A stretch of 45,837 bases of DNA from Candidatus Woesebacteria bacterium (GTDB lineage: Bacteria; Patescibacteriota; Microgenomatia; UBA1406; GWC2-37-13): the NCBI GenBank assembly GCA_020429045.1, contig JAGQLS010000011.1:1-45837 (forward strand). Direction: 5' to 3'. Positions 1 to 45,837 of the stretch are shown here, piece by piece. Positions within the stretch are counted from its first letter, which is position 1. The number at the start of each line of letters is the position of its first letter. The notes below the pieces were generated by a model. That model saw only the letters and a list, made by a program, of their open reading frames with translations, was not told the origin of the DNA and searched no databases. Position numbers and translations under genes: made by a program.

Positions 1-57
1 TATATCTCAGGCACACCGCTAGCGTTCATCCTGAGCCAGGATCAAACTCTTAAAAAA
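1..57 (-). rRNA. 16S ribosomal RNA, 5' end (partial)
   Basis: Read on the minus strand, the first 50 bases contain AGAGTTTGATCCTGGCTCAG, the universal 16S primer-27F site, followed by a gene body that runs off the left edge of the window. The 5' end is placed about 7 nt upstream of this site by analogy with E. coli. Only the extreme 5' end is present, so the rRNA itself cannot be used for placement here. A promoter lies about 210 nt upstream of the mature 5' end. Confidence 0.95.
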
Positions 58-264
58 TATAGAAATATACGTATTGTAAAATCCATTGCTAGATAAACAA
101 ATGCGCATATTCTAAAGAAAAATTGGCGAGTTTTAAAAAACTCGAAAAAAATAGTCCAAAGGAAAAGTCCCTTGGACAAGAAAGCTTGAATCGACCAAAA
201 GCCGACTTCAAAACTTCCTAACCCGGTTATTAGGATAAAACACACGATATATTGTCAAAGTGCA
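58..264 (-). other. 16S rRNA 5' leader
   Basis: This is the transcribed leader between the rRNA promoter and the mature 16S 5' end. It contains several short inverted repeats, including GTCCAA/TTGGAC arms at about 154-177, GAGTTTT/AAAACTC arms at about 128-143 and CCTAA/TTAGG arms at about 220-237. Such leaders usually carry RNase III processing and antitermination signals. I could not identify a clear boxA. A 67-codon open frame across it is not a credible gene. Confidence 0.6.
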
Positions 265-270
265 GAGCTT

Positions 271-299
271 ATTATAACGACTCTAGAATTGAAAGTCAA
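271..299 (-). promoter_or_regulatory. rRNA operon promoter
   Basis: On the minus strand the sequence reads TTGACT (299-294), a 17-nt spacer, then TATAAT (276-271). This is a near-perfect housekeeping sigma-factor promoter, and the transcript would run into the 16S gene after a leader of about 210 nt. Confidence 0.85.
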
Positions 300-371
300 T
301 GAAGAAATGTACGGAGGTTGTAGGGAGGTCAGCACATGGTATACACTTTTAAGAACAGGAAAAAATTTCCT

Positions 372-1201
372 TTAAAGTTGTCTAGACGCAATATAAATCA
401 CTGAACTGACTTTGAACAGAAAGAATTGGAGCAATATCAGAATTTTTTTAATAAAAAGGTTTGAAGGTTTAGGAGAAATTCTATCAGGCAATTTAAGCCA
501 ATCGTATCTGAACAAATTGACTGTTTCTTTATCATACCCCATCTTTTGAGCAAGTCCAACATTATCATTTAAATCTAAGAATCCGACAGCGCCAAGCCTA
601 CATAAACCGTTTGATTTAAAAAAAATGTAATTTGTTGGTATATTTCAACCATAAACGCATGCCAGTCATACCTTGGTAGCAATCCTGAACGATGAAAACC
701 TCTTCCGGTTTTTAATCCTTGAAACTGCGCTATGCGAAGTATATGATCATTTTTACTTTCAGGAACCTCAATCCAACAAGAACTAAAGGCGTATAACTGA
801 CCACGAATTACATAAGGTTCATTATTCGATAGAGTGCTATCTTGTGGCAAAGCTTCATCGTATCTCATTAGTGACATTCCAAGTAATGGTGCATCTGGCC
901 AAATTCCATGATCATCTCCGAATGCCCCACCCCTTCCTTAAAAGCCCGTCAAGCCATGATGCCAGCCTTCAAACGAGTGTCCGATAAGTACTAAAGGATT
1001 TAAATATTGCGAAGCTGCTTTTGACAACCTTCTATCAAATGGCTTTTGAAATGCATCAAAAACAGTAAAAGGCATAAAAAATTGTAAACCGGTAAAATCA
1101 TTCACGGCCTGTTTTTCGTTTTTGTCTAGTAGTCTATTGAGTGTCCGTAGGTGATGACAAATGTTAGTTTCATAGTCATTATATGATTCAAAAATTGTCA
1201 C
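372..1201 (-). pseudogene. Broken orphan gene (nonsense plus frameshift)
   Basis: Two open segments on the minus strand (1201-938 and 877-575) lie in one reading frame and are separated by a single in-frame TAA at 940-938. The codons between that stop and the ATG at 877 look like normal coding sequence (GDDHGIWPDAPLLGM). Downstream, restoring one T to the 8-T run at 618-625 joins the second segment to a further open frame ending at 374-372, through residues such as FFFKSNGLCRLGAVGFLDL. The repaired protein would be about 276 residues. I do not recognise the family. It may be a decaying gene, or the lesions may be sequencing or assembly errors. The first segment starts with GTG at 1201. A weak hairpin with AGGAAA/TTTCCT arms follows the final stop. 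Confidence 0.6.
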
Positions 1202-1270
1202 AATATTTTAAAAATGTTTATTACTAAGTTGATTTATATAAATAGAAAGCACTTATGGTGTATAATTAGT

Positions 1271-1522
1271 TTAGTCAGAAAGAGGAGATAATCTCATACA
1301 TTTCTTTGCTAAGGGGTTGATAAATCGTGAAAACGGTTGAGGCAAATTATTTTTCGAGTCGCGCAAAGTCTTAAATACATATAAGAGTTCCATTGCAAAA
1401 AAACCAACCACCATTTGCCCTAAACCTCTTAGCACTTCGTCTCCTAATTGAACGCTTTCACGAATAAGATTAAAGGAAGGTTGTTGTTCGTCCCCAGTCC
1501 GACCAATATGTGTTTGTTCCAT
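1271..1522 (-). CDS. Small orphan protein, 83 aa
   Basis: An 83-residue protein starting MEQTHIGRTGDEQQ, with one moderately hydrophobic stretch around residues 30-50 (VLRGLGQMVVGFFAMELLYVF) that could be a single membrane helix or an amphipathic segment. I do not recognise the family. The start is supported by an extended -10 promoter, TGG-TATACT at 1537-1529, which ends 6 nt before the ATG and predicts a leaderless mRNA. The gene runs toward the broken orphan downstream and may be co-transcribed with it. Confidence 0.5.
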   Translation of the reverse strand: MEQTHIGRTGDEQQPSFNLIRESVQLGDEVLRGLGQMVVGFFAMELLYVFKTLRDSKNNLPQPFSRFINPLAKKCMRLSPLSD

Positions 1523-1557
1523 ACTTATAGTATACCATATTTATAGACTATAAGATG

Positions 1558-2097
1558 TTAAGGAGAAAGCGGCGATAATTCATAGACTTGGTCAGAATAA
1601 GCGCCACACCAGAGAAGATTGGTAAACCCATAGCGGTATTGTTTGTCGGCACAGCGGTCTGGATCGGTTTCTGATTCCAATCTGGTAGTCAAATCGTAGG
1701 CCTGGCCGTCAAGCGTAACATTGCCGTATGCATACGAATAATTATCATCATTCAAATCCCATGGGTCCTCTGCATTATTTTTCGGATCAACAGGCAAAAC
1801 AGGAGCATAATCCGGTACCAATGGCTGAATCCAATCCTCTCCTGCAGTGCTATACACCCAGCAATTTGCCGCTCCATAGGCGCATGTCGTAGTACCATTG
1901 ACGGCGGGCGGATATTTGCCATGTGCTTGGTAATAAGCGCTCAGCAAACTCGTAATTTTTTCGAGGTCAGTTTTGCGCTTTGCGTCGCGAGATTTAAGCC
2001 TGCCGGTATAGGCGAGATTGATACTCATGATGGTCAAAAATAAAATTAAGCTAATGACAATAAGTAGTTCGATAAGTGTAAACCCTTGTTGCTTCAT
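1558..2097 (-). CDS. Type IV pilin-like protein (class III signal)
   Basis: A 179-residue protein with the prepilin signal KQQG|FTLIELLIV at residues 2-14: a short basic leader, cleavage after Gly, then Phe+1 and Glu+5. The hydrophobic N-terminal helix covers about residues 6-28. The RLKSRDAKRKTDLEKI segment and the PVDP motif near residue 102 resemble GspG/PilA-type pilins of Patescibacteria. Four cysteines lie in the globular part, in pairs that could form disulfides. The start codon lies 5 nt after the mreB stop, so the two genes are probably one transcript. It is probably a minor pilin or pseudopilin of the pilus system encoded at 5.6-16 kb; that role is inferred. Confidence 0.85.
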   Translation of the reverse strand: MKQQGFTLIELLIVISLILFLTIMSINLAYTGRLKSRDAKRKTDLEKITSLLSAYYQAHGKYPPAVNGTTTCAYGAANCWVYSTAGEDWIQPLVPDYAPVLPVDPKNNAEDPWDLNDDNYSYAYGNVTLDGQAYDLTTRLESETDPDRCADKQYRYGFTNLLWCGAYSDQVYELSPLSP

Positions 2098-2102
2098 AGT
2101 AT

Positions 2103-3164
2103 TTAAATTGTTCCGATAATTTTTCGTAATGACTCAGGTTGTTTGCCAAGCTGCATGAGGCCATACACTGTGGCGTCCAAATGGCGCGTAGGTATGTGGG
2201 TCTCGATCTGTAATTCTTTTGCAATATATTGATCAATGCCCGACACCGAAGCCAAACCACCGGTCAAGGAAACACCTTTTTTATAAATCGTGTCAGCAAT
2301 TTCTGGTGGAGATTGTTCAAACAATTCTTTTGCACTATCGATGATGGCATTGCATTGTGGTGCAAGTGCCTCGCGCATATCGGTTGCTTTCATTTTGATC
2401 GATTTTGGTAGTCCGGTTTCGAGCGATTTGCCACGCACTTCGACCATTTCTTTGCTTTCTTTGAACGTAAGTAGTCGCTCCTTGAGCTTGGAAGCAGTCG
2501 ATTCGCCTATCACGATGCCATATTTGAGGTAGCAATAATTAGCCACCATTTTATCCATGTGCTCCCCTGCATTTTTGAGAGTTTTTTGGGCAACCACTCC
2601 TCCACCGCTTATGATGCTCAGTTCGATCATTCCCCCGCCCATATCGATAATAAATTGAGGTTCGTGGGAAAAAATATCAAACCCGCAGCCCGAGGCAGTC
2701 GCAAGAGCTTTCTCAACCATAATTACTCGTTGACACCCAGCCTTTTCTAGTGATTCTTCAACAGCACGGCGCTCAATCTCGGTTGCAATATGTGGAACAC
2801 AACTTATGGCACGAAGTGGCGGTTTAATAAGTCGAAATTCGTTGAGATACGGCTTAACTGAAGTATCAATTGCATGTTTAAGATAGGCAACCTGACCGTC
2901 AAAATCGTACAAAATTCCATTGACCACCGGTCGCACGATTTCTATAAAATTTGGTGTTTTTCCTTGCACTGTTTTTGCTTCTGCGCCATAAAAAATATAT
3001 TCTTTAATTTTGTTGTTATAGCCGATATAGCTTGGTTCGCGCAACACGATACCCTTATCTTTGACGCCGATACGGGTGAATGACGTCCCCATATCTACAT
3101 ATATTTCAAGACTAAACAAAAACGGTAGCTTAAACGACGATATATTCTTTATACTATTTTTCAT
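2103..3164 (-). CDS. mreB: Rod-shape protein MreB (actin-like)
   Basis: A 353-residue actin-fold ATPase that organises cell-wall synthesis on the inner face of the membrane. Phosphate-1 motif: YVDMGTSFTRIGVKDKGIVLREPS, equivalent to MreB [22 protein letters not shown]. Phosphate-2 motif: FIIDMGGGMIELSII. The adenosine motif is GVSLTGGLASVSGIDQY. Length and motif order fit MreB. The preferred start is ATG at 3164-3162, although a TTG at 3179 is in frame. That ATG overlaps, on CATG, the start codon of the divergent gene on the other strand. The N-terminal extension before YVDMG is about 23 residues and rich in hydrophobic and basic residues; it could serve as an amphipathic membrane anchor. A pilin gene follows in the same transcript. 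Confidence 0.92.
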   Translation of the reverse strand: MKNSIKNISSFKLPFLFSLEIYVDMGTSFTRIGVKDKGIVLREPSYIGYNNKIKEYIFYGAEAKTVQGKTPNFIEIVRPVVNGILYDFDGQVAYLKHAIDTSVKPYLNEFRLIKPPLRAISCVPHIATEIERRAVEESLEKAGCQRVIMVEKALATASGCGFDIFSHEPQFIIDMGGGMIELSIISGGGVVAQKTLKNAGEHMDKMVANYCYLKYGIVIGESTASKLKERLLTFKESKEMVEVRGKSLETGLPKSIKMKATDMREALAPQCNAIIDSAKELFEQSPPEIADTIYKKGVSLTGGLASVSGIDQYIAKELQIETHIPTRHLDATVYGLMQLGKQPESLRKIIGTI

Positions 3165-5139
3165 GGGTATACTGAACAAAATTTCTGCATTGATTCCTCG
3201 TATTATTACCTATCTTTTTTACGCATTGTTTATCATAACGCCTTTTGCGATGAGTTCTCACACAAATGAGATATTTGAATTCAATAAAATGCTTGTCATA
3301 TACGATTCTGTCACACTCATTATTGGTTTGTGGCTAATATCTATTATCATAACAGGTCGCAAGGTCATCATACACCGTTTTTTTCTCCTTTTTTTGCTTT
3401 TTCTTGTCGTGTTGGGAATTTCTACGCTTAAATCAATTGATATACACACATCGATATTTGGCTATTATGGCCGGTTTAACGGCGGATTATTATCAATTTT
3501 TGCCTACGCGTTATTAAGTTTTGTTTTTTATAACACGTTTGATCAGTTTAAAACCCATACACTATTATTTTTGTCGTATTGTACTTCGGTCATAGTTACT
3601 ATGTGGGGCATGCTCAGTCATTTTGGTTTCGATTTGACGTGTCAACTATTTGCTGGGAACGCGTTTATAAACTGCTGGTCGGAGCAATTTAATCCACAAA
3701 AACGTATTTTTTCTACTTTGGGACAACCTAACTGGCTTGCAGCATATGTGGTGATTCATGCATTTATTGGTATCTATTTATTACTTAAGAAATCAAAATA
3801 TATCAATCTATCTACTTTTCTAAGGTCAAAACGTACGCTTTTATATTTCATCTCCATCGCGTTGCTGGTATGGGCACTGATTTTGACTGGTTCTCGTTCT
3901 GGCGAATTGGCTTTTATATTTGGTTTTGGCGTTGCTGTGGCTTTGTACCTTCACTACATATATAGGAAAAAAAAACCTGCCCGATTTATCTTTGTTGGAT
4001 CCGTCATTGGCTTAGTTTTTATTACCATATTCATCGTCTATCGCGCGGCGACAGCCCCGATAGATCAAAACATCACCGACTCGCTGACTATTCGCACCAT
4101 CGTTTGGGAAGGAGCTATCAAACTCGCCGACATGTATCCTTTGTTTGGTACCGGTCCCGAGACGTTTGGTTATGCCTATTATTTTACTCGTCCGGCTCGA
4201 CACAACCTCACGAGCGAATGGGATTTTCTTTACAACAAAGCACACAATGAATTTCTAAACCAACTCGCAACAACGGGCTATGTCGGCTTCATTGCATATC
4301 TTGCTATTATTTCCGGTACGTTTTTTCTTCTCCACAGAGTACTTCAACAATCAGGTAAACACGACGAGCAAAAGTTACTCATAACCCTCACCTCCGCGTA
4401 TCTTTCTATCCTCGTAACGAATTTTTATGGATTTTCTACTACGACCATACAACTATTTTTTTACCTTATTCCTGCCATGGTTTTGGTATTGTTCCGTCAA
4501 GATCAAGAAGAGCCCAATGTGGTAAAAAAGAAGTTTTTAGCTCTTCGTGTAGCAACGTCGCTTGCTGTTTGCGTCCTTACTGCATTCCTTCTATCACGCA
4601 CCGTCGCCTATTACAAAGGAGATATGTTGTTTAAGCGCGGCAACGAAGAACTTGCGCAAAACAACTACGGCTCCGCTGTTAGTTTGTTTGAAAAAGCACT
4701 TTCGTACAAAGAAGAGCATGTATATGAAGATAAACTTTCCTCTGCTTATGCGTATGCGGCACTGGTCACCACTACACCTGCCGATTCTCAATTGTCAGCA
4801 AACCTTATCGACCGATCAAAGCAATATCTATCTCTCATATTGAAACAATCGCCTAAAAATATTCTGTACTGGCGCACATCTGCTGAGAATTATTTTATTT
4901 ATTATCAACTTACTCACGATGAAAATGACTTGAAACAAGCACTCTTTGCAAGCGATGTGATCGTGGAACTTGCCCCCACCGATGCCAAGAGTTTTTATAA
5001 CGGGGCGGCGCTGTATCAGTATGCATATAACGAAACGGGCAATGAGAAGTATCGTCAAAACATGATGGAGTTAGTGAAAAAGGGTCTCCGCTTAAAACCA
5101 CATTATCTTGAACTGCAACAATTTGTTGATGAAGGATAG
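3163..5139 (+). CDS. O-antigen ligase/polymerase-type membrane protein with TPR-like tail
   Basis: A 658-residue polytopic membrane protein. About 11-13 hydrophobic helices fill roughly residues 10-470, followed by a soluble alpha-helical region from about 490 to the end with TPR-like spacing (LFKRGNEELAQNNYGSAVSLFEKAL). Wzy/WaaL-family signatures are present: a periplasmic loop containing GTGPETFGYAYY and the motif KAHNEFLNQLATTGYVGF. The family joins lipid-linked glycans to lipid A, other glycans or pilins. Placement among pilin genes makes pilin or S-layer glycosylation a reasonable inference, but the substrate is not shown. A -10 box TATACT (3150-3155) ends 7 nt before the ATG, predicting a leaderless mRNA whose promoter lies inside mreB. 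Confidence 0.8.
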   Translation: MGILNKISALIPRIITYLFYALFIITPFAMSSHTNEIFEFNKMLVIYDSVTLIIGLWLISIIITGRKVIIHRFFLLFLLFLVVLGISTLKSIDIHTSIFGYYGRFNGGLLSIFAYALLSFVFYNTFDQFKTHTLLFLSYCTSVIVTMWGMLSHFGFDLTCQLFAGNAFINCWSEQFNPQKRIFSTLGQPNWLAAYVVIHAFIGIYLLLKKSKYINLSTFLRSKRTLLYFISIALLVWALILTGSRSGELAFIFGFGVAVALYLHYIYRKKKPARFIFVGSVIGLVFITIFIVYRAATAPIDQNITDSLTIRTIVWEGAIKLADMYPLFGTGPETFGYAYYFTRPARHNLTSEWDFLYNKAHNEFLNQLATTGYVGFIAYLAIISGTFFLLHRVLQQSGKHDEQKLLITLTSAYLSILVTNFYGFSTTTIQLFFYLIPAMVLVLFRQDQEEPNVVKKKFLALRVATSLAVCVLTAFLLSRTVAYYKGDMLFKRGNEELAQNNYGSAVSLFEKALSYKEEHVYEDKLSSAYAYAALVTTTPADSQLSANLIDRSKQYLSLILKQSPKNILYWRTSAENYFIYYQLTHDENDLKQALFASDVIVELAPTDAKSFYNGAALYQYAYNETGNEKYRQNMMELVKKGLRLKPHYLELQQFVDEG

Positions 5140-5142
5140 TCG

Positions 5143-5557
5143 AGTCATAAGGCTAGGTAATTAGTTGTTAGTTATTAGATGTTAGGAAAAAAATCAAGAT
5201 AACATTAAATTTATATATCAAGAAATCATTAAAGCAAAAAATCATTAAAACACTATCATTCCCCTCCGATTCGCCCTCCGATTCGGCGGGTAGGACGGGC
5301 AAGGCGGGCAGGTCTTCGAAAATACGGTATCTTCGCTCACGTTTTTTGTTTTATTCTTTCGCTCATAACAAAAAAAATAGAATGAATGTTCAGGCAATAA
5401 CGATAGTAATGATTTAATAAATCACCAATACATAACAAAGATATATGTAATCTTAATACGCAGTAAGTCGTAGAATTCATTGACATGTCATCTATTTTGG
5501 TTATTTCGCTACAAGTTTTACGTTTTAAGGTATAAGTTTCAAGCTACAAACGGGCAT
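5143..5557. repeat. Modular intergenic repeat, copy 1
   Basis: This gap of about 470 bp between two convergent genes has no credible gene. It holds, in order, a TTAG-rich module (CTAGGTAATTAGTTGTTAG), an ATCATTAAA-rich module, a GC-rich module around 5262-5340 (CCGATTCGCCCTCCGATTCG followed by GTCTTCGAAAATACGGTATC), and near 5505-5550 a module with TTTACG and TTTCAAGCTACAA. The GC-rich module is almost identical to 16716-16800. The TTAG module starts with GTCATAAGGCTAG, identical to the sequence at 8518. Other copies are at 8523, 16641, 20951, 33407, 36426 and 45712. Confidence 0.75.
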
Positions 5558-5590
5558 AAAAAAACCCGAACAGATATGTTCGGGTTTTTT
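5558..5590 (-). terminator. Bidirectional intrinsic terminator of the pilin gene
   Basis: A perfect 8-bp stem, CCCGAACA (565-572 of the 5 kb block) and TGTTCGGG (577-584), with a GATA loop. On the minus strand it is followed by seven Ts and ends the pilin transcript about 20 nt after its stop. On the plus strand it is followed by six Ts and could also stop transcripts from the ligase gene. Confidence 0.9.
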
Positions 5591-5608
5591 ACTAATTGTC
5601 TGGTTATA

Positions 5609-6139
5609 TTAGTTGGTCAAAAGATCGTTTGGTCCTGAAAATATCTCATACCATACGAGAGAATTTCCACCATCTCCACCAATAGTTGAAGCACTGTCTT
5701 CAGCTTCAAGCCGAGTGTTTATTTCATAATTTCCACTAGAGATACGCAAACGATATATTATCGTTATGTTATTAACGGGGGTTCCATTTGCTGTCATTAT
5801 TGTTCGAGAGGTTGCATTTACCGGATCAACAGGAACCGTTCTTGTGTAATTGCAAAGATTAAGAGTTGTCCAGTTACTATCACAAGGTTCAGATTGCGTA
5901 CCAGCAGCTACGTTCGTGGTGGTTACGTTAAGATTTGCTGGAATATCTTCATCGCTGTTCATGTATAGTTCAAGTACCGCTTGTAAGTTTTGCATATCTT
6001 TGAGTCTTTTTGCATCTCTTGCTCTTTTTTGAGCTTCAGCGGGATTAAGTGCGAGCATAAGCGTGACTGCCAACACACCAATAATACCGATAACGATAAG
6101 CAGTTCTACCAATGTAAAACCTTTTTTTGTTTTTTGCAT
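5609..6139 (-). CDS. Type IV pilin, probable major pilin
   Basis: A pilin of 176 residues from ATG 6139 (MQKTKKGFTLVELLIV), or 179 from ATG 6148. The prepilin peptidase site is KTKKG|FTLVE, followed by a hydrophobic helix and then ARDAKRLKDMQNLQAVLELY, the usual alpha1-C region. PVDP lies about residue 98, as in other pilins here. The gene is monocistronic, with a consensus promoter (TTGACA-17-TATAGT) and a strong terminator. That expression pattern suggests it encodes the major subunit, which is an inference. It lies directly downstream of pilC on the same strand but is separated by its own promoter. Confidence 0.88.
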   Translation of the reverse strand: MQKTKKGFTLVELLIVIGIIGVLAVTLMLALNPAEAQKRARDAKRLKDMQNLQAVLELYMNSDEDIPANLNVTTTNVAAGTQSEPCDSNWTTLNLCNYTRTVPVDPVNATSRTIMTANGTPVNNITIIYRLRISSGNYEINTRLEAEDSASTIGGDGGNSLVWYEIFSGPNDLLTN

Positions 6140-6170
6140 AAATAACATAAGAACTTAATAATATATATTC

Positions 6171-6199
6171 ACTATAGAGTGTTCACAAAAACGTGTCAA
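6171..6199 (-). promoter_or_regulatory. Promoter of the probable major pilin
   Basis: On the minus strand: TTGACA (6199-6194), 17-nt spacer, TATAGT (6176-6171). The predicted transcription start near 6164 leaves a leader of about 15-25 nt without a recognisable Shine-Dalgarno site. It is one of the strongest promoter matches in the window. Confidence 0.8.
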
Positions 6200-6263
6200 G
6201 GGGGAAACAAAAAACCAAAAAAACACCACCTTTTTGCGACAGCGCAGTCTCATGATTATGCTG

Positions 6264-7463
6264 CTATATCGAACTTGTCAGCGAAAAAATAGGCGTTATG
6301 ACGGCAGAAACGAGAAGTCCAACCACAAGCCCGAGTACAGCGATAATGCTTGGTTCTACAAGCGAAAGGAGCCCTCGGATGGCAAGTTCAGACTCTGTTT
6401 GATAATATTCAGAAATTTTAGAAAGTGTTTCATCCAAATGTCCAGTCTGCTCTCCCACGATAGCCATTTGTACAAGTGTCTCGGGAAAAACTTGCGCATT
6501 TGACATAGATTGACCCAACGAAAATCCTTTTTCTACTTTTTTGGTAATTTCCTTAAATGCATTTTTGTACACAAGGTTCGTACTCACATCGGTGACGATT
6601 TCCAAACTTTCCAGGATAGAAACGCCCGAATTGATAAGAATCGACAACGTGCGGGTCGTATCGACCAAACTCGAGGTTTTTATTACCGGTCCGACAACCG
6701 GTAATTCGAGCATTATTTTATTGCTTATTGAGCGAGCAAGTGTTGTTTTGAGCAGTCGTCGTAAGCCAAATACTATAACTCCGACAAAAATGAGAATATA
6801 CACCCAATTCGATTCAAAAAAAGAAGAAATGGCAATAAGGGCTTTCGTTGTCGCAGGGAGTTCGACGTCAAATTCACCGTAAAGCTCAAGCAAGCGCGGC
6901 ACCACAAAGGTAAGCAAAACAAAAATCATACTTATCATACCAATGATTATGACCACCGGGTAGATCATGGCATTGCGAATTTTTTTACGAAATGTACGCG
7001 CATCTTCTAAGTTTTTTGCGAGCTTACTCAGAACAATATCTAGTTTTCCCGAGGCTTCACCGGATTTGACCAGTGCAATATAAAAATTGCTAAAATATTT
7101 CGGATAACGCGTGATAGCTTGAGAAAAATTAGAGCCTTCCCGTAAACTTTTATCAATATCCGAGACAAGTGCAACGAGTGATTTTTTTTTGGTCTGTTTT
7201 TTGATAATCTCCAACGAGTCGATAAGCGTCAGACCGGCATCGAGCATGATGGCAAGCTGTCTTGTTATGAAGGTCACATCGGAAAATGACACTCTATCAA
7301 ACAGCCCCATAATTCTGTCCAGAAGTGAAGCTTTTTTTTCAACGACGTTTATGGGAAAAATGCCTTGCGATTTAAGAAATTCCACCACTTCGTTGGTGCT
7401 GTTTGCTTCGAGCGTATCTTTCACTTCTTTTCCGTTGCTGATTGCGGTGTAGCTAAATCTCAT
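6264..7463 (-). CDS. pilC: Type IV pilus inner-membrane platform protein PilC
   Basis: A 399-residue PilC/GspF-family protein. It has two repeated T2SSF domains (about residues 65-190 and 268-390), each ending in hydrophobic helices: VVIIIGMISMIFVLLTFVVP, then VYILIFVGVIVFGL, then a C-terminal helix near 370-395. Characteristic sequences are FTRQLAIMLDAGLTLIDSLE-like (FITRQLAIMLDAGLTL) and VKSGEASGKLDIVLSKLA, repeated as VGEQTGHLDETLSKIS. PilC recruits the assembly and retraction ATPases at the membrane. The start codon is 3 nt downstream of the pilT stop, so pilT and pilC are co-transcribed, with the pilB gene upstream. Confidence 0.93.
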   Translation of the reverse strand: MRFSYTAISNGKEVKDTLEANSTNEVVEFLKSQGIFPINVVEKKASLLDRIMGLFDRVSFSDVTFITRQLAIMLDAGLTLIDSLEIIKKQTKKKSLVALVSDIDKSLREGSNFSQAITRYPKYFSNFYIALVKSGEASGKLDIVLSKLAKNLEDARTFRKKIRNAMIYPVVIIIGMISMIFVLLTFVVPRLLELYGEFDVELPATTKALIAISSFFESNWVYILIFVGVIVFGLRRLLKTTLARSISNKIMLELPVVGPVIKTSSLVDTTRTLSILINSGVSILESLEIVTDVSTNLVYKNAFKEITKKVEKGFSLGQSMSNAQVFPETLVQMAIVGEQTGHLDETLSKISEYYQTESELAIRGLLSLVEPSIIAVLGLVVGLLVSAVITPIFSLTSSI

Positions 7464-7466
7464 ACA

Positions 7467-8522
7467 TTAACCAATAAATTTTTTGATGAGCGTTTTCCGT
7501 TGAGCCGCAGCAAGAGCCGTTTCTTTTGCGATAACACCCGTTTGATAGAGCTTTGCCAAATTTTTTTCAAGAAGAATCATATCTTCTTCTTCTGAAGTTT
7601 CGATGACATTGTCGATCATGTGCGTCTTGGCATCGCGGATGAGCGCACTCACTGCTGAATTGTTGATAAGTACTTCTACTGCCGGCACAAGCGACTTACC
7701 ATCGGAGCTGGGCAACAGGTGTTGAGTGACAACCGCCTTAAGTACCGAAGCAAGTTGCGATCGAATCTGGTTTTGCTGAGCCGCGGGGAAGACATCGATG
7801 ATACGGTTTATGGCTTCGTGCGTGCTGCTTGTGTGCAGTGTTGAAAAAACCAAATGTCCGGTTTCTGCAATCGTAAGGGCAGAACTTATGGTATCAAAAT
7901 CACGCATCTCGCCCACCAGTACGACATTTGGATCCTCTCGCAATACAGCTCGTAGTGCCCGTTTGAGCGAATAGGTATCAGAATGGAGCTCGCGTTGCGA
8001 AATAATCGATCTACCCGATTCGAAAACATATTCGATAGGATCTTCGATGGTGACAATATGCTGTTCTTGAGAGATATTGATCTCCTGCAAAAGCGACGCG
8101 ATAGTGGTTGATTTTCCTTCGCCAGTCGGGCCGGTAAACAGGATGAATCCGTCGCTCAGTTGGGTAAATTTGTGAAATGCGTTGGGAAGGTGAAGTTCGT
8201 CTATGGTGGGGATGCGTTTAGGGATGAGACGAAACGCAGCTGCAAGTCCTCCTTGTGCATAGTAGTAGTTGACACGAAAGCGATAGGTGTTCCACTGGTA
8301 GCCAAAATCCAGTTCTCTATTTTCTTGAAGCTCGCTTTTTTGTTGATCGGTTAAAATACTGCTTAAAAGCGCTTCGGTTTCTTTGCCGGTGAGCGTGCCG
8401 GCATTTCGTATACGGATGAGCCTACCCAAAATACGCACTGTGGGTTCGTACCCCGAGATGATATGTAGGTCGGATGCACGTTTTTCAACGGCGGTGGCAA
8501 ATAGTAATGTAAGGTCTGTCAT
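7467..8522 (-). CDS. pilT: Pilus retraction ATPase PilT
   Basis: A 351-residue PilT-like secretion ATPase that powers pilus retraction. Walker A is GPTGEGKST (about residues 131-139), Asp box TIEDPIEYVF, Walker B VVLVGEMRD, and His box TGHLVFSTLHTSS. RIIDVFPAAQQNQIRSQLAS is the PilT-specific signature. The Glu in Walker A replaces the usual Ser. Full family length. Directly upstream (8523-8759) lies a repeat element, and the ATG itself is embedded in the sequence GTCATAAGGCTAG that starts the repeat. Downstream pilC follows after 3 nt. Confidence 0.93.
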   Translation of the reverse strand: MTDLTLLFATAVEKRASDLHIISGYEPTVRILGRLIRIRNAGTLTGKETEALLSSILTDQQKSELQENRELDFGYQWNTYRFRVNYYYAQGGLAAAFRLIPKRIPTIDELHLPNAFHKFTQLSDGFILFTGPTGEGKSTTIASLLQEINISQEQHIVTIEDPIEYVFESGRSIISQRELHSDTYSLKRALRAVLREDPNVVLVGEMRDFDTISSALTIAETGHLVFSTLHTSSTHEAINRIIDVFPAAQQNQIRSQLASVLKAVVTQHLLPSSDGKSLVPAVEVLINNSAVSALIRDAKTHMIDNVIETSEEEDMILLEKNLAKLYQTGVIAKETALAAAQRKTLIKKFIG

Positions 8523-8759
8523 AAGGCTAGATAATTAGTTGTTAGATAGTTAGATGTTAGGGAAAAATCATGAAACCATAAAATCATTAAATCAATAAAT
8601 CAATAAAACAATATGTCAAGAAAACAATGAACAATACTTTCCCTTTTTCGCTTCCTGAAACAAAGTCCAGGATCGCTCCTTAAGCAAAGTCAATGGTCGG
8701 TCCTTCAAAAATAGATATCTTCGCTCACGTTTAAAGTTACATGTTTCAAGCTGCACGTT
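8523..8759. repeat. Modular intergenic repeat, copy 2
   Basis: The gap between pilB and pilT contains the same module order as copy 1: CTAGATAATTAGTTGTTAGA, then tandem ATCATTAAATCAATAAATC-like units (8565-8638), then a diverged middle module ending in ATCTTCGCTCACG, then TTTCAAGCTGCACGTTTCAC. The stretch with AAAACAATGAACAATACTTT (8620-8640) recurs at the right end of the window (45811-45831). No coding potential seen. Confidence 0.75.
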
Positions 8760-10469
8760 TCACGTTTCGGTCACGCGCATAACTTCTTCCAGCGTCGTGA
8801 TGCCATCAAGCGCTTTCAAAAATCCATCCTGCTTTATTAATATCATACTTTGTTTGATAGCCATTTGCTCTATTTCTTGCGAGGATGCTTCTTTGATAAT
8901 CAAATCATTGATTTCCTGTGTTACTTTCAATACTTCAAAAATACCGATTCTTCCCAAATAACCCGAACCATTGCACTCGTCACATTTTTTCCCTCTGGTC
9001 AGGCGGATTGGTTGACCGTCTTTATATTTTTTTGGCAGCAAATCGCCCAAGAGTTGTTTGATGTCTTCCTGAATTTCTGCAGGAGGTTCATAAAATTCTT
9101 TACAATGTTCACACACTTTACGCACGATTCTTTGGGCAACAGACATAGTGAGCACCGATGCGATCAAAAACGGTTCTGCTCCAAGATCGATAAGACGCGG
9201 TATGGCTGTTGCCGCATCGTTGGTATGCAGCGTGGAAAAGACCAAGTGGCCTGTCAATGCAGCCTGCACAGCAAGACGCGTTGTTTCAGTGTCGCGAATT
9301 TCTCCCACAAGGATGATATTGGGGTCTTGACGTAAAAACGCTTTCAGTCCTGTTGCAAAGGTTAGCCCAGCCTGCTGGTTGACTTGCACCTGATTAATTC
9401 CTTCAATTTGATACTCAACCGGGTCTTCGAGCGTTATGATGTTGACTGCCTTGGTGTTGAGCCTGCTCAGCACAGAATAAAGCGTGGTTGTTTTACCAGA
9501 GCCCGTTGGTCCGGTGATAAGGATGATGCCGTACGATTTTTTTATACCCTCCTCAAATTGGCTCAGTTGAATATCACGCAGCCCAAGTTCTTTCAGGCTT
9601 GGCATACCGCCAGACTTGCGAAGCAGACGCATGACGATCTTTTCACCAAAAACCGTTGGGAGCGTAGAAACACGCAAGTCAACCTCCATCTCATCGGATT
9701 TGAAGGTGAAGCGTCCATCTTGCGGTACGCGCTTTTCGTCGATTTTGAGACCTGCGAGGATTTTGATACGCGAAACAAGTGAAGGCTGAATGCTTATAGG
9801 AAGGGTCAATTTTTCCTGCAAAATGCCATCGATACGATACCGCACGCGTGTTTTTATTTCTTCAGGTTCGATGTGGATGTCAGAGGCTCGGCTTTTGACG
9901 GCATAGTCGAGAATAGTATTGACGATTTTGGCAATAGGCGCAGAACTTACATCGTTGCTGGTATCTTTGGTTTGAATCAATCGCCCAGGACGGATGTCCT
10001 CTATGGCCTCCTTTACTTCAGGTGACAGGTTGCGAGCATAAGCCACATTTATGGTTTTGAGGACATCTTCTTCTCCGGCAAGAGCCATTACGACTTTCAT
10101 GCCTGTTTTTGTTTCAAGAAAATTAAGAAGGGTAATATTGAGCGGATCAGTGCTTGCGATATAGGCCGTTTGTGTTTTTTGATTAAACAAATACGGCATA
10201 ATCGTATATTTCTGTGCCAGCGTTTGTGAAATGAGACTCAACGCTTGAGGGTCAATTGCCGTATTGACAATATCGACAAACGGCACATTCAACAGTTCAG
10301 CTTTAGATTTCAATATGAGATTTGGTTTGATGTTGGTGTACTGAAGGAGGTATTGATCAATTTCAACATTTTTTTTCAATGAATCCAGTTCGTATTGCTG
10401 AGCAGCGTCCTGCGCGATGATATTTTTTTCAACAAGATGAGCAAGAAATGTTTTCGGCGAAAATGTCAT
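8760..10469 (-). CDS. pilB: Pilus assembly ATPase PilB
   Basis: A 569-residue GspE/PilB-family ATPase that powers pilus extension. The N-terminal MshEN-like domain spans about residues 1-150, followed by the catalytic domain: ASDIHIEPE, Walker A GPTGSGKTTT, Asp box TLEDPVEYQIEG, Walker B IILVGEIRDTETT, His box TGHLVFSTLHTND. A tetracysteine zinc site (CEHC ... CDEC) lies near residues 455-510. The start at ATG 10469 is chosen because TTGCAT-17-TAGTAT ends 7 nt before it; upstream in-frame ATGs at 10478 and 10505 overlap that promoter. It is the first gene of pilB-pilT-pilC and diverges from the delta'-like gene. Confidence 0.93.
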   Translation of the reverse strand: MTFSPKTFLAHLVEKNIIAQDAAQQYELDSLKKNVEIDQYLLQYTNIKPNLILKSKAELLNVPFVDIVNTAIDPQALSLISQTLAQKYTIMPYLFNQKTQTAYIASTDPLNITLLNFLETKTGMKVVMALAGEEDVLKTINVAYARNLSPEVKEAIEDIRPGRLIQTKDTSNDVSSAPIAKIVNTILDYAVKSRASDIHIEPEEIKTRVRYRIDGILQEKLTLPISIQPSLVSRIKILAGLKIDEKRVPQDGRFTFKSDEMEVDLRVSTLPTVFGEKIVMRLLRKSGGMPSLKELGLRDIQLSQFEEGIKKSYGIILITGPTGSGKTTTLYSVLSRLNTKAVNIITLEDPVEYQIEGINQVQVNQQAGLTFATGLKAFLRQDPNIILVGEIRDTETTRLAVQAALTGHLVFSTLHTNDAATAIPRLIDLGAEPFLIASVLTMSVAQRIVRKVCEHCKEFYEPPAEIQEDIKQLLGDLLPKKYKDGQPIRLTRGKKCDECNGSGYLGRIGIFEVLKVTQEINDLIIKEASSQEIEQMAIKQSMILIKQDGFLKALDGITTLEEVMRVTET

Positions 10470-10476
10470 AATATTC

Positions 10477-10505
10477 ATACTAGGGATTTTTGTGCTAAAA
10501 TGCAA
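10477..10505 (-). promoter_or_regulatory. pilB promoter, leaderless
   Basis: Minus strand: TTGCAT (10505-10500), 17-nt spacer, TAGTAT (10482-10477), then 7 nt to ATG 10469. A plus-strand extended -10 (TGC-TAAAAT, 10493-10501) sits in the same 45 bp and probably serves the divergent gene at 10514. Confidence 0.65.
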
Positions 10506-10513
10506 TCACTCCT

Positions 10514-11161
10514 ATGTATCCGCGTATTATCCATACAAAACAGATTAAAAAAGGCGAAGAGATCGCTTTTAAGCTACAAAAGGATTTTGAGATCAGTTCG
10601 TATGCAGTACATACTATTCGACCTGAGAAAACCAGACTTTCTATCGATCAGGTGCGCGACATGATCCGGTACATAACTCACGCCGGCAGTACGAAGCACA
10701 TGTTTATGTTGTATAATTTCGATCAGTCGGGCTCGGAAGTGCAAAACGCCATGCTGAAACTTCTTGAGGAAGAGACCGAAAGTCATTTATTTATTTTATT
10801 TGTTTCCAATATTGAATCTGTTTTGCCAACCATACGCTCCCGCTCTCAATATATGATGATTGAAGAAGAGTTCGTGCACCATTCCACACAACCAATTCAA
10901 AAAACGAACAATTATCGATTTACCCATAGCCAAGTAACTCTTTTGAACGATATAACGTTGGCAACGGTCACCACAAAAGATGAAGCCATAGCCTTGTTAC
11001 ACGAACAGCTTGAATATTTTCGATTGCGCATGAAGCAAGGTCAGCCACATGCAACAGCGACCGTTCGCGCCATCATATCTGCTATTCACTATATTCAGAG
11101 CAACAATTTCAACCCACAACTTTCTCTTGATCGCGTACTTATTGAGCACGTGGTACTGTAA
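10514..11161 (+). CDS. DNA polymerase III delta'-like protein without P-loop
   Basis: A 215-residue protein resembling the second half of the AAA+ module of clamp-loader delta' (HolB). Recognisable motifs are LSIDQVRDMIRYI (the IDQIR motif), HMFMLYNFDQSGSEVQNAMLKLLEEETE (sensor and ALLKTLEEP-like region) and VLPTIRSRSQ (the TIRSRC motif). The N-terminal Walker A half and the zinc module of ordinary clamp-loader ATPases are absent; delta' is naturally non-catalytic in many bacteria. It probably supports the clamp loader at the replication fork. Placing it at the head of a pilin cluster is common enough in CPR-like genomes to be co-transcription by convenience. Confidence 0.72.
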   Translation: MYPRIIHTKQIKKGEEIAFKLQKDFEISSYAVHTIRPEKTRLSIDQVRDMIRYITHAGSTKHMFMLYNFDQSGSEVQNAMLKLLEEETESHLFILFVSNIESVLPTIRSRSQYMMIEEEFVHHSTQPIQKTNNYRFTHSQVTLLNDITLATVTTKDEAIALLHEQLEYFRLRMKQGQPHATATVRAIISAIHYIQSNNFNPQLSLDRVLIEHVVL

Positions 11162-11205
11162 ATTTGCATAGTGACGAACACTATAAAATCTGCTATGATT
11201 TTTAC

Positions 11206-11970
11206 ATGAAGCGTTGTATATCTTTACGTGAGGGTTTTTCGCTCATCGAAATGATTATCGCACTTGGTATATTTGCAACAGTCATTTCGATAGGCATTGT
11301 CGGCTACACCGGCTATTCGAGTACTGCCCGCGACGCACGCCGTAAAGTAGACCTGGAAGAGATACGTTCTGCTCTTGAAATCTACAAAAGCGACAGTATA
11401 AGCGCCGCTTACCCAATCGACGGCAACCTTACGGCGTTGGTGCCCCAATACCTTCAACAACTCCCGGTTGATCCACTGACAAAGGAAGTGTACGAATATA
11501 ATGCATTACCCGATTCTCCACCATGCGACAACACGCCTGGCAATCTATGCAACTCATATCATCTCGTTACTTCGCTTGAAGGAGGAACCAGTTATCAAGT
11601 TGGTCCAGACTATACGGGTCTTATCGCCCAAGCTTCTCCAAGCGTCATGCCCGAAGGTACCGGCATGCCAGATAACATAAATGACCTCACCCCAACCATA
11701 ACCCAACCGCAGTACAATTATTGTCCCGAGACATGCGATCCTTTCTCAAATGTATACCAAGCTGAGTGTCAAAATTGTGTGTACAATTATTGTTTCACCG
11801 GCTGTGTGGTAAGGAGAAGTTGTGCAGAAGAATATGCAGATTTGTGTACCACCTGCCCCATCGGATGCAACTTTGAAGATTATGGAAAAGGTGCTTGTGC
11901 AGTATGTTACTCAACGACATGCTTTGAGTCATGTTCGCCCGGCAACACCTGTCCGTCCTACTGTAAATAA
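11206..11970 (+). CDS. Pilin-like protein with cysteine-rich C-terminal tail
   Basis: A 254-residue pilin. The prepilin site is SLREG|FSLIEMIIALG, followed by a transmembrane helix and ARDARRKVDLEEIRSALEIY. The first ~165 residues match the adjacent pilin at 11976 closely, including ALPDSPPCDNTPGNLCNSY. It then has a low-complexity Pro/Thr linker and a tail of about 84 residues with 16 cysteines (NYCPETC ... CFESC ... CPSYCK). Such a tail is unusual for a pilin and suggests a disulfide-stabilised adhesive tip domain; that role is inferred. The start is supported by an extended -10 (TGC-TATGAT, 11191-11199) ending 6 nt before the ATG; an upstream in-frame ATG at 11164 would lie ahead of that promoter. 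Confidence 0.85.
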   Translation: MKRCISLREGFSLIEMIIALGIFATVISIGIVGYTGYSSTARDARRKVDLEEIRSALEIYKSDSISAAYPIDGNLTALVPQYLQQLPVDPLTKEVYEYNALPDSPPCDNTPGNLCNSYHLVTSLEGGTSYQVGPDYTGLIAQASPSVMPEGTGMPDNINDLTPTITQPQYNYCPETCDPFSNVYQAECQNCVYNYCFTGCVVRRSCAEEYADLCTTCPIGCNFEDYGKGACAVCYSTTCFESCSPGNTCPSYCK

Positions 11971-11975
11971 TACTT

Positions 11976-12395
11976 ATGAAGAATCATTCATCAGGATTCA
12001 CCCTTATCGAAATCGTCATTACCCTTGTTTTACTTCTGTCAATTCTTTCCCTTCTTTCAGTAAGCATTGTCAATCAAACGCGCGACGCCCGTGACAACAG
12101 AAGGAAAACAGACCTTGAAGAAATACGCTCTGCTCTAGAACTTTACCGTATGGATCAGCCAAATCGTGCATATCCAGTGAGTGGCGACCTCGCCCCGTTT
12201 TTGGTACCAACATATCTTCGTACGCTTCCTACCGATCCAGCAAGCAATACAAACTATGATTATAGCGCGCTTCCCGACTCGCCTTTGTGCGACAATACAC
12301 CGGGCAACCTGTGTTCTTCGTACACACTCACGACGACACTTGATGATGGGTCTGCATACGTTGTTGGGCCTGGCTTTATCACGCCGGGTATATAA
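11976..12395 (+). CDS. Pilin-like protein, paralogue of the preceding pilin
   Basis: A 139-residue pilin with prepilin site NHSSG|FTLIEIVITLV and the segment TRDARDNRRKTDLEEIRSAL. It aligns over its full length with residues 10-150 of the pilin 5 nt upstream (ALPDSPLCDNTPGNLCSSY against ALPDSPPCDNTPGNLCNSY) but lacks the cysteine-rich tail. The pair is best explained by tandem duplication followed by gain of a tail in one copy or loss in the other. It is probably a minor pilin of the pilus tip or pseudopilus. Confidence 0.87.
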   Translation: MKNHSSGFTLIEIVITLVLLLSILSLLSVSIVNQTRDARDNRRKTDLEEIRSALELYRMDQPNRAYPVSGDLAPFLVPTYLRTLPTDPASNTNYDYSALPDSPLCDNTPGNLCSSYTLTTTLDDGSAYVVGPGFITPGI

Positions 12396-12521
12396 TGTAA
12401 GAACAATATCACAGCATTCTTTAAATAGTATCTTCGAAAATCACATATCATACGTTCATTCATCAGCGTATCTTTTCAATTCTCAATTGTTTCCTATGTT
12501 GTAGGTTTGATAAGATAAAGT

Positions 12522-12995
12522 ATGCGCACAGGGTTTACGATACTCGAGATCATTTTCGTTCTGATAATAATTGGTATTTTTACTGGACTTGGCGCAACCT
12601 CATATAATTATTCTTCCCAAAAACAATTGCTCGAAAGCGACGCAGAATTTGTCAACGAACTTTTTGCCAAAGCCAGATCCAATACGACGGCACGGCTTAT
12701 CGAAGATCTATCGTGCACCAATTTCCAAGGATATACCGTTTCTGTTGTTCCTTCTTCACAAACATTTTCTCTTATCCAAACATGCGACACAACAACCGAA
12801 GTCGAATCGTACACACTAGTTGAAAGTATCGTTACAAATCCTATTTCTAACGACCTCGTGCTATTTACCTACCCATTGGGAAATATCAATTCTGCCCGCA
12901 CCATCACATTGAAAAAAGAGAATATCTCTCGCTGTCTCGATCTTGATATCGACACACTTGGCAATATAACCCAGGGAGAACTGTATAGTTGTTGA
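12522..12995 (+). CDS. Pseudopilin, GspH/FimT-like
   Basis: A 157-residue protein with a very short leader, MRTG|FTILEIIFVLIIIG, then a hydrophobic helix and a beta-rich domain with three cysteines. Size and the segment LLESDAEFVNELFAKARSNT resemble the GspH/FimT minor pilins. A possible -10 (TAAGAT) lies 5 nt before the ATG, so the gene may also start its own transcript after the 126-bp gap. It is followed by two more pilin-like genes. Confidence 0.8.
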   Translation: MRTGFTILEIIFVLIIIGIFTGLGATSYNYSSQKQLLESDAEFVNELFAKARSNTTARLIEDLSCTNFQGYTVSVVPSSQTFSLIQTCDTTTEVESYTLVESIVTNPISNDLVLFTYPLGNINSARTITLKKENISRCLDLDIDTLGNITQGELYSC

Positions 12996-13005
12996 TTTTT
13001 TCATC

Positions 13006-13482
13006 ATGACATCACATGCTTCCAAAAAAGGATTTTCGCTCATCGAAATACTTATTTTCGTATCAATCATAAGCGTCATCTTAGTCGCCGCAGCAGGGTA
13101 TGTCATCAAACTACTCTTCGTGTTGAATGTGAATCGCCACAAAGCGCTTGCTTCCTACTACACCGAAGATACCAAAGCCTGGCTTGATGGCGAACGAGAA
13201 ACAAATTGGCAAACAGTGGTAGATGCATCGTCTGTCTCCGGCACCGTGTATTGTTTAAATAACGAACTTGAGCTTGAAGATCAGTTGAGCGATTTTGCAG
13301 AAGGCGCCTGTACCACGGCCGACGGCATCGGCACACGCGTGCCTCAAATTTACAAACGAGAACTCACCCTCACAACAAACGCAACCCAGTCGCAGGTTAC
13401 CGCTTCGGTTGTAGTCAGTTGGGTCGAAGGAGAGAAAAACCAGAGCGTTACATTACAAACTATTTATTTTCCATGGTACTGA
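13006..13482 (+). CDS. Pseudopilin, GspI/PilV-like
   Basis: A 158-residue protein with prepilin site ASKKG|FSLIEILIFVSIISV and a hydrophobic helix to about residue 35. The globular domain contains two cysteines (VYCLNNEL, EGACTTAD). Its position between GspH-like and GspJ-like genes fits the PilV/GspI role in the minor pilin tip complex. The start is 10 nt after the preceding stop, and its TGA overlaps the next ATG. Confidence 0.78.
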   Translation: MTSHASKKGFSLIEILIFVSIISVILVAAAGYVIKLLFVLNVNRHKALASYYTEDTKAWLDGERETNWQTVVDASSVSGTVYCLNNELELEDQLSDFAEGACTTADGIGTRVPQIYKRELTLTTNATQSQVTASVVVSWVEGEKNQSVTLQTIYFPWY

Positions 13483-14030
13483 TGCCAGTTCATAATAAGA
13501 ATAAAACTCAAGGATTCACTTTATTTGAAATGATTATTGTCATGCTCGTTTTGACGATCATTCTTCCTACGGTCTTTTCGATTCTCTATGTTATCACCGA
13601 ACAGCAATTTAGAGTCTATGCCCTCACCAAAACGAAACGCGAAGGAGACTATATGTACTCCTACATCCGCGAGCGAATCATCCGTGATGCATCGTCTATC
13701 GTAGACGACCGAGGCACGCTCAACCCAATTTGTAATGCAGCAGGAAGCACCTATTCCTCGACAGCTGGCGATGATTTTATCTTTGTCGACAAATCTGGTG
13801 CAACATTCAATTGGTCATATAGCGGCACTGCACTCTTTGTCGATGACGGGATCAATCAGAGCCAAATCCACTCCGATGCAATAACAGTAGACGACTTTTT
13901 GATCCGCTGTCGAAAAAATACCTCTTCGAGTCCAACAATTGTCGAATTTTCATTTGACGTATCATTTTCTTCACAAACTGAGGAAACCATACTCCTTCCA
14001 TACAAAACAAAAGTTGTTTTGCGCCCCTAA
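13482..14030 (+). CDS. Pseudopilin, GspJ/PilW-like
   Basis: A 182-residue protein starting at ATG 13482, which overlaps the previous stop as TGATG. The prepilin site is KNKTQG|FTLFEMIIVMLVLT. The remainder is beta-rich, with RVYALTKTKREGDYMYSYIRERI after the helix, as in PilW/GspJ minor pilins. Two further upstream in-frame starts exist inside the previous gene, but the overlap start gives a normal leader length. A gap of 120 bp without visible features follows before pilM. Confidence 0.78.
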   Translation: MPVHNKNKTQGFTLFEMIIVMLVLTIILPTVFSILYVITEQQFRVYALTKTKREGDYMYSYIRERIIRDASSIVDDRGTLNPICNAAGSTYSSTAGDDFIFVDKSGATFNWSYSGTALFVDDGINQSQIHSDAITVDDFLIRCRKNTSSSPTIVEFSFDVSFSSQTEETILLPYKTKVVLRP

Positions 14031-14153
14031 ACCATCCAATATGGGACGATTAAGAACACCCGTTCATTTACTTTTGCAATTGAAAAGGTCTTCCCACCCA
14101 CACTTCCATGTCACGTATTGATTTCGGGAGATTGTATTTGATAATCTGTATAC

Positions 14154-15170
14154 ATGGCTGTTAATCTGTTGTCGCTTAATATCAACAATCTCCACACGCG
14201 CATGGGGCATTTGCGCCTCACTAAAAAAGGCGTTGAACTCCTTTCGTTAGGAGTTGAAAACACGACAAACGAATTTTTCAGCAACATCAACGAAGTGACG
14301 GCAAAACAACAATCCGACGTTATAAAAGAACTCTATACAAACCTCAACATCAAGGCGCACGAAGTGTCAGTCATCATCCCCGACTCCATGACCTATTCAC
14401 AAATCCTTATCATGCCCAATTTGAAAGAAGAAGAACTGGTGAAATCCATTCGTCTGCAAGCTGATGAATTTATTCCCCTCCCGATTGACGAAGTGTATAT
14501 CGATATCGAAGTAATTTCGCAGCTTGAAGACAACAAACTGCTTGTACTTATCGTTGCCTCTCAGAAGAAATTTGTCGATCATATTAGTCGAACGCTTGAA
14601 ATCATTGGTCTTGAGCCCCATTCGCTCGAGAACGAACTCAGTTCGCTGGGGCGCTTTGTTTCAGAAGTATTTAAGCCAAGCAAAGAGCCTTCGATCATCA
14701 TCAATTTTGGTTATGAAGGGAGCTCAATTTATTTAGTTAATCCGGCACTTCCCCATTTTCAACTCACAAGAACGACCAACATTGGTCTTGAAATCATCGC
14801 ACGAGATATAAAAATTAATTTTGGATGGAATGATGAACAAACATTTGATGCTCTCAAAAAAATTGGTTTTTCCTCAAGCGGTTCGGTGAATCTTTACTCT
14901 CTCGTGTATCCTGTTTTCAACGAATTGTTAGTTGAGATAGAAAAAACGTTACTGCAAGCACGCAACAAGCACAATGTTTCGGTAAAAAATATCTATATGT
15001 TCAACTACGACAACTATATTGGAAGCATTCATTCCGTGATTCAAACAAAGACTTCGTTACCGACCGCACCTTTTCCGCTTCAATCATTTGTCATCAAAAA
15101 TCCCATAACTAAAGCGTTTAACGATAGTCTCAGCAGCTTTGTATCAGTTATAGCGGGACATATTAGATGA
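14154..15170 (+). CDS. pilM: Pilus assembly actin-like ATPase PilM
   Basis: A 338-residue PilM-family protein, a cytoplasmic actin-like ATPase that binds the N-terminus of PilN and couples the inner-membrane PilNO complex to the motor. IMPNLKEEELVKSIRLQADEFIPLPIDEVYID corresponds to the PilM MP..ELxxAIxxEAExYIPFPLDE signature, and SIIINFGYEGSSIYLV is phosphate-2-like. Gene order pilM-pilN-pilO is diagnostic. Upstream, TTGATT-16-GATAAT places a possible transcription start a few bases before the ATG. The stop overlaps the pilN start by 4 nt (ATGA). Confidence 0.88.
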   Translation: MAVNLLSLNINNLHTRMGHLRLTKKGVELLSLGVENTTNEFFSNINEVTAKQQSDVIKELYTNLNIKAHEVSVIIPDSMTYSQILIMPNLKEEELVKSIRLQADEFIPLPIDEVYIDIEVISQLEDNKLLVLIVASQKKFVDHISRTLEIIGLEPHSLENELSSLGRFVSEVFKPSKEPSIIINFGYEGSSIYLVNPALPHFQLTRTTNIGLEIIARDIKINFGWNDEQTFDALKKIGFSSSGSVNLYSLVYPVFNELLVEIEKTLLQARNKHNVSVKNIYMFNYDNYIGSIHSVIQTKTSLPTAPFPLQSFVIKNPITKAFNDSLSSFVSVIAGHIR

Positions 15171-15733
15171 GAAAAATTAATTTGTTTTCCAGTTTGACCC
15201 CTGACGATCCGGAGACGAAGATGTTTAAAAGCATCACGCATTACGGGCGGATCTTCATTATTGTTGCCGTGGTCGTTTTATCTTTTGAGTTTGTCGGAAT
15301 GCTGTATGTTTCTCAACAATTGAAAAAAACAAGAAAAGAATCCACGGTACTCAAAGAATTTGTCGATAGTAATCTTGCATTCACAACAGACTTAAAATAT
15401 TTCACATTCAAATACGGTTTATTAAAAAACTATCTTGCTCAAGATGCCAATGTTGCCTACTATTATCAAACGGTATCTGATGTATTTCAATCGATCGACA
15501 ATCAAACAATTATTACGCACTTTACACTCGACGCAAACAGAGCATTTAAAATCAGTGTGGGTCTACCAGATTATGAGACATCAATCCATTTTCTTGAAAG
15601 CCTCGAAGACAAAACCGTGGTCGACCATTTCGATTCTTTGACCATAACGTCGTTTGAAACAGCCCCAGCAGAATCAGGAGGATTATTTGTTATTGATTTG
15701 GAAGGAACATTCAAAGCTCAACATGGAATTTAA
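15167..15733 (+). CDS. pilN: Pilus inner-membrane alignment protein PilN
   Basis: A 188-residue bitopic membrane protein: short cytoplasmic N-terminus (MRKINLFSSLTPDDPETK, the PilM-binding peptide region), one transmembrane helix at about residues 25-50, then a coiled-coil (QQLKKTRKESTVLKEF) and a periplasmic ferredoxin-like domain. Length and position between pilM and pilO identify it better than sequence does. It overlaps the next gene by 11 nt. Confidence 0.78.
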   Translation: MRKINLFSSLTPDDPETKMFKSITHYGRIFIIVAVVVLSFEFVGMLYVSQQLKKTRKESTVLKEFVDSNLAFTTDLKYFTFKYGLLKNYLAQDANVAYYYQTVSDVFQSIDNQTIITHFTLDANRAFKISVGLPDYETSIHFLESLEDKTVVDHFDSLTITSFETAPAESGGLFVIDLEGTFKAQHGI

Positions 15734-16358
15734 ACTACCAGATATAAAAAAAATAATAAGAAACAGCCATTTTACCGGCACGCTTACTATTGTGCTGATC
15801 GATTTGGCACTTTTATTACTCGTTGCATGGCTCACATTTGTATTACAAGATACATTTCAGGTTTTCCAACAGGAGAAAACGCAGAAAGATTTGTTGTCTC
15901 AAGATGTTGCATTGCTGGAAAATAACAAACGGATTCTTGGATCAATCGAAATCTACAACGACGCACTTGACAAGCTGATACCCGACAACGAAGGCTATTT
16001 TGAACTCATTTCTGCCCTTGATCAGCTCGAGGAAAAATCGGGGGCACACATCAATTCCTACTCAATTGACCTTGAACAAACGACGCAAGAAAAACTATCA
16101 CTTGATTTAGAGCTTGCTTCAAATACGTCGAGTCTTGAGTCATTTCTTTCCAACTATCGATATGGTAGCGGCAGGCTCATAACGATAGAACAAATAGACG
16201 TCAACCCCTATGAGTCTCAAAATGCCACCATTGGAATACATTTTTTTCACAAACCGTTTGTATTAGAGCAAGTAGAATCTGCAAACGAGGATGTTACGAT
16301 TTCAGAAGACGACCGCAATGTCATGGATGAAATAGTACAGGAAATGTCGGCGAAATGA
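15723..16358 (+). CDS. pilO: Pilus inner-membrane alignment protein PilO
   Basis: A 211-residue bitopic protein, starting at ATG 15723 inside the end of pilN. One transmembrane helix lies around residues 20-42 (LTIVLIDLALLLLVAWLTFVL), followed by a coiled-coil (QQEKTQKDLLSQDVALLENNKR) and a periplasmic domain typical of PilO. A PilP or secretin gene is not seen in the window, consistent with a cell envelope lacking an outer membrane. The gene ends 30 bp from the convergent rpsP stop, without an obvious terminator between them. Confidence 0.75.
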   Translation: MEFKLPDIKKIIRNSHFTGTLTIVLIDLALLLLVAWLTFVLQDTFQVFQQEKTQKDLLSQDVALLENNKRILGSIEIYNDALDKLIPDNEGYFELISALDQLEEKSGAHINSYSIDLEQTTQEKLSLDLELASNTSSLESFLSNYRYGSGRLITIEQIDVNPYESQNATIGIHFFHKPFVLEQVESANEDVTISEDDRNVMDEIVQEMSAK

Positions 16359-16388
16359 GTTATGGTAAATATATAAATGAAGATGTGT

Positions 16389-16640
16389 TTAGGTGAACGT
16401 GACATTCTTCTTGTTTTTGAGTAGTCTGCGCAATCCTTCAGAGATAATTGCACCTTTTGAGGTCCAGTATTCATATTTTGCTTTGTCTATAAGCACTTCG
16501 GCCGGTTCTTTCATAGGATCATATGAGCCAACCTTTTCCTTGTATGCGCCGTCTCTTTTTTTGCGCTTGTCGAGCGCAACGATACGATAATACGGACGGT
16601 GTTTTTTACCGAATCGCATAAGTCTGAGTGTTACTGCCAT
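16389..16640 (-). CDS. rpsP: 30S ribosomal protein S16
   Basis: An 83-residue S16: MAVTLRLMRFGKKHRPYYRIVALD is the family signature, followed by KVGSYDPMKEP and the C-terminal WTSKGAIISEGLRRLLK. It is an essential 30S assembly protein. The ATG lies directly at the edge of a modular repeat element (16641-16860). The usual rpsP-rimM-trmD neighbourhood is not present; the next genes are rnc, nusB and rpmF upstream. Confidence 0.97.
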   Translation of the reverse strand: MAVTLRLMRFGKKHRPYYRIVALDKRKKRDGAYKEKVGSYDPMKEPAEVLIDKAKYEYWTSKGAIISEGLRRLLKNKKNVTFT

Positions 16641-16860
16641 ATATAGTTAGTTAATTAAAAAAAGTCAATAAATCATAAAATCAATAAAACATTAAAACAA
16701 TATATCATGAAATCATTAAAACACTGTCATTCCCCGCCGATTCGCCCTCCGATTCGGCGGGCAGGACGGGCAGGTCTTCGAAAATACGGTATCTTCGCTT
16801 CACATTATACGTTTTACGTTACACGTTTCAAGCTGCAAGCTATAAAGGTTAATTGTACAA
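16641..16860. repeat. Modular intergenic repeat, copy 3
   Basis: The complete gap between rnc and rpsP. It contains a reduced TTAG-like module (TAGTTAGTTAATTAA), ATCATTAAAACA-like units (16656-16715), a GC-rich module at 16716-16800 nearly identical to 5262-5340, and TTTACGTTACACGTTTCAAG. Read on the minus strand it places TTGACT 17 nt from TATATA immediately before the rpsP ATG, but that spacing would put transcription start inside the gene. Confidence 0.75.
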
Positions 16861-17547
16861 TCAACCTTTAAGTTTTTCCAGCGCATTTGCAGCAGCCTTC
16901 TCTTCAGCCTTCTTTTTTGAGTCACCGCTTGCCTGGGCTATTGATTGATCTTTGACGCGCACCTCAATAGTAAACGTTTTGTCGTGTTCAGGACCTTTTT
17001 CTGAGACGAGTTTATACTTTGGTAATTGTTTGTAACGAGCCTGGGTCCATTGTTGCAAGTGGCTTTTTGGTGAGAGATACGATTTGCTTTCTATAATTTC
17101 CTTCAAGGTGTTGCCAAAAAGATGATCAGCGATAAACATATATGCTTTTTCAAATCCCTGATCAATAAAAATGGCTGCGATAAGTGCTTCCATACAATCA
17201 GCAAGGAGTGTAATTTTGCTTCTCCCTCCGCTTGCCTCTTCACCTTTTGAAAGCAACAAATGAGAACCTAAATCGAGCTTTTTTGCCGCTTCTCCCAAGC
17301 TTTCGGTGCGAACAATAGCTGCTTTTATGTCGGTATAGTCGCCTTCGTGTAATTGGGGGTATTCTTTATACAAATAAATTGAAGTCGTGAGGGATAATAC
17401 ACTATCACCCAGAAATTCCAACTTTTCATTTGAAGGCAAAGAAAATGATCGATGCTCATTCAAATATGAACGATGCACAAACACATTTTTCAATAATTGT
17501 TGGTTATGAAAAGTGATGTTGATTTGTTTTTCTAATTTTTGAAACAT
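16861..17547 (-). CDS. rnc: Ribonuclease III
   Basis: A 228-residue double-strand-specific endoribonuclease for rRNA and mRNA processing. The signature NEKLEFLGDSVLSL carries the catalytic Glu and Asp, and the second acidic cluster is LADCMEALIAAIFIDQG. The C-terminal dsRNA-binding domain (about 155-228) ends QASGDSKKKAEEKAAANALEKL. The start is 13 nt downstream of the nusB stop, within a likely rpmF-nusB-rnc transcript. The natural substrates include the long stems flanking 16S and 23S. Confidence 0.96.
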   Translation of the reverse strand: MFQKLEKQINITFHNQQLLKNVFVHRSYLNEHRSFSLPSNEKLEFLGDSVLSLTTSIYLYKEYPQLHEGDYTDIKAAIVRTESLGEAAKKLDLGSHLLLSKGEEASGGRSKITLLADCMEALIAAIFIDQGFEKAYMFIADHLFGNTLKEIIESKSYLSPKSHLQQWTQARYKQLPKYKLVSEKGPEHDKTFTIEVRVKDQSIAQASGDSKKKAEEKAAANALEKLKG

Positions 17548-17560
17548 GCTGATACAAAAA

Positions 17561-17929
17561 TTACACAGTGCGCGAACTCATAAACGATCCCAAGACCGCA
17601 TTAACAAACGCATATGAACGTTCGTTGCCAAGTTCTTTTGCCAAATCAACCGCTTCGTTGATGATTACCTTTTCCGGCTGTTTTTTGTCATAGAGCATTT
17701 CATATAGGGCCAAACGTAAAATATTCACATCAACTTTGGAGATTCTATCGATCGGGTATTTGGGTGCATGTGTTTCGATATGAGCGTCGATTTCTTTTTT
17801 ATGCTTGAGGATGTCGTCTATGGTGTCAGGAAGTTTGTCAGTTTGTTCCTGTGGAGAAGTCGGATCGTGAAATTCACGCGCAAAAAGGTCCTGGACGATT
17901 TCGATTCTTTGAAGGTGTCGTGAATCCAC
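17561..17929 (-). CDS. nusB: Transcription antitermination factor NusB
   Basis: A 122-residue all-helical protein. It contains YPIDRISKVDVNILRLALYEML and PEKVIINEAVDLAKELGNERSYAFVNAVLG, both characteristic of NusB, which binds boxA RNA with S10 during rRNA transcription. The start codon is GTG (17929-17927). It sits between rpmF and rnc on one strand, a grouping that links rRNA transcription and rRNA processing. Confidence 0.93.
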   Translation of the reverse strand: MDSRHLQRIEIVQDLFAREFHDPTSPQEQTDKLPDTIDDILKHKKEIDAHIETHAPKYPIDRISKVDVNILRLALYEMLYDKKQPEKVIINEAVDLAKELGNERSYAFVNAVLGSFMSSRTV

Positions 17930-17979
17930 GGTATTTTTAAGGAAATATGTTAATCGAGGCAGCGCGCATCAAAAAAAGT

Positions 17980-18135
17980 TTATTTTCCACAGTATTTGCA
18001 TTGCATGTGGGGTTTTTTCTTTTTTCCGCATTCCTTGCAGGTCACAAGCTGTGGTAAGGTGGTTTTGCGCTTTTTGTCCAAGATGCGTTTGCCTTTGCGG
18101 GCGTTTGAAATTTTACGTTTTGGTAATGGTGCCAT
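17980..18135 (-). CDS. rpmF: 50S ribosomal protein L32
   Basis: A 51-residue protein, MAPLPKRKISNARKGKRI..., with the N-terminal L32 motif and a C-terminal zinc ribbon CKEC-X10-CKYC. The gene opens at ATG 18135 and ends with TAA at 17982-17980. It is the first gene of rpmF-nusB-rnc and has a promoter 30 nt upstream of its start. Confidence 0.95.
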   Translation of the reverse strand: MAPLPKRKISNARKGKRILDKKRKTTLPQLVTCKECGKKKKPHMQCKYCGK

Positions 18136-18165
18136 GGTGTTATATGGATGAAATTAACAGTCACA

Positions 18166-18194
18166 ATTATAGTACGCAAACGTTATGAAAACAA
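18166..18194 (-). promoter_or_regulatory. rpmF-nusB-rnc promoter
   Basis: Minus strand: TTGTTT (18194-18189), 17-nt spacer, TATAAT (18171-18166). The predicted leader is about 24 nt before the rpmF ATG. This is one of the few transcripts here with a normal leader length. Confidence 0.65.
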
Positions 18195-18226
18195 GCAATG
18201 TTTTTTTGTGTGAATGCAACAAGAAG

Positions 18227-18255
18227 TTGAAAAAGAAAATAATTATTTATACAAT
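18227..18255 (+). promoter_or_regulatory. Promoter of the PBECR-like gene
   Basis: TTGAAA (18227-18232), 17-nt spacer, TACAAT (18250-18255), then 8 nt to the ATG at 18264. It predicts a leaderless or near-leaderless mRNA. Confidence 0.65.
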
Positions 18256-18263
18256 TACTCATA

Positions 18264-18722
18264 ATGGGAGCATATACGCTATTTAAGAAATATGTCTACA
18301 AAACCGAGAAAAAGAAACATGTATTTCTAAAAGCTACAAAAATAACTTCATTAACTCAAGTAGTTTCTCGAGTTATAGATATAAAATCGAATAAGGTTTA
18401 TATAACCACAAGAGTTCTTAAGCACTTATATGATAAAAAACCGTCAATAGAGTTTTATGATTGCATAAAAAATCTTCCTAAAATCATTCGATACCCAGAC
18501 ACAATTCATGCTAATATAGAAAGCAAAAGAGGCGATTATTGTTTTATTAAAAAATATGACTCTCGATTTTACATCTGTTCCTTGAAAAAGGCGCGTGTTG
18601 CTAAAAAAGACCTTACAGAAGAAACTTTATTTGTAGTGACAATTTTTTGGTTACGCAGACAAACATACTTAAAAAAATATCCTCACATTTGGAGCTGGAG
18701 GGGCGACATTCCCTCATCGTAA
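18264..18722 (+). CDS. Orphan protein, possible PBECR-like nuclease fold
   Basis: A 152-residue basic protein. The order PDTIHANIES ... YCFIKKYDSRFYICSLKK ... LFVVTIFWLRRQTYLKKYPHIW resembles the beta-sheet core and the xVVTaxxxR edge of phage-barnase-EndoU-ColicinE5/D-RelE (PBECR)-type RNases. That is pattern recognition, not a confirmed match, and no catalytic triad can be assigned. It has a good promoter of its own and no obvious antitoxin partner beside it. A minus-strand promoter at 18822-18850 would transcribe antisense to its 3' half. It is AT-rich compared with its neighbours, consistent with acquired DNA. Confidence 0.5.
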   Translation: MGAYTLFKKYVYKTEKKKHVFLKATKITSLTQVVSRVIDIKSNKVYITTRVLKHLYDKKPSIEFYDCIKNLPKIIRYPDTIHANIESKRGDYCFIKKYDSRFYICSLKKARVAKKDLTEETLFVVTIFWLRRQTYLKKYPHIWSWRGDIPSS

Positions 18723-18805
18723 CACGTTTGATACTTTGAATACAAAGTCTACTAGTGTTCTGCAGTAGAGCCATTTCTGACTTTCAACCCCAAATGCAAG
18801 GATAT

Positions 18806-18898
18806 TTAAAAGTACATCTCTATTATGCCAGCCATTAGTGCTGCTGTCAAGAGAACACTGTTATAGCGGTATGCTTCATCTTCTCCGGTGCGTCTCAT
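18806..18898 (-). CDS. Possible 30-aa small protein downstream of recG
   Basis: A 31-codon frame starting 12 nt after the recG stop: MRRTGEDEAYRYNSVLLTAA... ending IIEMYF. It has a charged N-terminus and a hydrophobic C-terminal half that could insert in the membrane. The position behind recG suggests co-transcription. A promoter-like TTGACA-17-CATAAT lies inside it, so part of the sequence may instead be regulatory. There is no homology I can name, and confidence is limited by length. Confidence 0.35.
   Translation of the reverse strand: MRRTGEDEAYRYNSVLLTAALMAGIIEMYF
18822..18850 (-). promoter_or_regulatory. Promoter-like site pointing antisense to the PBECR-like gene
   Basis: Minus strand: TTGACA (18850-18845), exact 17-nt spacer, CATAAT (18827-18822). 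Its transcript would cross 18810-18722 and enter the 18264-18722 gene in antisense. It overlaps the proposed 30-aa frame, so one of the two readings could be fortuitous. Confidence 0.45.
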
Positions 18899-18910
18899 TT
18901 GTAAATAATT

Positions 18911-20950
18911 CTAATCTTTCGCGATTTGATGAATGCTGTATGTTTGAACAATTTGTTCTAATTTTTTGTACGAGCTAAGTTTATAATTTATCATAAATTC
19001 GCCAACCATTTCGCTTACTTCTTTGACAAATTTTGTGTTGGAAAGCTCGGCAATTTTGAGGTCATCGTAGCCATGCTGGCGTGTACCGTGCATTTCTCCG
19101 GGGCCTCGATGACGAAAGTCGTATTCTGCAAGCTCAAGTCCCGTATCGTGCTTGCTGAAAAATACCAATCGTTCGGTAGGCTTATTGTATTCATCAGATG
19201 TGAAAAGCAAACAATACGACTGCTTCTCTCCCCTGCCAACCCGACCGCGCAGTTGGTGAAGTTGTGCCATGCCAAATCGCTCGGCACCCTCAAGCACGAT
19301 GATGGTCGCATTTGACACGTCGACACCCACTTCGACAACCGATGTGCAGACCAGGACATCGCACGCACCATCGCGAAATCGGTCCATGACTTCTTTTTTC
19401 TCTTTTGCTTTCATCTTTCCATGCAAAAGTCCTAGGGTTTGATTTTTAAACACGGTGTTTTTGAGATGTTCGTATTCTGCGGTTGCCGCACGCACCGATT
19501 GCATGGTTTCAGCTTCTGTCTCTTCGACAAGCGGGCAGACGATATACACCTGGTCACCGTGCGCGATCTGTTTTTTGATCCATTCGTAGCCAGCTGCACG
19601 TTTGACTTTGGGCACCACGTGGGTTTTTATTACCTTTCTTCCTTTGGGCATCTCGTCTATTATCGAGACATCAAGCTCGCTATATAGTGTCAACATCACG
19701 GTGCGCGGGATGGGTGTTGCCGTCATGGTCAAAACATGCGGATGCACACCTTTTTCTCGCAGCGCGGCTCGTTGTTTGACGCCAAAACGGTGCTGTTCAT
19801 CGATGACCACGAGCCCCACGCGTTCAAGCGACACACTCTTAGTTATGAGCGCGTGTGTCCCCACAACAATATCAAATATTTCTTTTTTTGTTTTGAGCTG
19901 TTTTTCTGAGCCGGTTTGCAGACCGATCGTTATATCCATATCTTTAAAAAGCGTTGAAAGGCTTTGAAAATGTTGTCGTGCCAAAATTTCGGTCGGCGCC
20001 ATGATGAGGGTTTGCATGCCATTGAGCGCACAGATGCAGGCTGCAATTGCAGCAATAATCGTTTTTCCCGATCCCACGTCTCCTTGCAAAAATCTATTCA
20101 TTGGTTTCTTTTTTTGCAGATCTGCGGTTATTTCTTTCACCACTTTTTTCTGGGCCGTGGTCAGTTCAAACGGCAGGTTTGTTATGAAGGTGCTCACGTG
20201 TTTTTTTACATCGCTACCGATCGTCATGGCCTGAGTCACTTGTTGTTCTTCCCAATCTTTCTTGACCAGCCGCGATGCTAGGATGCGGACAAACAGTTCA
20301 TCTGTTCCTATACGTTTGCGCGCCTTTTTGCACAGTGTTTGTGAAGAAGGGAAGTGAATTTGCACCAACGCTTGGTTGAGGGGCATCAAACGATGCGCAG
20401 CGATCATTTTTTCAGGAAGCAATTCTTCAATATCTTCTTTTTGAAAAAGCGAGAGTATGTACCACATTTTTTCCCGAATTGTTTTTGAGCTTAGCCCTCG
20501 AGTTTGCGGGTACACGGGCACGATGCGGCTTGTGTGAATGAGCTCATTTCCGTTTATTATTTCAAACGCTGTAGGTTGTATAGTCAGTGCGCCTCGATAC
20601 GGTTGTACCGTGCCGGAAATGGCAATTTGTTCCTCGGGTTTGATGATCTGCGCGAGATAACGCTGGTTAAACCATGTGATCGTGATTTTTCCCGTTTCAT
20701 CCGCTATGGTGCACGTTTGTATGTACATGCCTCTCCGGGTGCGCTGGTTTTTCATTGTTTCTACTGTGCCGTGGATGGTCACGAGTTCGTTTGGTCTTAA
20801 AAGAGAGATGGGTGATATTTCGTGTAGATCATCGTACCGAAAGGGATAGTAATGCAGAAGGTCGTTGTAGGTGTGTACGCCGAGTTTTTGGAGTTTTGCG
20901 ATGGTTTTTGCGCTTGTGCGCGGAAGTGTGTCGATAGGGGTTTCCAGCAT
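18911..20950 (-). CDS. recG: ATP-dependent DNA helicase RecG
   Basis: A 679-residue branch-migration helicase for stalled forks and recombination. The wedge/OB domain (residues ~55-140) is followed by helicase motifs: I GDVGSGKT, Ia MAPTEILARQH, II DEQHRFG, III TMTATPIPRT, IV-VI including VVEVGVDVSNATIIVLEGAERFGMAQLHQLRGRVGRG. The C-terminal RecG tail follows. The start is ATG 20950 (MLETPIDTLPRTSAKT), because TATACT at 20962-20957 ends 6 nt before it; a longer frame upstream would precede the promoter. A 30-aa frame follows 12 nt downstream. Confidence 0.95.
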   Translation of the reverse strand: MLETPIDTLPRTSAKTIAKLQKLGVHTYNDLLHYYPFRYDDLHEISPISLLRPNELVTIHGTVETMKNQRTRRGMYIQTCTIADETGKITITWFNQRYLAQIIKPEEQIAISGTVQPYRGALTIQPTAFEIINGNELIHTSRIVPVYPQTRGLSSKTIREKMWYILSLFQKEDIEELLPEKMIAAHRLMPLNQALVQIHFPSSQTLCKKARKRIGTDELFVRILASRLVKKDWEEQQVTQAMTIGSDVKKHVSTFITNLPFELTTAQKKVVKEITADLQKKKPMNRFLQGDVGSGKTIIAAIAACICALNGMQTLIMAPTEILARQHFQSLSTLFKDMDITIGLQTGSEKQLKTKKEIFDIVVGTHALITKSVSLERVGLVVIDEQHRFGVKQRAALREKGVHPHVLTMTATPIPRTVMLTLYSELDVSIIDEMPKGRKVIKTHVVPKVKRAAGYEWIKKQIAHGDQVYIVCPLVEETEAETMQSVRAATAEYEHLKNTVFKNQTLGLLHGKMKAKEKKEVMDRFRDGACDVLVCTSVVEVGVDVSNATIIVLEGAERFGMAQLHQLRGRVGRGEKQSYCLLFTSDEYNKPTERLVFFSKHDTGLELAEYDFRHRGPGEMHGTRQHGYDDLKIAELSNTKFVKEVSEMVGEFMINYKLSSYKKLEQIVQTYSIHQIAKD

Positions 20951-21019
20951 GGAGATAGTATAGTATAAAGTCAAAAAGTCTATAAAGTCGATAAAGTTAT
21001 ATATTACACGCTTCAAGTT
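20951..21019. repeat. Modular intergenic repeat, short copy 4
   Basis: A short version between the small membrane protein gene and recG: AGTCAAAAAGTCTATAAAGT units followed by TATTACACGCTTCAAGTTTT. On the minus strand the units read TCGACTTTATAGACTTTTTG, a ladder of -35-like hexamers in front of the recG -10 box. Confidence 0.6.
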
Positions 21020-21130
21020 TTAATAAAAAAACGCGGGGGCAAGGCTGGAGATAATAAGAAGCAATGAAGCGATAATGATAAATATTTTCACAATATTTTT
21101 AGGCTTGAACAGTTTTTTTAGTTGTTTCAT
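21020..21130 (-). CDS. Small single-helix membrane protein, 36 aa
   Basis: A 36-residue frame, MKQLKKLFKPKNIVKIFIII... ending SSLAPAFFY. A strongly basic amphipathic N-terminus is followed by one hydrophobic helix, the usual look of a real small membrane protein. TAGAAT at 21142-21137 ends 6 nt before the ATG, the same promoter-to-start spacing as many genes here. The function is unknown. It is transcribed toward recG, with a repeat element in between. Confidence 0.6.
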   Translation of the reverse strand: MKQLKKLFKPKNIVKIFIIIASLLLIISSLAPAFFY

Positions 21131-21257
21131 TTCATTATTCTAACATTAAATTGCCTTAAAAATCGAATCAACTTTCCCTCACTTGAGCAACTACATCCAC
21201 TCGTCAACAGATCGAGAGAAATCTGCATTTACCTTGAACATTTGCTACAATGATGCT

Positions 21258-23837
21258 ATGGCTTACAGACCCAAACGACTCAGACGCATCAAAAAAGGAT
21301 CATCTTCATTTGGATTCACCTTTTCCCCATCCTCGCTTTTTAAACTCAACAAGCAGCAGCTTATCTATCGTGGCATTATTGCAGTCATTATCCTTGCCAT
21401 TGTAGGCTATATCGGTGCGTTTCTCCTCTTTGCGTGGTATGGGCGCGATTTGCCTGCACCGGGAAAATTGTCCGAAGCGCGTACCAATTCGACCGTTTTT
21501 TACGACCGCAACGGCGAAGTGCTCTACGAACTCTACAAAGACAAAAATCGAGTGTCAGTCGATGCTGCAGACATTCCCCAAACGCTCAAGCAGGCGACAG
21601 TCGCCATCGAAGACAAGCATTTCTACGAGCACGAAGGTATCTCGCAAGCCGGTATTATTCGTGCTGCGATCATGAACCTGTTGGGTCGCCCACAAGGAGG
21701 CTCGACCATCACGCAACAACTCATCAAAAATGTACTTCTCACATCGGAGCGCAGCCTTCCCCGCAAGATCAAAGAGGCAATACTTGCCTACGAAGCGGAA
21801 AAGCGCTACACAAAAGACGAAATTCTTACTATGTACCTCAACGAAGCGCCCTATGGCGGCAGCTTCTGGGGTGTTGGTTCTGCCGCCAAAGGATATTTTG
21901 ACAAAGACGTAAACGAGCTTGATCTTACCGAGTCAGCAATTCTAGCCGGTCTTCCCCAAAGCCCGTCGTATTATTCTCCGTTTATCGGTGCCAAAGACGC
22001 GTGGAAGTCGCGGACCAAAGATGTCTTGCGCCGCATGCGCGAAGACAAATATATTACCAAAGAAGAAGAGCAAAACGCACTCAAAAAGCTCGATTCGGTC
22101 ACGTTTTCTTCTCCAAAAATTACCGCAACAGCTCCTCACTTCATATTTCATCTCAAAGAACAACTAGAAAAGGAGTACGGAGCTGCACTCATAAACCAAG
22201 GGGTGAAAGTCAAAACGACGATTGATGCCGATCTGCAAAAAAAAGCAGAGAAAATCGTTAATGAAGAAATTACTTCGCTTGAGGATTATAAAGTCGGCAA
22301 TGGCGCGCTTGTTGCGATAGAACCAGACACGGGAGACATCGTCGCCTATGTTGGCTCCTATGACTTCAATGACAACGAATACGGCAAATTCGATGTGGTG
22401 TCGCAAGGCAAACGCCAGCCAGGTTCAACACTCAAGCCGATCGAATATGCTGTTGCACTCAAAGAAGGCTACACTGCCTCGAGCGTCATCATGGATGTGC
22501 AAACAGTGTTTCCTAACCAAGGTGACGAAGACTATGTGCCGGAAAATTATGATCTTAAATATCGTGGGCCGGTACAGCTGAGGTTTGCACTTGGCAATTC
22601 GCTCAATGTGCCCGCAGTCAAGATGCTTGCCATGGTTGGCATTCGTGATTTTCTCCAACAGGCGTACGACATGGGGTTGACGGCGCTCGAACCCACAGAC
22701 GCTCATATCGCCAATCTCGGACTATCCGCTTCCTTGGGTGGAGGAGAAACCACGCTGTACGATCTGACAACCGCCTACGGTGTATTTGCAAATGGTGGTG
22801 AGCGCATAGAGCCAAACGGCATTCTTGAGATAACCGATTTCAAAGGAAAAAAAATATATGAAAAAGAAGATCCGAAACCAAAACAAGTGCTTTCGAAAGA
22901 AATCAGCTTTATCATTTCTCACATCCTCTCTGACAACAACGCGCGCATAGACACATTTGGACCAAATTCGTATCTCAACATTCCGGGCAAGACGGTTGCC
23001 GTCAAAACAGGTACGACCAACGACAAGCGCGACAACTGGGCAGTCGGCTATACCAAAAAAATTGCATTGGGCGTTTGGGTTGGCAACAACGACAATTCTC
23101 CTATGAATCAAAAAATCGCCTCAGGAGTGACTGGTGCCTCGCCCATTTGGAATAGCTTTATGCGCGAATTGCTTGCTAAGTACGACGATGGCATAGTCGA
23201 CAAACCAGACGACGTGGAAGCAAAAGAGATCGACGCATTCTTGGGCGGGTTGCCAAAAGATGGGTACCCAACCCGTTCGGAATATTTTATAAAAGGAACC
23301 GAACCCACCGAGCAGTCCCCATTTTATAAAAAACTTAAAATCTCCAAGGCCAATGGTAAACTGGCAAACGATGTCGAAATACGAACGGGTAATTATGATG
23401 AAAAAGAATTTGTGGTTATCGAAGAATTTGATCCGATTTCTGGCGATGGCAAAAATCGGTGGCAAGAGGCGATCGACGCCTGGGCTGCCCAGCAAGAAGA
23501 TGAGAAGTTCCACTATCCAACCGAAACTTCAGACGCACAGGGAGACGAAATCGCGGTACGCATCACTTCCCCATCGGACCGCGCACGGGTCAATAGCAAC
23601 TCGGTCACCGTCGAAGTGAAACTGACGAGCCTCGAACCAGTCCGCGAGGTCAAATTTTGGATCGACGACCAAGAGGTAAAAGCGGTAAGCGGTGACAACA
23701 AAGAGTTGTCAGCAACATTCGATAATGTGGAAAATGGCACGCACAAGATCAAGGTGCAAGCATGGAATGTGAAAGATAAATCGCGCGATACGACGATCAC
23801 GATCGGCGTCAACGAAGACCCGAAGGATGAAGAGTAA
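21258..23837 (+). CDS. Class A penicillin-binding protein (transglycosylase/transpeptidase)
   Basis: An 859-residue bifunctional peptidoglycan synthase. It has a basic cytoplasmic N-terminus, one transmembrane helix (about 35-60), then a GT51 domain with EDKHFYEHEGI and GGSTITQQLIKNVLL. The transpeptidase has SxxK in QPGSTLKPIEY, SxN in GNSLNVPAVK and KTGT in VKTGTTNDKRDNWAVGY. The last ~85 residues (from IAVRITSPSDRARV) form an Ig-like beta domain. The start at ATG 21258 is preferred because an extended -10 (TGC-TACAAT, 21243-21251) ends 6 nt before it; upstream in-frame starts are possible but precede the promoter. Together with MreB it indicates a genuine peptidoglycan wall. Confidence 0.94.
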   Translation: MAYRPKRLRRIKKGSSSFGFTFSPSSLFKLNKQQLIYRGIIAVIILAIVGYIGAFLLFAWYGRDLPAPGKLSEARTNSTVFYDRNGEVLYELYKDKNRVSVDAADIPQTLKQATVAIEDKHFYEHEGISQAGIIRAAIMNLLGRPQGGSTITQQLIKNVLLTSERSLPRKIKEAILAYEAEKRYTKDEILTMYLNEAPYGGSFWGVGSAAKGYFDKDVNELDLTESAILAGLPQSPSYYSPFIGAKDAWKSRTKDVLRRMREDKYITKEEEQNALKKLDSVTFSSPKITATAPHFIFHLKEQLEKEYGAALINQGVKVKTTIDADLQKKAEKIVNEEITSLEDYKVGNGALVAIEPDTGDIVAYVGSYDFNDNEYGKFDVVSQGKRQPGSTLKPIEYAVALKEGYTASSVIMDVQTVFPNQGDEDYVPENYDLKYRGPVQLRFALGNSLNVPAVKMLAMVGIRDFLQQAYDMGLTALEPTDAHIANLGLSASLGGGETTLYDLTTAYGVFANGGERIEPNGILEITDFKGKKIYEKEDPKPKQVLSKEISFIISHILSDNNARIDTFGPNSYLNIPGKTVAVKTGTTNDKRDNWAVGYTKKIALGVWVGNNDNSPMNQKIASGVTGASPIWNSFMRELLAKYDDGIVDKPDDVEAKEIDAFLGGLPKDGYPTRSEYFIKGTEPTEQSPFYKKLKISKANGKLANDVEIRTGNYDEKEFVVIEEFDPISGDGKNRWQEAIDAWAAQQEDEKFHYPTETSDAQGDEIAVRITSPSDRARVNSNSVTVEVKLTSLEPVREVKFWIDDQEVKAVSGDNKELSATFDNVENGTHKIKVQAWNVKDKSRDTTITIGVNEDPKDEE

Positions 23838-23883
23838 TCAAAGTAGTCGACCTCGCAGCAAATATAAAGTTTGATTCGATATT

Positions 23884-24207
23884 TTATTTTTTTTTAAATA
23901 GGAAATCGACGACGATTTTGGCGAGTGCCAGGATTTGTCCAAAGCCGCTCACGATGATGATTCTTAGTGTCCACTCGTCTTTTATGGTTATCCAGCCTGC
24001 GCCTATGGCCCACAAGAAAAATGCGTAAAATATAGTCAAGAAAACGACGAGAATGAGCAGATAACTTGACCACTGTTTTCTGAAATTCAGAAATTCGGAT
24101 TTTTCTTTCAGTTCGAGTTCTTTGTACTTGAGTTCAAGCTCATTGGTTGCCTTTTCAGCCTCTTCTACGATTGTTTCTTCCTTTGCTGCGAGTTGGTTAT
24201 GATTCAT
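23884..24207 (-). CDS. Membrane protein with N-terminal coiled coil, 107 aa
   Basis: Residues 1-45 are a highly charged helix with coiled-coil character (EETIVEEAEKATNELELKYKELELKEK), followed by two hydrophobic helices (YLLILVVFLTIFYAFFLWAIGAGW and IIIVSGFGQILALAKIVVDFL). It ends in FKKK. No family recognised. It is transcribed in the same direction as the upstream ImmA/IrrE-type protease gene, 150 bp away, and could be its partner or substrate; nothing in the sequence proves this. Confidence 0.65.
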   Translation of the reverse strand: MNHNQLAAKEETIVEEAEKATNELELKYKELELKEKSEFLNFRKQWSSYLLILVVFLTIFYAFFLWAIGAGWITIKDEWTLRIIIVSGFGQILALAKIVVDFLFKKK

Positions 24208-24359
24208 GGTGTGTTTTAATTTAGTTAAAAGTCTAAAACCAAGTCGTCCCTGTCGTCTCTTACTTGTATTTTCGCTTCAAGCATCGTGCCTTTTATCATC
24301 CGTTAATTTGTACAAGGCGAGAAACATAGTATTCATTATTGTTTTGCGCATGATCAACG

Positions 24360-24965
24360 CTAAAATATTTTTGCAGATAAATTATATTCGTTCCACACAT
24401 CAGGAAAATCGGTTTTGAATGTTTTTAATCTCACTCTCAACGATTCGTCGCTCACGGCAAACATTTTGGAAAACGATTTCACAATGGTGTCTGCACCACT
24501 CAACACTTCGGTAAATTTCAATTTTTCCTCTAGCGCTTGGTCGGGCACAAGTAGGTAGCCGGCAAAATAGTTGGCTTCTGCTTCTTTTGTATCCCGTGGC
24601 TGGATCAAATCGCTTCGCAAATGGATAGTGTGCATGGGGTCGAGGGTGCTGTCGTGGAGTACGATATGCCCTATTTCATGCGCCATGGTGAAGCGTTGTC
24701 TGGTTATCGGCTGGTCGATTTCGTTAAGAAGTACACATTTCTTGTTGACATCGTAAAAACCAAGTACGCTGTCCCATGAGTCAACATGGTCTTTGGTTTT
24801 AGGGTGAGATTTGATGAGTTCTTTTTTGAGGATAAGTGGGGTGCAGGTCTTCCATTGTACGCCCATGAGGTCGGCCAGTTGAAAGACCTTAACCGGCACG
24901 GTAAGGGTATATTTGTCTATCAAAGCTTCTGCTTGTTTCTTTACATATCCCCTATCGACGTTCAT
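24360..24965 (-). CDS. ImmA/IrrE-family metallo-endopeptidase
   Basis: A 201-residue protein with the zinc motif HEIGH in RFTMAHEIGHIVLHD (about residues 91-105) and a downstream EANYFAGYLLVP motif that supplies the third ligand and the helix typical of COG2856 proteases. Known relatives cleave XRE-type repressors (ImmA, IrrE) during stress or in mobile elements. No HTH domain is fused and no XRE gene is adjacent. A TATACT box ends 7 nt before the ATG. A perfect palindrome, GCTCAATAATTGAGC at 24985-24999, lies next to this promoter and could be an operator. Confidence 0.88.
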   Translation of the reverse strand: MNVDRGYVKKQAEALIDKYTLTVPVKVFQLADLMGVQWKTCTPLILKKELIKSHPKTKDHVDSWDSVLGFYDVNKKCVLLNEIDQPITRQRFTMAHEIGHIVLHDSTLDPMHTIHLRSDLIQPRDTKEAEANYFAGYLLVPDQALEEKLKFTEVLSGADTIVKSFSKMFAVSDESLRVRLKTFKTDFPDVWNEYNLSAKIF

Positions 24966-24984
24966 ATCTTTAAGTATAACAAAA

Positions 24985-24999
24985 GCTCAATTATTGAGC
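24985..24999. promoter_or_regulatory. Palindrome beside the ImmA/IrrE gene promoter
   Basis: GCTCAATAATTGAGC has 6-bp arms around a 3-nt centre. It lies 7-21 bp upstream of the -10 box of the protease gene and contains the TGA stop of the gene upstream. Size and position suit a dimeric repressor, but it is only one site and the regulator is unknown. Confidence 0.4.
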
Positions 25000-25565
25000 G
25001 AAGAGTAAATGAAAGGAGGGATGTCAGTATCAAATATATACGGCTCATTATCTAAAATATTACAAATTATTCTTACACCTAAACCCGGTAAAAAACTATC
25101 ACAAAGATCAAGCACGCCTGTTTGGAAAAAAACTAGCTCTTTGAGTGTTTCGGAAGGTAAATAGGTCCTTAATATCTTTAGATAAGCTTCGATTGATGCT
25201 GGAATATTCACATTATCGTCGCAATCAATCAAAATAGGAATAAGATTGCTCCGAGGATCTATATATTCTAATTCAATAAGCATTTCAATTAGCTCAGGCG
25301 GGAATGATCCATTAAACATTTGTTTTGCTAAAAATAATTGACAAGTCATCAAATAAATGCAAACTTGATTATAAATTTCTATAATACATTGTACCGATTC
25401 AGTTTTATGAGGTGCTTTATAACCAGCTTGAAAAACAGACTGAGGAGTGACATCAGATCCTACCAAATCAGTCCAAGGAAAAGGACTATTGGTAATAGTA
25501 ACTAAAGGATCAGCCATCAGGTTTATAGAAGGGTCGAAAACAACTATTTCTTGAGCATTAGACAT
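24987..25565 (-). CDS. Orphan protein, 192 aa
   Basis: A mainly helical soluble protein, MSNAQEIVVFDPSINLM..., with a Cys-containing central helix (CIIEIYNQVCIYLMTCQLFLAKQ, positions ~80-102) and an acidic C-terminus. No motif that I recognise. TATAAT (25576-25571) ends 5 nt before the ATG, which supports this start and a leaderless mRNA. It is AT-richer than the aaRS genes. It runs into the ImmA/IrrE gene, so the two may share a transcript. Confidence 0.6.
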   Translation of the reverse strand: MSNAQEIVVFDPSINLMADPLVTITNSPFPWTDLVGSDVTPQSVFQAGYKAPHKTESVQCIIEIYNQVCIYLMTCQLFLAKQMFNGSFPPELIEMLIELEYIDPRSNLIPILIDCDDNVNIPASIEAYLKILRTYLPSETLKELVFFQTGVLDLCDSFLPGLGVRIICNILDNEPYIFDTDIPPFIYSSLNN

Positions 25566-25607
25566 TCTTTATTATATACTATAAGTCATTATTTTTCTAC
25601 TCCTTTT

Positions 25608-26255
25608 CTATTTTTTTGTGATCAAATCAACAAACTCTTTAAAATGCCGGATAATATAATCCGGTTCCAAGTGAGCGAATTGATCCTTATCATACACAGA
25701 AGAGTTTTCCTTTGAGAAATACCACGCAGTCGCAATGCCAGCCGCCTTGCCAGCCAAAATATCGACATCAGTATCGCCAATCATAATTGTTTCGCTTGGC
25801 TTTGCGCCCATATCATTCATAGCTGACAGGAGCGGCATCGCATACGGCTTATTTTTTTCCGTATCTTCCCAGCCATAGACTGCGGTAAAATAGCGTTTGA
25901 TATTTGTTGCATCAAGCAGTTCGTCAAGCGCTGGTCGTGGTGAGGAAGATACAATCGCACACGTTTTTCCTTTTTTTTTGAATGTTTTGAGCATTTCTTC
26001 TGCATAATCCTGCAAAAGTATTTCGTGTTTGTGTGCGATGAGTTCATCGATCGCGCGGGAAAAAAAGACATTCAATTCAACTTGTGGATAGTCTTTATCA
26101 ATCTCTCTCTTTTCTTTAAAATATGCTCTTGTTACAGTCTCCAAAGAAACGTCGATGCCATATTCGTTTTTGAGCACAGCTTGAAAGGTTTTGATCCACA
26201 GCGGCAACGTGTGAGCCAAACACCCATCCCAATCAAAAAGAATATAATTGTACAT
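25608..26255 (-). CDS. HAD-superfamily hydrolase (phosphoglycolate-phosphatase-like)
   Basis: A 215-residue HAD phosphatase: motif I FDWDGCLAHT with the nucleophile Asp, a helical cap, motif II IVSSSPRP, motif III Lys in NKPYAMP, and motif IV MIGDTDVDILAGKAAG. It probably dephosphorylates a small sugar phosphate or phosphoglycolate; the substrate cannot be read from sequence. The start is ATG 26255 (MYNYILFDWDG), supported by TACAAT ending 8 nt upstream; an upstream in-frame start precedes that box. Confidence 0.88.
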   Translation of the reverse strand: MYNYILFDWDGCLAHTLPLWIKTFQAVLKNEYGIDVSLETVTRAYFKEKREIDKDYPQVELNVFFSRAIDELIAHKHEILLQDYAEEMLKTFKKKGKTCAIVSSSPRPALDELLDATNIKRYFTAVYGWEDTEKNKPYAMPLLSAMNDMGAKPSETIMIGDTDVDILAGKAAGIATAWYFSKENSSVYDKDQFAHLEPDYIIRHFKEFVDLITKK

Positions 26256-26374
26256 ATTGGAGTATTGTACCAATTTCTACCCGATATGTTGAAAATATAT
26301 TTTCCTAAAAAATTTGAAACAAAAGTAAGGTTTTGATATACTATATTTATTGATAATTAAATTAGATTACTATT

Positions 26375-26857
26375 ATGGATGGCGGTACACCTGATATTCC
26401 AACTCCCCAACCTCAGGAATCACAAGATCAAGCATATCCGAATTATTTATATGAATTACAAAGGAAAAATCCTAACACAAAGCCTGAAAGGGTAGTGGCG
26501 ATGGGGGGGGTTTGGCGACCAAATGACGAACAAACTCGTAATAAAACTGGTATTATTGGTGTATATACTGTGTTTGGCGAGAAGAAACCTGATGCGCGTG
26601 GAACAAGGCAACAAATGACAGCATTTCGGATAGTGGTAAACCCTAAAAATGGTTTATCTGACGTTGTTAAAATAGAAGACGGAATTTTTTTTGGATTAGA
26701 TGGAAAGGTTGCATTTTTAGAAAGCACTCTTGATCCAAATGCACAGCGTATAACTGAGGGGAGGGCAACAATGCCCCAATTTATTCCAGACAAATATGGG
26801 AACCTACAGGGAATACAGTATGTTGAGTTTGTAGATAGAAAACAACCATCAGAATAA
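26375..26857 (+). CDS. Orphan protein, 160 aa
   Basis: Proline- and glutamine-rich N-terminus (residues 2-22), then a probable beta-rich domain (GIIGVYTVFGEKKPDARGTRQQMTAFRIVVNP). No family recognised. A run of eight Gs within codons 43-46 (AMGGVW) is a slippage-prone spot. The gene converges on pheT with 17 bp between the stops. The upstream 120 bp are very AT-rich, with a possible -10 TATACT about 32 nt before the ATG. Confidence 0.5.
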   Translation: MDGGTPDIPTPQPQESQDQAYPNYLYELQRKNPNTKPERVVAMGGVWRPNDEQTRNKTGIIGVYTVFGEKKPDARGTRQQMTAFRIVVNPKNGLSDVVKIEDGIFFGLDGKVAFLESTLDPNAQRITEGRATMPQFIPDKYGNLQGIQYVEFVDRKQPSE

Positions 26858-26874
26858 TAATTTCAATTGTGAAT

Positions 26875-28863
26875 TTATATTCTATTTAAAATCGTCTCCA
26901 AATCTTTTTTTGCTTCTTGTTCGGTTATATTTCTTGTTTTCCCGTTAAAATACATCCGAACATTCAATTTGTTGTCGTAAAGACCGAGGAGCTCCATGTC
27001 AACAAGAAGCTCTGACGTTTTTTTGGCAGTCGCCACAACTTCGGCGTAGGGTTTATCGTGGGGAATATTTACGTCGAGCTTAATAGTGGCATATTGAGAA
27101 GGCGGAATATATGTCGTCACCGACGAAGCGTGCGTTTTGAGATACTCAAAATCCAACTCGGCGATGTAGACTGGCTTTTTGAACTCAAGGGCTTGTGTGT
27201 ACCTCGGGTGCAGCATACCAACCATACCGATATACTCCCCCTGAGTATCTGTAACGCGAGCTTGCATCTGCTGGGTAAAAAACGCATGATCGCCTTTTTC
27301 AAATGAAACCTCATTAATGTGCAGATCTTTGCACATAAGCTCAACAATTCCTTTGAGGTCGAAAAAGTCAGTATTTGTCCCAATCGAAAGCCTGAACATT
27401 TCATCTGGAAGATCTTTTCCATTCTTCTCATATACTTTTGCTATTTCAAACATCTTCAATTCGTCGCAAAATCCTTCGTTATTTTTCATGGTCATGGCAA
27501 GAGACGGCACAAGCGAAGAGCGCAAATATTCAATTTCCGTAGAAATACTATTGGAAAGCTTAAGATGATCTCGCGGCTTCATATCAAATAACTCTATCAA
27601 TTCACGGGAAATCATCGAATAACTCATAAGCTCATTCAAACCTGCGTGCTTTAACAATAGTTTAATTTGGCGTTGAATGGTAAATTGCAGTTCAATTTCC
27701 TTGGGTTGGGGGATATACACCATAGGTGGAATATTGTTTGGAAGATTAAAATAGCCATACACACGTGCAATTTCTTCGACAATATCTTCTTTGATTTCGA
27801 TATCATCCAGTCGGAACGTAGGAACGGTAATTGTGTACTGTTCTCCATCTTTTTTTACACCAAAACCAAGAGCGGTCAAAATATTCTCAATCTGTTTTGG
27901 CTCTATCGATACGCCGATGTGGTTGTCTATGGTTTTTTGAGAAACAGTCAGTTTTTTTTCTGACATAGGGCTCGGATATATGTCATATAGCTTTGAGGCC
28001 ATTGTTCCGCCAGTAAGCTCCGTAAGGAGCGAAAGCCCCCAGACAAAGGTTGGTTCAACACGCTCGGGGTCGAGTCCTTTTTCAAAATATGTTGCTGCGA
28101 CGGTTCGTTGTCCGGTCCTCATCGAAGTCTTGCGAATATGTCGTTTGTCATAGGTTTGCACAAAAAAGACAATCGTTTTTGTTTCGTGCGTGATTGACGA
28201 GTTGAGCCCTCCCATGATGCCGCACAAGTCGATGATCGTTCCCGAACCATCCTCGATGACAATATCGCCGTCATCAAGGTCTATTTCTTTTTCGTCGAGC
28301 GTTGTCATTTTTTCGCCCTTTTGTGCTTCTCGAAGTTTCATCACTCCCCCACCGATTTTATCATAATCAAACATATGCACCGGTTGACCAAGTGCAAGCA
28401 TGAGATAGTTTGAAATATCTACCACCGTGTTTATTGCTTTTATTCCACATGCGTTCAACCTTTTTTTTATGTATTCTGGAGAGTCTTTTATATCTACATC
28501 CTTGATTACTATTGCAGTAAAGCGCGGGTTAAGCTTTTCATCAGTTTCAATTGAAAGGTTATATTCTGAGTCATTGGAAAGTTCTATTGAATCAAATGTG
28601 TATGTTTTGAGCGGGTTTTGCTTCAAATGCGCTTTTTTTCCAAATTGGGGAAGGATGGCTTGTGCCTCTTGTGCTATACCGAACATACTCGCAGTATCGA
28701 TACGATTGGAGGTAATTTCGATATCAAGCACCGTATCGTCACCTCGTTTTTCGATAGTCTCCACAGAAGGACCGCACAAAGACAGATATTTTTGCAACTC
28801 AGTTGCATTTGCATCTGTATCGAGATAGTCACAAAGCCAATTGTATGAAACCAATATATTCAT
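26875..28863 (-). CDS. pheT: Phenylalanyl-tRNA synthetase beta subunit, short form
   Basis: A 662-residue PheT, against about 790-800 in most bacteria. After the N-terminal VSYNWLCDYLD segment it passes directly to LDIEITSNRIDTASMFGIAQE, so the EMAP-II/OB tRNA-binding domain usually inserted there is missing. The B3/4 editing region, B5 domain (VSQKTIDNHIGVSI...), catalytic-like core (SYSMISRELIELFDMKP) and C-terminal anticodon-binding FDX-ACB domain (YPPSQYATIKLDVNI-like) remain. It is last in thrS-infC-rpmI-rplT-pheS-pheT. TAATAT ends 5 nt before the ATG. Confidence 0.95.
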   Translation of the reverse strand: MNILVSYNWLCDYLDTDANATELQKYLSLCGPSVETIEKRGDDTVLDIEITSNRIDTASMFGIAQEAQAILPQFGKKAHLKQNPLKTYTFDSIELSNDSEYNLSIETDEKLNPRFTAIVIKDVDIKDSPEYIKKRLNACGIKAINTVVDISNYLMLALGQPVHMFDYDKIGGGVMKLREAQKGEKMTTLDEKEIDLDDGDIVIEDGSGTIIDLCGIMGGLNSSITHETKTIVFFVQTYDKRHIRKTSMRTGQRTVAATYFEKGLDPERVEPTFVWGLSLLTELTGGTMASKLYDIYPSPMSEKKLTVSQKTIDNHIGVSIEPKQIENILTALGFGVKKDGEQYTITVPTFRLDDIEIKEDIVEEIARVYGYFNLPNNIPPMVYIPQPKEIELQFTIQRQIKLLLKHAGLNELMSYSMISRELIELFDMKPRDHLKLSNSISTEIEYLRSSLVPSLAMTMKNNEGFCDELKMFEIAKVYEKNGKDLPDEMFRLSIGTNTDFFDLKGIVELMCKDLHINEVSFEKGDHAFFTQQMQARVTDTQGEYIGMVGMLHPRYTQALEFKKPVYIAELDFEYLKTHASSVTTYIPPSQYATIKLDVNIPHDKPYAEVVATAKKTSELLVDMELLGLYDNKLNVRMYFNGKTRNITEQEAKKDLETILNRI

Positions 28864-28891
28864 TTTAAATATTAAATAGCAAATTGTAAAT

Positions 28892-29263
28892 TTATTTTTT
28901 GTTCTGTTTTAAAGTTAAAATGCTTGAAGCGAATATTTTAGAAAATTCATCTAGCTCTTTTAAAAAATCCTGAGCATCCTTTATCTCTATATAATTCGTG
29001 TCTTTTAATAATGCTATCCAAACTTTGCTTTCATTTGTCGATTTCAAACAAATAGAAAGAAAATTGGTGAATTCTTTCCTCGAGTATGACGATTGACCTT
29101 CAACGTAATTAGCCAAAATACTTGTACTGCTCCTTAACAATTGATTATTTATCACTTTCGTCGTTTGGTTATATTTTGTATTTTCTAAAGTCTTAATGAG
29201 TTTTAAAACAAATCCGTACAATCTCTTCTTTAATTTATCTTTTTTCTCTTTACCATTTTCCAT
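28892..29263 (-). CDS. Four-helix-bundle protein (S23/IVS family)
   Basis: A 123-residue helical protein. The sequence KVINNQLLRSSTSILANYVEGQSSYSRKEFTNFLSICLKSTNES is the signature of the S23-type four-helix-bundle family (TIGR02436), first seen encoded in 23S rRNA intervening sequences and now found widely in CPR and Bacteroidetes. The role is unknown; RNA binding has been suggested. It is inserted between pheS and pheT, starting 10 nt after the pheS stop, which splits an otherwise conserved gene pair. Confidence 0.88.
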   Translation of the reverse strand: MENGKEKKDKLKKRLYGFVLKLIKTLENTKYNQTTKVINNQLLRSSTSILANYVEGQSSYSRKEFTNFLSICLKSTNESKVWIALLKDTNYIEIKDAQDFLKELDEFSKIFASSILTLKQNKK

Positions 29264-29275
29264 TTAATATTCTCT

Positions 29276-30322
29276 TTAGAATTGTTTTAAAAATCGTATG
29301 TCGCCGTTGTACAAAATGCGTATATCGTCAAGCTTCAGCCCTTCTTTCATTGAATAAACCCGTTCGACACCAAAGCCAAATGCCCAGCCACTGTATTCCT
29401 CAGGATCGACTCCCCCATCGCGCAGTACATTGGGGTGCACCATACCCGTGCCACCCAGTTCAAGCCAGCCTTGTTTGCACAGCTTGCATCTTTTTCCATT
29501 CACCGTTCCTGTTCCTTTGCAGACACCACACGTGATGTCGACTTCAAATGAAGGTTCGGTAAACTGAAAATGAAACGGGCGCAGTCGAATTTCCCTCTCT
29601 GGGCCGAAAAACTGCTTGGCGAAATAGTCAATTGTACCTTTCAAATGGGTGATATTTATTCCTTTGTCTACGCAAAGCCCTTCGAACTGGTGAAACATGG
29701 GTACATGGCTTGCGTCCCAGTTGGGGCGATAGGTTTTAGCCATATTGATCATCCGAATTGGCGGTTTTCCCAATCGTTTCATTTCTCTGTTTTGACCTGA
29801 GGAGGTGTGAGGGGTAAAAAGCATTTTTCCCAGCGTGGGATCTGGTTCGTGTTCTATGAAAAACGTTTCGAAATCGTCGCGCGCAGGGTGGCCTTTGGGC
29901 ATATTGAGCGATTCAAACGAGAACCATTCCCATTCTACTTCTCGATACGACATGCGGATAAAGCCGATTTTCTCAAAAATTTTACTTATTTCATCAATGG
30001 CATAGGAAACCATGTGCAAACTTCCATGCGGATAGTGTTTTCCAGGAAGCGTTATGTCAACAGTTTTTTCTTTGCCGGCTTGTTCAATGAGCGCCTGACG
30101 ATGCTTTTCAAGTAGTGCAGAAGCCTTGTCTTTTATTTCATTGATTGTTTGTCCATAGGCTTTTCGTTCCTTTTCTGGGATTTGTTTTATGTTACGCAGT
30201 GAAGTGTTGATGCTACCTTGCCTGCCAAAATGCTTTATTTCAATTTGTTCAAGTTGAGATAGCGTAGTCGTTCCCGAGACGTCAGTAACGATTTCGGTAT
30301 ATAGGTTGTCAACGTCTTGCAT
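29276..30322 (-). CDS. pheS: Phenylalanyl-tRNA synthetase alpha subunit
   Basis: A 348-residue class II synthetase subunit. It has an N-terminal coiled-coil, then GKHYPHGSLHMVSYAIDEISKIFEKIGF, the motif 2 region HTSSGQNREMKR and the motif 3 region GWAFGFGVERVYSMKEGL. A zinc-ribbon-like insert, CGVCKGTGTVNGKRCKLC, precedes WLELGGTGMVHPNVL; similar inserts occur in other bacterial PheS. The start is ATG 30322: TATAAT (30334-30329) ends 6 nt before it, an internal promoter of the operon that makes a leaderless pheS mRNA. Confidence 0.96.
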   Translation of the reverse strand: MQDVDNLYTEIVTDVSGTTTLSQLEQIEIKHFGRQGSINTSLRNIKQIPEKERKAYGQTINEIKDKASALLEKHRQALIEQAGKEKTVDITLPGKHYPHGSLHMVSYAIDEISKIFEKIGFIRMSYREVEWEWFSFESLNMPKGHPARDDFETFFIEHEPDPTLGKMLFTPHTSSGQNREMKRLGKPPIRMINMAKTYRPNWDASHVPMFHQFEGLCVDKGINITHLKGTIDYFAKQFFGPEREIRLRPFHFQFTEPSFEVDITCGVCKGTGTVNGKRCKLCKQGWLELGGTGMVHPNVLRDGGVDPEEYSGWAFGFGVERVYSMKEGLKLDDIRILYNGDIRFLKQF

Positions 30323-30358
30323 ATGAAGATTATACACAACAAAGCGATGTTTTAAAGC

Positions 30359-30706
30359 TTATTTCTTTGTTGACTTGACGATTTCTCCAAATGTTTTGGG
30401 GTAGTCGAGAGCGAGTTGGGCCAATATTTTTCTATCAAGCTCGATATGTGCGTTTTTAAGATCTTTGATGAAGGCGCTGTATTTGACATCATATTGCTTG
30501 AGAGCTGCATTGACTCTGGTGATCCATTGTCTGCGAATATCTCTTTTTTTACGTTTGCGGCCGGCAAAAGCGTATTGACCAGCATGCAACACTGCTTCTT
30601 TGGCTTTTTTGATTTGTTTACGACGAGCCATCCAGTATCCTTTGGCTTGTTTAAGAACTTTTTTGTGTTTTCGGTTTGTTACGGTACCACCTTTTATTCT
30701 GGTCAT
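30359..30706 (-). CDS. rplT: 50S ribosomal protein L20
   Basis: A 115-residue basic protein: MTRIKGGTVTNRKHKKVLKQAKGYWMARRKQIKKAKEAV, then LWITRVNAAL-like RQWITRVNAALKQYDVKYSAFI. L20 is an early 50S assembly protein and in many bacteria represses this operon by binding its leader; no leader mimic is identifiable here. Order infC-rpmI-rplT is conserved. Confidence 0.97.
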   Translation of the reverse strand: MTRIKGGTVTNRKHKKVLKQAKGYWMARRKQIKKAKEAVLHAGQYAFAGRKRKKRDIRRQWITRVNAALKQYDVKYSAFIKDLKNAHIELDRKILAQLALDYPKTFGEIVKSTKK

Positions 30707-30767
30707 AGTATGTAAAGTAAAAAATCAAAATTATTATTTATTATGCATGAGTCATTTTGTATTGTTC

Positions 30768-30971
30768 TTAGGCTTTACCCATCATTTGCTTAATTTTTTT
30801 CTTAAATGTCCCTTGCACTTCTTTGTCTTGTTTGAGTCTTCTAATATCTTTTTTGCTCTTTTTGGACATGAGATGTCGTGCACCTTTTGAACGATGTAAA
30901 ACTTTTCCCGATCCAGTAATTTTGAATCGTTTTGCTGCCGATTTTCGTGTTTTTTGTTTGTTTTTTTTCAT
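30768..30971 (-). CDS. rpmI: 50S ribosomal protein L35
   Basis: A 67-residue L35, MKKNKQKTRKSAAKRFKITGSGKVLHRSKGARHLMSKKS... The family hallmarks are the KxxAxKRFKxTGSGKxxR core and the HLMSKKSKKDIRRL segment. It lies between infC and rplT as in most bacteria. Confidence 0.96.
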   Translation of the reverse strand: MKKNKQKTRKSAAKRFKITGSGKVLHRSKGARHLMSKKSKKDIRRLKQDKEVQGTFKKKIKQMMGKA

Positions 30972-31021
30972 GAAATTAGTCTGTAACGTTAAAAGATATA
31001 AGATGCGAGCTTCAAGGTGAA

Positions 31022-31564
31022 TTACTTTTTTTTGGAAACTACCGCTCGGACGATTCTACCTTCGATTCGTGGTTCTTTGGCTACATTTACTTCTCCAAGT
31101 TTGCCGATGAACTCGGCAACTGCCTTCAGAGCCATGGGCTTCTTGGTCATTTCGCGTCCTTTCAATTTTAAGTTTATGCGCACTTGATTTCCTTTTTCTA
31201 AAAATTCTATTGAGCGATTCACAAATCGTTGCAAGTCGGCTTCTGCAGTAAACAAAGAGAAATTAACATCTTTTGTACCGCTTTTTTTTGAACCTTTTTT
31301 TGCCTCTTTATCTTTTTTATTTTCTAAATAAAGAAATTTTTTAAAATCAATAATTTTCGCAACGGGTGGTTTGGCTGCTGGCGCAATGAGAACAAGGTCT
31401 AAGCCTTCTTCTTTTGCTTTTCGTATTGCGTCGTCTTTTGACAACACCCCCACCTGTTCACCACTTGCCGTTATGACGCGCAGTTCTTGCGCTTCGATTT
31501 TATAGTTCAGATAGTAATATTTTCGTTTCTGATATGGTTTGTATCTTCGGTTTCTGTTATTCAA
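31022..31564 (-). CDS. infC: Translation initiation factor IF-3
   Basis: A 180-residue IF-3 that keeps ribosomal subunits apart and proofreads the start codon. The N domain (LNYKIEAQELRVITASGEQVGVLSKDDAI ... LIAPAAKPPVAKIIDFKKFLY), a lysine-rich linker and the C domain (FLEKGNQVRINLKLKGREMTKKPMA) are complete. No ATG, GTG or earlier start fits; the frame opens with TTG at 31564-31562. A rare start codon on infC is a known autoregulatory device in other bacteria (AUU in E. coli). The promoter TTGCAA-17-TATAAT lies 31-59 nt upstream. Confidence 0.95.
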   Translation of the reverse strand: MNNRNRRYKPYQKRKYYYLNYKIEAQELRVITASGEQVGVLSKDDAIRKAKEEGLDLVLIAPAAKPPVAKIIDFKKFLYLENKKDKEAKKGSKKSGTKDVNFSLFTAEADLQRFVNRSIEFLEKGNQVRINLKLKGREMTKKPMALKAVAEFIGKLGEVNVAKEPRIEGRIVRAVVSKKK

Positions 31565-31594
31565 TATAAATTTTGGTAATTATTGAATTTGTCA

Positions 31595-31623
31595 ATTATA
31601 AAGGGAAATCAGGACAATTGCAA
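31595..31623 (-). promoter_or_regulatory. infC-rpmI-rplT promoter
   Basis: Minus strand: TTGCAA (31623-31618), 17-nt spacer, TATAAT (31600-31595). The -35 lies at the thrS 3' end, within about 15 bp of its stop. The leader before the TTG start is about 24 nt and contains no Shine-Dalgarno-like purine tract. Confidence 0.75.
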
Positions 31624-31632
31624 GAAAAGATA

Positions 31633-33384
31633 CTAATCAATCGACTTTTCTTGTATGCGTTTCTTTGCTTCGTTTACGAATTGTTCGACGCTCACGTCTT
31701 TGCTTTTTCCATCTCGTATGCGTACATTCACACTCCCCTTTTCAATCTCTTTGTCGCCGACGATGAGCATATAATAAACTTTCTCTTTTTGCGCATCGCG
31801 TATTTTTTTCTGCATAGAAGCTGAGCGGTCATCGATCTCAAATCGAATATTGGCATCGTGCAGCTCTTTCCCAATTTTTTGCGCATATTTCTGGTGCCGG
31901 TCTGCGATTGGTATCATTTTCACTTGCACAGGCGTAAGCCAAAGCGGAAAATTCCCTCCAAAATGCTCGATCAGAAATCCGATAAAGCGTTCGTGAGAGC
32001 CCAGTGGCGCTCGGTGGATGATCGCTGGTGTCTGCAAGGAGCCATCGTGCGATACGTACTTCAAATCAAATCTGCCTCCCATGTACAAATCAATCTGGTT
32101 CGTGGAAACCGCAAACTGTCTACCTATTGAGGAATGGACAATGAAATCTATTTTTGGGCCGTAAAACGCTGCACTTCCGTGCTCTTCGACCATCTCGATA
32201 TCTACCTGCGCAACTGCCTTGCGCATAAGCTCTTCTGCAAGCTGCCACATCTTCTCGTCGCCGTGATACTTATCTTTTTTGTTAGGATCTCGAAGTGCCA
32301 TCTCAAGATGATATTTTTCTATCCCTAGCGATTTGTAATAGTATTCATGCAAACGCATGACCGTTGCAAACTCTTCAGCGGCCTGCTCGATACTGCAGTA
32401 AATATGAGCATCGTTTATGTCGAGTCCGCGTACGCGCATAAGGCCGAATAGCTCGCCCGACGCTTCGTAGCGATAACACATACCATATTCGGCAAGGCGT
32501 AGTGGAAGTTCGCGATAGCTGCGTGGTCGCGCTTTGTACACCATATGATGGTGCGGGCAATTCATGGGTTTGAGATAGTAATTTTCGCCGTCATCAAGCA
32601 CCATGGGCGGGAACATATCGCCTTTGTAATACGGTAAATGTCCAGACGTGTGGTACAGACTTTCTTTGGTGATATTTGGCGTGCTGACGCGTTGATATCC
32701 CCATTCTTGTTCTACCGACTTTGCCCAGTTTTCGAGTTCTTCTTTTATAATGTTGCCTTTTGGTAGCCAAATAATAAGCCCAGGTCCGACTTCCTCGCTT
32801 ATGGTAAATAAATCGAGTTCTTGGCCAAGCTTGCGGTGATCGCGCCTTTTTGCTTCTTCTTTGAGGTGTAAGTATTCGTTAAGACCTTCTTTGCTTTCAA
32901 ATGCCGTGCCATAGATGCGTGTAAGCATCTTATTTTTTTCGTTTCCTCGCCAATATGCACCTGCAAGGGATAGAAGTTTAAAGTGTTTAAGTTCTTTATT
33001 TGGGTGTTCAATGTGACCGCCACGGCAAAGATCGATGAAATTGCCAGATTTGTAGATACTGAGTTGTTTATCTTCTTCAGCGAATTCGTTAATGAGCTCT
33101 TGTTTATATTCGTTGTCTTTATATCGTGCAAGCGCTTCATTTTTATTTACTTCTATTCTTTCAAATGAATCCCATTTTTTAACCAATTCTCTCATTTTTT
33201 GTTCAATTTTTGGTAAATCTTCATCAGAAATTTTTATTTCTCCAAAATCGAAGTCGTAATAAAATCCGTCTTCAATAGGTGGTCCAATGGTTGGTTTGGC
33301 TTGTGGAAATAGTTCTAATACAGCAGCTGCAAGCAGATGGGCTGCTGAGTGTCGTAGTTGGGAAAGGTGATCTGTTTGGTTCAT
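31633..33384 (-). CDS. thrS: Threonyl-tRNA synthetase lacking the TGS domain
   Basis: A 583-residue ThrRS, about 60 residues shorter than the common form. It begins directly in the N2 editing domain (LRHSAAHLLAAAVLELFP; zinc-site-like HSAAH), so the N-terminal TGS domain is missing. The catalytic core has MNCPHHHMVYKA (motif 1-2 region), RYEASGELFGLMRVRG and motif 3 PAIIHRAPLGSHERF, followed by the anticodon domain. Start ATG 33384 is chosen because TATAAT (33396-33391) ends 6 nt before it; an upstream in-frame start at 33414 precedes that box. The upstream region carries a threonine attenuator (33504-33651), so the gene appears to have two modes of expression. Confidence 0.95.
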   Translation of the reverse strand: MNQTDHLSQLRHSAAHLLAAAVLELFPQAKPTIGPPIEDGFYYDFDFGEIKISDEDLPKIEQKMRELVKKWDSFERIEVNKNEALARYKDNEYKQELINEFAEEDKQLSIYKSGNFIDLCRGGHIEHPNKELKHFKLLSLAGAYWRGNEKNKMLTRIYGTAFESKEGLNEYLHLKEEAKRRDHRKLGQELDLFTISEEVGPGLIIWLPKGNIIKEELENWAKSVEQEWGYQRVSTPNITKESLYHTSGHLPYYKGDMFPPMVLDDGENYYLKPMNCPHHHMVYKARPRSYRELPLRLAEYGMCYRYEASGELFGLMRVRGLDINDAHIYCSIEQAAEEFATVMRLHEYYYKSLGIEKYHLEMALRDPNKKDKYHGDEKMWQLAEELMRKAVAQVDIEMVEEHGSAAFYGPKIDFIVHSSIGRQFAVSTNQIDLYMGGRFDLKYVSHDGSLQTPAIIHRAPLGSHERFIGFLIEHFGGNFPLWLTPVQVKMIPIADRHQKYAQKIGKELHDANIRFEIDDRSASMQKKIRDAQKEKVYYMLIVGDKEIEKGSVNVRIRDGKSKDVSVEQFVNEAKKRIQEKSID

Positions 33385-33390
33385 AAGATT

Positions 33391-33396
33391 ATTATA
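33391..33396 (-). promoter_or_regulatory. thrS proximal -10 box
   Basis: TATAAT ends 6 nt before the thrS ATG, the spacing seen at many leaderless genes here. The -35 is weak (CTAACT at 17-nt spacing), so it may give only basal expression beneath the attenuated upstream promoter. Confidence 0.5.
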
Positions 33397-33406
33397 ATTG
33401 ATAATG

Positions 33407-33500
33407 GGTGACAAGTTAGATAAAAGTCAAAAAATTTATAACGTCGAAAGTTTGTAAATCGAAAAGTTACAAGGTATACGTTTCGAGTTTTACATTTTTC
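33407..33500. repeat. Modular intergenic repeat, diverged copy 5
   Basis: Between the attenuator terminator and the thrS start: AGTTAGATAAAAGTC, AAAATTTATAACGTCGAAAG units, then TATACGTTTCGAGTTTTACA. Module order matches the other copies but the GC-rich part is missing. Confidence 0.5.
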
Positions 33501-33503
33501 ACC

Positions 33504-33530
33504 AAAAAAAAGCCCTCCTGGCTTGGAGGG
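33504..33530 (-). terminator. thrS attenuator terminator
   Basis: On the minus strand: CCCTCC (33530-33525), loop AAGCCA, GGAGGG (33518-33513), then C and eight Ts (33511-33504). It is an intrinsic terminator about 40 nt downstream of a threonine-rich leader peptide and 120 nt upstream of thrS. Confidence 0.9.
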
Positions 33531-33570
33531 TTATTTTTTATAAATGTAAGCCACTACACACCCTCCGTTT

Positions 33571-33615
33571 TTAACGGGTTGTGGTAGTTGTTAATACGAG
33601 GCTTACGTTTTTCAT
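33571..33615 (-). CDS. Threonine leader peptide of the thrS attenuator
   Basis: A 14-residue frame, MKNVSLVLTTTTTR, from ATG 33615 to TAA 33573-33571. Five consecutive threonine codons (ACA ACT ACC ACA ACC) end two codons before the stop. The -10 box of the upstream promoter ends 8 nt before the ATG, so the peptide is the first thing translated on the transcript. It is analogous in design to ThrL of E. coli, which governs thrABC rather than thrS. It is too short to be recognised by homology; the case rests on the Thr run and the RNA structure behind it. Confidence 0.82.
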   Translation of the reverse strand: MKNVSLVLTTTTTR

Positions 33616-33623
33616 GCAGAACT

Positions 33624-33651
33624 ATTGTAGCAGAAACAAGTGTTTTGTCAA
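33624..33651 (-). promoter_or_regulatory. Promoter of the thrS leader
   Basis: Minus strand: TTGACA (33651-33646), 16-nt spacer, TACAAT (33629-33624). Transcription would start at or within 2 nt of the leader-peptide ATG at 33615. Confidence 0.8.
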
Positions 33652-33704
33652 ACTTCATATCAAAATACACCAATGCGCACTTTCTCTATCACCACATCAA
33701 ACCA

Positions 33705-33730
33705 CTAAACCAACAAAAATGTTGGTTTAG
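33705..33730. other. Long hairpin between DUF378 gene and thrS leader
   Basis: A perfect 11-bp inverted repeat, CTAAACCAACA and TGTTGGTTTAG, with a 4-nt A loop. It follows the DUF378 gene by about 23 nt on the minus strand but has no downstream T run in that direction. It could act as a transcript 3' end protector or a factor-dependent terminator. Confidence 0.55.
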
Positions 33731-33752
33731 GCAAAAAATTTAACAATAGAAG

Positions 33753-33959
33753 TTATTTCGAGCACATTTTGCAGTCCTTATTGTGGGTCATAACCAGATA
33801 GAGACCGGCAAGACCAACCAATATATATACGAGATTCTCAAGCATGGGTAGGGACCCAAAAAGTGCCGTTACGAGATTGAAATCAAGCAATCCCACAAGA
33901 AGCCAGTTAAGGGCTCCTACCACCACGAGCAAAAAGCTCAACATGTGTAGTTCTTTCAC
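33753..33959 (-). CDS. DUF378 family membrane protein
   Basis: A 68-residue protein with two transmembrane helices. MLSFLLVVVGALNWLLVGLLDFNLVTALFG and LENLVYILVGLAGLYLVM match the DUF378 (YuzA-like) pattern GALNWGLVG...DLVAALFG...YILVGLAGLY. The C-terminus HNKDCKMCSK contains a CxxC. The function is unknown. The start codon is GTG 33959, preceded by the best Shine-Dalgarno site in the window, AAAGGAGGTGA at 33977-33967, in sharp contrast to the leaderless genes around it. Confidence 0.88.
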   Translation of the reverse strand: MKELHMLSFLLVVVGALNWLLVGLLDFNLVTALFGSLPMLENLVYILVGLAGLYLVMTHNKDCKMCSK

Positions 33960-33966
33960 GATATCT

Positions 33967-33977
33967 TCACCTCCTTT
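33967..33977 (-). promoter_or_regulatory. Strong Shine-Dalgarno site of the DUF378 gene
   Basis: AAAGGAGGTGA on the minus strand, 7 nt before the GTG start. It shows that the canonical anti-Shine-Dalgarno interaction is available in this organism. A TATACT box lies about 10 nt farther upstream. Confidence 0.85.
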
Positions 33978-34072
33978 CGCATAGTATAGTTTTTAAACAG
34001 ACGAATAACACTTATCTCTAATCATAACGGACTTGGAGCATAATAGGGAGAAAATAGAAAGAAAATTACGTA

Positions 34073-35062
34073 TCAAATACCCACAGTTTTTTTCACGCGC
34101 TGCAGTGTGGTTGACGCAATAGCGTTTGCTTTTTCCGCACAAGTTTTACGAATATCAATAATATGTTTTTTATCTTTCATCAATGCAACATAGTTTTTCC
34201 GTATTGAAGCAAAATAGCGCATAAACGTTTCAAAAACGATAGTTTTCACCTCTACATCGCCTATCGTGCCTTTTTTGTAACGCGCTTTCATTTCAGAAAG
34301 CTGTGCCGAGTCAAAATCCATGAGTTGCAAATAGCTAAATGCGACATTTTTGCGTGGGTCGCCTGGGTCGGTCGGGTGGATACGATTGGGGTCTGTAGTT
34401 ATGGCCATGATTTGTTTTTTTACCACCTTTTCCGCGGCAAAAATAGGTATATCGTTACCAAGCGACTTGCTCATTTTGCGCTGTCCATCGATACCTATGA
34501 TTCGTGCTGCTTCTTTTTGTACAAAAAGTTCTGGGATTTTCAGAATGTTTCCATACCGCTTGTTGAAAGTGTGTGCAATTTCGCGGCATATTTCGACGTG
34601 CTGGGTTTGGTCCTCGCCAACAGGCACAATATCGGCATCAAATGCCAGGATATCTGCAGACATGAGTACGGGATACGAAAAGAGCCCCATGCTGATTTGA
34701 TCATGCGATTTGGCATTTTTCAGTTTGTCTTTGTATGCGTGCATGCGTTTGAGCTCTGCAACAGTCACGACATTATTCAATATGGTCTGGAGGTACGGAA
34801 TGGCGTGGATGTCAGATTGCACGAAAAAGGTTGTTTTTTTTGGGTTTATGCCACAGGCGAGAAACTGTACATAGGTTTCAAACGTATTCTGTTCGACCAC
34901 GTTTTTGTCAAAAACCGTGTTGAGCGCATGGATATTGGCAATAAAATAGAAGCTCTCTGCGGTTTTTTGAAATTCGACATTGGGTTTGACCGCGCCAAAG
35001 TAGTTCCCAAGGTGCAATCCTTTGCTGGAGCTTGGCGTGGTACCGGAAAATGACCGTTTCAT
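34073..35062 (-). CDS. trpS: Tryptophanyl-tRNA synthetase
   Basis: A 329-residue class I synthetase. The HIGH-like motif is GLHLGNYFGAV and the KMSKS motif is GQRKMSKSLGN (about 195-205). GEDQTQHVEICREIAHTFNKRYG and GLFSYPVLMSADILAFDADIVPVG are family hallmarks. Complete length. The promoter TAGACT-17-TACAAT ends 9 nt before the ATG. No Trp-rich leader peptide is seen upstream, so it lacks the attenuator design found at thrS. Confidence 0.96.
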   Translation of the reverse strand: MKRSFSGTTPSSSKGLHLGNYFGAVKPNVEFQKTAESFYFIANIHALNTVFDKNVVEQNTFETYVQFLACGINPKKTTFFVQSDIHAIPYLQTILNNVVTVAELKRMHAYKDKLKNAKSHDQISMGLFSYPVLMSADILAFDADIVPVGEDQTQHVEICREIAHTFNKRYGNILKIPELFVQKEAARIIGIDGQRKMSKSLGNDIPIFAAEKVVKKQIMAITTDPNRIHPTDPGDPRKNVAFSYLQLMDFDSAQLSEMKARYKKGTIGDVEVKTIVFETFMRYFASIRKNYVALMKDKKHIIDIRKTCAEKANAIASTTLQRVKKTVGI

Positions 35063-35115
35063 ATATTACGTATTGTATTACACTGTTGTTGATTAGTCTA
35101 GAACAGCAACATACC

Positions 35116-35163
35116 ACGACGATAAAAATAAAAAACTTTTTATATTATTTATTTAATCGTCGT
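35116..35163. repeat. Inverted repeat with AT-rich centre upstream of trpS
   Basis: ACGACGAT (35116-35123) and ATCGTCGT (35156-35163) flank a 32-bp AT-only-like core, itself imperfectly self-complementary, so a long hairpin of about 20 bp could form. It lies between the trpS promoter and the 3' end of the orphan gene at 35198. It may act as a terminator for that orphan or as a regulatory hairpin; a T-rich run sits in the loop rather than after the stem. Confidence 0.45.
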
Positions 35164-35197
35164 TAACCTGAATGAAAGAGTCAAAAGATTACGAAAG

Positions 35198-35806
35198 TTA
35201 CTCATTTTCTTGAAGCAACGATTCAAATGTTTCATCGACCATCGTGCCAAAGGCTTGAGGGTCTAAAGATCGCCACATAGAGATTTCCATTTTTTCAGCC
35301 AATTTTTGAAGAAGAGGTTGCCATCGTTTTTCTCTCAGAAGGGCTTGTACTTGCGCGTTCTTTTGTGCCTGCTGTTCCGAGTTATATCTTTGAAACATCC
35401 AGGACATATATCCATTCTGAGCGAATGTTTTGAGTAGAATATCATCTTGTTGAGCTCTGAGAAAGTCGTTCCAATTTATACCACATTGACCAAAATATTC
35501 CCTTGCTTCGTCAAAATAGCCAGTTATGGTAGTTTTAATTTGAGCATCCTCATCTTTCACCGTTTGATGGACTTTTGTAGCTAAAAGTTGAGAAAGCCAA
35601 AATGAAAGTTTATTAACTACGTGTTTTTCTGGTGTAAGATAAGACCAGTCAGGATGACGAACTTCCTTATCAGGTTCACAGATTCCGCGCACGCCCCACA
35701 TTTCACCATTAATATTTGGTTGAGGAAAAATTGCTAGAAATTGATTTTTATCAAAAGTTAAAGCAGCATCAATGTCTGTTGATGGTGGTCCATTTTTAAT
35801 ATCCAT
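35198..35806 (-). CDS. Orphan protein, 202 aa
   Basis: A soluble, largely helical protein, MDIKNGPPSTDIDAALTFDK..., rich in Gln and Trp, with an aromatic stretch GYMSWMFQRYNSEQQAQKNAQ. No family recognised. TATAAA (35819-35814) ends 7 nt before the ATG, supporting the start. The gene lies just beyond a 25-bp repeat of the tRNA-Val 3' end (35854-35878), so it could be cargo of a small element that entered at this tRNA; no integrase is present in the window. Confidence 0.55.
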   Translation of the reverse strand: MDIKNGPPSTDIDAALTFDKNQFLAIFPQPNINGEMWGVRGICEPDKEVRHPDWSYLTPEKHVVNKLSFWLSQLLATKVHQTVKDEDAQIKTTITGYFDEAREYFGQCGINWNDFLRAQQDDILLKTFAQNGYMSWMFQRYNSEQQAQKNAQVQALLREKRWQPLLQKLAEKMEISMWRSLDPQAFGTMVDETFESLLQENE

Positions 35807-35853
35807 AGTAATATTTATATGTTAATAACTTAACTTTAGAAATAATAATATTT

Positions 35854-35878
35854 TTATTTGTGAGCCTGACTGGACTTG
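35854..35878. repeat. Direct repeat of tRNA-Val 3' end, distal copy
   Basis: A 25-bp perfect copy of 35980-36004, covering the last 18 bases of tRNA-Val and the 7 bases beyond. It lies 126 bp from the gene. Integration of mobile elements at tRNA 3' ends leaves exactly such a pair. The interval also holds a 10-bp inverted repeat, AACTCTATGT/ACATAGAGTT. Confidence 0.7.
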
Positions 35879-35979
35879 CTTGAACTCTATGTTTATGAGT
35901 GAAACGAATAATTACATAGAGTTGGTCCTGATCGATTGCATTACTTCTTAAACGATATTACAGTAACGTTACCAAATAA

Positions 35980-36004
35980 TTATTTGTGAGCCTGACTGGA
36001 CTTG
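35980..36004. repeat. Direct repeat at tRNA-Val 3' end, proximal copy
   Basis: The tRNA-proximal copy of the 25-bp repeat; it overlaps the T-arm and acceptor 3' strand of the intact tRNA-Val gene. Confidence 0.7.
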
Positions 36005-36060
36005 AACCAGTGACCTTTTCGATGTCAACGAAACGCTCTAGCCAACTGAGCTACAGGCTC
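35987..36060 (-). tRNA. tRNA-Val(GAC)
   Basis: A full 74-nt cloverleaf on the minus strand: acceptor GAGCCTG/CAGGCTC, D stem GCTC/GAGC, anticodon stem TTTCG/CGAAA with loop TTGACAT (anticodon GAC), variable AGGTC, T stem ACTGG/CCAGT with loop TTCAAGT, discriminator A. CCA is not encoded. Confidence 0.96.
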
Positions 36061-36136
36061 TTTTATTCAAAGAACTATATCGTATTATACAAATAGGAAG
36101 GGAGAATATAAACAGCATGAAGAAAATTCATCAACC

Positions 36137-36346
36137 TCAATAATTGCCACCCCAAATAATATTACTAGTTGCGCCAGTAAGAGGGTCCACCTCTATACTC
36201 CAACCTTCAGTAAATCCAGCCTTTCTCCACCCCTTATCTGCACCAGGTGTAGAATAAACTGGTGGAGCGCCAACAGGCCTTCTTATCGAGGAAGGTTGCT
36301 TATCAATTAAGAGCGAAGATTCACAGCTTATAGGTTGGGGTTCCAT
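36137..36346 (-). CDS. Orphan protein between two tRNA genes, 69 aa
   Basis: A 69-residue frame, MEPQPISCESSLLIDKQPSS..., rich in Pro, Gly and Trp (GWRKAGFTEGWSIEVDPLTG). No family recognised. Its ATG is 5 nt beyond the 3' end of tRNA-Asp. If the tRNA precursor is cut at the discriminator, the downstream RNA would begin 5 nt before the start codon, leaving a leaderless message. Coding status is moderately likely from amino-acid composition only. Confidence 0.45.
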   Translation of the reverse strand: MEPQPISCESSLLIDKQPSSIRRPVGAPPVYSTPGADKGWRKAGFTEGWSIEVDPLTGATSNIIWGGNY

Positions 36347-36351
36347 GAGTG

Positions 36352-36425
36352 CGGAACCGACGGGACTCGAACCCGCAACCTTCCGCGTGACAGGCGGATG
36401 CTCTAACCAGTTGAGCTACGGCTCC
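36352..36425 (-). tRNA. tRNA-Asp(GTC)
   Basis: A 74-nt cloverleaf on the minus strand: acceptor GGAGCCG/CGGTTCC with one G-U pair, anticodon stem TCCGC/GCGGA and loop CTGTCAC (anticodon GTC), T stem GCGGG/CCCGT-type with loop TTCGAGT, discriminator G. CCA is not encoded. Confidence 0.96.
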
Positions 36426-36465
36426 TATGTTAGTTATTAGATATTAGTCGTTAGATAATTAGGTG
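36426..36465. repeat. Modular intergenic repeat, TTAG module only (copy 6)
   Basis: GTTAGTTATTAGATATTAGT followed by CGTTAGATAATTAGG, immediately upstream of tRNA-Asp on the minus strand. Only the TTAG-rich module of the family is present. Confidence 0.6.
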
Positions 36466-36493
36466 CGCTACAATAAGACATCACGATTCTCAT

Positions 36494-36640
36494 TTAGATA
36501 AGCGCACCGACAACCATACCCTTTTTCAATGCAGTAATTCTAACACGTTTTAGCTCCCCTGTCATGTCATTTGTTGTTCTCACCAGCACGCTCATCTGGT
36601 TTTGCAACGAGCCATGACTGTAATCATTCAATTCCCACAT
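36494..36640 (-). CDS. Possible small protein, 48 aa
   Basis: A 49-codon frame, MWELNDYSHGSLQNQMSVLV... ending KKGMVVGALI. Composition looks like real protein and TATAAG ends 8 nt before the ATG. It lies about 70 bp upstream of tRNA-Asp and could be on the same transcript. No family recognised. Confidence 0.42.
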   Translation of the reverse strand: MWELNDYSHGSLQNQMSVLVRTTNDMTGELKRVRITALKKGMVVGALI

Positions 36641-36762
36641 AATTTTAACTTATAATGTATTATTTAGTTTGAGATTCAAAAAAATATAAATACTATTATA
36701 AAAATCACTATTAAGCATTTATTGTAAAATAGTATTAGATATAAGTTTAAAATAATTACTAC
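36641..36762. other. AT-rich intergenic stretch
   Basis: About 120 bp of very AT-rich DNA separating divergent transcripts. It contains an 8-bp inverted repeat, AATACTAT/ATAGTATT, with a 32-nt centre (about 36689-36738). No gene seen. Confidence 0.5.
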
Positions 36763-36791
36763 TTGACATTCCTATAATAATGTAGTATACT
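36763..36791 (+). promoter_or_regulatory. Strong promoter of the lysozyme-like/tig operon
   Basis: TTGACA (36763-36768), 17-nt spacer, TATACT (36786-36791). It is consensus in -35 and spacing. Transcription should start near 36798, directly in front of a terminator hairpin. Confidence 0.85.
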
Positions 36792-36800
36792 TCTTTTCAG

Positions 36801-36848
36801 ATCCTAAGGTTTTTCTCTTTTAGACGAAAAGCTTTAGGATTTTTTTTA
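36801..36848 (+). terminator. Leader terminator/attenuator immediately after the promoter
   Basis: The stem ATCCTAAGG/CTTTAGGAT (9 bp with one G-U pair) encloses a second stem CTTTT/AAAAG, and is followed by seven to eight Ts (36841-36847). It begins only about 3 nt after the predicted transcription start, so most transcripts would end as an RNA of about 50 nt. No leader ORF fits in it. Confidence 0.75.
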
Positions 36849-36930
36849 TGGGCTGAAACGCTCTTTCAGCCCATATTAATCATCATACATCAAATTGCAG
36901 ACACTGTGAATCTGCACAAAAGGGGGCAGC
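36848..36930 (+). promoter_or_regulatory. Second and third leader hairpins, ribosome binding site
   Basis: ATGGGCTGAAA (36848-36858) and TTTCAGCCCAT (36864-36874) form a perfect 11-bp stem with a 5-nt loop. TGCAGA/TCTGCA (36896-36916) forms a third, smaller stem. AGGGGG at 36921-36926 lies 7 nt before the ATG and is a plausible Shine-Dalgarno site. Confidence 0.6.
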
Positions 36931-36933
36931 ATT

Positions 36934-37476
36934 ATGAAACGCATAATCTCCTTGATACTTATCACAACGCTTCTTTTTATTGTACCTACTGCTCACGCTA
37001 CGCAAGAAGCAGGTACTTCTGCCAGTCTTATGGCAAACGAAGTACAAAATCAGGAAGTTATGCTTAAAAAGCTGGTTGTGCGTGAGTTTTTAGCACAGCA
37101 CAACTCCCCGATGCTTGCACATGCCGACGATTTCGTCGACATCAGCCTAAAGTACGGTCTTAACCCATACCTTTTACCCTCCATCTCTGGAGTAGAATCA
37201 ACATTTGGTCGATTTCTTATGCCCAACTCTTACAATCCATTTGGTTGGGGTGGCGGATATATCTATTTTGACAGCTGGAATGATGGTATCGAGACTGTGT
37301 CAAGCGGACTACACAAAAACTACCTCGGCAAAGGAGCTATATCTATTGAACAAATCGGTCATATTTATTCAGAAAGCCCTCGCTGGTCACGTAATGTACG
37401 CTATTTTATGAATCAAATGAACGCGCTTGAACAAGAAAAGCGTTTGTATTTTTCTCAACTTGCGGTAGAATTGTAA
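36934..37476 (+). CDS. Secreted lysozyme-like protein (glucosaminidase-type fold)
   Basis: A 180-residue protein with a classical signal peptide (MKRIISLILITTLLFIVPTAHA|TQ). The mature part contains SLKYGLNPYLLPSISGVESTFGRFLMPNSYNPFGWGGG, with the presumed catalytic Glu in GVEST, then ETVSSGLHKNYLGKGAISIEQIGHIY. It matches the lysozyme-like peptidoglycan hydrolase type common in CPR genomes and a paralogue at 39068. It probably cuts or remodels peptidoglycan outside the membrane. Expression is from a strong promoter through a structured leader that ends in a terminator. It is the first gene of a unit with the trigger factor, 4 nt apart. Confidence 0.82.
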   Translation: MKRIISLILITTLLFIVPTAHATQEAGTSASLMANEVQNQEVMLKKLVVREFLAQHNSPMLAHADDFVDISLKYGLNPYLLPSISGVESTFGRFLMPNSYNPFGWGGGYIYFDSWNDGIETVSSGLHKNYLGKGAISIEQIGHIYSESPRWSRNVRYFMNQMNALEQEKRLYFSQLAVEL

Positions 37477-37480
37477 CATT

Positions 37481-38350
37481 ATGTATACGTATAAACGCAA
37501 AAATCTCCCTAAACATACCATAACATTCACTGTTTCTCTTCCCTGGAAAGAATTGGAAACAGCAAAAGATCAGTCTTTCAAAGAACTTTGCAAAACACTT
37601 CAGGTTGAAGGCTTCCGCAAAGGCAAAGTACCGAAAGATATTGCAAAAAAACACATTCCTGCTGCAGATATCTATCAGCACGCCATTCGATCACTCCTTC
37701 CCAAGATTTATGAAGAAATTGTCAAAAAGGAAAATATAAAACCGATTATTTCCCCCAAAATCGATTTAAAAGAAGCCGAAGAAAATAAAGATTGGACTAT
37801 TGTATTTACCGTTGCCGAACGACCCACTGTAGACCTTAAAAAATATAAAGAACAGATCAAAAAAGCCAAAGCAGAACTCAAGAAATCTGATATCTGGGTC
37901 CCTGGAAAAGATACAAAAGAAGATGAGAAAGCTGTAGAACGCAAAAAACAGCTCGAATTCCAGGCTGCACTTGATGCCCTCATGAAAGAGGCAACCGTCG
38001 AGGTTCCCGATCTGATTATTGAAGATGAACTTGAGCAACGATTATCGCGTCTGGTTGACGATATCCAGCGTGTCGGTCTGACCATGGAATCGTATCTCAA
38101 GTCAAAAAACAAGACAAAAGAGCAACTGAATAATGAATTGAAAAAGGAAATCGAAAACACCTATAGATTAGAGTTTATACTACAGGAAATAGCCGAACAG
38201 GAAAAAATCACCGTTGATGATGCCGAGCTTGAGACCATGTTTAAAGCGGTAAAAGACGATAAGGAACGCGAGCTTGCAAAGCGTAATGCGTACTATTATG
38301 CAAGCCTGTTGCGTAAGCAAAAGACCCTTGATTACATACAAGGTATGTAG
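37481..38350 (+). CDS. tig: Trigger factor lacking the PPIase domain
   Basis: A 289-residue trigger factor, against about 430 in most bacteria. The N-terminal ribosome-binding domain is clear, with the signature VEGFRKGKVPKDIA (about residues 44-57). After VAERPTVDLKKYKEQIKKAKAELK the chain passes directly into the C-terminal arm (FQAALDALMKEATVEVPDLIIEDELEQRLSRLV). The FKBP-type peptidyl-prolyl isomerase domain is therefore absent and replaced by a short lysine-rich linker. It should still act as a holdase at the nascent-chain exit. It is co-transcribed with a secreted hydrolase. Confidence 0.88.
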   Translation: MYTYKRKNLPKHTITFTVSLPWKELETAKDQSFKELCKTLQVEGFRKGKVPKDIAKKHIPAADIYQHAIRSLLPKIYEEIVKKENIKPIISPKIDLKEAEENKDWTIVFTVAERPTVDLKKYKEQIKKAKAELKKSDIWVPGKDTKEDEKAVERKKQLEFQAALDALMKEATVEVPDLIIEDELEQRLSRLVDDIQRVGLTMESYLKSKNKTKEQLNNELKKEIENTYRLEFILQEIAEQEKITVDDAELETMFKAVKDDKERELAKRNAYYYASLLRKQKTLDYIQGM

Positions 38351-38362
38351 TATAATCGAGCC

Positions 38363-39040
38363 GTGAAAAGTGCTACTCCAATAAATAAAAAAAGATTGGG
38401 TAATGCGTACCGAAACGACAGTCTAGAGCGTGAAAAAGAAGGAGGCGTCGGAGGTACACTGTCCTCTCTTGGCAAAGATACCGTTTCTGCAATATCCGAC
38501 ACCCTCTCTGACATCGGCACGGGTATGTTTGATCAACTCATCGGTAACCAGAGTGCTGGTCACGAAATGACTGATTTAGAAAAATTTGAAAAAGAATTTC
38601 TTCCTGAAGCAGAAAGCAAAAAAACTTCTCATCGGATCAATGGCGAACGTGGAAACTTATTCAGCTATCGCATGATCGAAGAAGATCGCCAAATCGAAGC
38701 TATTTCCCAGCGTATTGGAGAAATCAAACAACAAACCAAAGCTATTCGACGTGCCGATAAACAATTCATGGGCGAAGTCAACAGAATTGATAAAGTGGTT
38801 AACCAGATCAACCCTTCAGAGGAAAACAACGAATACACTATCCACTTTCTTGATCTTATTATCGATACCCTCAAACACATCCTCAAGCGCGTGCAGGACT
38901 TGGGGAAATCCAATACATGGATGGAAGCCATGATGACAAAAAAATCGAAGAGAGGCTCTCTATTTGCCGCACGATCCAAGAAAAAAGGTACACAGTATTC
39001 AATGTCAAAGGAGCTTTCTCTCACGCGCCAAACGCAGTAA
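38363..39040 (+). CDS. CPR-type conserved protein of unknown function, 225 aa
   Basis: A cytoplasmic protein with a glycine- and serine-rich first third (GVGGTLSSLGKDTVSAISDTLSDIGTGMFDQLIG), a charged middle (TDLEKFEKEFLPEAESKK) and a helical region with coiled-coil tendency (IGEIKQQTKAIRRADKQFMGEVNRIDKVV), ending in a basic tail. It resembles proteins that I associate with DUF5660 in Patescibacteria, but I cannot verify this. The GTG start at 38363 is supported by TATAAT (38351-38356) ending exactly 6 nt before it, so the gene has its own leaderless promoter inside the end of the tig gene. Confidence 0.7.
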   Translation: MKSATPINKKRLGNAYRNDSLEREKEGGVGGTLSSLGKDTVSAISDTLSDIGTGMFDQLIGNQSAGHEMTDLEKFEKEFLPEAESKKTSHRINGERGNLFSYRMIEEDRQIEAISQRIGEIKQQTKAIRRADKQFMGEVNRIDKVVNQINPSEENNEYTIHFLDLIIDTLKHILKRVQDLGKSNTWMEAMMTKKSKRGSLFAARSKKKGTQYSMSKELSLTRQTQ

Positions 39041-39067
39041 ACACTTATCTTGAGCGAGTCATTATCC

Positions 39068-39655
39068 CTACTCCAAAACTCCGAGGACGTGGTTTACACC
39101 TTGAGCCCAACTGCCATCTGAGTTAGGATTGTACTTCATCATAATTTGTTCGGGCGTCACATAGCCTTTATCAACATAATGTTTTTTTAGTCCTGCGGCT
39201 ATCGTTTCTATAGCTTCTTCGTACGATCTAAAGCGCGTTATTTGGTTGCCATAAATTCCCCATCCCCAACAATTGTACGAATTTTTGGGAATAAACTTGC
39301 AGGCAGTCGATTCTTTCATCGCAATTGCCGGTATAAGGCGATGATCAAGGTCGTTTTTGTCGGATTCTTGTACAATAAGCGTTGCATAATCATAAAGCGG
39401 CGAATCGTACCTTCTGAAAAAAGCTTTGAGCACGGCAATACGCTTATCTTTTATGCCTTCTTGTTCGTATTCTGCCAACTCTTCGTCTGTGAAGGTGAAG
39501 TTGTTGAGTTGATCAAGCTCATCGAGGATGACCATGATGCGGGTATTTTGCTTTTGTACAGCATAGACGTGGGTGACAATGGCGATGTTGACACAAAAAA
39601 GCACGGTAAATAGCAACGTGAAGATGATACCTTTTTTGCTTTGCTTGACAATCAT
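39068..39655 (-). CDS. Membrane-anchored or secreted lysozyme-like protein
   Basis: A 195-residue paralogue of the protein at 36934. It has an N-terminal hydrophobic helix (GIIFTLLFTVLFCVNIAIVTHVYA), then VLKAFFRRYDSPLYDYATLIVQESDKNDLDHRLIPAIAMKEST with the presumed catalytic Glu in MKEST, and PKNSYNCWGWGIYG, TIAAGLKKHYVDKGYVTPEQI. Two cysteines flank the active-site loop (TACK, YNCWG). It probably acts on peptidoglycan. TAATAT ends 6 nt before the ATG. It is downstream of a methyltransferase gene, 14 nt apart. Confidence 0.8.
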   Translation of the reverse strand: MIVKQSKKGIIFTLLFTVLFCVNIAIVTHVYAVQKQNTRIMVILDELDQLNNFTFTDEELAEYEQEGIKDKRIAVLKAFFRRYDSPLYDYATLIVQESDKNDLDHRLIPAIAMKESTACKFIPKNSYNCWGWGIYGNQITRFRSYEEAIETIAAGLKKHYVDKGYVTPEQIMMKYNPNSDGSWAQGVNHVLGVLE

Positions 39656-39669
39656 GCATACATATTAAA

Positions 39670-40227
39670 CTATTTTCTCGAGATTTTGTAATAATAGGTT
39701 GTGAAAGGCTTTTTTTTAAGCGTGCCAATCTGCATGTTGGAAAGAAATGGAATCCTGAATCCGTGCGAAATGATTATGCAACCCTTTTTCGTTTCATTGA
39801 GTAGCTTATCTTTGATTTTATCCACCAATTCGGGAAAGAGAAAAATATAGATATAATCAGCTTGGGAAAGATCTGCGTCGAGAATATTTTTTTGTTCAAA
39901 GTGAAGTGTTTTTTTATACTGATTTGCAGTAGTCAGGCGCGCAAAAATGACAAGAAGGTGGTTCACATCAATACCTAACCCTCTCACGCCATAGAGCTTG
40001 GCGGCAGTTTTCAGCACCCGTCCATCGCCGCACCCGAGCTCAAGCATATATGCTCCTTTTTTTATTTGTGCTTTTGCCAATAGTTCTTCAATGTTCTTTT
40101 GCTTGGTGGGCACAAAGGGGGCGCCGCTCAACCATGAATAGGTGAGGAATAACAAAAAAAATGAAAGAAAAATAAGAAAACATAATAGCAAGCCTACGGC
40201 AAGTAAGTATACAAGCGTAAGCACCAT
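39670..40227 (-). CDS. Membrane-anchored class I SAM-dependent methyltransferase
   Basis: A 185-residue protein. The first ~32 residues form a hydrophobic helix (LVYLLAVGLLLCFLIFLSFFLLFLTYSWL), followed by a small Rossmann methyltransferase with motif I YMLELGCGDGRVLKTAA, motif II GLGIDVN and motif IV ADYIYIFLFPELVDKI. The substrate is unknown; the FPEL motif is seen in other small CPR methyltransferases. The promoter TTGTCA-17-TATACT ends 6 nt before the ATG, giving a leaderless mRNA. tRNA-Arg starts 65 bp away on the opposite strand. Confidence 0.85.
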   Translation of the reverse strand: MVLTLVYLLAVGLLLCFLIFLSFFLLFLTYSWLSGAPFVPTKQKNIEELLAKAQIKKGAYMLELGCGDGRVLKTAAKLYGVRGLGIDVNHLLVIFARLTTANQYKKTLHFEQKNILDADLSQADYIYIFLFPELVDKIKDKLLNETKKGCIIISHGFRIPFLSNMQIGTLKKKPFTTYYYKISRK

Positions 40228-40233
40228 GGGTAT

Positions 40234-40262
40234 AGTATAATTGCACTATACGGCAATGACAA
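40234..40262 (-). promoter_or_regulatory. Methyltransferase promoter, leaderless
   Basis: Minus strand: TTGTCA (40262-40257), 17-nt spacer, TATACT (40239-40234), 6 nt, ATG 40227. A plus-strand TATAAT (40236-40241) overlaps it and may contribute to the tRNA-Arg/tRNA-Lys transcript. Confidence 0.75.
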
Positions 40263-40291
40263 TCTGAAGTTGCTATTGCTTTTTTGATGGA

Positions 40292-40365
40292 GCGTCCGTA
40301 GCTCAATTGGACAGAGCGTATGGCTTCGGACCATAAGGTTGCGGGTTCAACTCCTGCCGGACGCG
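40292..40365 (+). tRNA. tRNA-Arg(TCG)
   Basis: A 74-nt cloverleaf: acceptor GCGTCCG/CGGACGC, anticodon stem TATGG/CCATA with loop CTTCGGA (anticodon TCG, reading CGA), T stem GCGGG/CCTGC-type with loop TTCAACT, discriminator G. CCA not encoded. Confidence 0.95.
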
Positions 40366-40394
40366 CTTATTTTTTTGGAAAAAAAGCACTTGAT

Positions 40395-40466
40395 GGGTCC
40401 GTAGCTCAACGGTAGAGCAGTAGCCTCTTAAGCTATTGGTTGAGAGTTCGAATCTCTCCGGACTCA
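40395..40466 (+). tRNA. tRNA-Lys(CTT)
   Basis: A 72-nt cloverleaf: acceptor GGGTCCG/CGGACTC with one G-U pair, anticodon stem GTAGC/GCTAT with loop CTCTTAA (anticodon CTT), T stem GAGAG/CTCTC with loop TTCGAAT, discriminator A. It is 29 nt behind tRNA-Arg and probably on the same transcript. Confidence 0.94.
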
Positions 40467-40497
40467 CAGGAAAGAGTATTGTGAAATACGAAAGTAT

Positions 40498-41733
40498 ATG
40501 AAAAACTCAACTAAGGCTTCTTATAATTATAAAAAGAATCTTCAATTAGGATATCTGCTTATCGGACTCAATAATGCATTTTTTTGGTATGCACCGTGGC
40601 TTTTATTTTTGCTTAAATATATAACCATTGAACAAGTAGCCATAATTGAGGCTACAGGCTTGGCAACATCTGTTCTTGCCGAAGTTCCGACCGGCGCACT
40701 CTCTGACCTTATTGGTAAAAAACGCACATTACATCTTTCATTTTTGTTTACTGCAATCGGCGAAGTGTTCGTCGCCTTCAACACTTCCTATCACCGTTTT
40801 CTTTTTGCATGGATCATTTTGAACATCGGCTATAGTTTGTATTCCGGAACCATGGAGGCGTTTATGTACGATACGTTACTTAGCGTAAGAAAAGAAGACG
40901 AATACCCACGCGTGACTTCCCACAGTCAAGCGATATTGAACGTGAGTATTGCCATCGCAAGCATAACGGGCGGACTTATGTTCAAATGGTGGATAGGATT
41001 ACCCTTTTTAGCAACAGGATTAACAAAGTGTATTGGACTTTGTGCGACTTTTTTCATCGACGAACCCACAGTAGATAGCCAAACATTTTCTTTGCAAACT
41101 TTTATCAGCCAAACGAAAAAAGGGTTTGCGCATTTATTTCAGCGTTCTTTTGTACGATACACCATACTTTTGCTCCTTTTTGGCGTATTTGCCGCGGTTG
41201 CATACGAAATACTTGACGACGTTGCAGTGGTTGATTGGGGGTATGATGCTGTTGGGATAGGTATTTTGTATGCTGCAGCTACATTTATAGCCGTTCCTGC
41301 GAGCTACTTGTATAATCGCGTGCGTGACAAACTCGGTATAGTACATATAATTATTGTTGGCATACTTATTTTAGCTTTGGGTTACCTTTTTTCACCGTGG
41401 ATTACTGCTGCAATTTGGACAGGCATATTTCTTTTGCGCGTATTTTTTAGCCCGATACGTAATAGTGCTATTTCAGAGCTTATAAATAGCAAGACAGAAT
41501 CAAGCATCCGCGCTACCACGCTTTCAACATATGAACTCCTACGTAAAATTCCTTATGTTATGCTTGCTTCTTTTATCGGCATGTCGATGGATAGGTACGG
41601 AATAAAGACGTTTTCTTTTTATTTCGCCTTCACGTTATTGACGTTGCTCCTTGTGTATATCTCAACAGTAGGAAGAAGGATAGTTTTTATGAAGAAGAGG
41701 GAGCTTGATTATGTGGATGAAGAAGATTTTTAG
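40498..41733 (+). CDS. Major facilitator superfamily transporter
   Basis: A 411-residue protein with about 12 hydrophobic helices. The MFS signature loop between helices 2 and 3 is EVPTGALSDLIGKKRTLHLS (GxxxDxxGrkxxl). It belongs to the drug/unknown-solute branch by appearance; no substrate can be assigned. The gene begins 31 nt downstream of tRNA-Lys, probably in the same transcript. Its last 47 bp overlap the 3' end of a convergent gene on the other strand. Confidence 0.88.
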   Translation: MKNSTKASYNYKKNLQLGYLLIGLNNAFFWYAPWLLFLLKYITIEQVAIIEATGLATSVLAEVPTGALSDLIGKKRTLHLSFLFTAIGEVFVAFNTSYHRFLFAWIILNIGYSLYSGTMEAFMYDTLLSVRKEDEYPRVTSHSQAILNVSIAIASITGGLMFKWWIGLPFLATGLTKCIGLCATFFIDEPTVDSQTFSLQTFISQTKKGFAHLFQRSFVRYTILLLLFGVFAAVAYEILDDVAVVDWGYDAVGIGILYAAATFIAVPASYLYNRVRDKLGIVHIIIVGILILALGYLFSPWITAAIWTGIFLLRVFFSPIRNSAISELINSKTESSIRATTLSTYELLRKIPYVMLASFIGMSMDRYGIKTFSFYFAFTLLTLLLVYISTVGRRIVFMKKRELDYVDEEDF

Positions 41734-42004
41734 CCCGTGCAACCGCTTGAGAATAAGCATCAACAACTGGTTGATGTAACATTCCCGCCAACACCCCAAA
41801 GGTTAGAAGACCCAGCTCGGTTGTTGCAAAACCAGAAGAAAGACGATGACCTTCTATAAGAGAACTTGTGACATCTACTAGGCCCATAACTCCGAGAAGA
41901 TACATCATGGGTGCTCTATTGCTTTTATTATCTGCAGAAAGCAAGTGAGATAATTTTTCTACTAATGCAGTTGAAGCCAACATTAAAGGTAATTCTCCGC
42001 CCAT
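41687..42004 (-). CDS. Small membrane-associated orphan, 105 aa
   Basis: The protein MGGELPLMLASTALVEKLSHLL... has two moderately hydrophobic stretches (APMMYLLGVMGLVDVTSSLI and TELGLLTFGVLAGMLHQPVV). No family recognised. The ATG at 42004 is preferred over an upstream in-frame ATG at 42028 because an extended -10 (TGG-TATAAT, 42022-42014) lies between them, ending 9 nt before 42004. The coding end overlaps the MFS gene 3' end by 47 bp in antisense. Confidence 0.5.
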   Translation of the reverse strand: MGGELPLMLASTALVEKLSHLLSADNKSNRAPMMYLLGVMGLVDVTSSLIEGHRLSSGFATTELGLLTFGVLAGMLHQPVVDAYSQAVARAKNLLHPHNQAPSSS

Positions 42005-42092
42005 AAGAATCGTATTATACCATATCATAACACGCTTTTCTAGATAAACTCATCAACTATTTCTTATTCAAACGGTATAATATCCTAACAAG

Positions 42093-42131
42093 ATGGAACA
42101 TATTACATATTCATTATTTTTATGCTTGTAG
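42093..42131 (+). CDS. Possible 12-codon upstream ORF of obgE
   Basis: A short frame, MEHITYSLFLCL, begins 11 nt after a TATAAT box (42076-42081) and ends at TAG 42129-42131, overlapping the obgE ATG (42122) out of frame. It could modulate obgE translation through reinitiation, or be meaningless. No amino-acid-specific codon run is present. Confidence 0.25.
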   Translation: MEHITYSLFLCL

Positions 42132-43069
42132 ACGATGTAACCATAACAGTCAAAGCTGGCGACGGTGGAAACGGAATGGTGGCCTTTTTCCCAAACAGGC
42201 GTGGCCCGTGCGGTGGCGATGGAGGCGATGGTGGAGATATCGTCATCACAGTCGATCCACACCGATCTGATCTGCGTGCCTACACTGGCAGCAAACGATA
42301 CAAAGCGCAAAACGGCGGTCGTGGCATGAGCTTTAACAAAGATGGAAAAGCAGGCGAATCGCTTATGCTTTACGTTCCTCTGCACACGACTGTACACATT
42401 ACAGAAACAGGCAAAACACACGAACTCGACAGCGCCGACACAAGATTTACCGTTGCTCGTGGTGGTCATGGGGGCAAAGGTAATGCGCACTTTGCAACTT
42501 CGACCAATCGTGCGCCAAGGAAAGCTGAAACCGGCACCCCAGGCGAAGAACACATCATCCACCTTGAGCTTAAGCTTATTGCAGATATCGGGCTCATCGG
42601 ATTGCCAAACGCTGGCAAATCGACGCTTCTCAACACCCTTACCGCCGCAGACTCCCGCGTTGCGCCCTACCCTTTCACGACCCTTGAACCGCATCTGGGG
42701 GCACTTCATACAACTATCATCGCCGACATCCCCGGGCTCATCGAAGGGGCATCAAAAGGAAAGGGTTTGGGTCATGCGTTTCTCAAACACATCGAAAAGG
42801 TTCGCGTATTATTTCACTGCATTTCGTGCGAATCTTCCAATCTCCTTTCCGATTTCAACGTGATACGAAAAGAAATCGAACAATACAGCACAATACTTGG
42901 TGGAAAAAAGGAAGTTATTCTTCTTACGAAATCTGACCTTCTTAACGAGCAGGAAATCGCCCACGCAGTCAAAACACTTTCAACAACAGGTAAAACCGTT
43001 TACCCAGTCTCGGTTATAGACGATAGACAATTAGAACACCTAAAAAAATACATTCAAAAAAACATGTAG
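42122..43069 (+). CDS. obgE: Obg-family GTPase (ObgE/CgtA)
   Basis: A 315-residue GTPase of ribosome assembly and stress response. The N-terminal glycine-rich Obg fold (residues 1-155) includes VKAGDGGNGMVAFFPNRRGPCGGDGGDGGDI. The G domain has G1 GLPNAGKST, G2 PFTTLEPHLG, G3 DIPGLIEGASKGKGLGHAFLKHIEK and G4 TKSD. The C-terminal OCT domain of longer homologues is absent. It probably acts on the 50S subunit. Confidence 0.95.
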   Translation: MLVDDVTITVKAGDGGNGMVAFFPNRRGPCGGDGGDGGDIVITVDPHRSDLRAYTGSKRYKAQNGGRGMSFNKDGKAGESLMLYVPLHTTVHITETGKTHELDSADTRFTVARGGHGGKGNAHFATSTNRAPRKAETGTPGEEHIIHLELKLIADIGLIGLPNAGKSTLLNTLTAADSRVAPYPFTTLEPHLGALHTTIIADIPGLIEGASKGKGLGHAFLKHIEKVRVLFHCISCESSNLLSDFNVIRKEIEQYSTILGGKKEVILLTKSDLLNEQEIAHAVKTLSTTGKTVYPVSVIDDRQLEHLKKYIQKNM

Positions 43070-43118
43070 TATTTCCCCGCATTACTCCTTATGATGAAGA
43101 ATTGTCAAACATTGCATC

Positions 43119-44759
43119 TTACACAATCTCTTCTTTGCGTTGTCTGACAAATGTGATCCACTCCTCTACCACTTCGACAACGAGCTTGAATGGAGCTTCG
43201 ATAATGAAGTCGAAAAAAACAATAAATACATTGATCCGTGAAACACCCTCGCTAAATAATTTACCCAACGAAAGGATAGGCATGAAGAAAAAGTCAGTTA
43301 CCGGCTGCAAAAATCCTTTCTTTTCAATCAGCCGATAGGTATTTGCGATTTGTTTGATACGATAGGAGAAAAAGGCAACAACGCTTATGAAGAAAACAAA
43401 GATAGACTCACTCAAAAGATTAAAGTCGACCATTTGCAAAATTTTGTGAATAATATACAGTGTAACAACAAAGGTAGAAGTATATAAAATGGTAAATCCG
43501 ATCGAAAGTAACGGGCGTTTCGGTTTTGCTTTTTGTGCAATAAGTGCAACTGTTTTTTCAAAGGTAGTATCTCGGTTAACAATATCGAGAATTCTCAAGA
43601 AAAGTCGTCGGGTATTATTTTCCCCTGGAACCGAGACGGTAAGAATAATAAACAGCATAAAAATAGGTGGTGCAACAGTATTTATACCAATCGCATATAG
43701 ATTTACTTCGTTATAAATAAGCTGAGAGATCGGTACCTCGAGAGCAAGCGCCAAAAGCATCTTAGTGACAAAAATATAAATCAAACTTCGAAACGCGAGG
43801 GTATTTAATCGCGACCTGATCATGGCATATTTATTCCGAGCAGTTTCCTCTACTTTTGACCATAGCGCATCTTTGCTCTTTACAATCTCGACAATATTTT
43901 TTTTATGGTCTTTAATAATAGAAAATAAAATCAAAAAAGGAGGAAGTTGTTTTCTCGAAAATCGTACAAGTTTTTCTACAAGAGGGTCGTGAATATGTTT
44001 ATCAAGTTGATGAAAAATGTTGGGCATTTCAGCAATCATGTGGTCAAGTTGAGTATGGTTGTAGCTGTGAAGCGGCTCGTGAAACAGTCTAAACAAATGA
44101 TAACGCTGATAAGCGCGGTCACTCTTGCGGTAGGCTTTTTCAATAGCAATAAAAAGGAGCAAATCTTTCTGGTGTTCTTCTAATTTTTCGATTTTTACTT
44201 TATCTTTGAGCACCTGGAAAATAAAATAGGTGAAGCTGTTTTCGACCTTCGCATTGACGACGGCAAGTTCCTCCTCAATTTCTGCAGTGACGATATCGAG
44301 GAGAAATTCATTGAGATATTGTTTTGCTTTCCCAGGGCGGCCAGACGTAAGGCGTGATTTAATTGAAAGATACGTGTTGATAATATGCTGGATATTCTCT
44401 ACATCAGATTTGCCAATTTCACCTTCTTTAAAATACCGTGCCCACAACAGTTCACGCAAAACATTTTCGCTTTCGCTTGCACCTTTAGGGTTGAGCGCCA
44501 AACGACGCCTTAGTATACGCTCTATTGCCGCACGCCGCAGCAAATGGTCTTCGCGATATTCAATCGCGTTTCGTACTTTTTCGTACACGAGTGCAAAAAT
44601 CGAGGCCGTACGAGAGACCGTCAATTTTTGATAATCGTTTATTGCGGGCTTTGGCTTTATTTCAAGAATAGCCTTGAGAAGGGTTTCGGCCAAAGGAGAA
44701 AGTTCGACTGCATCGTGTGAGGGTCGCTGTAATTTTGCCTCATCGGCATCTTGCTGCAT
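43119..44759 (-). CDS. Large membrane protein of unknown function, 546 aa
   Basis: The N-terminal ~300 residues are helical and charged, with repeated KAILEIKPKP, AIERILRRRLALN and LEEHQKDLLLFIAIEKAYRK elements and no catalytic motif that I can name. Four hydrophobic helices follow at about residues 325-345, 360-385, 425-450 and 455-480, and a further hydrophobic tail ends at VVEEWITFVRQRKEEIV. It looks like a CPR-conserved envelope protein; function unknown. TATAAT (44774-44769) ends 9 nt before the ATG. The -35 region overlaps the stop of the kinase gene upstream. Confidence 0.75.
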   Translation of the reverse strand: MQQDADEAKLQRPSHDAVELSPLAETLLKAILEIKPKPAINDYQKLTVSRTASIFALVYEKVRNAIEYREDHLLRRAAIERILRRRLALNPKGASESENVLRELLWARYFKEGEIGKSDVENIQHIINTYLSIKSRLTSGRPGKAKQYLNEFLLDIVTAEIEEELAVVNAKVENSFTYFIFQVLKDKVKIEKLEEHQKDLLLFIAIEKAYRKSDRAYQRYHLFRLFHEPLHSYNHTQLDHMIAEMPNIFHQLDKHIHDPLVEKLVRFSRKQLPPFLILFSIIKDHKKNIVEIVKSKDALWSKVEETARNKYAMIRSRLNTLAFRSLIYIFVTKMLLALALEVPISQLIYNEVNLYAIGINTVAPPIFMLFIILTVSVPGENNTRRLFLRILDIVNRDTTFEKTVALIAQKAKPKRPLLSIGFTILYTSTFVVTLYIIHKILQMVDFNLLSESIFVFFISVVAFFSYRIKQIANTYRLIEKKGFLQPVTDFFFMPILSLGKLFSEGVSRINVFIVFFDFIIEAPFKLVVEVVEEWITFVRQRKEEIV

Positions 44760-44794
44760 AGAATATGCATTATATCATTTTTTACAATCTAGCG

Positions 44795-45709
44795 TCAGTT
44801 TGCACCCATTTTTTTGAGAATTTCGGTCGCATAAGTTGCACCAGCTTTCATAGCCTTTTTGATATAGCCATCTTGCAGGTAACTCGCAATAAATCCAGCT
44901 GTATATCCATCTCCAGCGCCTGTGGTATCGACTACATCTGCAACAGGCACCGCTTCTTGATAGAGTACTTTTCCGTTTTTATAGCCATAACTCCCCTTTT
45001 TGCCGTCGGTTATGATGAGTACGCGATCGTTGCGAAAGGGTTTGAACCGTTCGACGATATTACCCTGGAAATCCATCGTTTGGTATGGTGTTTTGCAAAT
45101 ATCTGCGCATTCGTGAGAATTGATGATAAATACGTCAACAAATTGAAGAAAATGGTCAATTTGTTCAACCGGTCGCCTGCAATCGGTCACATTAAAATTG
45201 GCAAATGTGGTAAGGTTGAGGCTCTTTGCTCGTTTGAGAAGCTCAATGCGCTCGGTGAGCGCCACCTTCGAAAGATTTGCCATGTATATTGCCTTGGTTT
45301 TTTCTAAAACTTCGTAATCATCTTCGCAGGTTACGATGTGTTGATGAGGGGTTCGATAATTGATGATTGTTTTTTCCCCGCGTTCGTTGAGGAGTATTGA
45401 AGAAATGTTGATATATTCGTCTTCAATTTGGCAAAAATTGGCATGACTGATTTTCATGTCGTCGAGTTTGTTACATATAATGGGTTTGAATGGATTTTTT
45501 CCAATTTTTGCCATAAGGCCAGATTTCATCCCTGCTTTTGCAACACCGATTGCGACGTTTGCTCCGCCTCCACCAAGTCCTTCGTAAAAGTAGTCTGCAA
45601 AATATTTGCCTCCCATGGAAAGTTCGAATCGTTCGTTGGTGTGAGTAAGCGATTTGCCTTTGTAATAGAGATCGATGGTGATGGTGCCTATGCTTAGAAG
45701 ATCTAACAT
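44795..45709 (-). CDS. PfkB-family sugar/nucleoside kinase
   Basis: A 304-residue kinase of the ribokinase/PfkB superfamily. The N-terminal GGGGANVAIGVAKAG is the substrate-binding signature 1, and the C-terminal DTTGAGDGYTAGFI is the anion-hole/catalytic-Asp signature 2. The substrate (ribose, adenosine, fructose 6-phosphate) cannot be decided from the sequence; the length fits a ribokinase or adenosine kinase. TATACT (45722-45717) ends 7 nt before the ATG and TAGACT lies 17 nt further upstream. The promoter is located inside a modular repeat copy. Confidence 0.9.
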   Translation of the reverse strand: MLDLLSIGTITIDLYYKGKSLTHTNERFELSMGGKYFADYFYEGLGGGGANVAIGVAKAGMKSGLMAKIGKNPFKPIICNKLDDMKISHANFCQIEDEYINISSILLNERGEKTIINYRTPHQHIVTCEDDYEVLEKTKAIYMANLSKVALTERIELLKRAKSLNLTTFANFNVTDCRRPVEQIDHFLQFVDVFIINSHECADICKTPYQTMDFQGNIVERFKPFRNDRVLIITDGKKGSYGYKNGKVLYQEAVPVADVVDTTGAGDGYTAGFIASYLQDGYIKKAMKAGATYATEILKKMGAN

Positions 45710-45711
45710 AG

Positions 45712-45837
45712 GTATCAGTATAGAGTTAAAAAGTCATAAAGTCTATAAAGTCAATAGATCATTAAATCAATATATCAACATATCATGAAAACATTAAATC
45801 AATATGTCAATAAAACAATGAACAATACTTTTCCTTT
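45712..45837. repeat. Modular intergenic repeat, copy 7, running off the window
   Basis: AGTCATAAAGTCTATAAAGT units are followed by ATCATTAAATCAATATATC units and a segment, AAAACAATGAACAATACTTT, also found at 8620-8640. The GC-rich and CGTTTCAAG modules, if present, lie outside the window. Confidence 0.65.

What the first reader, a model, noticed from the sequence alone, without database searches (positions are those of the whole stretch)
33504..33651. Ribosome-mediated threonine attenuator controlling threonyl-tRNA synthetase
Seen: TTGACA-16-TACAAT; an ATG 8 nt later opening MKNVSLVLTTTTTR with five Thr codons in a row; then GGAGGGT that can pair with ACCCTCC, which is also the 5' arm of a terminator (CCCTCC-AAGCCA-GGAGGG-C-T8); segment 1 over the Thr codons can pair with segment 2. 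thrS follows 120 nt downstream. Known: leader-peptide attenuation regulates thrABC, his, leu, trp and pheST operons in proteobacteria, whereas thrS is usually under T-box (Firmicutes) or translational (E. coli) control. Inference: this lineage uses an independently arranged peptide attenuator on an aaRS gene, with the peptide itself read from a leaderless RNA. I am not aware of a described case in Patescibacteria.
Basis: partly seen in the sequence, partly recalled or inferred. Interest (0 to 1): 0.88.

Follow-up and report, generated by a model that had tools for sequence, protein, structure and literature searches.

The report
Threonine-sensing leader before thrS, Patescibacteria
Just before the gene that charges threonine onto its tRNA, this tiny uncultivated bacterium carries a short threonine-rich reading frame and an RNA stop/go switch; relatives keep the same switch, and some place matching ones before other amino-acid genes, so a textbook control system appears to be widely used in a group where I found no report of it.

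Summary
It is very probably a classical ribosome-mediated transcription attenuator of thrS. Among 69 thrS upstream regions (ThrRS about 50% identical), 32 have a short ATG frame rich in Thr codons, a G-rich segment starting about 2 nt after its stop, and a terminator. An automated scan found Thr-run frames with a terminator in 22 of 69 loci, and at most 1 for any other residue. The 1:2, 2:3 and 3:4 helices all covary: own partners beat every permutation, also with one genome per genus. Spacing is tight (last Thr codon to helix 2:3, 13-15 nt). TATAAT-like boxes lie 6-8 nt before most leader ATGs, with no Shine-Dalgarno site, as a leaderless start predicts. The model is not limited to thrS: in the same class it finds His leaders before hisS, Phe before pheS, Lys before lysS, Cys, Ile, Trp and aromatic leaders before matching genes, and Thr leaders heading tdh-kbl-thrS operons. 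The mechanism is known, and a thrS leader was reported in Streptomyces lividans. New are the Patescibacterial occurrence and the apparent multi-amino-acid regulon. No transcript data exist; a second promoter-like box near thrS could bypass the switch.

The parts
33624..33651 (-). sigma-70-type promoter TTGACA-16-TACAAT with TG before the -10
   Evidence: such a promoter ending 4-13 nt before the leader ATG in 17 of 32 leaders against 0.8% of shuffles
33571..33615 (-). leader peptide frame MKNVSLVLTTTTTR with stop TAA; likely leaderless
   Evidence: Thr-rich frames at the same place in 31 further curated relatives
33577..33591 (-). five regulatory Thr codons ACA ACT ACC ACA ACC
   Evidence: third bases vary across relatives
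33573..33606 (-). segment 1 (coding): GTAAGCC 33606-33600, ACTACCAC 33588-33581 and CCGTT 33577-33573, pairs with segment 2
   Evidence: fold; 1:2 own-partner tests
33546..33569 (-). segment 2: GGAGGGT 33566-33560 pairs with segment 3 (antiterminator); AACGG, GTGTGTAGT and GGCTTAC pair with segment 1
33525..33531 (-). segment 3: ACCCTCC, 5' arm of the terminator and partner of segment 2
33504..33530 (-). intrinsic terminator CCCTCC-AAGCCA-GGAGGG-C-TTTTTTTT (3:4)
31633..33384 (-). thrS, threonyl-tRNA synthetase, the regulated gene
   Evidence: NCBIfam TIGR00418 668 bits
26875..31564 (-). infC, rpmI, rplT, pheS, pheT downstream of thrS, possibly co-regulated by read-through
33391..33396 (-). TATAAT box 6 nt before the thrS ATG: possible second, attenuator-independent promoter (unresolved)
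   Evidence: box at 4-13 nt in 41 of 68 genomes against 25% expected, but a -35 in only 2 of 68

Best explanation
The element is a ribosome-mediated transcription attenuator of thrS that reads the charging of tRNA-Thr. RNA polymerase starts at or next to the leader ATG and a ribosome translates the 14-codon peptide. When Thr-tRNA is plentiful the ribosome reaches the stop codon, covers the G-rich segment that begins 4 nt later, and the 3:4 hairpin with its U run ends transcription about 110 nt from the start; without translation, 1:2 pairing has the same result. When Thr-tRNA is short the ribosome stalls on the Thr run, breaks helix 1:2 but leaves segment 2 free; segment 2 pairs with segment 3, the terminator cannot form, and thrS (perhaps also infC-rpmI-rplT-pheST) is transcribed. 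Shown: all parts, their conservation, covariation and spacing. Inferred: transcription start, stalling, termination and the response to threonine.
For: Thr-specific short frames with terminators before thrS, 22 of 69 loci against at most 1 for any other residue; 32 curated leaders. Own 1:2 and 2:3 partners pair better than in all 5000 permutations (z -5.5 and -7.6) and all 20000 with one genome per genus. Covariation on a 37-sequence alignment: 1:2 plus 3:4, 79 double-changed cells against 24.9 shuffled; 2:3, 51 against 27.8; 0 of 500 each. Helix 2:3 starts a median 2 nt after the stop codon (IQR 0-2) and 14 nt from the last Thr codon (IQR 13-15), the geometry a ribosome-footprint mechanism needs. 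Third-base variation of Thr codons. The same model finds leaders whose residue run matches the downstream gene (His/hisS, Phe/pheS, Lys/lysS, Trp/trpB, Ile/ilvA, Cys/Cys-Met enzyme); match score 36 against 12.0 +/- 3.6 permuted, 0 of 100000.
Against: About half of the family's genomes lack it next to thrS, including the closest ThrRS relative inspected (G058, 63%; L036), so it is dispensable or gained and lost. A TATAAT box just before the thrS ATG may be a second promoter that bypasses it. The structure-fitted alignment leans towards the structure. No transcript or starvation data.
Confidence: 0.9

Rival explanations
1. It is an ordinary terminator of the upstream DUF378/trpS unit with a chance Thr-rich frame, and thrS is transcribed only from its own promoter box near 33391.
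For: A terminator between genes is common; a TATAAT box lies 6 nt before the thrS ATG in this genome and similar boxes occur in 41 of 68 genomes.
Against: A separate consensus promoter drives the leader; Thr frames recur specifically; the coding segment covaries with segment 2, which a plain terminator does not need; the same architecture with other amino acids precedes matching genes.
Confidence: 0.04
2. It is a protein-bound operator in which ThrRS or a regulator binds the leader RNA (as for E. coli thrS), the Thr frame being incidental.
For: E. coli thrS is autoregulated by ThrRS binding its own mRNA (general knowledge); the leader hairpin is stable.
Against: The element ends in a terminator 119 nt before the thrS start; sequences of the stems change while pairing is kept; residue runs change to His, Phe or Lys before hisS, pheS and lysS.
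Confidence: 0.03
3. It is a T-box or another tRNA-binding riboswitch.
For: T-box-like GTGGAACC motifs occur upstream of thrS in 9 of 26 genomes of other Patescibacterial classes and related ones in L012, L025, L078.
Against: The window leader lacks such a motif, is only about 110 nt and has no Rfam T-box match even at E 10.
Confidence: 0.01

Closest known systems
thrL leader upstream of thrS in Streptomyces lividans TK24 (PMC8079986)
   Same: Thr-containing leader peptide, leaderless transcript, placed before threonyl-tRNA synthetase
   Different: Two Thr in 18 residues, one hairpin and no U-rich tract reported there; here clustered Thr codons, a full 1:2, 2:3, 3:4 set and a U run, in another phylum
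Thr operon leader of enterobacteria (thrL, Rfam RF00506)
   Same: Thr codon run, mutually exclusive hairpins, terminator; sub-threshold match over the whole model (28.2 bits, E 0.0044)
   Different: Below the curated cut-off of 55 bits; regulates thrABC, mixed Thr and Ile codons, not leaderless (general knowledge)
pheST attenuator of gamma-proteobacteria and Streptomyces trpS/leuS attenuators (PMC1262725)
   Same: Classical attenuation of an aminoacyl-tRNA synthetase gene
   Different: Other amino acids and lineages
Histidine leader peptides before hisS paralogues in bacilli (PMC2965389)
   Same: An aaRS gene under a leader peptide where relatives use a T-box, i.e. switching of sensing systems
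   Different: Firmicutes, His
Leaderless polycysteine ORFs of mycobacteria (Canestrari et al. 2020, seen only as a reference in PMC13236596)
   Same: Leaderless short ORF with a run of the sensed residue
   Different: Cys; paper not held, comparison from its title only

Membership tests
Ribosome-mediated transcription attenuators (trp/his/thr type) | Short translated leader frame with clustered codons of the sensed amino acid | tested here: met
   5 Thr codons; residue-specific recurrence and third-base variation in relatives. Translation itself not shown.
Ribosome-mediated transcription attenuators (trp/his/thr type) | Mutually exclusive 1:2 / 2:3 / 3:4 helices | tested here: met
   Covariation of all three and partner-swap tests
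Ribosome-mediated transcription attenuators (trp/his/thr type) | Intrinsic terminator with U run before the structural gene | tested here: met
   CCCTCC/GGAGGG + T8; 96% of terminator cells paired in 37 sequences
Ribosome-mediated transcription attenuators (trp/his/thr type) | Downstream gene makes or charges the sensed amino acid | tested here: met
   thrS, TIGR00418
Ribosome-mediated transcription attenuators (trp/his/thr type) | Read-through rises when the charged tRNA is scarce | not testable with these tools
   Needs expression data or reporter assays
Rfam RF00506 Thr_leader | Score at or above the curated gathering cut-off (55 bits) | tested here: not met
   28.2 bits; 20 loci with related leaders give no leader family above cut-off
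T-box leader (RF00230) | T-box model match | tested here: not met
   No match at E 10 in 33300-34100; no GTGGAACC-like motif in the leader
Leaderless leader-peptide mRNAs | Transcription start at the ATG, no SD | tested here: inconclusive
   -10 box 8 nt before ATG, spacing and lack of SD conserved; start site not mapped

The most novel reading that the evidence does not exclude
Peptide-leader attenuation is a main amino-acid-sensing system of this Patescibacterial class: one compact, mostly leaderless architecture, re-coded for several amino acids (Thr, His, Phe, Lys, Trp, Cys, Ile and aromatic residues; possibly Ser and branched-chain), sits before aaRS, biosynthetic and, as in tdh-kbl-thrS, other metabolic genes, in place of the T-box-like elements seen before thrS in other classes of the phylum. 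It would include rarely or never described leader types such as Lys before lysS.
Probability: 0.6. Interest if true: 0.78.

Novelty: new member of a known kind. Interest (0 to 1): 0.62.

Why it matters
Patescibacteria have tiny genomes, few known regulators and mostly lack amino-acid biosynthesis (general knowledge), so how they sense amino-acid shortage is open. A widespread, sequence-recognisable set of attenuators would give a direct reading, from genomes alone, of which amino acids they monitor and which genes they raise in response. It supplies testable functions for neighbouring genes: Thr leaders before tdh-kbl-thrS suggest that threonine dehydrogenase is switched on when threonine is scarce, so it may run towards threonine. 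It may also add a case of T-box versus leader-peptide switching within one phylum.

Tried and rejected
MAFFT alignment of all leaders (A1) misaligned helix 1:2, so RNAalifold found only the terminator; replaced by partner-swap tests and a model-guided alignment. T-box control in L012 and L025 suspected from GGATGGAACC: Rfam gave no match, nor for nine other-class loci, so left as a lead. Own-genome hits to the stretch after the terminator in other contigs are AT-rich repeats, not leaders. hisS of the own genome has no His leader. The genome-contig scan with a ThrRS alignment drew mostly unrelated bacteria but named one order-mate, Ca. Roizmanbacteria (L102 = G039). Model hits L162, L170, L252, L255, L258 look like plain terminators or coding sequence on inspection.

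Full report
CHECK OF THE OBSERVATION. Every stated element is present on the minus strand at the stated place: TTGACA 33651-33646, 16 nt, TACAAT 33629-33624, 8 nt, ATG 33615; MKNVSLVLTTTTTR; TAA 33573-33571; GGAGGGT 33566-33560; ACCCTCC 33531-33525; terminator 33530-33513 with T8 33511-33504; thrS ATG 33384. Folding of the leader is stronger than 200 of 200 dinucleotide shuffles (z -4.4) and gives 1:2 plus 3:4. The genes downstream are thrS, infC, rpmI, rplT, pheS, pheT; upstream lie a DUF378 gene and trpS.

RELATIVES. No second genome of the own genus was returned. ThrRS of the relatives is mostly 43-57% identical, 63% at best, so intergenic DNA is not conserved by recent descent alone and similarity there is informative. 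I read 69 upstream regions including the window (58 from the same family). In 32 (28 of the 58) a short ATG frame with 2-6 Thr codons, usually in a run, is followed within about 22-45 nt by a terminator (leaders curated by eye). An automated control scanning for runs of each of the 20 residues with a terminator gave Thr in 22 loci and no other residue in more than 1. Codons are ACT 51, ACC 47, ACA 30, ACG 3: the amino acid is kept, the third base is not. In 77 thrS upstream regions from a scan that drew mostly unrelated bacteria only 2 had Thr-run frames with a terminator.

STRUCTURE TEST. In a partner-swap test each genome's coding segment was paired with its own or another genome's post-stop segment, and the post-stop segment with its own or another genome's terminator arm. 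Own partners were better than all 5000 permutations (1:2 z -5.5; 2:3 z -7.6), and better than all 20000 with one genome per genus (z -4.1 and -5.9). On a model-guided alignment of 37 thrS leaders, 1:2 plus 3:4 show 79 cells with both sides changed against 24.9 +/- 5.5 in shuffles, and 2:3 shows 51 against 27.8 +/- 4.5; 0 of 500 shuffles reach either, and sliding the partners drops the score about threefold. The alignment was fitted to 1:2/3:4 and so leans towards them; the 2:3 pairs were derived from the same sequences. RNAalifold on an unguided alignment of 13 leaders chose the 2:3 antiterminator by itself.

GEOMETRY AND START. Helix 2:3 begins a median 2 nt after the stop codon (IQR 0-2), and the last Thr codon lies 14 nt from it (IQR 13-15), the first of the run 24 nt. 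A ribosome finishing at the stop codon would cover segment 2; one stalled early in the Thr run would leave it free. The -10 box ends 6-8 nt before the leader ATG in most relatives; 17 of 32 have TTGACA-like/TATAAT-like boxes ending 4-13 nt before it against 0.8% of shuffles, and only 1 of 32 shows an SD-like string. In two relatives the last A of the encoded CCA end of a tRNA-Val(GAC) gene is the A of the leader ATG (L016, L048), another possible route to a nearly leaderless message. Start sites remain inferred.

BEYOND thrS. A covariance model (R1) searched in 280 genomes of the class found 94 with hits at E <= 0.01; hits near the threshold include plain terminators. Of those read, many are thrS leaders in other families of the class (L166, L171, L176-L178, L182, L183, L237, L238, L245). 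Others have a different residue run and a matching gene: HHH or HH before hisS (L167, L219, L248), FFFF before pheS (L231), KK..KK before lysS (L226), W..W before trpB (L236), FYFY..Y before DAHP synthase (L220), CCC before a cystathionine gamma-synthase-family enzyme (L224), ITII..I before ilvA (L228), IIVTTTI before aspartokinase (L229). Annotation rests. For twelve such pairs the cognate-residue score is 36 against 12.0 +/- 3.6 for permuted pairs, 0 of 100000; I chose the genes with a clear amino-acid link, so this is not a blind survey. His runs were also found by a separate scan upstream of hisS (L194, L207, L213, L209).

tdh-kbl-thrS. In G072 and G075, which lack a leader next to thrS, the Thr leader stands at the head of an operon tdh-kbl-thrS (L216, L290, L295). 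The first protein matches solved L-threonine 3-dehydrogenases at up to E 5e-115; the second is nearest to glycine C-acetyltransferase, below its cut-off. Absence next to thrS is therefore not always absence. Thr leaders also precede homologous dehydrogenase genes in three further genomes (L217, L227, L251).

DISTRIBUTION. Outside the class the model found little, and in 26 thrS upstream regions of other classes one Thr leader was seen (L266) while nine carry a T-box-like GTGGAACC motif that Rfam does not call.

WHAT IS KNOWN. Leader-peptide attenuators of aaRS genes are known: pheST in gamma-proteobacteria, trpS and leuS in Streptomyces (PMC1262725), His leaders before hisS paralogues in bacilli with T-box switching (PMC2965389), and thrL before thrS in S. 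lividans, leaderless, two Thr codons, no U run (PMC8079986). Searches of the held library for attenuation with Patescibacteria or Candidate Phyla Radiation returned nothing relevant; this is no proof of absence. Rfam's Thr_leader scores the window at 28.2 bits, below its cut-off of 55.

LIMITS. No expression data. A TATAAT box 6 nt before the thrS ATG, with such boxes enriched in relatives (60% against 25% expected) but almost never with a -35 (2 of 68), may be a second promoter that escapes the switch. Two relatives look like decay: L045 (promoter joined to the terminator) and L060 (hairpin without terminator).

Noticed in passing
L167, L219, L248, L231, L226, L236, L220, L224, L228, L229: Leader-peptide attenuators with His, Phe, Lys, Trp, aromatic, Cys, Ile and Thr/Ile runs before hisS, pheS, lysS, trpB, DAHP synthase, a Cys/Met PLP enzyme, ilvA and aspartokinase in the same class.
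   Followed up: partly
L216, L290 (G072) and L295 940-3256 (G075): Thr leader heads a tdh-kbl-thrS operon, suggesting threonine dehydrogenase is raised when threonine is scarce.
   Followed up: partly
L016 3374, L048 170: The final A of the CCA end of a tRNA-Val(GAC) gene is the A of the leader ATG; tRNA-Val lies just upstream of the thrS leader or thrS in many relatives.
   Followed up: partly
L298 3293-3691 (G079), L293 (G060): An upstream coiled-coil-like frame ends in ..VFITTTSS or ..VYTTAPSA before thrS; in L298 a terminator follows and the model hits it (E 2e-4), as if a leader were fused to the end of a gene.
   Followed up: no
L260, L264, L265, L274-L276, L282, L284, L287; also L012, L025, L078: T-box-like GTGGAACC/ATGGAACC elements upstream of thrS in other Patescibacterial lineages, not called by Rfam.
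   Followed up: partly
window 33391-33396: TATAAT box 6 nt before the thrS ATG; such boxes are enriched before thrS in relatives with and without the leader, and no SD was seen in 68 genomes.
   Followed up: partly
L257 and L259 (G583); G002:C12 1365-1595: Two leaders in tandem: Thr leaders before a 454-496 aa frame of unknown function in G583, and two adjacent model hits in G002.
   Followed up: no
L184, L218; L244; L242, L180: Leaders with CTCTT, FYYY and HHH runs before uncharacterised genes (no family match for those tested), which could thereby be linked to Cys/Thr, aromatic and His metabolism.
   Followed up: no
window 33500-33415; L002-L005: AT-rich GACTTTATAGACTTTT-like repeats dispersed between genes of the own genome.
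   Followed up: no
G022, G027, G040, G042, G052, G062, G069: Several relatives carry a short ThrRS of about 410 aa matching only the C-terminal two thirds of the query.
   Followed up: no
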